36,900 bases of DNA, taken from Nitrososphaerota archaeon (lineage in GTDB: Archaea > Thermoproteota > Nitrososphaeria > Nitrososphaerales > Gagatemarchaeaceae). Positions 1-36,900 of this stretch are shown here, in pieces. Position numbers and translations under genes: made by a program. Every line of letters starts with the position of its first letter. Position 1 is the first letter of the stretch. The notes beneath the pieces were generated by a model. That model was not told the origin of the DNA. It did no database searches and worked only from the letters and a program-made list of their open reading frames with translations. The stretch is from NCBI GenBank assembly GCA_027886975.1, contig JAPCJK010000007.1, forward strand, positions 1 to 36,900, given 5' to 3'.

Positions 1-114
1 CATCCCGACCCTCCGCTCGGTCATTCCACGTTCTCCTTTCACAGGCTCAACAATTACGTTGAAGGACCTGGTGGGAAGGGTTTCCTTATTCCCACACTTC
101 GGGCAATTAGGCAA
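1..114 (-). CDS. Partial small zinc-ribbon protein (5' end only)
   Basis: The reverse strand reads from a TTG at 114 to the window edge, giving 38 residues that begin MPNCPKCGNKETLPTRSF. A CPxC-type zinc knuckle at residues 4-7 is followed by a basic, beta-rich stretch ending TERRVGM. This resembles the start of small archaeal zinc-ribbon proteins; I do not recognise a function. The TTG is chosen because an AACTTTAA box lies about 26 bases upstream, the leaderless spacing seen across this window. An internal ATG at 24, preceded by GGAG, is an alternative but would remove the CxxC. The gene continues beyond the window, so length and remaining zinc ligands are unknown. Confidence 0.55.
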   Translation of the reverse strand, partial: MPNCPKCGNKETLPTRSFNVIVEPVKGERGMTERRVGM

Positions 115-189
115 TCGCGACTGCGGCGCCTGAGAACGTGTTAAAGTTTTGCCCGGATTACGTCGGAAACTGCGACGTCGCCCAGAGCT

Positions 190-474
190 TTACTGCTCTC
201 TGATCGATTCTAATTCGGACACTGCTGACCACAGGGTCACCCTCGCGAACGAGGGCATGTTAGGATCCTGAGCCACATCGTCGAGGAGACTGATGGCGTT
301 GGCAGCCCTGATGGGGACGCTCACCTTGGTGTCCTGCAGCATCATCACGGAGTCCTTGACAATCTTCCTGATGTTGCGTGGGGTGATGTTCGAGTCGGAG
401 ATCTGCTGGAGGCTCAATACAGCCTTTGCCAGCTTTGCATCGTTTTCCTGCTGCTTCTTTAGTTTGGTACTCAT
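190..474 (-). CDS. UPF0147 family protein
   Basis: A short all-helical protein of about 94 residues. The family signature is visible: NITPRNIRKIVKDSV near the middle, then VSVPIRAANAISLLDDVAQDPNMPSFARVTLW, closely matching the archaeal UPF0147 pattern of PxNIRKAVKEA and VRxAxAISxLDEVSNDPNxPxHAR. Function is unknown in all archaea that have it. I take the ATG at 474 (MSTKLKKQQ) rather than the track start at 495, because the family begins with this charged helix and a GGAG lies 8 bases upstream. It diverges from the p27-like gene to its right, leaving about 100 bases for both promoters. Confidence 0.85.
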   Translation of the reverse strand: MSTKLKKQQENDAKLAKAVLSLQQISDSNITPRNIRKIVKDSVMMLQDTKVSVPIRAANAISLLDDVAQDPNMPSFARVTLWSAVSELESIREQ

Positions 475-542
475 AGAAGGAACTCCGGTTGTCAAACGTG
501 GCTTCGATGCGGTGGGATTAAGTGCTTTTCGCCTCGTGCGGC

Positions 543-550
543 TTATTATA
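543..550 (+). promoter_or_regulatory. TATA box for the p27-like gene
   Basis: TTATTATA is centred about 27 bases upstream of the TTG at 574, the spacing expected if transcription begins at the start codon itself. Confidence 0.55.
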
Positions 551-573
551 CGAGTGAGACGGTGGGCGCCACA

Positions 574-906
574 TTGAGTGCTCCCAAGGACCGGATGAAG
601 CTGGCAGCCGAACTCGTGAGCAAGGGCGCGGCCTTGTTAGCGGAGCCGTGTCCCCTGGACGGCGGGATACAGGTCAGGTACCGGGGGAAGGTGTACTGCA
701 CTGTCCACGATGACCTGTCTTCGATTGCCAAGACTACCATGGTGTCCTTCGATACTGTCGTGGCTCAGTTGAGGGAGGTTCTCCTGACCAAGCTGAATGA
801 AGCTGCGACGAAGTTGGGAGCTGAGAAGGACGGCGCGAAGCAGGATGAACTCGTGTCCCTCATGACCAAGTATTTCGAGCTACTGCAGAAGCTCCCCCAG
901 AAGTAG
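574..906 (+). CDS. Sjogren's/scleroderma autoantigen 1 (p27)-like protein
   Basis: About 110 residues. Residues 6-45 match the archaeal Auto_anti-p27 zinc-ribbon family: MKLAAELVSKGAALL, then CPLDGG, then GKVYCTVHDD. Typical members read CPxCgxPLF...GKVYCPxC. Here the second and fourth cysteines are replaced, giving CxxD...CxxH, so zinc binding would need Asp and His or may be lost. The rest is a helical, Lys/Glu-rich tail with likely coiled coil. Function is unknown in archaea. I prefer the TTG at 574 over the GTG at 562 because of TATA spacing. It is followed directly by the right end of an IS605-type relic. Confidence 0.75.
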   Translation: MSAPKDRMKLAAELVSKGAALLAEPCPLDGGIQVRYRGKVYCTVHDDLSSIAKTTMVSFDTVVAQLREVLLTKLNEAATKLGAEKDGAKQDELVSLMTKYFELLQKLPQK

Positions 907-919
907 GCCGTGACATCCT

Positions 920-939
920 CCCACGACTAGCGTCGTGGG
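920..939 (-). repeat. IS605 right-end stem-loop
   Basis: A perfect 8-bp inverted repeat (CCCACGAC / GTCGTGGG) with a 4-base loop, just beyond the tnpB stop. Its position and the flanking GAAGCCCACGAC and AGGATGTCA match IS605/IS1341 right ends. Confidence 0.8.
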
Positions 940-1373
940 CTTCCTGCTTCCTTGACGAGGCTTGCCGGCCTATCTACCAGTAGTGGTCTCATCTCCACAG
1001 GCGTTAGTTCGGCTGCCTCCCAGCCTACCTTCCGCAGCGTGCCGAAGCTCCCGTGAAGGTCCCATCGATGGTCAGACCGCATTTGGGGCAATGAAAGACC
1101 CTGTCGAAGAAGTTGGTAAAACGCCCTATCGACCCTTCGAAGTACATCCTGGAGCACCTGGGATTGGACCTGAACATAGTCTGGAATGCCTTCCTTGAGC
1201 TCCGGAAGTTGATTCTGTTGCGTCCTATAATTGATAGAACGTCCCGATTTGTGGGCATGTTGTCTCTGTTCAAGGGCGGCGTTGTAAAGGCAGCAACAGA
1301 GTTGAAGCGTTAGGTCAAGCTTGGCTTCCTGCTCGTTGTTTGGATAGAATCTGTACTTGAAGGCTCTAATCAA
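927..1373 (-). pseudogene. tnpB: Decayed tnpB (RuvC-type IS605 nuclease), internally deleted
   Basis: The N-terminal 75 residues are a clear TnpB helix-turn-helix region: MIRAFKYRFYPNNEQEAKLD..., then VQSQVLQDVLRRVDRAF. Intact TnpB has about 370-400 residues with a RuvC core. Here the sequence jumps from RRVDRAF directly to the C-terminal zinc finger (FHCPKCGLTIDG, in a neighbouring frame, ORF 1025-1273) and then to the usual tail (TPVEMRPLLVDRPASLVKEAGSP) back in the first frame. So roughly 250 residues, including all RuvC catalytic positions, are missing, and at least two frame changes are present. It starts at a TTG preceded by AAAGGA. It cannot be an active nuclease; whether the guide RNA end is still transcribed is unknown. 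Confidence 0.8.
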
Positions 1374-1462
1374 ATTCCTTTCTGTACAGCTTTCATGTGC
1401 AACCCCGGATAAAAATCCAAACCAATTCAGACCAAAATTGTTTGGGGAGGTCTTTGAAAGTG

Positions 1463-1468
1463 TTAAAT
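1463..1468 (+). promoter_or_regulatory. TATA box for peroxiredoxin
   Basis: TTAAAT lies 25-27 bases before the GTG at 1493 and supports that start over the longer ORF beginning at 1397. Confidence 0.45.
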
Positions 1469-1492
1469 CGGAACCTCAGAGGTTTCAAGGTC

Positions 1493-1972
1493 GTGGTGCT
1501 GAGGCTGGGGCAGAAAGTGCCCGAGTTTTCTCTTCCGGATGCCGACAAGAAGGTGAGGTCTTTGGGCGAGTTCACCCGGCAGGGGACAGTGCTTCTCGCG
1601 TTCTTTCCGTTCGCCTTCTCCGGGACCTGTGACAAGGAGATGTGCACATTCAGAGATGGGTTCGGGACGCTGCAGGGCGCCGGGAGTCAGGTGGTGGGTG
1701 TCAGTGTGGACAGCTCCTATTCGCTCAAGGCCTTCGCACAGACGTACAACCTACAGTTTCCCCTGCTCAGCGACTTCAACAAGAAAGTCACCAAGCTCTA
1801 CGGCGTCCTCCAAGATCCTTGGGTGGGCCTCGGGTACAAAGGAGTAGCCAAGAGGGCGGTGATGGTCGTCGACAATAGGGGGATGCTGAAGTACAGGTGG
1901 GTCACAGACGTACCATCGGATGAGCCTCCCTATGGCGAGGTCGTGAAAGCAGCGCAGAAGCTGGCAGCCTGA
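1493..1972 (+). CDS. bcp: Peroxiredoxin, PrxQ/Bcp type
   Basis: Thiol peroxidase that reduces hydrogen and organic hydroperoxides in the cytoplasm. From the GTG at 1493 the protein has 159 residues, the usual size for the PrxQ/Bcp branch. VPEFSLPDADKK (residues 9-20) is the conserved thioredoxin-fold entry. The active site is FFPFAFSGTCDKEMC: peroxidatic Cys46 and, five residues later, Cys51 as the likely resolving cysteine, the atypical two-cysteine spacing of PrxQ. The track ORF extends upstream to 1397, but that extension has no family similarity and overlaps the TATA-like TTAAAT. It is the gene next to an IscA-type iron-sulfur protein on the same strand, 42 bases apart with a separate TATA box. 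Confidence 0.88.
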   Translation: MVLRLGQKVPEFSLPDADKKVRSLGEFTRQGTVLLAFFPFAFSGTCDKEMCTFRDGFGTLQGAGSQVVGVSVDSSYSLKAFAQTYNLQFPLLSDFNKKVTKLYGVLQDPWVGLGYKGVAKRAVMVVDNRGMLKYRWVTDVPSDEPPYGEVVKAAQKLAA

Positions 1973-1981
1973 GCTATGGGG

Positions 1982-1990
1982 TTTTTATAC
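1982..1990 (+). promoter_or_regulatory. TATA box for iscA/hesB
   Basis: TTTTTATAC centred about 28 bases before the TTG at 2015; no Shine-Dalgarno-like sequence intervenes. Confidence 0.55.
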
Positions 1991-2014
1991 GGGTGAGAAC
2001 TTGTCTCATCTGTA

Positions 2015-2371
2015 TTGAGTCAGGGGACAGAGATCAAGCCGATAGTCCAACTTACGCCTAAGGCATCGGAGGAGCTGAAAGTATACCTCCAGAAGCAGGG
2101 AAAGCCAGGTGCTGCGCTGAGGATTTTCGTGACTGCAGGAGGATGCTCGGGTCTATCCTACGGGATGGTTGTAGACGACAAGTCGTCAGAAGATGATTTT
2201 GTGATTGATGTCGACGGCGCAAAGGTGGTGGTTGACAGGTCAACAGCCCCGTTCATTGCGGGGTCAACAGTCGACTACCGGTCAGAGAAGCTTATGGGCG
2301 GAGGCTTCGTAGTCGAAAACCCCAACGCGGTCTCCACATGCGGCTGCGGCGAATCGTTCAAGACTGCCTAG
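2015..2371 (+). CDS. HesB/IscA-type iron-sulfur cluster carrier
   Basis: A-type carrier that accepts Fe-S clusters (or iron) and passes them to apo-proteins. The 118 residues cover the family: VQLTPKASEELKVYL at 11-25, the first ligand motif GGCSGLSYG (Cys44), and the C-terminal ligand pair CGCGESF (Cys109, Cys111). All three invariant cysteines are present. Start is TTG with a TATA box at leaderless distance. Its stop is 6 bases from the end of a convergent membrane-protein gene. Likely clients in the window include the Rieske ferredoxin at 30.4 kb, but that is inference. Confidence 0.92.
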   Translation: MSQGTEIKPIVQLTPKASEELKVYLQKQGKPGAALRIFVTAGGCSGLSYGMVVDDKSSEDDFVIDVDGAKVVVDRSTAPFIAGSTVDYRSEKLMGGGFVVENPNAVSTCGCGESFKTA

Positions 2372-2377
2372 TTTGGC

Positions 2378-2962
2378 TTAGGCCGGGTCGCTCCCGCCGA
2401 AAGGTGGGGTTGTAGATTCGACGCTTGTTGCTGTCACACTTGTACGATGTGAACGAAATCCACCAATCACTATGCCTGTGAAAGCGAGAAAAGCGACGGC
2501 GACGCCGCCGCGTAAGAACTGTACAGTGAACGAAGCAGACCACAAGAACCAATCCGTATTTGGGCCTGCGACGTTAAAGGAGTGATAAGCTATCAGCTCG
2601 TAAGCTATGAGGAACAGGTAGCCGACCCCGTATCCGGTGAGACCCCCTGCAAATGAGCTCGTCAGAAGGCGAACATGGTCTGAGAATGTCTGAATGGAAA
2701 TCCTCGATCCTATCTTGTAGAATATGAGGAAACAAATAACTGGATTGAATACAAAACCTATGATGGATTCGACCAGATTATACACCTCTATGAGGTTCGC
2801 TCCCCCATTCAGAAATGAACTTTGGAAGAATTGCTGAAAGTATATCGAAATACCAAATCCGAGACTATAGGTCGCTACGGTCAGCGCGAAAGCTACAATG
2901 AAAACTAGTTTGAAGCGACCTCCTCCTCGCTTGACGGGCTCAGTGAGGCCCTCCGATGACAA
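2378..2962 (-). CDS. Uncharacterised four-TM membrane protein
   Basis: 194 residues with a basic N-terminus (TEPVKRGGGRFK) and four probable membrane segments: about residues 17-40, 60-83, 103-125 and 143-168. A Ser/Thr-rich hydrophilic tail follows (HRTSVTATSVESTTPP). No motif identifies a function. It converges on iscA. A shift in start is possible, but the ATG at 2962 places the positive charges just before the first TM, giving an N-in topology. Confidence 0.6.
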   Translation of the reverse strand: MSSEGLTEPVKRGGGRFKLVFIVAFALTVATYSLGFGISIYFQQFFQSSFLNGGANLIEVYNLVESIIGFVFNPVICFLIFYKIGSRISIQTFSDHVRLLTSSFAGGLTGYGVGYLFLIAYELIAYHSFNVAGPNTDWFLWSASFTVQFLRGGVAVAFLAFTGIVIGGFRSHRTSVTATSVESTTPPFGGSDPA

Positions 2963-3075
2963 CGCCGTCTTGGTTTACGTTTGACTGATAAGTGTGTAGC
3001 CTCGCCGTCGTCGACCTACGGTCAGTTCCGACGGAGCGCTGGTCTGATTCTGAATCGACCTCGTTCCCGTCGAGA

Positions 3076-3084
3076 TTTTATAAT
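3076..3084 (+). promoter_or_regulatory. TATA box for small membrane protein
   Basis: TTTTATAAT centred 26 bases before the ATG at 3105. Confidence 0.6.
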
Positions 3085-3104
3085 CTCCAATGCCGTGCTG
3101 AATC

Positions 3105-3401
3105 ATGAATACCAAGAAACTGTATTCGGTGGCGATAGAAATCGGGAGTGTGGCTCTCTCAACTTATGGATTCGCCAGCGCTGCTTACTGGTACTGGGTG
3201 TTTCTCCAATCGCCTCCGGCCCAAGTCGTCAGCTCCAACACTCTTGTGCTTCAGGGCATCCCTATCTCGCACATCGTCACGAGTCTGTTCACGATAGCTC
3301 TGGGCGGCTTCATCCACACTACGCACAAGCTTTGGCCGGAGATACTCGAACTCCTCGAACGCGCCGGAAAGAAAGCCGAGTCTGAAGTCAAGCATGTGTG
3401 A
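3105..3401 (+). CDS. Small two-TM membrane protein
   Basis: 98 residues. Two hydrophobic helices at about residues 9-34 (IEIGSVALSTYGFASAAYWY) and 52-72 (IPISHIVTSLFTIALGGFI), separated by a short polar loop and followed by a charged amphipathic helix (LWPEILELLERAGKKAESE) that should lie in the cytoplasm. No family recognised. A strong TATA box 26 bases upstream of the ATG argues that it is a real, leaderless gene. Confidence 0.6.
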   Translation: MNTKKLYSVAIEIGSVALSTYGFASAAYWYWVFLQSPPAQVVSSNTLVLQGIPISHIVTSLFTIALGGFIHTTHKLWPEILELLERAGKKAESEVKHV

Positions 3402-3613
3402 ATGAGCGATAGTGCGCGGCGCGTCGTGGTTTGTCGCATACTTGGTTCATCCACGAGGCAGGGCCGGAACCCCTTGCAGGCTGAGAGGCAGGACCTTGGT
3501 GCTTAAGAGTTTGCAATGACTTCAGAGTTGTGTCTCTAGAATTCTCGGGTTTGGTACATGCCCGAAATCCAAGAGAGAGGTTCGAAACACCATCCACCAA
3601 ACTGACTGTGCCT

Positions 3614-4417
3614 ATGGAAATTCGGGTGGAGGTGTACGAACGGGTGAAGTTGCTTCGCCAGAAGGGGTTAAGCTACTCGAAAATACGACAGGTGCTTTCA
3701 GAAAAGTATGGCTTTGCACCGTCGAAGTCGCTTATTTCAGAATGGTTACGTGGAATACATCACCCTCTCGGGAGTGCTAATCGTTTCGTCGCGGAACCGA
3801 TTCCAGAGCTAGCGTACGTAATCGGAGTCAAATTCGGAGACGGGTCAATTAATCGCAAGGGGTACAATCGACGAATCAGACTGCAATCGGTTGACCACGA
3901 ATTTGTGGTCGAGTTCGACCGTTGTGTATCTGTGATTTTGCGGAGCAAGAGACATGCACTCTGGTCAGACAACAAGAGACGAGAGATTCATGTGGAGGCA
4001 CGAAGTGTGTTACTCTTCAACTTCCTGAGACAATCTTTTGGTGATCTCCGAGGGTGGGTTGAGCATTGTCGCCAATGTGTTTCTGCTTTCTTGAGAGGTT
4101 TCTTCGACTCAGAAGGAAGCGTCAGCAAACAGGGTCGGTTGACTGCTTGGAACAATGATACTGCTCTCCTTGGTTATGTCAGGGGTTTGCTTTCCAAGTA
4201 TTTCGTAATCGAAACGACTGGTCCTCACCTGGGGAAGATTAAGGGGAGCAAAATCGAAAGGCGTGGGAGGAGCTACGTTCGGAATTCTGATTCTTATCAT
4301 ATTTACGTTAGAAGTAACTCCATTGAGAAATTCATCAAATACGTTGGGTTCACAATCGAGCGGAAAAGCAAGCGCCTTGAAGTCGCATCAAAGTCGAATT
4401 GCCTTCTGTGCAATTGA
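3614..4417 (+). CDS. LAGLIDADG homing endonuclease, free-standing
   Basis: 267 residues from the ATG at 3614. A helix-turn-helix-like segment (LRQKGLSYSKIRQVLSEKYG, about residues 13-32, then SKSLISEWLRG) precedes two LAGLIDADG helices: LAYVIGVKFGDGSI and SAFLRGFFDSEGSVS, each with the acidic residue that binds the catalytic metal. Two motifs in one chain mean a monomeric, pseudo-symmetric enzyme cutting a long DNA site. The frame stays open upstream to 3530, and the extension reads NPRERFETPST, which looks like a translated tRNA T-arm (see findings). Base composition is more AT-rich than its neighbours, consistent with transfer. It faces a tRNA-Ser 42 bases away. Whether it still cuts is unknown. 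Confidence 0.85.
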   Translation: MEIRVEVYERVKLLRQKGLSYSKIRQVLSEKYGFAPSKSLISEWLRGIHHPLGSANRFVAEPIPELAYVIGVKFGDGSINRKGYNRRIRLQSVDHEFVVEFDRCVSVILRSKRHALWSDNKRREIHVEARSVLLFNFLRQSFGDLRGWVEHCRQCVSAFLRGFFDSEGSVSKQGRLTAWNNDTALLGYVRGLLSKYFVIETTGPHLGKIKGSKIERRGRSYVRNSDSYHIYVRSNSIEKFIKYVGFTIERKSKRLEVASKSNCLLCN

Positions 4418-4459
4418 CAGGGTCTACCGCTGATTCGTTGAAATGGGTTTCGAAGGAAG

Positions 4460-4586
4460 CGCCGGGGGTAGGATTCGAACCCACGCGACCAGAAGGTCAC
4501 GGGCTGACTGGTCTTTGATCTCGAGTTGCGGACCCGTTTCGTCGCCTGGCGGGTTGCCCGCGCATTAACCACTCTGCCACCCCGGC
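4460..4586 (-). tRNA. tRNA-Ser(CGA), apparently with two introns
   Basis: The reverse strand gives acceptor GCCGGGG...CCCCGGC, D-arm GCA/TGC, a class II variable arm (GACC-TTCT-GGTC), T-arm GTGGG-TTCGAAT-CCTAC and discriminator G73, the archaeal serine identity. The anticodon stem is CGGGC/GCCCG, but 51 bases lie between its halves. The only segment there that makes a proper loop is CTCGAGA (U33, anticodon CGA). That requires a 30-base insert before it (starting AACCCGCC) and a 14-base insert after position 37 (ATCAAAGACCAGTC), the canonical archaeal intron site. Removing both leaves 83 bases, right for tRNA-Ser. Serine identity is firm; exact splice sites are inferred and bulge-helix-bulge structures were not computed. 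Confidence 0.82.
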
Positions 4587-4695
4587 TCAACTGAAGCCTG
4601 CCTCCGACCTCTATTTGTTCGATTTGGGTGAGGCTTTCTTCGCACGCGAGGAGCGCTCGACGATGTAGCTCCAAGTGACGAAGCAATCGACCAGC

Positions 4696-5451
4696 TCAGT
4701 GTCTTCCGAGTGTTCTTTCAAGGAACCACTTCGTGATATCCCAGGCTTCACCGGCTGCTTTTCTATCATAAACATTCTTCCTCGTGTCGTTGAAGAACCC
4801 GTGCTTCGTCCTCGGATATGTCTTCAACGTCAGGTCCTTTCCTCCTTCCAGCATCGCTCCCACGAAGGCGGGGACTTTTTTGTTGATTATTTCATCTTCG
4901 TTGGCATGGATGTCTAGAATCGGGACTGTAATCTTGGCCACGTCTTCGGTGATTGGAGGCTCGCCGTAGAAACTGATTGCGGACTTCAGGTGCGGGCTCC
5001 TGACGGCACATTTGAGGGAAAGGCCTCCCCCCATGCAGAACCCGAGTGTTGTCACCGCGTTGAACTTGGAGTGGGCCCGTTCGACTGCGGCCAATGCGTC
5101 GTCGAGCAGCTTGTCCCTGAATGCAGGGTCATAGAGAGTCGCCGCCACCTCCTTGATCTCCAGACTGACGTCCTTCTTGTTGAGCGCTTCCGCGACCTTC
5201 GCCTTATCCCGCCTCTCCTCCAATGAAAGCTCCCAGACACCCTCCATGGCCTTCCGAATGTTGTCAGGCGTCAGAATTCTTTCGTGGCCCCTGAACAGTT
5301 TGGGCGCGATGGCTGCAAACCCCAGTTTACCGACCCGTTTGCAGACGTCTTCGGTGTGCTCGACAAGGCCCCACACTTCATGAAAGACCATGACACATCC
5401 ATCTGCTCCCTTCGGCGTAACGGAGAACTCTGTCTTGGGCTGTTTTGCCAC
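4696..5451 (-). CDS. Dienelactone hydrolase family protein
   Basis: Alpha/beta hydrolase, about 251 residues. The family triad is visible: nucleophile Cys in GFCMGGG (about residue 139), acid in DIHANEDEI, and His in RTKHGFF (about residue 217). The early strand VMVFHEVWGL is the usual dienelactone hydrolase oxyanion region. These enzymes open lactone rings or cleave small esters; the substrate here cannot be told. The GTG at 5451 (MAKQPKTEF) is preferred over 5475, because a palindromic TTTAAA lies 28 bases upstream of it and would overlap the longer start. It diverges from the ThyX operon and shares that box. Confidence 0.85.
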   Translation of the reverse strand: MAKQPKTEFSVTPKGADGCVMVFHEVWGLVEHTEDVCKRVGKLGFAAIAPKLFRGHERILTPDNIRKAMEGVWELSLEERRDKAKVAEALNKKDVSLEIKEVAATLYDPAFRDKLLDDALAAVERAHSKFNAVTTLGFCMGGGLSLKCAVRSPHLKSAISFYGEPPITEDVAKITVPILDIHANEDEIINKKVPAFVGAMLEGGKDLTLKTYPRTKHGFFNDTRKNVYDRKAAGEAWDITKWFLERTLGRH

Positions 5452-5476
5452 TGGTCTCCGGTTTCCAGAGCCCACG

Positions 5477-5482
5477 TTTAAA
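5477..5482. promoter_or_regulatory. Palindromic TATA box shared by two divergent genes
   Basis: GTTTAAATC reads nearly the same on both strands. It is about 28 bases upstream of the GTG of the hydrolase (5451, minus) and about 30 bases upstream of the ATG of the ThyX-like gene (5511, plus). One box could therefore serve both directions. Confidence 0.55.
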
Positions 5483-5510
5483 TCGAATGCGGTCGGGTTC
5501 TCAAGACAGG

Positions 5511-5954
5511 ATGAAGGTCTCTCTGATCTGGACTAGTCCGAGGCCTGAGAAGACCATTGCGGTCGCGATGAGGAGGTGCTACAGCACCAAACCAATCGAG
5601 GAAATCGAATCGGAACTCGAACAGAAGGGAGCCGAGTACTGGAAGTATTTGCTGGGCAAAGCAATGCAGGACAAGTCGCTCGACGTACTCGAGCACTTCA
5701 CCATGACCCTGCTAGTCGAGGGAGCTGGGGAGACAGAGGTGGGCAATCTTGTGCGCGGCTTTCCGTATCTCCGCGCGACCCAGCTGAAGGACTCTGACTG
5801 GTTGCTTTCCCTGAACTCGAGGACTTTGGTCGAGCTCTGGAGGGACCCTCGCGGCAAGGGGTTCGCTCAGCTCGTTGTGTCAGAGCTCGACGGCGCGAAC
5901 GTTTGCCCGATCTTCAATGAGATGGCTTTCGGAGAGAGAATTCGTGCGAGTTAA
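5511..5954 (+). CDS. ThyX-like protein lacking the RHR flavin motif
   Basis: 147 residues. The N-terminus has the ThyX opening (MKVSLIWTSPRPEKTIAVAMRRCYS), then the family LEH helix (VLEHFTMTLLVEG). The sequence then passes through a shortened linker to WLLSLNSRTLVELW, the equivalent of the late ThyX segment SLNARNLRHF. The signature RHRx7S, which binds FAD and dUMP, is absent. Normal ThyX subunits have about 200-250 residues. It overlaps the next gene, which carries the RHR motif, by 11 bases in an operon. Either it is a degenerate paralog or a non-catalytic partner of a heteromeric ThyX. The start ATG has a TATA box 28 bases away. Confidence 0.75.
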   Translation: MKVSLIWTSPRPEKTIAVAMRRCYSTKPIEEIESELEQKGAEYWKYLLGKAMQDKSLDVLEHFTMTLLVEGAGETEVGNLVRGFPYLRATQLKDSDWLLSLNSRTLVELWRDPRGKGFAQLVVSELDGANVCPIFNEMAFGERIRAS

Positions 5955-6474
5955 GCTCCTGTACAATACCGACCTGGACGCGCTCAAGCGAGTCCTTGCT
6001 CAGAAAGGCGTCGCGTTTGACCCCGAGGCCCTTATGGACCACGTAGTCTACATGTTCGAAATCGAAGATTGCAGCAGGGTGACGACCCATCAGCTTGTCC
6101 GCCACAGGGCTGTCTCGTACGATCAAGAATCACAGCGCTTCTCCGCTGCAACAAGGGAGGGAGTCGTGACCCCCGCCAGCATCCAAACCAACGAGGCTGC
6201 CTACAAGGCCTACGACGAAGCGCTCAAGACAGTCTACTCTGCCTACGAGAAAATGGTGGCTGCTGGCGTCCCCAAGGAAGATGCCAGGTACATCCTGCCC
6301 AGCGCCATCAAGACGAAGCTGGTCATGACCCTCAACGCAAGGAACCTGATGCACCTGGTCTGGCAGAGGACCGCCCTACAGGCCCAATGGGAAATCAGGG
6401 AACTCGCCTCGACACTCCATAGTCTTGCTCGCGAAGCAACCCCTGAGCTCTGGGCCAAAATCATCGAGAGATAG
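5944..6474 (+). CDS. thyX: Flavin-dependent thymidylate synthase, catalytic subunit
   Basis: Makes dTMP from dUMP using FAD, NAD(P)H and methylene-tetrahydrofolate. The ThyX signature RHRx7S is intact (VRHRAVSYDQESQRF), preceded by the usual CSRVTTHQL and followed by NARNLMHLVWQRTALQAQWEIREL, the nucleotide-binding C-terminal region. From the GTG at 5944 it has 176 residues, with an N-terminal part about 40 residues shorter than usual. The GTG is favoured by GGAG at a suitable distance; an ATG at 5917 would add nine residues. Serine hydroxymethyltransferase at 35.5 kb would supply its methylene donor. The upstream overlapping ThyX-like gene may complete the enzyme. Confidence 0.88.
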   Translation: MRVKLLYNTDLDALKRVLAQKGVAFDPEALMDHVVYMFEIEDCSRVTTHQLVRHRAVSYDQESQRFSAATREGVVTPASIQTNEAAYKAYDEALKTVYSAYEKMVAAGVPKEDARYILPSAIKTKLVMTLNARNLMHLVWQRTALQAQWEIRELASTLHSLAREATPELWAKIIER

Positions 6475-6477
6475 CGC

Positions 6478-7803
6478 TTGGTAAAGGCCTTCGGCACGGC
6501 CGGCGTCAGAGGAATCTTCAACCAGACCCAGACCCCGGAACAGGTCTACAGGTTCGCCGAAACAATAGTCTTCGCCTCGGGGAAGGGAATGTATGGTGTC
6601 GGGTGGGACGGTAGGAAGGCTTCGGCCCTGCTCGCGAAGACAGTGGCGTCGGCAGTCAGTACGATGGGGAGCGACGCCCAGTTGTTTGGCTTAGTCCCCA
6701 CCCCGGTGCTTGCTTTCGGAACCAGGTCCAGGTCGTGCGTCGTTGGTTTTTGCGTGACGGCCTCTCACAACCCGGCTGAGTTCTCCGGGGTCAAGGTCTT
6801 CAATCGCAATGGGATGGAGCTTCCCAAGCTCGACGAGGAGAGGATAGAGCGAGCGATGGCGGTGGATGTAATGAAACCCTCAGGCAGGTTCGGCCAGATC
6901 ATCACCGACGAAGGGGTAATCGAAGACTACGTTCAGGCCGTTGTTTCTCGTTATCAGCGAGTCTCTCAGCCTCTCCGCATAGCCGTAGACTGCGCCAGCG
7001 GGCCTGGAGGGTTGGTGACTCCCACGATACTAAAACTGCTTGGACACCACGTGGTCCCCGTCAACGCCCAGGTCTCATGGCGCTTCCCTGCGAGGCCCCC
7101 TGAGCCGACTGCGACGAACCTAGCGGACTTCACGAAGATGGTCCCGAGCCTCGGTGTCGACGTCGCCTTCGCCCACGACGGGGATGCCGACAGACTCGTG
7201 ATGGCCGACTCCTTCGGGAATATCGTCCCCGATTCTATCCTCACAATCCTTGCCCTGCGCGGCCTGGATGTTCATAGCGGGACTGCCGTCATATCCGAGA
7301 ACACCTCGACTGTGGTTGCGGAAGAAGCGGAACGTCTCGGCCTCAGAGTCCAGAGGAGCAGGGTGGGGAAGACCTTCGCAGTCATGGAAGCCGAGGGCGG
7401 GGTTTTCGCGGCGGAGCCCAGCAAGGTGGTCGACCCGAGGTGGGGCCCGTGGGAGGATGGAATCAATGCCTCGGCCCTCGTTTCAGGCCTCCTCTCAACG
7501 GAGCGAGGGATGCTCGGTGGTGTGATGCGGGAGGTTCAGTGGAGGTACAAGCAGACGAACCTGAGGGTATCAGTAAAGATGCAGGTTCTGGTGGAGAAGG
7601 CAAGGGAGTCTTTCAAGAAGCTCAAGATTTCCGAAGAGCGGACCCTTGACGGGCTAAAACTCGTGCTCGACGATGGGTCCTGGGTGATGTTCAGGCCTTC
7701 GGGGACGGAGCCGATTACGAGACTTTACTGCGAGTCGAAAGACCCACAGACGCTGGAGGCCTTGGTGCAGTTGGGCATCCAGTGCATCGAATCTTCTAAA
7801 TAG
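6478..7803 (+). CDS. glmM: Phosphoglucosamine/phosphomannomutase family enzyme
   Basis: Alpha-D-phosphohexomutase moving phosphate between C6 and C1 of a hexose phosphate, feeding sugar-nucleotide synthesis. 441 residues, standard for the archaeal family. Motifs in order: FGTAGVRG at the N-terminus, the phosphoserine loop TASHNP (Ser about 96), the metal loop HDGDADRLV (about 234), and the phosphate-binding FRPSGTEP (about 404-411). Which sugar it prefers (GlcN, Man or Glc) cannot be read from these motifs, so the symbol is tentative. The TTG start is only 3 bases after the thyX stop, so it is probably co-transcribed with thyX. Confidence 0.88.
   Translation: MVKAFGTAGVRGIFNQTQTPEQVYRFAETIVFASGKGMYGVGWDGRKASALLAKTVASAVSTMGSDAQLFGLVPTPVLAFGTRSRSCVVGFCVTASHNPAEFSGVKVFNRNGMELPKLDEERIERAMAVDVMKPSGRFGQIITDEGVIEDYVQAVVSRYQRVSQPLRIAVDCASGPGGLVTPTILKLLGHHVVPVNAQVSWRFPARPPEPTATNLADFTKMVPSLGVDVAFAHDGDADRLVMADSFGNIVPDSILTILALRGLDVHSGTAVISENTSTVVAEEAERLGLRVQRSRVGKTFAVMEAEGGVFAAEPSKVVDPRWGPWEDGINASALVSGLLSTERGMLGGVMREVQWRYKQTNLRVSVKMQVLVEKARESFKKLKISEERTLDGLKLVLDDGSWVMFRPSGTEPITRLYCESKDPQTLEALVQLGIQCIESSK
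7795..7803 (+). promoter_or_regulatory. TATA-like box for DP1
   Basis: TCTAAATAG overlaps the mutase stop codon and is centred about 27 bases before the DP1 GTG start, so DP1 can be transcribed independently of the thyX operon. Confidence 0.4.
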
Positions 7804-7824
7804 CGTAATCGGTTCTGGCGCTCC

Positions 7825-9297
7825 GTGTCCGAGTCAAAAGCCATCGCCAGGGTTCTGTCGTCGGGCTACATGCTGGATGCAAAAGCGTTCGAAATGATCA
7901 GCCAACTCCCTGACGGAGTAGATGCTGAGGGCCTGGTAGAGAAGCTTCTCGAGCAGAAGGCCGGCATTCTTGGGGAGGGAAAAGTAATCACCGAAGGGGA
8001 TGTAGCAAGGCTGATTCCCCAAGATCAGCCTGAGCAGCAGGAGACCCTGGTAGTCCATGACCCGGCGGAGCTCGAGGTAATCTCAGACCCCACCCAGGCA
8101 ATCGCCCCGGCACAGGGGGCCGAGGGGTTCGGCAGGCTCTTTCAAGACAGGTACGAAAGGCTCCTCTCAATCGTCAGAGAGAGACTCGACACCAAGAGCA
8201 GCACGTCTGTTTCTGCGACAAGGAACCTGGTTCCGGGGAAGAAAGTCAAGGTGGCCGGGCTCTTGTCCGACCGTTCGAGCAGGCGAGGCTTCGTCGAACT
8301 GAAGGTCGATGACCCGACGGGGACAATGAAGGTCGTATGCCAGGACAAGGTCGTAGAGAAGGCCGCCCTTGAGGCGCCGCTGGACAGCATGGTGGTGGTC
8401 GAGGTTTCGAAGGGAAGGTCTGGCCAACTGTTCACCGATTCAGTCATCCTACCCGACGTCCCCGGGCGGAAGGCCGTGGCCTCTTCCCACAGGGTCTACG
8501 CAATCTTGCTTTCTGACCTTCACATAGGCAGCAGGATGTTCCTGGCAGACGACTTCCACCGTTTCCTGCAATGGCTCAATGGGGGGCTCGGGGACAAGGA
8601 CGTGGTCAACAGGGTGAAGTATCTCGTCATAGCCGGAGACCTGGTGGACGGGGTCGGCGTGTACCCCGGACAGGAGTTCCAGCTGGCTGAGAGGGACCCC
8701 AAGAAACAGTACGAGATGGCGGCCGAACTGCTGAGGCAAGTGCCGGGGCATATCCAGATTGTAGTGTCGCCAGGGAACCACGATGCGGTCAGGCAGGCGC
8801 TGCCGCAGCCGGCGGTGTCGGTCGACATGGCGGAGGGGTTGTACTCCATGGAAAACTTGCGCTGGGTAGGCGACCCTGCATACATCAAACTGCATGGTGT
8901 GACGTTCCTCGTCTATCACGGCAAGAGCCTCGACGATGTGATTGCTACCACACCAAACCTGGCTTACGACAGGCCCACCGAGGCGATGAAACTGCTGCTG
9001 AGAGCGCGGCATCTGTCCCCGACTTATGGGAAGCGGACCGCACTTTCCCCGGAGATACGTGACTACATGGTTGTGGACCGGGTCCCGGACGTCTTCCATG
9101 TTGGCCATGTGCACACCTACGGCGAGCTCTCCTACCGGGGCACACTCCTCGTCAACTCTGGGACGTGGCAAGCCCAGACCAACTTCCAGTCCAACATGGG
9201 CCTGGAACCCACGCCGAGCATAGTCCCTGTCATTGACCTCTCCACGCTGAAGACCGTGAGGCGCAACTTCGGCGCGGCCGGATTTCCCGCTTCCTAG
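7825..9297 (+). CDS. polB: DNA polymerase D small subunit DP1 (exonuclease)
   Basis: Proofreading subunit of the archaeal replicative polymerase D. 490 residues. A helical N-terminal region (1-75) and a low-complexity linker lead to an OB fold (about 125-220, VPGKKVKVAGLLSDRSSRRG) and a calcineurin-like phosphodiesterase domain. All metal motifs are present: DLHIGS (about 231), AGDLVDG (about 271), SPGNHDAVR (about 316), YHGKSLD, and HVGHVHTYG (about 424), so the 3'-5' exonuclease should be active. It ends tail to tail with orc1/cdc6, and the two genes share the palindromic CTAG as stop codon. DP2 is in the same window at 32 kb. Confidence 0.95.
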   Translation: MSESKAIARVLSSGYMLDAKAFEMISQLPDGVDAEGLVEKLLEQKAGILGEGKVITEGDVARLIPQDQPEQQETLVVHDPAELEVISDPTQAIAPAQGAEGFGRLFQDRYERLLSIVRERLDTKSSTSVSATRNLVPGKKVKVAGLLSDRSSRRGFVELKVDDPTGTMKVVCQDKVVEKAALEAPLDSMVVVEVSKGRSGQLFTDSVILPDVPGRKAVASSHRVYAILLSDLHIGSRMFLADDFHRFLQWLNGGLGDKDVVNRVKYLVIAGDLVDGVGVYPGQEFQLAERDPKKQYEMAAELLRQVPGHIQIVVSPGNHDAVRQALPQPAVSVDMAEGLYSMENLRWVGDPAYIKLHGVTFLVYHGKSLDDVIATTPNLAYDRPTEAMKLLLRARHLSPTYGKRTALSPEIRDYMVVDRVPDVFHVGHVHTYGELSYRGTLLVNSGTWQAQTNFQSNMGLEPTPSIVPVIDLSTLKTVRRNFGAAGFPAS

Positions 9298-10484
9298 TTC
9301 GCAGCGCCGAACGTAGTGTCTTCGGAAAACGTCTTCTCGAGCGCATCCTTCCCTATCAGGAGTTGAATCTTCTTGGTCCGCCCTCGCCTTCCCTTGCTTA
9401 CAACCGAGGCCTCGACAAGGCCCAGAAGGTCGAGGTCTCCTAGGATTCCGCTCATCCGTCTCTGAGTGAGGGTCTCGACGCCGATCTTCTTGCATAGGTT
9501 GCTGTAGGCTATGTAGAGCTCGCCCGTGTTTGTCCCCCCGTTGAACATCGAGACTGCGAGGAGGATGGCCTTGTTCTGGACTGGGAGGGAACGTATCGCC
9601 TCGTCCACCCTGTCGTGCTCCATCTTGTCAGAGGCCCTCCTGATGCAGGATTCGTCGATCTCGCTGAGGCCCTCTCTCTCTGCGACCTCTCCGGCGATCC
9701 TAAGCAGGTCGATGGCCCTCCTCGCGTCACCGTGCTCCGACCCGGCTATGGCCGCGCACATGTTGATCGCTGCTGATGAAGCGACCGAGGGCCTGAACGC
9801 CATCTTTGCCCGCTCGGTCAGGATTTCTCTAAGCTCGTCGACCGTATAGGGCGGGAACACGAGTTCTTCTTCGCTGAGACTGCTGAGCACCCGGGGGTCG
9901 AGGCCCTCCTTGAACTTCAGGTCGTTCGATATGCCGACGAGCGCCAAGAAACCCGGGGCGAGTCGCTCGCCTGAGCGGGTGAAGGCATAGAGGATGTCAT
10001 CACCGAAGAGTTTTACGAGGTAATCAATTTCATCGAGGACGAGAACCACCTTCTTCTTGTTGGATTTGATATTGTCTGAGATTCTGTCGACGACCTCTCC
10101 GATCGCCAGCCCAGTCAGAGGTATCTGCTTCTCCTTCCTCAGGTCAAGGAACTTCGCGAAGTCCGCGAGCGTCCTGTATTCACCGTCGGCCAGCCTGGTG
10201 TTGACGTACGCCAGGATTAGGTCGGAGGTATTGGCTTCGGCCTTCAGCTTTGACAGCACATAGTTGGTTACGGCCGTCTTTCCCGTCCCTGTCTTCCCGT
10301 AGAGAAGGAGGTTGGAAGGTTTGGAGCCGCGGAGTATCGGGGCAAGGACCTGAGCGATGGCCTTGGTCTGGGCGTCGCGGAAAGGGAGGGTCGCAGGCAC
10401 ATACTCGGGCCTCAGGGCCTCGCGGTTGACGAACAGGGGCCTCCCCTCCTTGGCCCTGCGGAAAATCTCGTCTATCCCGGACAA
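9294..10484 (-). CDS. cdc6: Orc1/Cdc6 replication initiator ATPase
   Basis: Binds origin recognition boxes and loads the MCM helicase. 396 residues, normal size. Walker A GKTGTGKT (63-70), Walker B VVLVLDEID (Asp151-Glu152), sensor 1 region LVGISND, sensor 2 region GDARRAIDLLR, and a C-terminal winged helix (LCKKIGVETLTQRRMSGILGDLDLLGLV). The start is TTG at 10484; a TATA-like TTATCTA lies about 25 bases upstream, and an ORB-like CAGTGGAAAC sits between box and start, suggesting autoregulation. ORB boxes also occur in the non-coding region at 30 kb. Confidence 0.95.
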   Translation of the reverse strand: MSGIDEIFRRAKEGRPLFVNREALRPEYVPATLPFRDAQTKAIAQVLAPILRGSKPSNLLLYGKTGTGKTAVTNYVLSKLKAEANTSDLILAYVNTRLADGEYRTLADFAKFLDLRKEKQIPLTGLAIGEVVDRISDNIKSNKKKVVLVLDEIDYLVKLFGDDILYAFTRSGERLAPGFLALVGISNDLKFKEGLDPRVLSSLSEEELVFPPYTVDELREILTERAKMAFRPSVASSAAINMCAAIAGSEHGDARRAIDLLRIAGEVAEREGLSEIDESCIRRASDKMEHDRVDEAIRSLPVQNKAILLAVSMFNGGTNTGELYIAYSNLCKKIGVETLTQRRMSGILGDLDLLGLVEASVVSKGRRGRTKKIQLLIGKDALEKTFSEDTTFGAAN

Positions 10485-10491
10485 ACAAGAA

Positions 10492-10502
10492 ACAGTGGAA
10501 AC
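10492..10502 (+). promoter_or_regulatory. Mini-ORB-like site at the cdc6 start
   Basis: ACAGTGGAAAC matches the core of the archaeal origin recognition box. It lies between the probable TATA box (10508-10517) and the cdc6 start, where bound Orc1/Cdc6 would block transcription. Confidence 0.45.
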
Positions 10503-10507
10503 ATTGG

Positions 10508-10517
10508 TCTAGATAAG
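10508..10517 (-). promoter_or_regulatory. TATA-like box for cdc6
   Basis: On the minus strand CTTATCTAGA ends about 25 bases before the TTG start of cdc6. Confidence 0.4.
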
Positions 10518-10665
10518 GTGTTGCGGGGGATTGGGAGTTGGCCCCGCGGCAACCCTCCGATATCGTGAGGAGTTATGCGCCGTTGACTATGGATATCCAC
10601 GACGCCATGATACATTGTTGATGAAAAGGGGGAACTACTGATTCTGTCATGGCTGACAACCGCGC

Positions 10666-10797
10666 ATGAGCATCGACATCAAAATCCGCATAGGACTGTT
10701 GCTCGTCTCGATGGCCATCTCCGCGTTCGCGGCCTTGGCCACGACCCACGGCCTGTACGTTGGGTTCCTGGACGGCATCGGCGGTTCGGGCCACTAG
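10666..10797 (+). CDS. 43-residue single-TM peptide, copy 1
   Basis: Too short for the ORF track. It reads MSIDIKIRIGLLLVSMAIS..., one hydrophobic helix (residues 9-26), then a polar end with GIGGSGH. It resembles the 40-residue peptide at 14788-14910: both share M(S/T)(I/L)DxKIRxG, a TM segment with FAxL, and an IGGxG tail. Both also converge on the 3' end of a double-HTH regulator gene (gap here 16 bases). The shared sequence and shared context are the evidence that it is a real gene. The basic KIR before the helix predicts N-terminus in. Function unknown; a membrane partner or signal for the regulator is possible. No clear TATA box was seen. Confidence 0.6.
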   Translation: MSIDIKIRIGLLLVSMAISAFAALATTHGLYVGFLDGIGGSGH

Positions 10798-10813
10798 ACT
10801 GGGTGGCCCTTTC

Positions 10814-11941
10814 CTATTTTTCGACCAGGGCCGCAGCTTTGGACAAGGCTGCTTCCATACTCCCGACGTCGAACCTCCAGCTGTCATGGTCGAACATGTG
10901 ATGCGGTATCGTGTAGAGATAGGCCTCGTTGGGTTTTATGAAACTCGTCTCGAGGTTCGAGTCCAACTCTCCCACTTCGTCGTTCAAGTAGCTGAATGTA
11001 GGTATCAAGTCATAGACCGGCACGTGTAATGTGGCGATGTAAGTGCCGTCTTTGAGCAGGTCTTCGGCCCACAGATATGGGATCTTGCTGACAGCCCGTT
11101 GGACCCTCGTGAATTCGCCCTGGCTCAGGTTCCTGAAGGTCAGCCTGGTCGTGTCGACCGAATGGATAGGCTTCTTCTCGATGTCCCTGGTCCACCTAAC
11201 AAAGAACGAAGGCACCATCTTTTCCTTCATCACGTGGGACCGGTAATGGTACTCGAGGGTCTTCCCGTGGACCTTCTGGTTTCGGGCGATGCCCACAGTG
11301 TGCTGCATGGCGTCTTTCTGGAGCTCTTTGATCAGAAGAAGGTCATAGTAGTCAGGTAGGGCTCCAGAGGCTTGCCGCTCGGCCTGCAAGGAAGTCCGGC
11401 CCTGGCTCGTAACCTTGTTCCATTCGACCTCCCATCTGCCTGAGCGGAAGTTGAAGAACCTTGGATTCATCGGCGGGTGCCTGCTTACGAGTGCCTCCTC
11501 CAGGGAGAACCCAGTCAGAATCTTGTTATCAACGAGGTGGGAAAGAAGAGTTCGGAATTCTTCCGTCGTCCCGACCGGGAGGCTGAATATGGCAAGGAAG
11601 CGCCCCTGTGGGAGGACCTTGGTGTAGTAGGTCAGGTATCCCACTCGGTTCATTGCGTCCAGCAGTTTGGTCGCCGAGCTGTAATAGGGCCCCGAAAAAT
11701 GCAGGGTTGCCCAGTGTTGGACTAGGCCGATCTTTCGGTGGTCAACCTCTGCGTGAAATTTGAACCCTAGTCTGGCCAGCCTCTTCTTGATTTGATACCT
11801 GACCGTTTCCTGATGTGCTCCGGTCAGGCGTGCAATCTGTGCGATGTTCCGCGGACCAACGGAACCGATGGCCGTGATTATTCGTGCCTCCAGGTCCGGG
11901 AACTCGGCTTTGAAAGACTGAACAGACTTGGTGCGAGCCAA
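10814..11941 (-). CDS. Double-HTH transcription regulator, paralog 1
   Basis: 375 residues. An N-terminal Lrp/AsnC-like HTH (NIAQIARLTGAHQETVRYQI, about 32-51) is followed by an alpha/beta sensing region (LLDAMNRVGYLTYYTKVLPQG). A second HTH lies in the middle (LLLIKELQKDAMQHTVGIARNQKVHGKTLEYHY, about 203-235), and a second alpha/beta region follows with VQRAVSKIPYLW. The two halves look like an internal duplication of HTH plus ligand domain. It is clearly homologous to the proteins at 14942-16117 and 16280-17407. Start is TTG with TTAATTA about 25 bases upstream. No DNA target can be read from its sequence. Confidence 0.8.
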   Translation of the reverse strand: MARTKSVQSFKAEFPDLEARIITAIGSVGPRNIAQIARLTGAHQETVRYQIKKRLARLGFKFHAEVDHRKIGLVQHWATLHFSGPYYSSATKLLDAMNRVGYLTYYTKVLPQGRFLAIFSLPVGTTEEFRTLLSHLVDNKILTGFSLEEALVSRHPPMNPRFFNFRSGRWEVEWNKVTSQGRTSLQAERQASGALPDYYDLLLIKELQKDAMQHTVGIARNQKVHGKTLEYHYRSHVMKEKMVPSFFVRWTRDIEKKPIHSVDTTRLTFRNLSQGEFTRVQRAVSKIPYLWAEDLLKDGTYIATLHVPVYDLIPTFSYLNDEVGELDSNLETSFIKPNEAYLYTIPHHMFDHDSWRFDVGSMEAALSKAAALVEK

Positions 11942-11964
11942 GCCTTTCGGATGAGCAAAATCGA

Positions 11965-11974
11965 GTAATTAAGC
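11965..11974 (-). promoter_or_regulatory. TATA box for double-HTH regulator 1
   Basis: GCTTAATTAC on the minus strand is centred 27 bases before the TTG start at 11941. Confidence 0.5.
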
Positions 11975-12152
11975 ATGCCATGTTTCGATTCCGGTGAAAC
12001 TTTGGCCTGGACAACAAAAATCAGAAGGGATCGCTGTTTTCTCAGACATTCATGGAAACTGCGTTGCATTCGACAGTGTTCTCTCGGATATTGAGAAACA
12101 GTCTGTTGATGGGACGGTATGCCTTAGTTAGTGTCAAAATTGGGAGAGCCGC

Positions 12153-13340
12153 CTACCCCGCTGGGGTGGACGGCTTGCTTATGCGATGTCTCGCTACCAC
12201 AATTGCTGCCCCTACGACGACGACAGCCAAGAGCACGAACGCGACTGTTGCTGCGTCCAAGCCGAAGAATCCTGCTTGGCTGCTTGGGAGTGCAATGCCA
12301 CCTGGGTTTGCTTGCTGGATTGCCGGAATCTGAGAGGGTAGGTAGTACTGGCCTGAACCCTGCGTGCCCGAATTCGTTGCTGCCAATGAAGGCATGCCGT
12401 TGGGCTGGCTTGCCACAGTCGCGGACGGTGCTCCGCCGACATAGGCTTGTTTGGAGTCGACGCCCATGGGCATCACCCAGTAGTTGGGTTGCTGGTAGTG
12501 GAGAGTCAGGCTGATGCTGCTCTGCGGAGGCAATAGGAGACCCGAGCCCGACAGTCCGACGTACGTAGGCTGCCAGTAGACGGTGACGTTGACCTTCTCG
12601 CCTCCAACGGTCGTTTGGATGATTTTCTGGCCCTCTGGTATTGGGATTGAGACCCACTTCCAGGCTGTGACTACGGTCGGGGCAGAAGGTAAGACGAGAT
12701 GGGCGACGCCGCTGCTGTCGGTCTGTGCACCCATGCGGATTGCCGAGTTCTGCCACCACCAGTAGTACTCGCCGACAACCGAAGCGTAGACGGAAGCGTC
12801 TGCCGCGGCTGTTCCATTGACGTAGGACACCTTGACGTTGACATCAGTGGTTGGGAGTGCCGAGACATTCTTCATTTCGATGTTGACTGTCTGTGAACCC
12901 GAGATGTTTGTGATGGCATAGCCGTATTCAGATGATTGAGGATAGCACGCGATGGGCATCATGGCTGACCCGTTGGACTTGATCGCGGGTGAGGCGCTGC
13001 CAGACCCCTGGGCTGCACCACCGGCCATCATTGGACATGGGTACTTCATGAGTGAGTTGAAGCTGGTTGAACTGACAGTGAACAGGTATCCACCTGACGG
13101 GAGCTCGAAGCCCGCCGCCGGGTAGGGCGTCTGATTCGACGCGATGAGGCTCCCGGTGAGGTTGTAGGCCGCGAACTGGAAGCCGTTTGACTGGCTGAAG
13201 GACGAAGTGGCGAAGACTTGGACGTTGTTGAAGGACACTTTTGCCGAAGCGGGCTGCGCCAGGAAGGCGGTCCCCGCAAGGAGGAGCGCCATGGAGAGGA
13301 GCAAAGCCCTGGATTTGGCTTTTATTTCGTTGGTTGACAT
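12153..13340 (-). CDS. Secreted, C-terminally anchored surface protein
   Basis: 395 residues. A signal peptide (KAKSRALLLSMALLLAGTAFLA, cleavage near ASA-KV at about 33) leads to a Ser/Thr/Gly-rich extracellular region with many N-x-S/T sites. Two internal parts look like Ig/carboxypeptidase-regulatory beta repeats (VNVKVSYVNGTAAADASVYA; VNVTVYWQPTYVGLSG). A Gly/Ser/Gln-rich spacer (about 310-355) precedes a C-terminal TM helix (TVAFVLLAVVVVGAAIVVA) and a short basic tail. That is the architecture of a membrane-anchored cell-surface protein. It is strongly aromatic around EYYWWWQN. No catalytic motif is visible. The nearest gene upstream is a divergent nitroreductase. Confidence 0.75.
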   Translation of the reverse strand: MSTNEIKAKSRALLLSMALLLAGTAFLAQPASAKVSFNNVQVFATSSFSQSNGFQFAAYNLTGSLIASNQTPYPAAGFELPSGGYLFTVSSTSFNSLMKYPCPMMAGGAAQGSGSASPAIKSNGSAMMPIACYPQSSEYGYAITNISGSQTVNIEMKNVSALPTTDVNVKVSYVNGTAAADASVYASVVGEYYWWWQNSAIRMGAQTDSSGVAHLVLPSAPTVVTAWKWVSIPIPEGQKIIQTTVGGEKVNVTVYWQPTYVGLSGSGLLLPPQSSISLTLHYQQPNYWVMPMGVDSKQAYVGGAPSATVASQPNGMPSLAATNSGTQGSGQYYLPSQIPAIQQANPGGIALPSSQAGFFGLDAATVAFVLLAVVVVGAAIVVARHRISKPSTPAG

Positions 13341-13486
13341 CTTTCTCGGTGAGGGGTAGGTAGCACATGGGATAGTCCTATTGTGCAGAACGGGTGTTCG
13401 AAAGGCTAGAACGGTGGGTATTCTCTAGATGTGCACTATGTAGTATGTCGACCTGCTTCAATCGTCCCGCAAGCGATAACAAACCC

Positions 13487-14095
13487 ATGGACACTCGGAA
13501 CGGCATGGAGTTGCAGAAGGCAGTACACAAGCGTCGCATGGTCAGGCACTTCACAGGTGAACCTGTCCCTGCGGAGACTGTCAACAAGATCCTAGAATTG
13601 GCTCAGCACGCTCCGAGCGCCGGGTTCAGTCAAGGGAGCGCCTACGTGGTGGTTACTGATGCGGGGCTCAAGAAGAAGGTCGCAAAACTACAGGGAGAAG
13701 AGGATTATGGCGCGGCCGGTTTTCACAGGTGGATTTCCGAGGCGCCAATCGCCATCGTCGCTTGCGTGAGCGAAAAATTGTACCACGACAGATATAATGA
13801 ACCCGACAAGCTGAACGAGGAAGGCAAAGAAATCGAGTGGCCGACTCCCTACTGGTATTTCGACATAGGGGCGGGCTCCTTGCTCGTCCTTCTGGGTGCG
13901 GTTGACGCCGAGCTCGCAGCCGCGTTTACTGGAGTGTTCGACGTCCAGGGAATGAAGGATCTTCTAGGCATCCCGGCTCATTTCCATCCTGTCGGCGTCA
14001 TTTCGATTGGGCATGGGGCGGAGGATGTGAAGTCTCCTTCGCTTAAGCGTGGAAGACGCAAGTGGGCCGACGTTGTCCATTACCAGAAATGGTAA
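13487..14095 (+). CDS. Nitroreductase-family flavoprotein
   Basis: Likely FMN-dependent NAD(P)H oxidoreductase. From the ATG at 13487 it has 202 residues. Family features: KAVHKRRMVRHFTGEPVPAETVNKILELAQHAPSAG, where the RRMVRxF arginines bind FMN phosphate and HAPSAG is the conserved helix cap; LLVLLGAVDAELAAAF in the dimer helix; and LLGIPAHFHPVGVISIGH, the usual GIP...PVGVISIG strand. The substrate is unknown. The track ORF starts at 13394, but the added residues show no family match. An ATG at 13505 (MELQKAV) is also possible. Confidence 0.85.
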   Translation: MDTRNGMELQKAVHKRRMVRHFTGEPVPAETVNKILELAQHAPSAGFSQGSAYVVVTDAGLKKKVAKLQGEEDYGAAGFHRWISEAPIAIVACVSEKLYHDRYNEPDKLNEEGKEIEWPTPYWYFDIGAGSLLVLLGAVDAELAAAFTGVFDVQGMKDLLGIPAHFHPVGVISIGHGAEDVKSPSLKRGRRKWADVVHYQKW

Positions 14096-14134
14096 GACAA
14101 CACGGCGAGGCCGTCTAGCATCGTCCCAGTTGTT

Positions 14135-14521
14135 CTAATTCGTTGCCAATGGCGGACATCCTAATTGGTAGTGGTGCATCAGGAGTCCTTCATAGGGCGG
14201 ACTCGGCCAGTTGCCAGCCCCGATTCCGAAAACCACGCAACTCAGGGATTCCGTCGCGGGGAGCCTCAGAAACGCGAGTTGGTCTGAGCCGTGTGTGGTT
14301 ATGGGAATCACAGGAACGAACAAGAAGACGAACAGAAACGCGGCCAGAATGACAATGGCTACAATGGTGTTTCGTCGTTTCATCCTGCTTGATCGTGCGA
14401 CCTGGCGTACTGAATCAGGGTTAGCCACTTTTTGCTCGCCTTCTCCCTCGGTCGCTTTGTCGCTTGCATGAATTATTTCTTCAGGTTCTTCTGGATTCTG
14501 GGTATTTTCTTCTTGAGTCAC
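14135..14521 (-). CDS. Single-TM protein with small ectodomain
   Basis: 128 residues from a GTG. An acidic N-terminal tail (about 1-30, rich in Glu) and a basic stretch (SSRMKRRN) precede one TM helix (TIVAIVILAAFLFVFLFVPVIPI). A ~60-residue outside domain follows, with two cysteines (LSCVVFG, LGCPP) that could form a disulfide. The helix end FLFVPVIPITT resembles FVLFIPVVPET in the protein at 21856-22131. No function recognised. Confidence 0.55.
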   Translation of the reverse strand: MTQEENTQNPEEPEEIIHASDKATEGEGEQKVANPDSVRQVARSSRMKRRNTIVAIVILAAFLFVFLFVPVIPITTHGSDQLAFLRLPATESLSCVVFGIGAGNWPSPPYEGLLMHHYQLGCPPLATN

Positions 14522-14753
14522 AAGCCCACTTACATGAGAGGAGACTTCCTCCCGAGCAGAATGCCATCAGAAATCACATAGGCACCGAGCATGACCTTGG
14601 AGTCTGAATCTAGTTGTCAGATATCGAGAAGGGATGAAATTGTCAAGGTTCGTGGGGCTTGCCTCGCTATGGACTTGGGTAGCCAATAGGATTCCTGCGT
14701 CCGTCTTTAGAATTCGCATGGATTAGAGATGGCCTAATTGGGCACTTGCTTAA

Positions 14754-14761
14754 CCTTATTT
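14754..14761 (+). promoter_or_regulatory. TATA-like box for peptide copy 2
   Basis: CCTTATTT lies about 27 bases upstream of the ATG at 14788, compatible with leaderless expression. Confidence 0.4.
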
Positions 14762-14787
14762 GCCGGCCGTTCGATACTGCAGGTATC

Positions 14788-14910
14788 ATGACCTTGGATG
14801 AGAAGATCAGATTCGGGATGGTCGCCTTGAGTGGCGCGAGCCTAGTGTTCGCATCGCTAGGGGTGCACGTCAACCCGCTGACAATTATCGGCGGGGCAGG
14901 AACGACTTAG
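14788..14910 (+). CDS. 40-residue single-TM peptide, copy 2
   Basis: Too short for the ORF track. It reads MTLDEKIRFGMVALSGASLV..., then FASLGVHV and an IIGGAGTT tail: a short charged head, one hydrophobic helix and a glycine-rich end. It matches the peptide at 10666-10797 in length, head (DxKIRxG), the FAxL within the helix and the IGGxG tail. Like that copy it converges on a double-HTH regulator (gap 31 bases). A TATA-like box at the right distance supports expression. Function unknown. Confidence 0.62.
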   Translation: MTLDEKIRFGMVALSGASLVFASLGVHVNPLTIIGGAGTT

Positions 14911-14941
14911 GGGCAAGCTAGAGTCGGGGCATCACCCGGCT

Positions 14942-16117
14942 TCAGCTTGTCATCCCCTTTATCTCCAGCGCAAGTCTTTCGAACTTGCTTAACAGTTCCA
15001 TTTGGTCAAACTTCCATTTCTTGGCTTCTTGGTCGTAGAGGCTGGGTGAGATTGAAAACCTCAACGCGTTAGCTTGGTCCATGAAGTGCCAAGAAGCTTT
15101 CTGTCGAACTGGCGATGTGACATCCTTCACGAATGATAACGCTTCGGTCATCGTTTCCATCGGGAAGGCGATTTGGGCAAAATAGTTCTGGCCTCCAGCC
15201 TCGAACCAGACGAATGGTAATTGATTGACTTTCGTCATCAGCTCCATCCTCTCGGTCTCAGTCACGCCGCTTACCATCAACTCGAGCCACATGTACCTGT
15301 GTCTCCGGTGAAGTGCCCTCTCTAACTTCGGGTCGTATCGCGTCCCTGTCCAATTGACCATATACCCTTTGAGCAACCCATTTCCAATTATGTGCTTGCG
15401 ATAGTGCCAAGTCAAGGTCTTGTAATTCACTTGAATCTTATCTCCAATTTCAGTTAAGGAAGCGCTAGGATCTATCTGGAGTTGCTCGATTATCTTCAGG
15501 TCAGTCGAGTCGATCTTGGCTTTGGCAGAAGGAGAGTAGGCAAAAGAGCCAGGATCTAACTTGGGCTTCGACGCCCAGTCGTATTGCCAAGCGTCGTGCT
15601 CGAAGTCGTAAATTTCCGAATGCATTGGAACCACCCTTGCCCATTCGAAAGGAACTGCGTGGATTGAACTGAACACTCCTTTCTGCTTGAGAGTGTGCAT
15701 GAACCGAATCCAGTCACTCGAGTGCTCCTGAGGAACATTTGCGTGAATAGAGTACAGGTCCTCAGGAAGGGCCTTCATGAAGCTGGTAAGGTAACACAGT
15801 TCGTTCATCGCCATCAGTATTGCATCCCCATAGGGCCTGTAGTCCTCCGAAAATTCCGCGAATGCGATTACCCTCCTAAGACCCAACCTTTCGTGATTGG
15901 GGATTGCCGCCAAAGTGTAGCCTCTCTTCAGCAATCTTTCCTTGTACCAATATCTCGCCGTCTCCTTGTGAACTCCGAGTTCCCTTGCAATCTGAGTAAT
16001 CTGAGGCCCTTCCTTCGTAATCAGCTTGACAAGCTCAGCAATCTTGGAATTCGTGTCTTGGTTGTTGGGTGAACGTTCGGTCGGGCGTTCAGTTCTGGCG
16101 TTGGGCTCTAGAACCAT
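14942..16117 (-). CDS. Double-HTH transcription regulator, paralog 2
   Basis: 391 residues. A Ser/Asn-rich head leads to the first HTH (QITQIARELGVHKETARYWY, about 40-59) and a sensing region (AMNELCYLTSFMKALPEDLY). A second HTH is at about 205-240 (DLKIIEQLQIDPSASLTEIGDKIQVNYKTLTWHY), and a second sensing region follows with MTKVNQLPFVWFEAGG. It is much closer to paralog 3 (16280-17407), its divergent neighbour, than to paralog 1: both have MNxLCYLTxxxxxxP and LPF(V/I)W. The 160-bp divergent promoter region contains one copy of the 42-bp element. The peptide at 14788 converges on its end. Confidence 0.8.
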   Translation of the reverse strand: MVLEPNARTERPTERSPNNQDTNSKIAELVKLITKEGPQITQIARELGVHKETARYWYKERLLKRGYTLAAIPNHERLGLRRVIAFAEFSEDYRPYGDAILMAMNELCYLTSFMKALPEDLYSIHANVPQEHSSDWIRFMHTLKQKGVFSSIHAVPFEWARVVPMHSEIYDFEHDAWQYDWASKPKLDPGSFAYSPSAKAKIDSTDLKIIEQLQIDPSASLTEIGDKIQVNYKTLTWHYRKHIIGNGLLKGYMVNWTGTRYDPKLERALHRRHRYMWLELMVSGVTETERMELMTKVNQLPFVWFEAGGQNYFAQIAFPMETMTEALSFVKDVTSPVRQKASWHFMDQANALRFSISPSLYDQEAKKWKFDQMELLSKFERLALEIKGMTS

Positions 16118-16222
16118 CTGCTCTCCCCCGCCGATGTCAAACGACCGTTTATTATTCGAGATGGGTCGACTACCAAAGTCGAAGCAATTTACGTTATCGC
16201 TTGCCGTGCGCTGGCAAATTTA

Positions 16223-16264
16223 AATATTCCATAGATTCGTAAACACAAATTCCATGGAACCTTA
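16223..16264 (+). promoter_or_regulatory. 42-bp promoter/operator element, copy A
   Basis: Begins AATATTCCATAGAT and ends TTCCATGGAACCTTA. ATTCCAT and ATGGAA form an outer inverted repeat. A TATA box (TTTAAATA) overlaps its left end and lies about 28 bases before the internal ATG at 16254. The same 42-bp arrangement recurs at 17732-17773 with identical spacing. Confidence 0.6.
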
Positions 16265-16279
16265 TGGAGTCTTCGGCGT

Positions 16280-17407
16280 TTGAAGCCTGACCTAAGAGAA
16301 AAACAGGCCAGACTAGCTACACTGATGCAGGAACGCGGGCCCAGGATCACGGAGATTGCAAGGAAGCTTGACGAGAGTCCGGAGACAGTCAGGTACTGGT
16401 TCAAGCACAACATTCTAGGCCGAAGAGGTGTTGCGTACCAAGCTGTTCTGAACTACGAGGGGCTGGGGTTCAAGAGAATTCATGCAGTCATAGACTTCGC
16501 CGACGACTACCTACCCCATGCCAAGGAAATCCTCATCTCGATGAACAGCCTCTGCTATCTGACAAATTACTTCCGGACCTTCCCGAGCGGCTACTACGTC
16601 ATCCTTCTGACGGTGCCCTCTCAGTTTGAGCGTCAGTATCGTCGGCTGCTCGCGGACATGCAGGAGGTTGGCATCTTCCGTCTTTTGCAGGTCGACGGGT
16701 TAGACTGGATTCGAGCATCACCAATGAAGACGAAGTATTTCGATTTCGGCACGGGGAAGTGGGATTTCGATTGGTCCAAGATTGTCAGCGAAAAGAAATC
16801 GGTTGCTCCCAAGTTGAATCCGAGAGGCCTCGTTCGGTTCGACCGTGAAGACCTTCTGATACTCCAGAAGCTCCAGGTGGACGCTACGAAATCGCTCGGT
16901 AAGATTTCGCGTGAGCTGAAAATACCCTATCCCCAAGTCTACAATCATTTTGGCCATATTACCGATGCAGGGCAGGTCCTTCTTTACAGGATTAATTGGC
17001 CAGCTACTGGACCGAGAAGCCAAGAAGACCTGAAGGCGTGGCAACAGCAGCACGCCCACATGGGGATACAGTTCATTGTAAGAAGTTCGACTGAGTCCGA
17101 ACAACGTGAGCTTATGACCAAGATGGACCGGTTGCCCTTCATCTGGAGCAACGGGGTGGGCGAAGGAATTTTCTACTCGGAATTCACTGTGCCGCTCGAG
17201 TATTACTCAGAAACATTCCAGTACCTCGCTCAAGCGCTTCTCGACTCGAGGGGAAGAACTGAGTACTTCATAGGCGATCAAATCAACGCCCTTTCGTTCA
17301 CCGTCCCAACACGTCTTTACGACAAGGAAACTGAAGCCTGGACGAACAACGCGGATGAGGCCCTTACGAAGTTCAAGAACCTCGTCTTGACGCTCAACGG
17401 CAGTTAG
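16280..17407 (+). CDS. Double-HTH transcription regulator, paralog 3
   Basis: 375 residues. First HTH RITEIARKLDESPETVRYWF (about 20-39); sensing region SMNSLCYLTNYFRTFPSGYYVILL; second HTH about 194-228 (DLLILQKLQVDATKSLGKISRELKIPYPQVYNHF); second sensing region MTKMDRLPFIWSNGVGEG. It is paralogous to the other two regulators. The start is TTG at 16280, overlapping the stop of a 9-codon upstream frame (ATG 16254, TGA 16281-16283) by TTGA. If transcription starts at that ATG, as the TATA box predicts, the regulator would be translated by coupling. Copy A of the 42-bp element sits directly in its promoter, so autoregulation is likely. Confidence 0.8.
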   Translation: MKPDLREKQARLATLMQERGPRITEIARKLDESPETVRYWFKHNILGRRGVAYQAVLNYEGLGFKRIHAVIDFADDYLPHAKEILISMNSLCYLTNYFRTFPSGYYVILLTVPSQFERQYRRLLADMQEVGIFRLLQVDGLDWIRASPMKTKYFDFGTGKWDFDWSKIVSEKKSVAPKLNPRGLVRFDREDLLILQKLQVDATKSLGKISRELKIPYPQVYNHFGHITDAGQVLLYRINWPATGPRSQEDLKAWQQQHAHMGIQFIVRSSTESEQRELMTKMDRLPFIWSNGVGEGIFYSEFTVPLEYYSETFQYLAQALLDSRGRTEYFIGDQINALSFTVPTRLYDKETEAWTNNADEALTKFKNLVLTLNGS

Positions 17408-17510
17408 TCTTGAGCACTAACCGTTAATCGCTTGAGTCTCTCGAACGGGTTGTTGAAGGCCCTAAAGAGCGCTCCGAAGGTAAGATTTACCCTAGAATTA
17501 GTTAGTGCAA

Positions 17511-17640
17511 GTCCATGTGAATTCTCACTTTTGAGGGGGAAACGCAGGGCTATGAGCCCGGGGCTGGTCGGGCGCTAGGGGAAAGATCGGGCCAAGTGAG
17601 ATTCAGCATGAACCAGAGGGGCACTCCTCTGGAATTACCG
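17511..17640 (+). ncRNA. Candidate structured RNA
   Basis: A 320-base stretch between regulator 3 and the nuclease-like gene has no ORF but nested pairing. TGAATTCTCACTT (17518-17530) pairs with AAGTGAGATTCA (17594-17605) except for one bulged base. Inside is a GGGCT-ATG-AGCCC hairpin (17547-17559) and more GC-rich sequence. A further hairpin CCAGAGG-GGCACT-CCTCTGG (17613-17632) follows. No known family (RNase P, SRP, 5S, known riboswitches) was recognised. Strand is a guess from the direction of flanking genes. Confidence 0.3.
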
Positions 17641-17731
17641 TAACAAATTCTGTGGTGGTCACCGTCTGCCTCGATTCTTCTATTGTGAATCTTCTAAGTT
17701 TCGTGCGGAATTGCTAAATAGAATGCTGGTT

Positions 17732-17773
17732 AATATTCCATAGATATATGACTATAATATCCATGGAATCTTA
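17732..17773 (+). promoter_or_regulatory. 42-bp promoter/operator element, copy B
   Basis: Begins AATATTCCATAGAT (14 bases identical to copy A) and ends ATCCATGGAATCTTA. The outer ATTCCAT...ATGGAAT is a perfect 7-bp inverted repeat. TTAATATT at its left edge is a possible TATA box. It precedes the nuclease-like gene at 17804. Confidence 0.6.
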
Positions 17774-17803
17774 GCGGTTGCTAGTTGCTTCTCCCCAGGG
17801 GGC

Positions 17804-18367
17804 ATGGAGATCGAGGGTGCAATCGCGGAAGTAGTTGCGGCTACGATTGAAGAGGCCGGAGCCAGGCTCAGAACGGCGCTGGCGCTCGGACCGGAGGTAA
17901 GTACAATCAGACTACTGCTCGATCCGACGAGCGCCCAATTCGCTCCCTGGTTGGAAGCTGCGAAGGCCGCGTCCCGGGAGGTCAGAGGGCAGATGGTCCA
18001 AGGACTCTTTGGGAGGTTATTCGCCAATGCCGGCTATGAAGTAGAACTCGGACAAGAGCTTGACGTTTTTGCTAGGGGCAGGCTCAGGTCATTGCTCGTC
18101 GAAGTGAAGTCGTCGTTGGATGGAGGAAGTTTCGGTTCGCAGAAAGGAATCACCCAGCTCGAAGGTTACTTGGTTGCGAGTGAGAGGAGAAGAGCCCAGA
18201 GATGGCTGGGTACGATGGGAATCAACAATCCCATAGAGCTGTCTGCCTCTCTTAGGGCATATATGAGGGGCGGAAATGTCGGTCTTGTTGAAGTCAGGTG
18301 GGTGGCGCCGGAGAATACACTGCCCCCGTACCTGTGGTCAGTACGTGAGGGTGACGCCACGGGATAA
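17804..18367 (+). CDS. PD-(D/E)XK nuclease-like protein
   Basis: 187 residues. A helical N-terminal half (MEIEGAIAEVVAATIEEAGARL...) precedes a restriction-endonuclease-like core: LFANAGYEVELGQELDVFARGRLRSLLVEVKSS, where Asp in ELDVF and Glu-x-Lys in VEVK have the spacing of the PD-(D/E)XK active site. QLEGYL follows as the usual downstream helix. Nuclease activity is inferred, and the target is unknown; no methyltransferase or specificity subunit is nearby. The ATG is preceded by AGGGGG. It shares the 42-bp operator with regulator 3 and overlaps the convergent 18338-18784 gene by 30 bases. Confidence 0.62.
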   Translation: MEIEGAIAEVVAATIEEAGARLRTALALGPEVSTIRLLLDPTSAQFAPWLEAAKAASREVRGQMVQGLFGRLFANAGYEVELGQELDVFARGRLRSLLVEVKSSLDGGSFGSQKGITQLEGYLVASERRRAQRWLGTMGINNPIELSASLRAYMRGGNVGLVEVRWVAPENTLPPYLWSVREGDATG

Positions 18368-18784
18368 TTCGAAGAACTTGGCTGTCTCGTCCATTGCATC
18401 AGGGTCGTCAAAACCAACTGGGGCCGTTTTTCCTTTGTCTTGGGTTTCTTCAGGGGGAAAGAATCGGCTGTCTATTTGGTCGACATATGATTTGGCGTCG
18501 CGCGGGGCTAATCCTCTTCTGATCTTGTCTGCTCTGATTTTGATTGCGGATGCCAGCCTTTTCGTTTCGTCTTCGGTGAAAGAGATGGTCTCAGACTCGT
18601 TCTTCGGCAGCTCGACTCCCTCTTCTTCTGCGATGTGACGGACCCAGCCCCAATAGAGGTACGATAGTGAACGCCGATTGCCATTCTTTGCTTCAGCATA
18701 AATGGCCAAGGCGATTCTCCGTGCCATCCAATCATGTGGCGGTCGCTTATAACGCCCCCTGAGCGAAATTCGAACCTGAGTCAA
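18338..18784 (-). CDS. Hypothetical protein
   Basis: 148 residues from a TTG. Basic N-terminal half (SLRGRYKRPPHDWMARRIALAIYAEAK) with helical character, then an acidic middle (ETISFTEDETKRLASAIKIRADKIRRG) and a Pro/Asp-rich tail. No signal, TM segment or recognised domain. The 3' end overlaps the nuclease-like gene on the other strand by 30 bases. AGATAACC about 27 bases upstream of the TTG could be its TATA box. It may belong with the GGGPS/Elf1 transcript upstream, since the gap is only 24 bases. Confidence 0.5.
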   Translation of the reverse strand: MTQVRISLRGRYKRPPHDWMARRIALAIYAEAKNGNRRSLSYLYWGWVRHIAEEEGVELPKNESETISFTEDETKRLASAIKIRADKIRRGLAPRDAKSYVDQIDSRFFPPEETQDKGKTAPVGFDDPDAMDETAKFFELSRGVTLTY

Positions 18785-18808
18785 TTGAGAAGGCCGGAAG
18801 CGAGTTGG

Positions 18809-19579
18809 TTATCTCTTGAGAATCTTCACTATCTGTTTTAGCGTCCCTTCGAATTTGGGGGACTGTAGTAAATTTCCAATCACAAGTATGTCCGCACCGC
18901 CCTTCGCCACCTTAGCTGCTGTTTCAGCCGTTGTGATCCCACCCCCTACAATCAAGAGCCCGTCGTAGGCCTTTCTTACCGCGCGAATGGTCTCTCTGGG
19001 TATCGGTTCACCCGAGCCACTCCCAGCTTCCAAGTACAGAGTCCTCATTCCGAGATACTTCGCGGCCAGGGCGTAGATTACCGCGAGGTTGGGTTTTGAA
19101 GAAGGAAGACTGTTAACCTGGCCTATGAAGCTAGTAGCACTGTTGTTGCCGAAGACCAAGTAGGCCATTGGAATGCTCTCAATCCCACTCCTTTGGACCT
19201 CCACTGCCCCCAGGGCCTGAGCCCCTACAATGAAGTAGGTGTTGGTCGAGTTGAGGAGGCTGCTGAAGAGAATGGCGTCGGCAAAACGTGAAACGCCTGT
19301 GATGTTCCCAGGAAAGAGCACGACTGGAACTTGTGATTTGTGATTTTGATGTGACCCCTTGTGACCTCTTATTGCCTTAACCACCGCGTCGAGCCGAGTT
19401 TGGTTGGCCAGAGTCGACCCTCCGACCAGAATCAGAGAGGCTCCGGCGGCGATTGCCTTGCCAGCAGTCTCAGCCGCTTGTTTTGGAGAGAAGTCTTCCG
19501 GGTCTATCAGAGCTGCGACGATTGGGCCCTTCTTCGTTTCATGTAAGAGGCGTGTCTCTACTGGCCCAAGAGAGATCAA
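18809..19579 (-). CDS. Geranylgeranylglyceryl phosphate synthase
   Basis: Joins geranylgeranyl diphosphate to sn-glycerol-1-phosphate, the first committed step of archaeal ether lipids. 256 residues, TIM-barrel family. Motifs: LIDPEDF near the N-terminus, VLFPGN for the phosphate end, YLEAGSGSG (substrate loop), IVGGGI and DILVIGN for phosphate binding. A His/Lys-rich insert (GHKGSHQNHKSQ) between RG and VPVVLF is unusual. TTG start one base after the elf1 stop, so both form an operon, with elf1 first. Confidence 0.92.
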   Translation of the reverse strand: MISLGPVETRLLHETKKGPIVAALIDPEDFSPKQAAETAGKAIAAGASLILVGGSTLANQTRLDAVVKAIRGHKGSHQNHKSQVPVVLFPGNITGVSRFADAILFSSLLNSTNTYFIVGAQALGAVEVQRSGIESIPMAYLVFGNNSATSFIGQVNSLPSSKPNLAVIYALAAKYLGMRTLYLEAGSGSGEPIPRETIRAVRKAYDGLLIVGGGITTAETAAKVAKGGADILVIGNLLQSPKFEGTLKQIVKILKR

Positions 19580-19580
19580 T

Positions 19581-19841
19581 TCAGGCCCCGGCTTTGGCGT
19601 AGTCGTCGACGAAGGTGTTGTACACGTCGATGTCGGCTCGCTTGAACGGGTACCTCAACTCTCTGCCTGCGTGAAGAGGACAGTTAGGGTTCCCACATGT
19701 GACCTTGAAGACGAAATCTTGTGATTCCTCATCCTGGTCTGATGTGATTCTTATGGTCGTCATACCACATCGGGGGCAGGCGAAGACCCTTGGCAGCGTC
19801 CGGTGGACAACTCGAAGAGTTTTCTTGCGTCTCCTACCCAT
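19581..19841 (-). CDS. Elf1-like transcription elongation factor
   Basis: 86 residues: basic head MGRRRKKTLRVVHRTLP, then a four-cysteine zinc ribbon (FACPRCG at 17-23; VTCGNPNCPLHAG at 48-60), then RYPFKRADIDVYNTFVDDYAKA, the conserved tail of archaeal Elf1 proteins (DVYNxFID...). Eukaryotic Elf1 binds RNA polymerase II during elongation. The archaeal factor is largely restricted to TACK lineages, which helps place this genome. AAATAACA about 22 bases before the ATG may be its TATA box. First gene of an operon with GGGPS. Confidence 0.88.
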   Translation of the reverse strand: MGRRRKKTLRVVHRTLPRVFACPRCGMTTIRITSDQDEESQDFVFKVTCGNPNCPLHAGRELRYPFKRADIDVYNTFVDDYAKAGA

Positions 19842-20033
19842 CTATCTCACCCGCTCGTCTGTTATTTCAGGTAGATAAGATAGCGTCTCATGCGCTCGCT
19901 GGGGCTCTTGCAGATTTTGAATCGTTGTGAGTCTGATTCCTTATTATTTTCATCAAAGTAGGGTAAGGTCGAGGTTTTTCGGAAAAGTGGGGTTAGGGAA
20001 TGTTAATACGTAATTGGCGGACAAGAAGGGGGC

Positions 20034-20411
20034 ATGAGCTTGCCCGAACGTCTAGTGAAAGAGTCTTCCCTTACATCGCGGCAGTTGGAGTCGTTGATAG
20101 GTTACATGCGCGTCGCTTCAGGAGAGATCAGGTTTCGAGACGCTGCTTCAATCGCTTCATCGGGCCGAACAAAGGGAGTTGAGAGGCCCTTGACTATAGG
20201 TTCCTACTATCGGACCCTGACCCAGGCCCGCACAAACATCAGAGAATCGCTTGTCACAGTCCTGATCGGCATGCAGCTGGGCGTCGTAAAGGCGGAGGAA
20301 GTCCGCAAATTGTTCGAGTTGGTCGGCGCCGGAGCCAGGGAACTCTCTGAAAATGATCAGGACCGCTTCATACAAGTCCTAGGAGTCCTTTTGGACCGTA
20401 TCATCCTGTGA
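20034..20411 (+). CDS. Conserved-looking helical hypothetical protein
   Basis: 125 residues, soluble and nearly all helical: LTSRQLESLIGYMRVASGEIRFRDAAS, then PLTIGSYYRTLTQARTNIRESLVTVLIGMQLGVVKAEEVRKLFELV. The first part (ASIASSGRTKGVERPLTIGSYYR) suggests DNA or nucleotide contact but matches no family I recognise. The ATG has both AGGGGG before it and TTAATACG about 30 bases upstream. It precedes the membrane-anchored winged-helix gene on the same strand by about 100 bases. Confidence 0.62.
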   Translation: MSLPERLVKESSLTSRQLESLIGYMRVASGEIRFRDAASIASSGRTKGVERPLTIGSYYRTLTQARTNIRESLVTVLIGMQLGVVKAEEVRKLFELVGAGARELSENDQDRFIQVLGVLLDRIIL

Positions 20412-20530
20412 CGAACATCACGCCCAAGCAGCAATCACGTCTCAGGGGAAGAGGGAAATCGCATGAGAGCGAACTGAGGCTCATCACGTGGGGTCACGCT
20501 TAAATCACAACATTGAGTGATGTCACGCCG

Positions 20531-21232
20531 TTGGCCCTGCTGGACGACGCGACTACTATTGCGCTTCTCGTGACCTCGGCCTTCTTTGTCGCCCTCGCTA
20601 TCGGCCTCCTGGTCAGGTACCGACAGCTTTCGCAGAAGATCGCAGGCTCCTCCGACCTCGGCCATGACCTTTGGGACGCCCTTGAGCAGAGGATGAGAAA
20701 GCAGGACGAGCGGATACTCGACATGATGGGGAGGATGGAGGTCGTCCAGGCTCGAGTTATGGCTCCGCCCCCAGCCCCAGAGCCGATGGTCCAACCTTCG
20801 ACTCCGCCCGCAGCGCTTGCGAAGTCACAACCCGAGGAAGAACCAAGTGATGTCGAGAGGGAACCACGAACCATGCAACAGCCCGTGTCACAACCAAGGT
20901 CACAGGAGTCACGACCATCACAGCAGGAACTGGCCCCCGAGGCCCCACAGGCACCCCCCACCCCACAGCCGGAGCCCGCGCAGCAACATGAGACGCCACC
21001 GGGGGCAGACCTGATGCTCGATGAGACACAGCTGGCGACATTGAGACTGCTCGCCGAGGGCACGAAGAACACGCGTCAGCTTACTGACACACTCAAGAAG
21101 TCGCGCGAGCACACGGCGCGGCTGATGAAGGAGCTGTTCGACCTGGGCCTCGTCAGACGGAATGTCGCGACCAAACCGTTCGTATATCAGATCACTGATG
21201 AAGGGCGGCGCAAGCTGGAATCGAGCGGTTAG
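20531..21232 (+). CDS. Membrane-anchored winged-helix protein
   Basis: About 233 residues in three parts. An N-terminal TM helix (TIALLVTSAFFVALAIGLLVRY) leads into a coiled-coil-like charged helix (ALEQRMRKQDERILDMMGRMEVVQ). A ~90-residue linker very rich in Pro, Gln and Glu follows (about 80-165). At the C-terminus is a MarR-like winged helix (ETQLATLRLLAEGTKNTRQLTDTLKKSREHTARLMKELFDLGLVRR, wing TKPFVYQITDEGRRKL). The DNA-binding end should be cytoplasmic, tethered to the membrane. TTAAAT 24 bases upstream favours the TTG at 20531; the track start at 20513 adds six residues. Confidence 0.75.
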   Translation: MALLDDATTIALLVTSAFFVALAIGLLVRYRQLSQKIAGSSDLGHDLWDALEQRMRKQDERILDMMGRMEVVQARVMAPPPAPEPMVQPSTPPAALAKSQPEEEPSDVEREPRTMQQPVSQPRSQESRPSQQELAPEAPQAPPTPQPEPAQQHETPPGADLMLDETQLATLRLLAEGTKNTRQLTDTLKKSREHTARLMKELFDLGLVRRNVATKPFVYQITDEGRRKLESSG

Positions 21233-21293
21233 CGAATCTTTCGTTCGAAGTCAATCTGCCGAGCCATCGGTCAAGGGCCTGTTCGTGTAAGAA

Positions 21294-21611
21294 TCAACCT
21301 GACTCGAGAGTCGTCATAATATCGGAATGTATGATTCTGGGCTCGCCTATCTGAAAGCCTCTCGCTTCAAACCTCTTGAGGGCATCCTTCCATTCCTTGC
21401 TTGCCAGGTTTTTCTCTAGGCTGTGGTTACTTTGCCAGAGTGTTATGTAAGTAATCTCGTTCGAGATTACCCGGTTGCGAAGAAGATACATCCCAAGAAA
21501 ACCCTTTCCAATTCGGGTCTTCAAGAAAGGAACGGAGATTTCCTCAAGGGCCTTTGCGAACTTCTTGTCCTCGCCCTCTTTGACAACAATTGTCCAGAGC
21601 CTAGCTACCCT
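21294..21611 (-). CDS. ABM-like dimeric alpha-beta barrel protein
   Basis: About 105 residues from the ATG at 21611 (MRVARLWTIVV). The order beta-strand, helix EDKKFAKALEEISVPFL, strand GFLGMYLLRN, strand ITYITLWQS, then helix LEKNLASKEWKDALKRF fits the antibiotic-biosynthesis-monooxygenase/Dabb fold. Members act as small monooxygenases, heme-degrading enzymes or ligand-binding dimers. No catalytic residue can be assigned here. An alternative start at 21629 adds six residues. Confidence 0.6.
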   Translation of the reverse strand, partial: RVARLWTIVVKEGEDKKFAKALEEISVPFLKTRIGKGFLGMYLLRNRVISNEITYITLWQSNHSLEKNLASKEWKDALKRFEARGFQIGEPRIIHSDIMTTLESG

Positions 21612-21855
21612 CATCGGCTGCCAAATCAATGCGAACGCCAGGGTGCTTTAAGGATTGGATTTCGTGTGATGACTCTCGGACTACCCTGACTAGGAGTTGC
21701 TGAGATACGAGCTTGTAGCAAGCAGCTTGCTCGTTGATTCGACTGGTCGGCCTGATTTTGACACAACGTTCTGATGGGGTTGGCTATCCCTTCGATGGCA
21801 GGACGAGCCACTCAAGCGAGGTAGTGAGGTGCAAAACATGACGGTGCCAGCAGGA

Positions 21856-22131
21856 TCACGCCGTCATACAGAAAGTGGGCGACCTGCTTGCGGATGTAAC
21901 CATCTTAAAGCCATTGCACGCACCGAATACCATACCGACATTGAAGTAGTGGAATGAGACAGACCCATAGAAATTGGGAACAAACGGGCCCTGGGGGCAG
22001 GGATTGCCGTAGCAAGGCACGTTTGCGGTTTCGGGGACGACTGGAATGAACAAGACGAAGAGAGTCGCACATTCAACGACTATTATGCTGAGAACCACGA
22101 CCAAGCCTAGACTCATTCTCGCGGCTTTCAC
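21856..22131 (-). CDS. Small single-TM protein with Cys-rich ectodomain
   Basis: 91 residues: TM helix MSLGLVVVLSIIVVECATLFVLFIPVVPE, then an outside part with four cysteines (VPCYGNPCPQG, FGACNG, TFCMTA) and GSVSFHYFNVGMVFG. Start is GTG at 22131 or ATG at 22116; TATAACG lies 15 or 30 bases upstream of these. It resembles 14135-14521 at the helix end (FIPVVP vs FVPVIP), and 22687-23271 also ends in a Cys-containing outside domain after VPFIPLG. Function unknown. Confidence 0.55.
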   Translation of the reverse strand: MKAARMSLGLVVVLSIIVVECATLFVLFIPVVPETANVPCYGNPCPQGPFVPNFYGSVSFHYFNVGMVFGACNGFKMVTSASRSPTFCMTA

Positions 22132-22336
22132 TTCTTGGATTGTACGTTATACGCCTGCTTTTTAGAACAACCTAGCAGTTTTGGTGGCGTTGGATGGATT
22201 CGGAATTGCATGTTCTGAGCGATTTTATTACGTCGTCAATACCTCAACCAAGTGGTTTCCTTAACCAATGATTGAATGGCGGCGCGGGGCATAAGCCGGA
22301 CTCGTCGCTGGAGGGACCTGGGGAATCATAACTGCT

Positions 22337-22678
22337 GTGGAAACAACTCTGGGTCTTTCGGCCACTGGGTTATTTGGACCGCTCATATTGATATTTGCAA
22401 TTCTCAGACTGGCCTGGGGTTTCGTACTGGGGCTTGTCTTCGCCGCTTTTGCTGATCGAATTATGCCAGCCAGATCCTATCGTACCAAAGGAGTTGTTTA
22501 CGGCCTGATTTTGGGATTCATTGAATTTGCTCTCAATCTCGCAAGTCTCGTGACTGGAATTGCAGATGTGGCTTTCAATCTGGTGGTAGGTCTCATCATT
22601 TCTCTTATCTTTGGATATGTTCTGGGATATTTTTACGAGGTGTTTGCGCAAAAAACAGCGTCTGCCGGCGTCGCATGA
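22337..22678 (+). CDS. Small membrane protein, three TM segments
   Basis: 113 residues from a GTG. Three hydrophobic stretches: LFGPLILIFAILRLAWGFVLGLVFAAFA, VVYGLILGFIEFALNLASLVTGIA, and LVVGLIISLIFGYVLGYFYEVF, the last with repeated Gly for close helix packing. No catalytic or transport motif. It converges on the membrane protein at 22687 with a gap of 8 bases. Confidence 0.6.
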   Translation: METTLGLSATGLFGPLILIFAILRLAWGFVLGLVFAAFADRIMPARSYRTKGVVYGLILGFIEFALNLASLVTGIADVAFNLVVGLIISLIFGYVLGYFYEVFAQKTASAGVA

Positions 22679-22686
22679 GGAGCGCC

Positions 22687-23271
22687 TCACATAAATGCAC
22701 AATCGGCAAAGAAGTAGTTGCCAAAAGGAGTGTTGAGCGAAAGCGGAAAAGTGGGGAGTCCCGTAGACACGTCTCCCGGAAATGTGGCAAACTCTGCCCC
22801 TGCACAGACGAACAACCATGAAGCAGACCCGTAGGTGTACACATTGTGGCAACCGCCGACAGGGCCCGTACACGCACCTCCAAGGGGAATGAATGGGACG
22901 GCAACAATGCCAATCAAGAGAAGAAAGAGGGCTAGTCCGGAAAGGCTCGCTCTGTCGTATCGACTTCGTGCAATGAGGAAGACGGTCGGCGGAAGAGCGA
23001 AGAACAGGACGGCGATCCCGTCTGCCAGCAGGTAGTTGTCGGGAGAGACACCCGTGCGGTAGTAGAGGCCAGGCCAGACGAACCAGGCCAGGGCTACTTC
23101 CATGGTTCCCAACGCAAGCAGTTCGGCGCCACGACTCATCTTTCTTCGATTCATCAGGACGGCGAACGCAACTACGCTCACTGGGAGCGCGAAGAAGGCC
23201 ACAAGTCCCAGACTGACCAGGAGGAAGACTCCCAAGAGAACGGCAATTCCCGTCGCAAGGGGGACTCTCAT
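22687..23271 (-). CDS. Membrane protein with Cys-containing C-terminal domain
   Basis: 194 residues. Paired N-terminal helices (TGIAVLLGVFLLVSLGLVAFFALPVSVVAFAVLM), then helices at about 50-71, 80-101 and 110-128 (LALFLLLIGIVAVPFIPLGG). A ~65-residue outside tail follows, with four cysteines (GACTG, GGCHN, FVCAG, ADCAF) and aromatic, Gly-rich sequence. No recognised family. It may belong to the same group of short cysteine-bearing exported domains as 21856-22131. Confidence 0.6.
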   Translation of the reverse strand: MRVPLATGIAVLLGVFLLVSLGLVAFFALPVSVVAFAVLMNRRKMSRGAELLALGTMEVALAWFVWPGLYYRTGVSPDNYLLADGIAVLFFALPPTVFLIARSRYDRASLSGLALFLLLIGIVAVPFIPLGGACTGPVGGCHNVYTYGSASWLFVCAGAEFATFPGDVSTGLPTFPLSLNTPFGNYFFADCAFM

Positions 23272-23375
23272 CGAATCTCGAGATTGAAAGCGGATTATTA
23301 CTGCTTCCTCAACAATTTGTTCTAAACGAACGTCACGTCTTTCAGACCCTTAAGGTCCTCGTCGCTGGCAGCCGT

Positions 23376-23633
23376 CTAATCATACACTTCCTTCCTATGC
23401 TCGAAGCGGAGCAAGATGAGCCTGTCTCCGTGGACCGCGTAGATTAGCCTGTAAGGTGGGATTCGGACGGTCCACTCTCCCTTCAGACCGTACCGGAGCG
23501 GCTTCCCGAATTCTGGGTTTTCCGCGATCTTCTCTATCTGCTTCCGAAGCCTGTCCTTTACTGAATTGTCTTGGGTCTTCCTTACGTCGCGTTCGAACTT
23601 CTGCGTGTAGACTAATGCCTTGATTTCTACCAT
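23376..23633 (-). CDS. RelE/ParE-family toxin
   Basis: 85 residues with the RelE fold: KALVYTQKFERDVRKTQDNSVKDRLRKQIEKIAENPEFGKPLRYGLKGEWTVRIPPYRLIYAVHGDRLILLRFEHRKEVYD. The basic residues in KPLRYGLKGEWTVRIPPYRLIYAV, and the final HRKEVY, match archaeal RelE toxins, which cut mRNA on the ribosome. It overlaps its putative AbrB-type antitoxin by 7 bases (translational coupling). Confidence 0.88.
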   Translation of the reverse strand: MVEIKALVYTQKFERDVRKTQDNSVKDRLRKQIEKIAENPEFGKPLRYGLKGEWTVRIPPYRLIYAVHGDRLILLRFEHRKEVYD

Positions 23634-23908
23634 TCTTTCAGCTCTTTGAAGAAGGCCTCCTTGGAGCGGACGCTGTACCTTCCCTCCTCAATGTCCTTCC
23701 AGGCCTCTTCAACGAGCCTGAGACTCTTCAAGTCTCCAGCAGACAGGCCGGATTCTATCTTCTTCAGCACTATGACGCCGTCCCGGGCTGCCACGGCAAG
23801 GACGCTGCCTTCTTTGATGTTGAACCTCCTCCGTATCTTCGTCGGTATCACCACCTGCCCTTTCGAACTAGCCCTTGTGAGCTCTATGTCATGTGCCTGC
23901 CTTTTCAC
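23627..23908 (-). CDS. AbrB/MazE-type antitoxin
   Basis: 93 residues. An N-terminal SpoVT-AbrB DNA-binding domain (ELTRASSKGQVVIPTKIRRRFNIKEGSVLAVAARDGVIVLKKI) is followed by a helical C-terminus (SLRLVEEAWKDIEEGRYSVRSKEAFFKELKEW) that would wrap the toxin. The RSKEAFFKELKEW end is typical for AbrB antitoxins paired with RelE. First gene of the pair; it should autoregulate the operon. Confidence 0.88.
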   Translation of the reverse strand: MKRQAHDIELTRASSKGQVVIPTKIRRRFNIKEGSVLAVAARDGVIVLKKIESGLSAGDLKSLRLVEEAWKDIEEGRYSVRSKEAFFKELKEW

Positions 23909-23974
23909 ACAGGTAAGAAATTCTTACAGAGATAAAAGTGTTTGCCGCCCAAGAGTGCCTGGTGTCGAAGAGCG

Positions 23975-24271
23975 TCAGCTTTCTTCTCTGAGCGCATCGG
24001 TTTGCTTGAACGCTTCAACTCTGCTTAGCTTGCTCGTTCCTGCAAGGTCAAAAATCGATGGGACCTTAGTGAACGTCTCGTCGCGGAGGCCGGCTGTGTC
24101 GAGACCGGGGACCATCCCCTTGGTCTTCGCCAGCGAATGTATGGGGACATACTGGAGGATGCCGTGCTTTGCCATGACTACCATCTTGTCTCCCGACTTG
24201 ATGTTCACCTTCTGGCGGAGCTTCTCAGGTATGACTACCCGGTACTTCTTCGAAACTTTGACCGTCTCCAT
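23975..24271 (-). CDS. Second AbrB-type protein, no toxin partner visible
   Basis: 98 residues: AbrB domain at 1-43 (VKVSKKYRVVIPEKLRQKVNIKSGDKMVVMAKHGILQYVPI), then GMVPGLDTAGLRDETFTKVPSIF and a Lys/Glu tail. GMxxGLDTxxLRDE is common in AbrB antitoxins of VapC-type pairs, but no PIN toxin follows; the next gene downstream, 66 bases on, is the AbrB-RelE pair. It may be an orphan antitoxin or a regulator of its neighbours. Confidence 0.8.
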   Translation of the reverse strand: METVKVSKKYRVVIPEKLRQKVNIKSGDKMVVMAKHGILQYVPIHSLAKTKGMVPGLDTAGLRDETFTKVPSIFDLAGTSKLSRVEAFKQTDALREES

Positions 24272-24338
24272 CGTTCGTCTTATTGTATAACAGTGTGGTC
24301 TCGATATAAGGTCTGCCGGGGATGGGCTCGGCGGACAA

Positions 24339-24686
24339 CTAGAACCACTCGCTCATGGCCGTCGTCGTTCGTTTTTTAGCCTCCATCTCGTCGAGTTCTT
24401 CGAACCGCTGCCACCAGGGGCCTCGGACATAGAGAGCGTCGATGGCGTTGTCGTATCCTACCAGGGGCCACATTGAGCCCCAGGTCTCTCCCTTTGTTCC
24501 GGGCACCAAGGTCGCGATGAACAGTAGCATGCCGCTAAAGACGACCAGAGGGAAGAATGTCACAACCCCGAGGCCGATTCCTCCACCGAGAACAGAGAAC
24601 GGTACGAGGAAGACAGGAGCCAATAATGAAGCGATGAAGAGGATCACACCAGCCTGCGCGACGCGCTTTCGCAGATGGAGGACCAT
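24339..24686 (-). CDS. Small two-TM membrane protein
   Basis: 115 residues. A basic head (HLRKRVAQA), two hydrophobic helices (GVILFIASLLAPVFLVPFSVLGGGIGL and VVTFFPLVVFSGMLLFIATLV), then a hydrophilic tail rich in Trp, Glu and Lys (WGSMWPLVGYDNAIDALYVRGPWWQRFEELDEMEAKKR). No motif identifies it. Confidence 0.55.
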   Translation of the reverse strand: MVLHLRKRVAQAGVILFIASLLAPVFLVPFSVLGGGIGLGVVTFFPLVVFSGMLLFIATLVPGTKGETWGSMWPLVGYDNAIDALYVRGPWWQRFEELDEMEAKKRTTTAMSEWF

Positions 24687-24842
24687 GGACCGCAGGTCCT
24701 AATCCTGGTGGGAGGATAAACCCGTTTCGGTAGGATTGTTCTATCGCTCAACAGACGCTGATTGATCCAGCCCCGGTTCATTGCACTTGGTGTTCTGGGT
24801 GGTAGAGCTATACGTGTCAAGGCCCTGCGCTCAACCCCTGGA

Positions 24843-25745
24843 ATGGAGGCCTCTGGAAGGCGGACGAAGCGGAGATTGGTGGTTCTAATCATTTTGGCCG
24901 GGGTTGTGGTAGCGGTGGTGGGGTTGTTAGTAGTCCCCTCTCCATATCAGCTCAGCATCGCGGCGCCTGGAGCACTCACGTTGAGCGGCTCTCTGAACTC
25001 GACCTTGGTCATGCAGAACCAGACCGTAAGAGTGACCGTCACAGACAGGAACGGCCTTCCTCTGGTCAACGAGCTTCCTTTTTCAGGCGACTGGCGTGCC
25101 AAGAATCTCTCCATGGGGCCCTGCTCCTCAGTCCCGTTCGGGATAGCCGTATACTTCGGAAGGTACACCATGGGCAACATTTCTTCAGCAACTTCCGTAG
25201 AGATATATGCGCCCGGGGGCTACTTTTGTCCGCTCATGAGGGTCACCAACTCGTTCAGATTCGAGCCATTTCAGAGTATGGCCGAGTACGTCGACCTCAG
25301 AGGATACTGGACACAGGGCTTGACAACCCACCCTGGGGGTGGGGTCTCAGAGGGCGTGCTGCATCCGTTTCTGCCCGGAATCTACACGGTAACGGCCGGC
25401 GACGAATGGGGCCACATCCAGATAGCTTACTTCGAAGTCAGAGGGATAGGCCTCCAGGATTTCAGCCTCTGTTCTTCAAACTGCGGTTATCCGAGCCCCT
25501 ACCTCAGCGGCCTCATTTACTTCGATGCGGCGGCCCCAGTGAAAAGTCTCCAGCTTTTCGTCAATGGGACTGACCAAGGCGTTGACGTATGGAGCGGAAA
25601 CTACCTCACGCGCTTCGCAGAGTGGTACAAGGGCGGCTTCCAGAATCCTGCGGTGGTGAAGGGCGATGCCTACGCGCTTCGATTCGTGGCCATTTTCCAA
25701 GACAATTCGACGGCGACGGTCGCGACTACTGTGGTGGCGGGTTAG
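24843..25745 (+). CDS. Secreted or membrane-anchored protein
   Basis: 300 residues from the ATG at 24843. A basic head (MEASGRRTKRR) and one TM/signal helix (LVVLIILAGVVVAVVGLLVV) precede a large outside domain with N-x-S/T sites, beta-rich character (VRVTVTDRNGLPLV) and paired cysteines (MGPCSSV, GGYFCPLM, FSLCSSNCGYP). No catalytic motif. TATAC about 30 bases upstream supports this start over 24762. Confidence 0.65.
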   Translation: MEASGRRTKRRLVVLIILAGVVVAVVGLLVVPSPYQLSIAAPGALTLSGSLNSTLVMQNQTVRVTVTDRNGLPLVNELPFSGDWRAKNLSMGPCSSVPFGIAVYFGRYTMGNISSATSVEIYAPGGYFCPLMRVTNSFRFEPFQSMAEYVDLRGYWTQGLTTHPGGGVSEGVLHPFLPGIYTVTAGDEWGHIQIAYFEVRGIGLQDFSLCSSNCGYPSPYLSGLIYFDAAAPVKSLQLFVNGTDQGVDVWSGNYLTRFAEWYKGGFQNPAVVKGDAYALRFVAIFQDNSTATVATTVVAG

Positions 25746-25848
25746 TCCGCGGTGGTGAACACGTCGCTGGCACAGAGTGGAATGTGACCGGTTGTCGACA
25801 AACTTCGTCAAGATATACTGTAAGCCCTTTTGTGTGGACTGAAATACG

Positions 25849-26580
25849 ATGGGATCGCGCCCTTTCCTTCGGGAGATGGGCGTTCAAGCATTCGAGACCA
25901 CCGTGGTCTCATCCCGCCGCCTCACGGCCACAACCCATGACATCGAGGTAAAGAAACCGGCTGGGTTCTCCTTTCGCCCTGTGCAGTTCACCTTTCTTGG
26001 GCTGAAGACAGACAGAGGCCTGGATGTTCGACCGATGTCTCTAGCGAGTTCCCCCACTCGCCCGAACCTCGAATATGGGGTGCGTCTCTCTGAATCCGCG
26101 TTCAAACACGCCTTTGCCGCTCTACAACCCGGGGACAGCGTTGTGCTGCAAGGGCCCTTCGGCCATTTTGTCCTTGAAGAGAAGCGCCCTGCCGTACTGC
26201 TTGCTGGAGGGATAGGGATTACCCCTCTGAAGGGGATGGCAGAATATGCTTCGGATAAGGCCCTACCCATCCCTGTCAGGCTCCTCTACAGCAACTCGGA
26301 CGAAGAAGACATCGCATACCGCAGCGAGCTGGAGGAACTGGAAAGGCAAAATCCGCGCTTTCGCGTCATTCACACCCTTACAGGCAACCTCCTGAAAGGA
26401 TGGAAAGGTCTCGTGGGGCGGATCGGCAAGAGGCAGCTCAAAGAGGCGGCAAAGGGGCTCGACCGACCAGTCTACTACGCCTGCGGGAAACCAGGCATGG
26501 TCATGGCGATGATGGGATTGTTGTCAGAGGCCGCCATTCCCGAGGAAGATATCAGAGTCGAACTCTTCCGTGGTTACTAG
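25849..26580 (+). CDS. FAD/NAD(P)-binding reductase, ferredoxin-reductase family
   Basis: 243 residues, FNR-like electron transfer enzyme. FAD domain with DVRPMSLASSP, the variant of the flavin RxYS motif, and LQPGDSVVLQGPFGHFVL. NAD(P) domain with LLAGGIGITPLKGMAEYA, YSNSDEEDIAYRSELEEL, and YYACGKPGMVMAMMGLL near the C-terminus. There is no 2Fe-2S domain, so an external partner (for example a Rieske-type ferredoxin as at 30.4 kb) would be needed; that link is inference. Start ATG at 25849; MGVQAFETTVV at 25879 is an alternative. Confidence 0.85.
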   Translation: MGSRPFLREMGVQAFETTVVSSRRLTATTHDIEVKKPAGFSFRPVQFTFLGLKTDRGLDVRPMSLASSPTRPNLEYGVRLSESAFKHAFAALQPGDSVVLQGPFGHFVLEEKRPAVLLAGGIGITPLKGMAEYASDKALPIPVRLLYSNSDEEDIAYRSELEELERQNPRFRVIHTLTGNLLKGWKGLVGRIGKRQLKEAAKGLDRPVYYACGKPGMVMAMMGLLSEAAIPEEDIRVELFRGY

Positions 26581-26632
26581 GGTTTCTCTCGCAGGCTGCC
26601 CATATCAAACTAGTCTCGCGTCTGGAGGCCTC

Positions 26633-27391
26633 TCATGGGTTACTTAGCAAGCCGCCATAGACATCGAGTGTAGCGACACCCGCCGCCGACGGAGAATCAG
26701 CTTTGATTTCGGCAGCGTTGAGGAGGAAATCTACCTTGGGGATGTTCGTAGTCATTGTTTTGACTAATTTTCCGTCGATATAGAAGTCCACCTGCTGTCC
26801 GGGGACCACGATGACTATCTTGAATGTGTGAGGGGCGGTTGAATTCCAACTCACAAGGGCGAAACCCTTCACGCCGTTCGTTATCACGGCGACCTCCTGA
26901 ACGCCTCCTTTCATCTCGAATTCTATCGCGTTTGTTCCTCCCGGAGAGTTCTCAAGCACCATCGGCCAGATCGTATGGTACTTGTCGGTCGCTATGTGGT
27001 TGGCCACCGCGCTCCATGAAACGGAATTACCCGGAATGGTGGCGTTGAATGACTTGGAAGCGAGCGCGGCCTCGACGCCGCTATTTGCGTCCGTCTCCGT
27101 CAGGCGCAGGTAAGTCAATCCGTCTTTTCTCTCACCATAGGAAGCGAGCGCGGTCCCCCAGGTTCGCAACACAATCGAGGGGTAGCCCTGTCGGAGCGCG
27201 CTAATGGTGTCCAATTCGCCTTGAAGCGAGCTAATGTTTGCTTGGAGTCGCGATATTTGGGAGTTCAGCCTGGCGTTTTCCTGCTGGAGTTGGCTGCTTA
27301 CGGTATAGGTGTAGTACGCGATTCCTCCGACTGCTAGGATGACCACCAGTACCATTCCTAATACCCGGGATCTGGCGGCGGTGGTTGCCAA
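26633..27391 (-). CDS. TM-anchored coiled-coil protein with lectin-like domain
   Basis: 252 residues: signal/TM helix (RVLGMVLVVILAVGGIAYYTY), coiled coil at about 33-62 (LQQENARLNSQISRLQANISSLQGEL), then a beta-rich outer domain. The end of that domain (HTFKIVIVVPGQQVDFYIDGKLVKTMTTNIP) has the pattern of LamG/concanavalin-like jelly rolls. It probably binds a glycan or another surface protein. No catalytic residues identified. An 18-bp tandem repeat lies 35 bases upstream of its start. Confidence 0.65.
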   Translation of the reverse strand: MATTAARSRVLGMVLVVILAVGGIAYYTYTVSSQLQQENARLNSQISRLQANISSLQGELDTISALRQGYPSIVLRTWGTALASYGERKDGLTYLRLTETDANSGVEAALASKSFNATIPGNSVSWSAVANHIATDKYHTIWPMVLENSPGGTNAIEFEMKGGVQEVAVITNGVKGFALVSWNSTAPHTFKIVIVVPGQQVDFYIDGKLVKTMTTNIPKVDFLLNAAEIKADSPSAAGVATLDVYGGLLSNP

Positions 27392-27425
27392 GGCTCACAC
27401 TGTCACCTTGGGTTTTTGGCCGGTT

Positions 27426-27461
27426 ATACTAAAGGTATCTACCATACTAAAGGTATCTACC
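27426..27461. repeat. 18-bp perfect tandem repeat (two units)
   Basis: ATACTAAAGGTATCTACC occurs twice head to tail in the divergent promoter region between 26633-27391 and 27503-28147. The inner TACTAAAGGTA is itself nearly palindromic. It may be a binding site for a regulator of one or both genes. Confidence 0.75.
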
Positions 27462-27469
27462 AGTAACAG

Positions 27470-27477
27470 AATATACC
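27470..27477 (+). promoter_or_regulatory. TATA box for metal transporter
   Basis: AATATACC centred close to 29 bases before the GTG at 27503. Confidence 0.45.
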
Positions 27478-27502
27478 TAACCCTGCAAGCAGGGTAGACC
27501 CT

Positions 27503-28147
27503 GTGTTTTCTCCGGTGCCACTGCTGCTAGCCGCGGCTTCAGTGGGAATCCTCCACATGTCCGCTCCCGACCATTGGGCGACATTGATCATACTGGGGCG
27601 CGTCTCAAAGTGGAATCGGACTCGTCTGATGGGGGTGGGCGTTATGACTGCCGTAGGGCATGTGGCCCTCTCTGTTTTGCTTGGATTCATCATTGTAGAA
27701 GTCGGGATTGCCGTCTCGCGGCAGGCATCCCTCTACATCACTGAGGGAACCGGGGTGATAATGGTCGTAGGTGGACTGATCTACGGAACGAAGGAGTTGA
27801 TGTCCAACAAGAGTGAAGATTGCGAACGGGAGGTCCTTGAGGGAGTCTCGAAGAGGGAGGGAAACATTGGAAGGCGTTTCCGTTATTTTGCAGTCCTAGG
27901 GGCTGCGCTTTCACCTGACCTGAGCATCCTGCCCATCTTCCTTCTGGCCGCGCCTATTGGTCTGGCTTTCGCGTTTGACACCGCCGTCGTGTTTGCGGTC
28001 GCCTCAGTCTTGGCTTTGCTAGTATTCCTGCTCCTTGGTTCGGCTGGTCTGGCCAAGGCCTTCGAAAGAATCCCGCCCAAGTACAACGACTCGTTGGTAG
28101 GGTTTGTGATTGCAGTCGTCGGTCTCTACATACTTCTCGCGGCTTGA
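27503..28147 (+). CDS. NicO/UreH-like membrane metal transporter
   Basis: 214 residues, six probable TM segments. GILHMSAPDHWATL near the N-terminus has the HxxxPDH arrangement of NicO/RcnA/UreH nickel-cobalt transporters, and TAVGHVALSVLLGF the second conserved His. A charged cytoplasmic loop (SNKSEDCEREVLEGVSKREG) follows TM3, and ALSPDLSILPIFLLAAP the later conserved Pro-Asp. The metal is not determined by sequence. Sulfite-exporter-like TauE proteins are an alternative superfamily label. GTG start with TATA box at leaderless distance. Confidence 0.7.
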   Translation: MFSPVPLLLAAASVGILHMSAPDHWATLIILGRVSKWNRTRLMGVGVMTAVGHVALSVLLGFIIVEVGIAVSRQASLYITEGTGVIMVVGGLIYGTKELMSNKSEDCEREVLEGVSKREGNIGRRFRYFAVLGAALSPDLSILPIFLLAAPIGLAFAFDTAVVFAVASVLALLVFLLLGSAGLAKAFERIPPKYNDSLVGFVIAVVGLYILLAA

Positions 28148-28235
28148 GGCCCTCATGCAGACTTTGAGAGAGAAACGTCTATAACGCTGCTCTCATCTCA
28201 TTTCTTCTAACTCCACAAAGATCTGTCTCTCCAAA

Positions 28236-29018
28236 ATGCCCCAGATTTCCCCTTCATCATCAGTCATGAAGTTCCTCTTAGGCAAGAAATACATTAGGGT
28301 CATTGGGAAGAAAATATTTAGGACGTACGAGGCCCTTCTCCCAGATGGTAATTACTTACTTATTTGGTCGGATTATGAGAATTCAATGAAAAGCTGGTGG
28401 AATGTAGAGGAAATCTATGTAGACCGAATCTACGAAAAGAAATTCAGTCCTCATCCTGGAGACATTATTCTAGATGTTGGGGCAAACATAGGAATCTTCA
28501 CACTGAAAGCCTCAAAGCAAGTAGGTGCTTTAGGCAAAGTGGTATCATTTGAACCAGCGCCTAACAACTACTCTGTATTAGATCACAACGTTAAGAGAAA
28601 TCATCTTACCAACGTGAAGACGTTCCCCTACGCAATTTCGGACAAAGAAGAAGGCTCGCGCCCTTTTCGTGTTTACTCTGATCACTTGAAGAACTCTTTC
28701 TTCGAGAGAGAGGATGGGGGAAAAATGACGAGTTGCGTGAGAGTAACTATTGCCACAATCGACAGCATGGTCGCAAGTTTGAATCTTGACCATGTGAATT
28801 TTATCAAGATTGATGTCGAGGGAGCAGACGCCGAAGTAATCCGCGGAGCCAAGAACACTTTGGATCACTTTCACCCTGCAATTGCGATGGAGTGTCACAA
28901 TTGGAGCCCAGGCTCATTGGGAATTGATGAGATACTGAAGAGTGCGGGATACGCCATAGACGTGAAAGAGTCAGGACCAGATCGTCGCATGGTCTATGCA
29001 ACAGAAGCACGAAAGTAG
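28236..29018 (+). CDS. FkbM-family methyltransferase
   Basis: 260 residues. SAM-binding motif I ILDVGANIGIFTL (about 87-99), then VVSFEPAPNNY, the DVEGADAEVIRGAKNTL signature of FkbM enzymes (FIKIDVEGAD), and ECHNWSP. They methylate hydroxyls on polyketides or surface sugars; here a glycan target is plausible. Codons are clearly more AT-rich than in flanking genes, suggesting recent transfer. An ATG at 28266 (MKFLLGKKYIR) is a possible later start. About 430 bases without a clear gene follow. Confidence 0.82.
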   Translation: MPQISPSSSVMKFLLGKKYIRVIGKKIFRTYEALLPDGNYLLIWSDYENSMKSWWNVEEIYVDRIYEKKFSPHPGDIILDVGANIGIFTLKASKQVGALGKVVSFEPAPNNYSVLDHNVKRNHLTNVKTFPYAISDKEEGSRPFRVYSDHLKNSFFEREDGGKMTSCVRVTIATIDSMVASLNLDHVNFIKIDVEGADAEVIRGAKNTLDHFHPAIAMECHNWSPGSLGIDEILKSAGYAIDVKESGPDRRMVYATEARK

Positions 29019-29446
29019 AGTAGGCCGCTTTCTACGATAAACTCTTGTCCAAGTGGGATAGTCTGCGAGACAATCTGCGTAACCTTGGAGTTCTTCGGCG
29101 TAAAAAGTCCATTCATTCGTCAGACAGCATTAGGCTTGCGAAAACCAAAATACGGAGTGTTTGCGCTTTAACGACTTGCAACTTTGGGAAGGACAGTTTA
29201 CTTCGAAGGAGTTCTGCGATTCTAGGCTAAGCAAGTTAAGAAATGGGGGCAGTTCCGCTTCGCGCCGATAGACCAAAGGATTAACGAACCGAAAAATGAG
29301 AATTACGATCACTGCGACCGTCGCCAAGAACACCCAGCTTTGCCTCGTCTTTCCGAAGACGTAGACGCTGTTGTTGTAATCATACTCTCAAGGAATATGG
29401 TTCGTTGAAGAAACTGGCGGTCTCAGTCTGTGTCTGTAAAGTCGAC
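29019..29446. other. Gene-poor gap with possible membrane-protein remnant
   Basis: No convincing gene. On the minus strand an ORF (29130-29333) begins VFLATVAVIVILIFRFVNPLVYRREAELPP, a real-looking TM helix. The frame then runs into low-quality sequence, and upstream it opens only after a TGA with no good start. It may be a decayed end of a membrane protein. No tRNA or hairpin was seen. Confidence 0.3.
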
Positions 29447-29845
29447 CTATCTTTCAGCTACCTGAGTCGGTTTGAGGTATACTCTTCGGTATACCCAGGA
29501 ATTCCCGAACCTCTCACGCTTGATGTACTGCTTGTCAGCTAGGCGGGCGAGGTAGGTAGAGATCGTGCTGAGCTTGACAGGCTGGCTGTACTTGTCCTCG
29601 AATTCGCGGGCGACGTCGGACGATGAGAAGTCTCCTGCTGCAAACGTGGTTTCCAAAAGCGTCTGCACCTTGCCGAAGAAGGTCCCTTCGTCGGGGGCGT
29701 GGGGCGTGTGCTCCAATGACTGGTCCATCATTTCAAGCGCGTCCATGGTCTTCATCAGATCGTTGCGGGACACAGGGCCTTCTACTATGTGGAAACTCTT
29801 GCGCCCGTGTTCGTCTTCCAGCTCGAACTTCACCCGCTTCAGCAA
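29447..29845 (-). CDS. Winged-helix DNA-binding protein beside the candidate origin
   Basis: 132 residues. An N-terminal beta-rich part (RVKFELEDEHGRKSFHIVEGPVSRNDLMKTMDALEMMD) precedes a winged helix: ETTFAAGDFSSSDVAREFEDKYSQPVKLSTISTYLARLADKQYIKRERFGNSWVYRRV, where STISTYLARLADK is the recognition helix region and GNSWVYRRVYL the wing. It resembles archaeal single-domain transcription regulators. Its promoter must lie within or beside the ORB-bearing non-coding region, so it may be linked to replication control; that is inference. Confidence 0.75.
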   Translation of the reverse strand: MLKRVKFELEDEHGRKSFHIVEGPVSRNDLMKTMDALEMMDQSLEHTPHAPDEGTFFGKVQTLLETTFAAGDFSSSDVAREFEDKYSQPVKLSTISTYLARLADKQYIKRERFGNSWVYRRVYLKPTQVAER

Positions 29846-29999
29846 GTCAACTACTGCCCGTGGGTCCTGAAGCCCCGATAAATCCCGTCATGGTGTGAAC
29901 TTGTGAACAAGCCAGTGAGTTTGTTTGACGTCGTATTGATAGCGTACAGACCGTTCACTAGGGTTCACTCGGTCTCCTTTCAGCAGGGGTGTATAGTGG

Positions 30000-30020
30000 C
30001 TCCAATGGAAACAAAGGGGT
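30000..30020 (+). promoter_or_regulatory. Origin recognition box 1
   Basis: CTCCAATGGAAACAAAGGGG: dyad core plus G-rich arm, as in archaeal ORBs. Followed by TCGGA, which recurs after GGGG at 30047-30054. Confidence 0.7.
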
Positions 30021-30058
30021 CGGAATCGGGTGTTTTGCTGCTTTTGGGGTCGGAGTAG

Positions 30059-30079
30059 TTCCAGTGGAAATAGTGGGGT
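30059..30079 (+). promoter_or_regulatory. Origin recognition box 2
   Basis: TTCCAGTGGAAATAGTGGGG: full dyad TTCCAGTGGAA and a G-rich arm in the same orientation as box 1. Confidence 0.7.
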
Positions 30080-30366
30080 CCCCCTTTGGGGCTAGGTGAG
30101 GTATCCGTTCACTGGTCTTCACAATCGAACCCCCACCCCAGGCCTTCCACTGCAGCCTGTTTCCCCTTTAGATCCCGCACACTGTGAGTGTTTCTCCAAC
30201 AATCCGTGACCCACCTTAGACCCCAAGGCATATCCAATCCAAACCGCCTACCGAGAACGGGCTTCTTTACTTACGTAAGACTAACTGTTGCCTAAGGGTT
30301 TCTTGGAGTGGAATAACAGGAAAGGCAGGGGTGGGGCCGTTGGGTTGAACTCTGGTCTCTTCAATT

Positions 30367-30696
30367 CTAACCGGATCCGCTTCCCTCCAGCTCAACGAGG
30401 ACCGACTCTCCTTCTCTTCTAACTGGATAGGTCCTGACCTGCAGAGGAGGTATCACTTCGAAGGACCCTGTCCGTACGTCGTACGTCCAACCATGCCAGG
30501 GACATGTGACATTGTAGCCCTCGAGCTCTCCCTCTCCCAGTGGGCCTCCCCGGTGCAGGCACGAGTTGTCGAGGGCGAAGAACTCGTCTTTGATTCTGAA
30601 GATGGCCAACATCAATCCTTCAACCCTGACGATTTTGCCCTTCCCATCTTCGATTTCTTTGGCGTCGGCAACTTTGACGATCCTGCTCAAAGGCAA
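30367..30696 (-). CDS. Rieske-type [2Fe-2S] ferredoxin
   Basis: 109 residues, a stand-alone Rieske domain. Both cluster motifs are intact: SCLHRGGPL (C-x-H) and CPWHGWTYD (C-x2-H), 17-20 residues apart as usual, giving two Cys and two His ligands. A final strand (LQVRTYPVRREGESVLVEL) completes the fold. It should be a soluble electron carrier for an oxygenase or reductase; the FNR-like protein at 25.8 kb is a possible partner. The TTG start is only 3 bases after the stop of the upstream gene (30700), so they are likely co-transcribed. Confidence 0.9.
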   Translation of the reverse strand: MPLSRIVKVADAKEIEDGKGKIVRVEGLMLAIFRIKDEFFALDNSCLHRGGPLGEGELEGYNVTCPWHGWTYDVRTGSFEVIPPLQVRTYPVRREGESVLVELEGSGSG

Positions 30697-30699
30697 TCC

Positions 30700-31344
30700 T
30701 CAGGTTAGGGTATGCTTCCCGCTGACTTCGATTGGTTCTTGAGGCTCAGGATGGGTGTGCTTCTCCGACTCCAAGAGTAACCATTCTTCTAGGGCGTCGA
30801 CTTGCCTGCTCTCTGCCCCAATGGCGCCCAGCTCCTTCTTGATGAGCCGAACGGCTACCAGGATCACACGCTCTATGTGATCGACCTGGGTCTCTGTCGC
30901 ATGTCGCGGGTGGATTTCCATGACGTACTGCATATCTTCCTCGAGATGCTCTATCTGAGCTATGATGCTGGCTGTGGTATGCTCGACCTCGACCGTTAGG
31001 ACATTGTTGTAAACACCGAGCAACATCTCCAAGTCTGACTGGAAAGATTTCAGTCTGGAAGCGTAAATCTCCGCGACCTCCCGCGGCATGGCCTTCTTCT
31101 CTTCCATCGACGTTCGCACGTCTATGGCCAGGGTTATCAAGAACGTCGTCAGTGATCCTACGCCCAGCTTAGACTTCAACCTCTCCTTGGCGGTGACTTC
31201 TATCGGCTTCAACCTGTTCCGCTCATTCCGCTCAACTATCCGGTCGACTACAAGGTATGTCACAGGCAGAGTCACCAAGAGCCCTATCAGGGCCGCAATG
31301 ACGCTGAGCTCGACATCATCCAGAGTTATTGGCAACGGGACCAA
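30700..31344 (-). CDS. Single-TM protein with helical cytoplasmic domain
   Basis: 214 residues. One N-terminal TM helix (VIAALIGLLVTLPVTYLVVDRIV) is followed directly by a basic stretch (ERNERNRLKPIEVTAKERLKSK) and ~150 residues of predicted helices with coiled-coil character (EVEHTTASIIAQIEHLEEDMQYVMEIHPRHATETQVDHIERVILVAVRLIKKEL). A Pro/Glu/His-rich tail ends it. No motif identifies a function. Co-directional with the Rieske gene. Confidence 0.65.
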   Translation of the reverse strand: MVPLPITLDDVELSVIAALIGLLVTLPVTYLVVDRIVERNERNRLKPIEVTAKERLKSKLGVGSLTTFLITLAIDVRTSMEEKKAMPREVAEIYASRLKSFQSDLEMLLGVYNNVLTVEVEHTTASIIAQIEHLEEDMQYVMEIHPRHATETQVDHIERVILVAVRLIKKELGAIGAESRQVDALEEWLLLESEKHTHPEPQEPIEVSGKHTLT

Positions 31345-31363
31345 GGGAGAGCTTCGGCTGTGA

Positions 31364-31969
31364 TTAACCTATGTCTGATTGGTCGCCACGACGTCGATGC
31401 AACCAGATGCCAACCACGCTGACGGACGCGCCCAGCATCAAAACAACCAGCCCTATTATCACACGGTCGAAGGCCAGAGGCAACGCGGACAGCGCCGCGA
31501 TGCCGATTCCTAGATAGACGACTCTTTCCCCCTTTCCCAGCCGGAACAATTCATCCCTGAGCTGCTCCCAGTAACGGATCGCGAGGAACACCATGATAGC
31601 GACACCAAAGCCGACCACGAAGATGACATATGTCAATTCAGAACGGTAGTCACCGAAAGTCAACAGGAGGCCAGTTTCGTCCCCTATCAGCCCAAGTCCC
31701 AAGCCGAAGATTACGGCGTAAGCCCTATCATGTTCGGGCCTGTTCGAAGCGATCCCCAGCCACCCTGCCACGACCAGCATCAAAAGCCCATACCAGAAAT
31801 GGTGGAAGTGAATCCCCGACGATTGGACGACGACACTTGGGTATATCGTGGCGAAGATTCTGGCAGCGGAGAAGCCAACGACGAAGAAGAACAACGCGAG
31901 GAAGGCCAAACCTTGGGCCGAGCTTTTCGCGACTCGAGGTTGAACCTTCGATGGTCTCTGGGAACTCAT
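31364..31969 (-). CDS. Multi-spanning membrane protein with HFHHF motif
   Basis: About 201 residues from the ATG at 31969 (31975 is two codons earlier). TM segments at about 17-40, 54-72, 85-103, 111-135 and 153-192. Conserved-looking polar residues sit inside membrane segments: IHFHHFWYGLLML and GLGLIGDETGLLLTFGDY, a His cluster and an Asp-Glu pair that could bind metal. The track ORF extends to 32272, but that part is antisense to the start of DP2 and has no membrane character. Diverges from DP2, sharing a ~40-base promoter gap. Confidence 0.65.
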   Translation of the reverse strand: MSSQRPSKVQPRVAKSSAQGLAFLALFFFVVGFSAARIFATIYPSVVVQSSGIHFHHFWYGLLMLVVAGWLGIASNRPEHDRAYAVIFGLGLGLIGDETGLLLTFGDYRSELTYVIFVVGFGVAIMVFLAIRYWEQLRDELFRLGKGERVVYLGIGIAALSALPLAFDRVIIGLVVLMLGASVSVVGIWLHRRRGDQSDIG

Positions 31970-31980
31970 TTGCATAGACC

Positions 31981-31988
31981 TTAATTCC
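31981..31988 (+). promoter_or_regulatory. TATA box for DP2
   Basis: TTAATTCC centred about 28 bases before the DP2 ATG at 32012. Confidence 0.5.
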
Positions 31989-32011
31989 CTCTTACGGAGC
32001 GACGCCTCCAA

Positions 32012-35000
32012 ATGTCTTTTTCCGCCGACCTCGCGTGGGACCGAGTCAAGACACTCGCCCCATTCCCGGCGCGGCTCGACCAATACTACCAGGACATACT
32101 TTCGCAATACGAAGCCGCACACAGGACCGCATCGCTCGCCAGGTCCAAGGGCCTCGACCCACGTGACGTCGTCGAGAGCAAGACGGTCTTCGACCTGGCA
32201 GACAGGGTAAACCAGATGCTCCGCCTCGACCAGTTCGAGGGCCTTGTCGGCAGGCTCCGCGAGCTCCTTCACACCACGTCGAAGGAACGAGCGGCGCTCA
32301 CGATCTCACAGGAGATAGCCCTGGGAAAATTCGGCGCCCTTGAGAGGCACGAGGCCCTGAGCTACGGGATCAGAGCTGGTCTCGCGGTGATGACCGACGG
32401 TGTGACCGTGGCCCCACTCGAAGGAATCTCTGGTGTTACGATAAAGCAGAACGACGACAACAGCGACTACGTCTCCGTCTCATACGCGGGCCCCATGCGC
32501 TCTGCCGGGGGCACAGAGGCCGCGTTCTCCCTGGTCATAGCAGACCTGACCGCCAAAAAGCTCGGCCTGAGCAACTACAGGGCCCGGCCGGAGGAGATCG
32601 ACAGGTTCGCCGAAGAGGTCAGAATCTACGAACGCGACGTCGGCAACTTCCAGTACAAGGTGACCGACGACGACATCAGGCGCGCCATCTCCAACCTCCC
32701 GGTGGAAATCGACGGCATCGAGACCGACCCCATTGAAGTCGTCGTTCACAGGAACCTGAAGCGGGTCTCCACCGACAGACTCAGGGGCGGCGCGCTCCGA
32801 GTATTGAACGACGGCGTCATCGGCCGGGCAAACAAACTTTCGAAGAAGCTGGCGAGCCTGAGCATATCGGGGTGGGAGTTCCTCGACCAGCTCAAGGGGG
32901 CCACCCAACAGACCACCAACGAGACGGAAAAGGCAGGGGCCCACTTCGAGGATGTCATCTCCGGGCGGGCAGTGCTCTCCATGCCAAGGAGCAAGGGCGG
33001 CTTCAGGCTGAGATACGGCAGGTCCATGAACACCGGTCTTTCGACGATAGGGATCCACCCGGCCGTTGCAAGCTTGCTCGACTACCCAGTGGTGACAGGC
33101 ACCCAGGTGAAAGTCGACATGCCGGGGAAGGCCGCCACCATCGCATTCGTGGACTCAATCGAAGGGCCCACAATACTAACCAAGGACGGGAGTCTGATGA
33201 GGATATCCACGGTCGCCGACGCAGAATCGATTCACGACCAACTCGATAAGATCGTAGACCTCGGGGACGTCCTAATCAGCTACGGTGACTTCCTCGAAAA
33301 CAACAAGGCCCTCCCGCCCTCGCCTTACGTACCCGAATGGTGGGTCCAAGACTTCGCCAAAGCGCTGGCAGGGACCCGCGGGGCCTCGGAGGTACTGGCC
33401 ATAGCCGGGGTCACCCACGAGAGGGCCTTACAGCTTGTAGCTTCTCCTGCCACAATACCATCAGCGGCCGAAGCCATCGCCATCTCTCAATCGCTTGGAA
33501 TCCCATTTCACCCATCGCATTCACCGAGGTTCGACCGGGTCAGCCCCAACGAAATCGCAGAGCTGAGGAAGAATTCGAGAATCGAGGGGACAGACGTCGT
33601 CGTAGACGTCAGGTCGAACCAGGCGCGATGGATCCTCAACGCATGCCTGATCGAACACAGAATTGAAGGAGACTCGGCTATAGTCATCGGTGACCCGGCC
33701 CTGGTCCTAAGGACCCTCCTGAGACTCAACGAGCCCGAGGTGGTCCTCCCTCCGGACGAACCTGATTACATCAGGAATCTGACTGGGATTCAACTAGGGC
33801 GCTTGAGCACCACGACAATAGGCGTCAGGGTCGGGAGGCCGGAGAAGGCCATGGTTAGACGTCTGAAACCTCCAGTCCACACGCTTTTCCCTGTGGGCCT
33901 GGCAGCTGGACCATCACGCGACGTCTTCGTCGCCTCGAAGGAGGGGAGCGTCGAGGTCGAGGTTGCCAACCTCTACTGTCCCGAATGCGAGAAGAGGCGC
34001 CTGGGCTCCAAGTGCGAAATCTGCGGCGCGGCTACGGTCCCGTACAAGTCCTGCCCCAGGTGTGGCACTACCACCCAGGAGGAGGCATGCCCCAATTGCA
34101 AAACCAAGACCACGCCGTTTTCCAAGATGGACTTCGACTTCGCCGCGAAGCTCAACGACATCAGGAAAAGGATCCCCCACAACCAGGCCAAGGCAGTCAA
34201 AGGGGTCCGAGGCCTGATGAGCGTCTCGAAGATGCCCGAACCACTCGAGAAGGGGGTCATCAGGAGCAGACACGACGTCTATGTCTACAAGGATGGGACG
34301 CTCAGGATAGACGCAACGAACGCACCCCTGACCCACTTTAGGCCTCGGGACGTCAAGGCTGACATACAAACGCTGATCCGTCTCGGATATTCTCAGGACA
34401 ACGAGGGCCTCCCTCTCCAGAGGGACGACCAGATACTCGAGCTGAAGCCCCAGGACATAATCGTCCCGGTCGACATCGCCGGAGACCTCGTCAGAATGGC
34501 ACAGTGGGTCGACGACGAACTTCAGAGCCTCTACGGCCTGAAGCCATTCTACAACGTCAATGGGCCTTCAGACCTGATGGGCAAGCTTGTCATCGGCCTC
34601 GCCCCTCACACCTCCGTTGGTGTCGCCGGCAGGCTCGTAGGTTTCTCAACCGCCCAGGTCTGTTTCGCCAACCCCTACTGGCACGCGGCGAAGAGGCGCG
34701 ACTGTGACGGGGACGGGGACTCGATACTCATGTTGGTGGACGCCCTGCTCAACTTCTCACTGGAGTACATACCGCACCAGATTGGGGGCCTGATGGACAC
34801 CCCGCTCTTGGTCCAGCCCATCCTTCTTCCATCGGAGGTGGACGAGCAGGCGCACAACTTCGACATCGCTTCCTTCTATCCTCTAGAGTTCTTCGAGAAG
34901 ACGCAAACCAATCCTGCCGCGGCTTCCCTCGCCGGCCTGATCGAGCGCATCGGGGACAGGCTGGAGGACGAGGACCAGTTCTACGGCTATGGGTTCACAC

Positions 35001-35476
35001 ATATGGCCAGCGCCCTGACCCTCAGGCGTTCTAGGGGTGCCTACTCGACCCTTCGCACCCTGAACGAAAAGATTTCGAAGCAGATCGAAGTGGCTTCGAA
35101 GATAAGTGCGGTGTCCACCAAGGAAGTGGTCGAATCCATCATCAGGACGCATTTGATCAGGGACATAATGGGGAACGCCAAGAAGTACGCGACCCAATCG
35201 TTCAAGTGCAAAAAGTGCGGATTGACCATGCGCAGGCCTCCCCTTGCATGGAAATGTCCCAATTGCATGGGAGACATCAGAGTGACTCTCACAAGGGCCT
35301 CAGTGGAAAAGTATCTCTACATCGCCCAAAGGCTCGCTCGAGATTATGACGTCGACCCCTACCTGAGGTCCAGGTTAGACATGCTCCAGAGGGAGCTTGA
35401 CCAACTCTTCCAGGGCCCGAGGAGGGCCGACCAGCTCGAACTGACTGACTTTCTGAAGCCGACCCTAGTTGAATGA
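32012..35476 (+). CDS. polC: DNA polymerase D large subunit DP2 (catalytic)
   Basis: Catalytic subunit of the archaeal replicative polymerase, with an RNA-polymerase-like double-psi barrel. 1154 residues, full length and without intein. The N-terminal DP1-contact and KH-like region is typical (PMRSAGGTEAAFSLVIADL, about 160-180). A zinc-rich insertion at about 655-690 has CPECEKRRLGSKCEIC and CPRCGTTTQEEACPNC. The catalytic motif is RRDCDGDGDSIL (about 897-908), whose aspartates bind Mg. A C-terminal zinc finger CKKCGLTMRRPPLAWKCPNC (about 1066-1085) follows, then the PCNA/DP1-interacting tail. Its last 12 bases overlap the convergent glyA gene. Confidence 0.97.
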   Translation: MSFSADLAWDRVKTLAPFPARLDQYYQDILSQYEAAHRTASLARSKGLDPRDVVESKTVFDLADRVNQMLRLDQFEGLVGRLRELLHTTSKERAALTISQEIALGKFGALERHEALSYGIRAGLAVMTDGVTVAPLEGISGVTIKQNDDNSDYVSVSYAGPMRSAGGTEAAFSLVIADLTAKKLGLSNYRARPEEIDRFAEEVRIYERDVGNFQYKVTDDDIRRAISNLPVEIDGIETDPIEVVVHRNLKRVSTDRLRGGALRVLNDGVIGRANKLSKKLASLSISGWEFLDQLKGATQQTTNETEKAGAHFEDVISGRAVLSMPRSKGGFRLRYGRSMNTGLSTIGIHPAVASLLDYPVVTGTQVKVDMPGKAATIAFVDSIEGPTILTKDGSLMRISTVADAESIHDQLDKIVDLGDVLISYGDFLENNKALPPSPYVPEWWVQDFAKALAGTRGASEVLAIAGVTHERALQLVASPATIPSAAEAIAISQSLGIPFHPSHSPRFDRVSPNEIAELRKNSRIEGTDVVVDVRSNQARWILNACLIEHRIEGDSAIVIGDPALVLRTLLRLNEPEVVLPPDEPDYIRNLTGIQLGRLSTTTIGVRVGRPEKAMVRRLKPPVHTLFPVGLAAGPSRDVFVASKEGSVEVEVANLYCPECEKRRLGSKCEICGAATVPYKSCPRCGTTTQEEACPNCKTKTTPFSKMDFDFAAKLNDIRKRIPHNQAKAVKGVRGLMSVSKMPEPLEKGVIRSRHDVYVYKDGTLRIDATNAPLTHFRPRDVKADIQTLIRLGYSQDNEGLPLQRDDQILELKPQDIIVPVDIAGDLVRMAQWVDDELQSLYGLKPFYNVNGPSDLMGKLVIGLAPHTSVGVAGRLVGFSTAQVCFANPYWHAAKRRDCDGDGDSILMLVDALLNFSLEYIPHQIGGLMDTPLLVQPILLPSEVDEQAHNFDIASFYPLEFFEKTQTNPAAASLAGLIERIGDRLEDEDQFYGYGFTHMASALTLRRSRGAYSTLRTLNEKISKQIEVASKISAVSTKEVVESIIRTHLIRDIMGNAKKYATQSFKCKKCGLTMRRPPLAWKCPNCMGDIRVTLTRASVEKYLYIAQRLARDYDVDPYLRSRLDMLQRELDQLFQGPRRADQLELTDFLKPTLVE

Positions 35477-36754
35477 GTACGCCGGCGAGTCCTTGAACGA
35501 GTACTTGACCTTCTGGAACCCTTTCCTGAGCTCTCTGATTCTGCCGACCACTTCACGTTTCTTCTTTCCGCCCAGGGCCAGGTGAACGACCTCCGCAGTC
35601 TCTTTCATCTCTGTTTTGCCCATGCCCAGTCGGGTCAGCTCCGCTACCCCCAGCCTTATCCCCCCTGGGTTCGTGTAGTGCCTCCCTGCCTGCAGGTCCC
35701 CTGGAATCAGCTGCCTGTTGACTATGACGTTCTGACTCTCTAGGAGCTTCTCCATGACGCCACCGTCAGAGTATTTCATCACGTCCACTGCGACCTGATG
35801 CGACATCGTGTAGCCGTTCTTCTCCCCTAGGACCTTCTCCCCCAGGTCGGCCAGCCTTCCGGCGAACGCCTGGGCGTTGGCCACGACGTCCTTGGCATAT
35901 TTTCGTCCGAACTGGAGGAATTCCGCGAAGACCATTGCCTTGCCAGCCACGCTATGCAGATGGTGGTTGCTGGTGGTCCCGGGGAAGACTGCTTTTTTCA
36001 GAGGGTCAGCAAATTCGGTCCCGGCGACTATCGCACCTCCCTGGGGCCCGAACAGCGTCTTGTGAGTGCTGAAAGTCATCACCTGCGCACCTTCGCGAAG
36101 GGGGTCCTGGAACTGGCCGCCTGCGATCAGGCCAGCTACATGCGCCGCGTCGTAGCATACGACTCCGCCCTTGTCCCTTATTGTCTGCGCCAATTCCTTC
36201 ACCGGGTGCGGGAACAGGAACAGGCTGGCGCCGAACATGGCAAGCTTGACCGAATTCAACGCCGCAATTCTTTTCTTCGTCTCGTCGACATCTATGTTCA
36301 TCGAGTCCTTGTCGAAGGCCAGGTATTCCACGTTGAGCGAGTGGACCAGCCCCGCCGACCCCGAGAAATCCTTCTTCCCATGCGAGATGTGTCCTCCATT
36401 GGGGATGGAGAGTGCCAGCATCGTGTCTCCGGGACCGCTCAGGGCAGAATAGACTGCGAGGTTCGCCACAACTCCTGATATCGGTCTGACATCGATGAAA
36501 TCAGCTTTGAACAACTTCTTGCCCAGGGCTATGGCCTGGAGCTCGATCTGGTCGATGAACTTGCAGCCGGCGTACACCCTCTCCCCGGGCCATCCTTCGG
36601 CATAGCGGTGCCCAAGGTCGGAAGAAAGTACATCTCTGATGGGCTGCGATGTCACGTTCTCGCTGGCTATCATTGGGAGGCTTTCAGAAAACCATCTTTC
36701 ATGTGACCGAACTCTGGCGATTACAGACTTGAATTCAGAACCGTAGGAGGGCAT
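35465..36754 (-). CDS. glyA: Serine hydroxymethyltransferase
   Basis: PLP enzyme converting serine and tetrahydropterin to glycine and the methylene-pterin used by ThyX. 429 residues. Motifs: MIASENVTSQPIRDVLSSDLGHRYAEG (substrate and folate side), VRPISGVVANLAVY, VVCYDAAHVAGLI (PLP-binding Asp and His), and TFSTHKTLFGPQGG with the PLP lysine at about 231. TNPGGIRLGVAELTRLGM holds the carboxylate-binding Arg. C-terminus is shorter than in bacterial GlyA, as is common in archaea. Convergent 12-bp overlap with DP2. TATA-like CATAATTATC is centred 26 bases before the ATG. Confidence 0.94.
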   Translation of the reverse strand: MPSYGSEFKSVIARVRSHERWFSESLPMIASENVTSQPIRDVLSSDLGHRYAEGWPGERVYAGCKFIDQIELQAIALGKKLFKADFIDVRPISGVVANLAVYSALSGPGDTMLALSIPNGGHISHGKKDFSGSAGLVHSLNVEYLAFDKDSMNIDVDETKKRIAALNSVKLAMFGASLFLFPHPVKELAQTIRDKGGVVCYDAAHVAGLIAGGQFQDPLREGAQVMTFSTHKTLFGPQGGAIVAGTEFADPLKKAVFPGTTSNHHLHSVAGKAMVFAEFLQFGRKYAKDVVANAQAFAGRLADLGEKVLGEKNGYTMSHQVAVDVMKYSDGGVMEKLLESQNVIVNRQLIPGDLQAGRHYTNPGGIRLGVAELTRLGMGKTEMKETAEVVHLALGGKKKREVVGRIRELRKGFQKVKYSFKDSPAYSFN

Positions 36755-36774
36755 GAGAGATGACGAATCTCAAC

Positions 36775-36785
36775 GATAATTATGC
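36775..36785 (-). promoter_or_regulatory. TATA box for glyA
   Basis: GCATAATTATC on the minus strand, centred about 26 bases before the ATG at 36754. Confidence 0.5.
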
Positions 36786-36893
36786 ATTTGGAGGCCCGTG
36801 CATATCAAAGACAGGCCACCAGGCTCATCGAAAACTGATTCGTGTAATTCAGGGCGCTACGCTTAAGAACACTCAAGCGGGTCGAATTATCGA

Positions 36894-36900
36894 ATGAGCG
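36894..36900 (+). CDS. Possible start of next gene (two codons visible)
   Basis: ATGAGCG at the window edge. CTTAAG at 36862-36867 is about 27 bases upstream, the leaderless TATA spacing seen throughout, so a rightward gene probably begins here, diverging from glyA. Nothing can be said about its product. Confidence 0.3.

Follow-up and report, generated by a model that had tools for sequence, protein, structure and literature searches.

Two very small open reading frames lie in the 36,900-nucleotide stretch of contig JAPCJK010000007.1 analysed here (the window), which comes from a Nitrososphaerota archaeon. Each converges, tail to tail, on a gene for a much larger protein with two helix-turn-helix (HTH) motifs. 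This arrangement raises the question of whether a peptide of some 40 residues and its neighbour form one functional unit and, if they do, what the peptide contributes to it.

Peptide and regulator genes of the window

Peptide gene 1 (10666–10797, plus strand) is of the P1 type and encodes 43 amino acids, MSIDIKIRIGLLLVSMAISAFAALATTHGLYVGFLDGIGGSGH. The product consists of a predicted cytoplasmic end, MSIDIKIRIG, followed by a single hydrophobic helix and the C-terminal tail FLDGIGGSGH (10765–10794, plus strand). Peptide gene 2 (14788–14910, plus strand) is of the P2 type and encodes 40 amino acids, MTLDEKIRFGMVALSGASLVFASLGVHVNPLTIIGGAGTT, with the C-terminal tail PLTIIGGAGTT (14875–14907, plus strand). 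Both tails contain the conserved PL[DE]xIGG motif. The original prediction had described these two reading frames and their common motifs, and both were found at the positions it gave. Its distances of 16 and 31 bases to the regulators on the minus strand were exact, but the 3′ overlap that it also mentioned does not occur in the window: peptide and regulator genes overlap, by 4 bases, only in some relatives. Neither peptide has a match in Pfam, NCBIfam or PADLOC. A viral or mobile origin was considered and rejected, as pattern and tblastn searches revealed no relatives among IMG/VR viral contigs.

Regulator r1 (10814–11941, minus strand) converges with peptide gene 1 and regulator r2 (14942–16117, minus strand) with peptide gene 2. 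A third regulator, r3 (16280–17407, plus strand), is a paralogue of r2, from which it diverges; its 3′ slot was searched for a peptide gene and none was found. These proteins match generic HTH models only, with AsnC-type HTH model PF13404 passing its cut-off of 27 bits in the second half of r2 (positions 202–230, 30.3 bits) and remaining below it in r1 and r3. An AlphaFold2 model of r2 (pTM 0.84) contains an HTH and an alpha/beta domain, twice, strands alternating with helices after each HTH. The best Foldseek match of this model was the siroheme decarboxylase NirDL (E 1.5e-9), which likewise has two Lrp-like modules per chain; single-module Lrp/AsnC proteins (ST1022, PH0061, Lrp) followed. 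Relatives found by sequence profile are also Lrp-type proteins such as ST1022. The resemblance to NirDL is one of fold, with a TM-score of 0.50–0.60, 12% identity and no PDB profile match at E≤1. No haem-pathway context was seen around the regulators, and the comparison with NirDL, made by fold and profile, does not indicate an enzymatic activity. The regulators, chains of 375–391 residues, are tandem Lrp-type proteins. Matches to Lrp, ST1022 and LrpA place them in a fold family that binds small ligands.

The peptides form a family of selected coding genes

When peptide 1 alone was used as a query, matches, mostly clear, were obtained in 32 of 61 related genomes. A hidden Markov model (HMM) built from 16 aligned peptides detected homologs in 43 of the 46 genomes of the window's family, a few of them only weak matches at chance level, as well as in five other families of the order (f6, f9, f14, f16 and f17). 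Nothing was matched outside the window's genus in a sample of 398 genomes from the phylum, so the peptide family is limited to particular lineages of the order. The genomes surveyed are mostly metagenome-assembled (MAGs), and the relatives are Nitrososphaerota/Thaumarchaeota MAGs, several of them from groundwater and other sites. To judge by isolate names, the window's family would correspond to group I.1c (Gagatemarchaeaceae) and its habitats would be acidic.

In total 83 distinct peptide genes were collected. Most are 40 codons long and 81 start with ATG; three matches (L022, L025 and L029), which lay within large open reading frames or had no regulator beside them, were set aside as chance. 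Comparison of 26 disjoint pairs of peptide genes gave pN = 242/2334 (0.10) against pS = 365/831 (0.44). By this measure purifying selection acts on the peptide genes, and the constraint belongs to the peptide itself, as most pairs of peptide and regulator overlap in coding sequence by no more than a few bases. The original prediction had staked itself on further homologs and on a synonymous-site bias in the peptide reading frames, and both are present. Taken with the pairing described below, the sequences leave very little doubt that the peptides are genuine genes with a functional tie to the regulators.

Peptide and regulator genes are kept together

Of the 74 peptides in the window's family, 69 converge with a regulator; the remaining five are at contig ends, with the regulator side cut off. 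Every assessable peptide gene, 69 out of 69, is thus paired with a tandem Lrp-type regulator, which is the outcome of the homology search that the original prediction had proposed. In the opposite direction, 72 regulators reached a score of 400 bits or more, and 65 of them adjoin a peptide; of the seven that do not, three are r3-type paralogues beside r2. Regulators below about 400 bits mostly lack a small reading frame of the peptide kind; one group of them adjoins UbiA-like and polyprenyl-synthase-like genes. No untruncated lone peptide was found, whereas regulators do persist alone. No constant third neighbour of the pair was seen across families.

The window's own genome holds five peptide copies, in five peptide/regulator pairs, and three near-identical blocks of peptide, r2 and r3. 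The suggestion that a functional unit had been duplicated is strongly supported by these blocks, by the complete pairing and by the recurrence of the pair in other families. In family f9 the two genes are divergent, head to head and a few hundred bases apart, and across relatives the distance between peptide and regulator varies from −4 to about 350 bases. Since the pair survives rearrangement, a 3′ overlap is excluded as the basis of the pairing.

Peptide genes have leaderless promoters with dedicated upstream elements

A TATA-like sequence, CTTATTTG, is located at 14755–14762 (plus strand), about 26–33 bases upstream of the start codon (ATG) of peptide gene 2. Such words start at −33 to −29 in 47 of 81 peptide genes, as compared with 1.3% of ATGs overall in this DNA. 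The spacing is that of a leaderless archaeal promoter, and we read the peptide promoters in this way.

Each peptide class has a conserved element of its own, located in the interval from about −60 to the TATA box. The elements of the peptide promoters read CATGCATAGGCTCANTCTTAAAA and TTGATGAAAAGGNGGAACTAG; ahead of peptide gene 1 an operator- or promoter-like element, TTGATGAAAAGGGGGAACTAC, is found at 10618–10638 (plus strand), conserved before P1-type genes. With up to three mismatches allowed, the P2-type CATGCATAGGCTCANTCTTAAAA occurs seven times in seven whole genomes, every site preceding a peptide gene; the reversed pattern, used as a control, had zero matches in these genomes. The P1-type TTGATGAAAANGNGGAACTAG gave nine sites in eight genomes. 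Seven of these precede a P1 peptide; the remaining two have 3 mismatches, a tolerance at which the reversed control also matches a few times. No motif common to peptide and regulator promoters rose above background.

These elements may be binding sites of the paired regulator. If they are, the peptide gene is the regulator's one strong target, as expected of a self-referring loop. An element of this kind might also be a promoter feature read by another factor.

The tail is conserved and, in some variants, tandemly copied

All 83 peptides contain a hydrophobic stretch of 18 residues whose mean hydropathy exceeds 1.5. Conservation is concentrated on either side of it: an N-terminal [ST]x[DE]xK[IV]RxG, in which D4, K6, R8 and G10 are almost invariant, one invariant glycine, and the tail PL[DE]xIGG, while the core of the helix is variable. 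AlphaFold2 models the peptide as one helix (residues 3–23) with a loosely structured tail. Because K6 and R8 precede the helix and the tail is neutral or negative, the predicted topology is N-in, C-out, which would place the tail outside the cell. As G10 stands before the hydrophobic stretch, a class III (pilin-type) signal peptide was considered. In such signal peptides position −2 is usually charged; here it is hydrophobic (R-[ILFYV]-G), and this candidate was put aside as improbable.

Beside regulators first scored as lacking a peptide, the same convergent slot is in some cases occupied by variants. Four of these have a helix, followed by three copies of GDPGGPGAPN with changed residues between the units (L170), two copies of GDPGGPGEPN (L169), or a single tail, GGDPIGPGPPD (L168) or GEGIGPGGPH (L173). 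Two others, L154 (MNNFADPIGGFGPSYSMEPIGGFGPSYTLEPIGGFGPSY) and L153 (MGRPSRDPIGGAGPSLCPRA), have no helix. Helix-less precursors contain one or three copies of the tail, the triplicated unit being PIGGFGPSY. The tail copies differ from one another by 4–7 (3× GDPGGPG[AE]PN), 7 (2×) and 2–5 (3× PIGGFGPSY) synonymous codons and by no nonsynonymous ones. Among 4632 small-ORF readings from the fetched loci only these three distinct reading frames contain a repeated 9-mer. The P3 tails (GDPGGPG) match the main family loosely, and P3 members have no DxKIRxG end.

In the regulator tree the partners of helix-less forms nest, with SH-aLRT support of 100, in a clade whose peptides have a helix and the tail LDPIGGVGP or LDPTGPGP. 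This nesting indicates that the helix was lost while the tail was retained and multiplied. A precursor carrying a repeated pheromone is known from yeast, in the case of alpha-factor. Retention of the tail intact in tandem copies is most simply explained if the tail is the active part, and the C-terminal [DE]xIGGxG segment probably has this role. We are reasonably confident that it is the tail that is recognised, and we propose FLDGIGGSGH as the ligand part of peptide 1.

A candidate peptide-ligand system

The simplest model combining these observations is a dedicated pair of peptide ligand and regulator that feeds back on the peptide gene, and we would give each unit an even chance of being one. 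The product of a leaderless gene would be a precursor some 40 residues long, in which a short charged N-terminal segment precedes a single membrane helix and a [DE]xIGGxG tail of 10–14 residues. The tail would probably be released by processing, would perhaps be exported and re-imported, and would act as a ligand, with the adjoining tandem Lrp-type protein as its receptor. The regulator would control the peptide promoter through a specific site immediately 5′ of the TATA box, which would close a self-referring signalling loop.

The separate steps deserve different degrees of belief. Recognition of the tail by the regulator seems somewhat more probable than its opposite. An extracellular step falls a little short of an even chance. 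Peptide-binding ABC proteins (PF00496), of which there are four in the window's own genome and which are present in 37 of 41 relatives, could return the tail to the cell; in one genome (G001) the peptide is present and a PF00496 match absent, in an incomplete assembly. Two precursors have neither a membrane helix nor a signal sequence, so that export is not obvious for them, and such forms suggest that a different export route exists or that the ligand acts within the cell that makes it. The conservation of the N-terminal DxKIRxG, which is as strong as that of the tail, also counts against a ligand pair, since a pheromone leader would not need such detail, and so does the lack of a motif common to peptide and regulator promoters. 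The fullest form of the model is a secreted and processed archaeal peptide pheromone system with multi-copy precursors in some species, a tandem Lrp-type receptor unrelated to known peptide-signal receptors, and several orthogonal pairs per genome as separate channels; this we put forward tentatively, as rather less probable than not.

Other possible functions of the pair

The original prediction had offered a membrane sensor, a tether and a secreted signal as possible functions. The tandem tails and the helix-less variants favour a ligand or signal tail and disfavour a pure membrane tether. In the sensor or tether version the cytoplasmic MTLDEKIRxG end would keep the regulator membrane-bound, and the tail outside would sense a condition and free it. 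The near-invariant N-terminal residues, the hydrophobic stretch in every one of the 83 peptides and the modelled helix with its loose tail would all be accounted for. However, precursors that lack the helix and carry one or three tails beside regulators of the same clade cannot work in this manner, nor can P3 members without the DxKIRxG end, and tandem copies of the tail would be needless. We consider this explanation unlikely.

Alternatively, the peptide could be a small membrane protein that serves some separate purpose, for example as one subunit of a complex for respiration or transport, and its neighbour simply the transcription factor that regulates it. Single-helix subunits of about 40 residues are common, and the upstream element is specific to the peptide gene. 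A genome may have as many as five paralogous pairs, with a separate regulator for each, which does not fit well with such a role; neither do multiplication of the tail, loss of the helix or the missing constant third neighbour. This possibility appears decidedly unlikely.

A small hydrophobic peptide adjoining a DNA-binding protein, in several copies per genome, also brings to mind toxin–antitoxin modules, with a membrane-damaging toxin restrained by the regulator. The pair is, however, stable across the family, some members have no helix, the soluble tail is conserved, PADLOC gave no match for the peptides, and it is regulators that persist alone. Type I toxin–antitoxin systems combine a toxic product with an antisense RNA antitoxin; in comparison, the partner here is a conserved protein gene, divergent in f9. 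Taken together, these points make a toxin very improbable. The original prediction had also raised antisense control. Base pairing of the small transcript with the regulator mRNA at its 3′ end, the peptide having no role of its own, would suit convergent genes with very short gaps and occasional 4-base overlaps, but was rejected as hardly credible given selection at the amino-acid level, the divergent f9 pairs and the long gaps of other relatives.

Relation to known signalling systems

Gram-positive bacteria and their phages are known to use peptide signals that act through a cytoplasmic regulator, and the peptide-ligand model described above is closest to that kind. In the SHP/Rgg (RRNPP) systems a short hydrophobic peptide gene adjoins the regulator, convergently or divergently, several pairs may occur per genome, and the peptide promoter is a main target (PMC3679016). 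The mature signals DIIIIVGG, DILIIVGG and ETIIIIGGG are Ile-rich C-terminal peptides that start with Asp or Glu and end in GG (PMC3679016). Archaeal tails such as LDIIGGSG and LEIIGGFG are strikingly similar, although the similarity is short and could reflect convergence or chance. As in RRNPP systems, the propeptide gene is adjacent to the receptor gene. In those systems an oligopeptide transporter brings the mature peptide back into the cell, where the receptor binds it; for the archaeal pair, PF00496 proteins are present that could serve such a return. In contrast to them, the archaeal receptor is of the tandem Lrp type (HTH and alpha/beta domain, twice) and has no C-terminal TPR repeats, and therefore the archaeal pair is not a member of RRNPP. 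The archaeal precursor is also longer, its tails may be tandemly copied, no part of the system is homologous, and secretion and uptake of the archaeal peptide are predictions from sequence.

With Lrp/AsnC proteins such as ST1022 and LrpA the regulators share, by HMM and fold matches, the AsnC-type HTH and a RAM-type alpha/beta ligand and oligomer domain. Those proteins are single modules of about 150 residues, whereas the archaeal regulator has two complete modules and a dedicated peptide gene. The words "tandem" and "fused" do not appear in a review of archaeal Lrp proteins (PMC2995911). A 2025 paper lists only three earlier archaeal examples of quorum sensing, none of them a peptide/regulator pair (PMC12240190). 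The carboxy-AHL of Methanosaeta and the disk-forming signal of Haloferax also serve cell–cell signalling, as the proposed system would, but these signals are small molecules or unknown and involve no peptide/regulator pair. We found no description of such a pair in the open-licence literature.

The pairing and the type of receptor occur in no described peptide-signal family, although the mode of working of the proposed system would resemble a known kind. It may be the first archaeal system of peptide signalling. The operator-like element predicts which promoter to examine. If the tail is diffusible, the uncultured and abundant Nitrososphaerota of soils and acid sediments would have a genetically encoded language that can be predicted and synthesized. 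Even if the tail is not secreted, the pairs reveal a family of micropeptides that annotation had overlooked and would represent a new means of gating Lrp-type regulators.

Genomic context of the peptide and regulator units

The block formed by the second peptide gene and the tandem Lrp-type regulators r2 and r3 is present three times in its own genome: at 14788-17407 of the window and on two further contigs (G000:C118 and G000:C109). The three r2 peptides differ chiefly in the helix and tail, and r3 of these blocks has no peptide. A nitroreductase-family gene (PF00881) was found upstream of peptide 2 at 13487-14095, and close to the second block, contig C118 ends with a similar nitroreductase-like reading frame. 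Between the peptide 1/r1 and peptide 2/r2 units, 12153-13340 encodes a large predicted surface protein with a signal-like N-terminus and a C-terminal membrane helix, for which there was no Pfam match.

Divergent from the peptide 1 gene (start at 10666) is an orc1/cdc6 gene (9294-10484); the adjoining 7825-9297 appears to encode a metallophosphoesterase resembling the small subunit of DNA polymerase D. The order cdc6, peptide, regulator is conserved in several species of the window's genus (loci L002-L007). At L150 (genome G009) cdc6 and the regulator are retained and the peptide is lost.

Variant peptides and peptide-less regulators

The P3 peptides (loci L168, L169, L170 and L173) carry one to three GDPGGPGxPN-like tails each. 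All four are preceded, near leaderless distance, by TTAGTAAC...GCATA...TAATAT; the L173 start codon is GTG. The helix-less precursor of L154 (G067:C87:49520-49636, minus strand) contains three [DE]PIGGFGPSY repeats and shares with the helix-less L153 an upstream element around CTAAGCTTAA.

No peptides accompany a more remote tandem-Lrp subgroup (L138, L139, L140, L142 and L146). Genes for UbiA-like prenyltransferase, polyprenyl-synthase-like and KaiC/ArlH-like ATPase proteins (names assigned by eye) neighbour these regulators in several families, and this recurrence suggests that the subgroup has a conserved role differing from that of the peptide-paired regulators.
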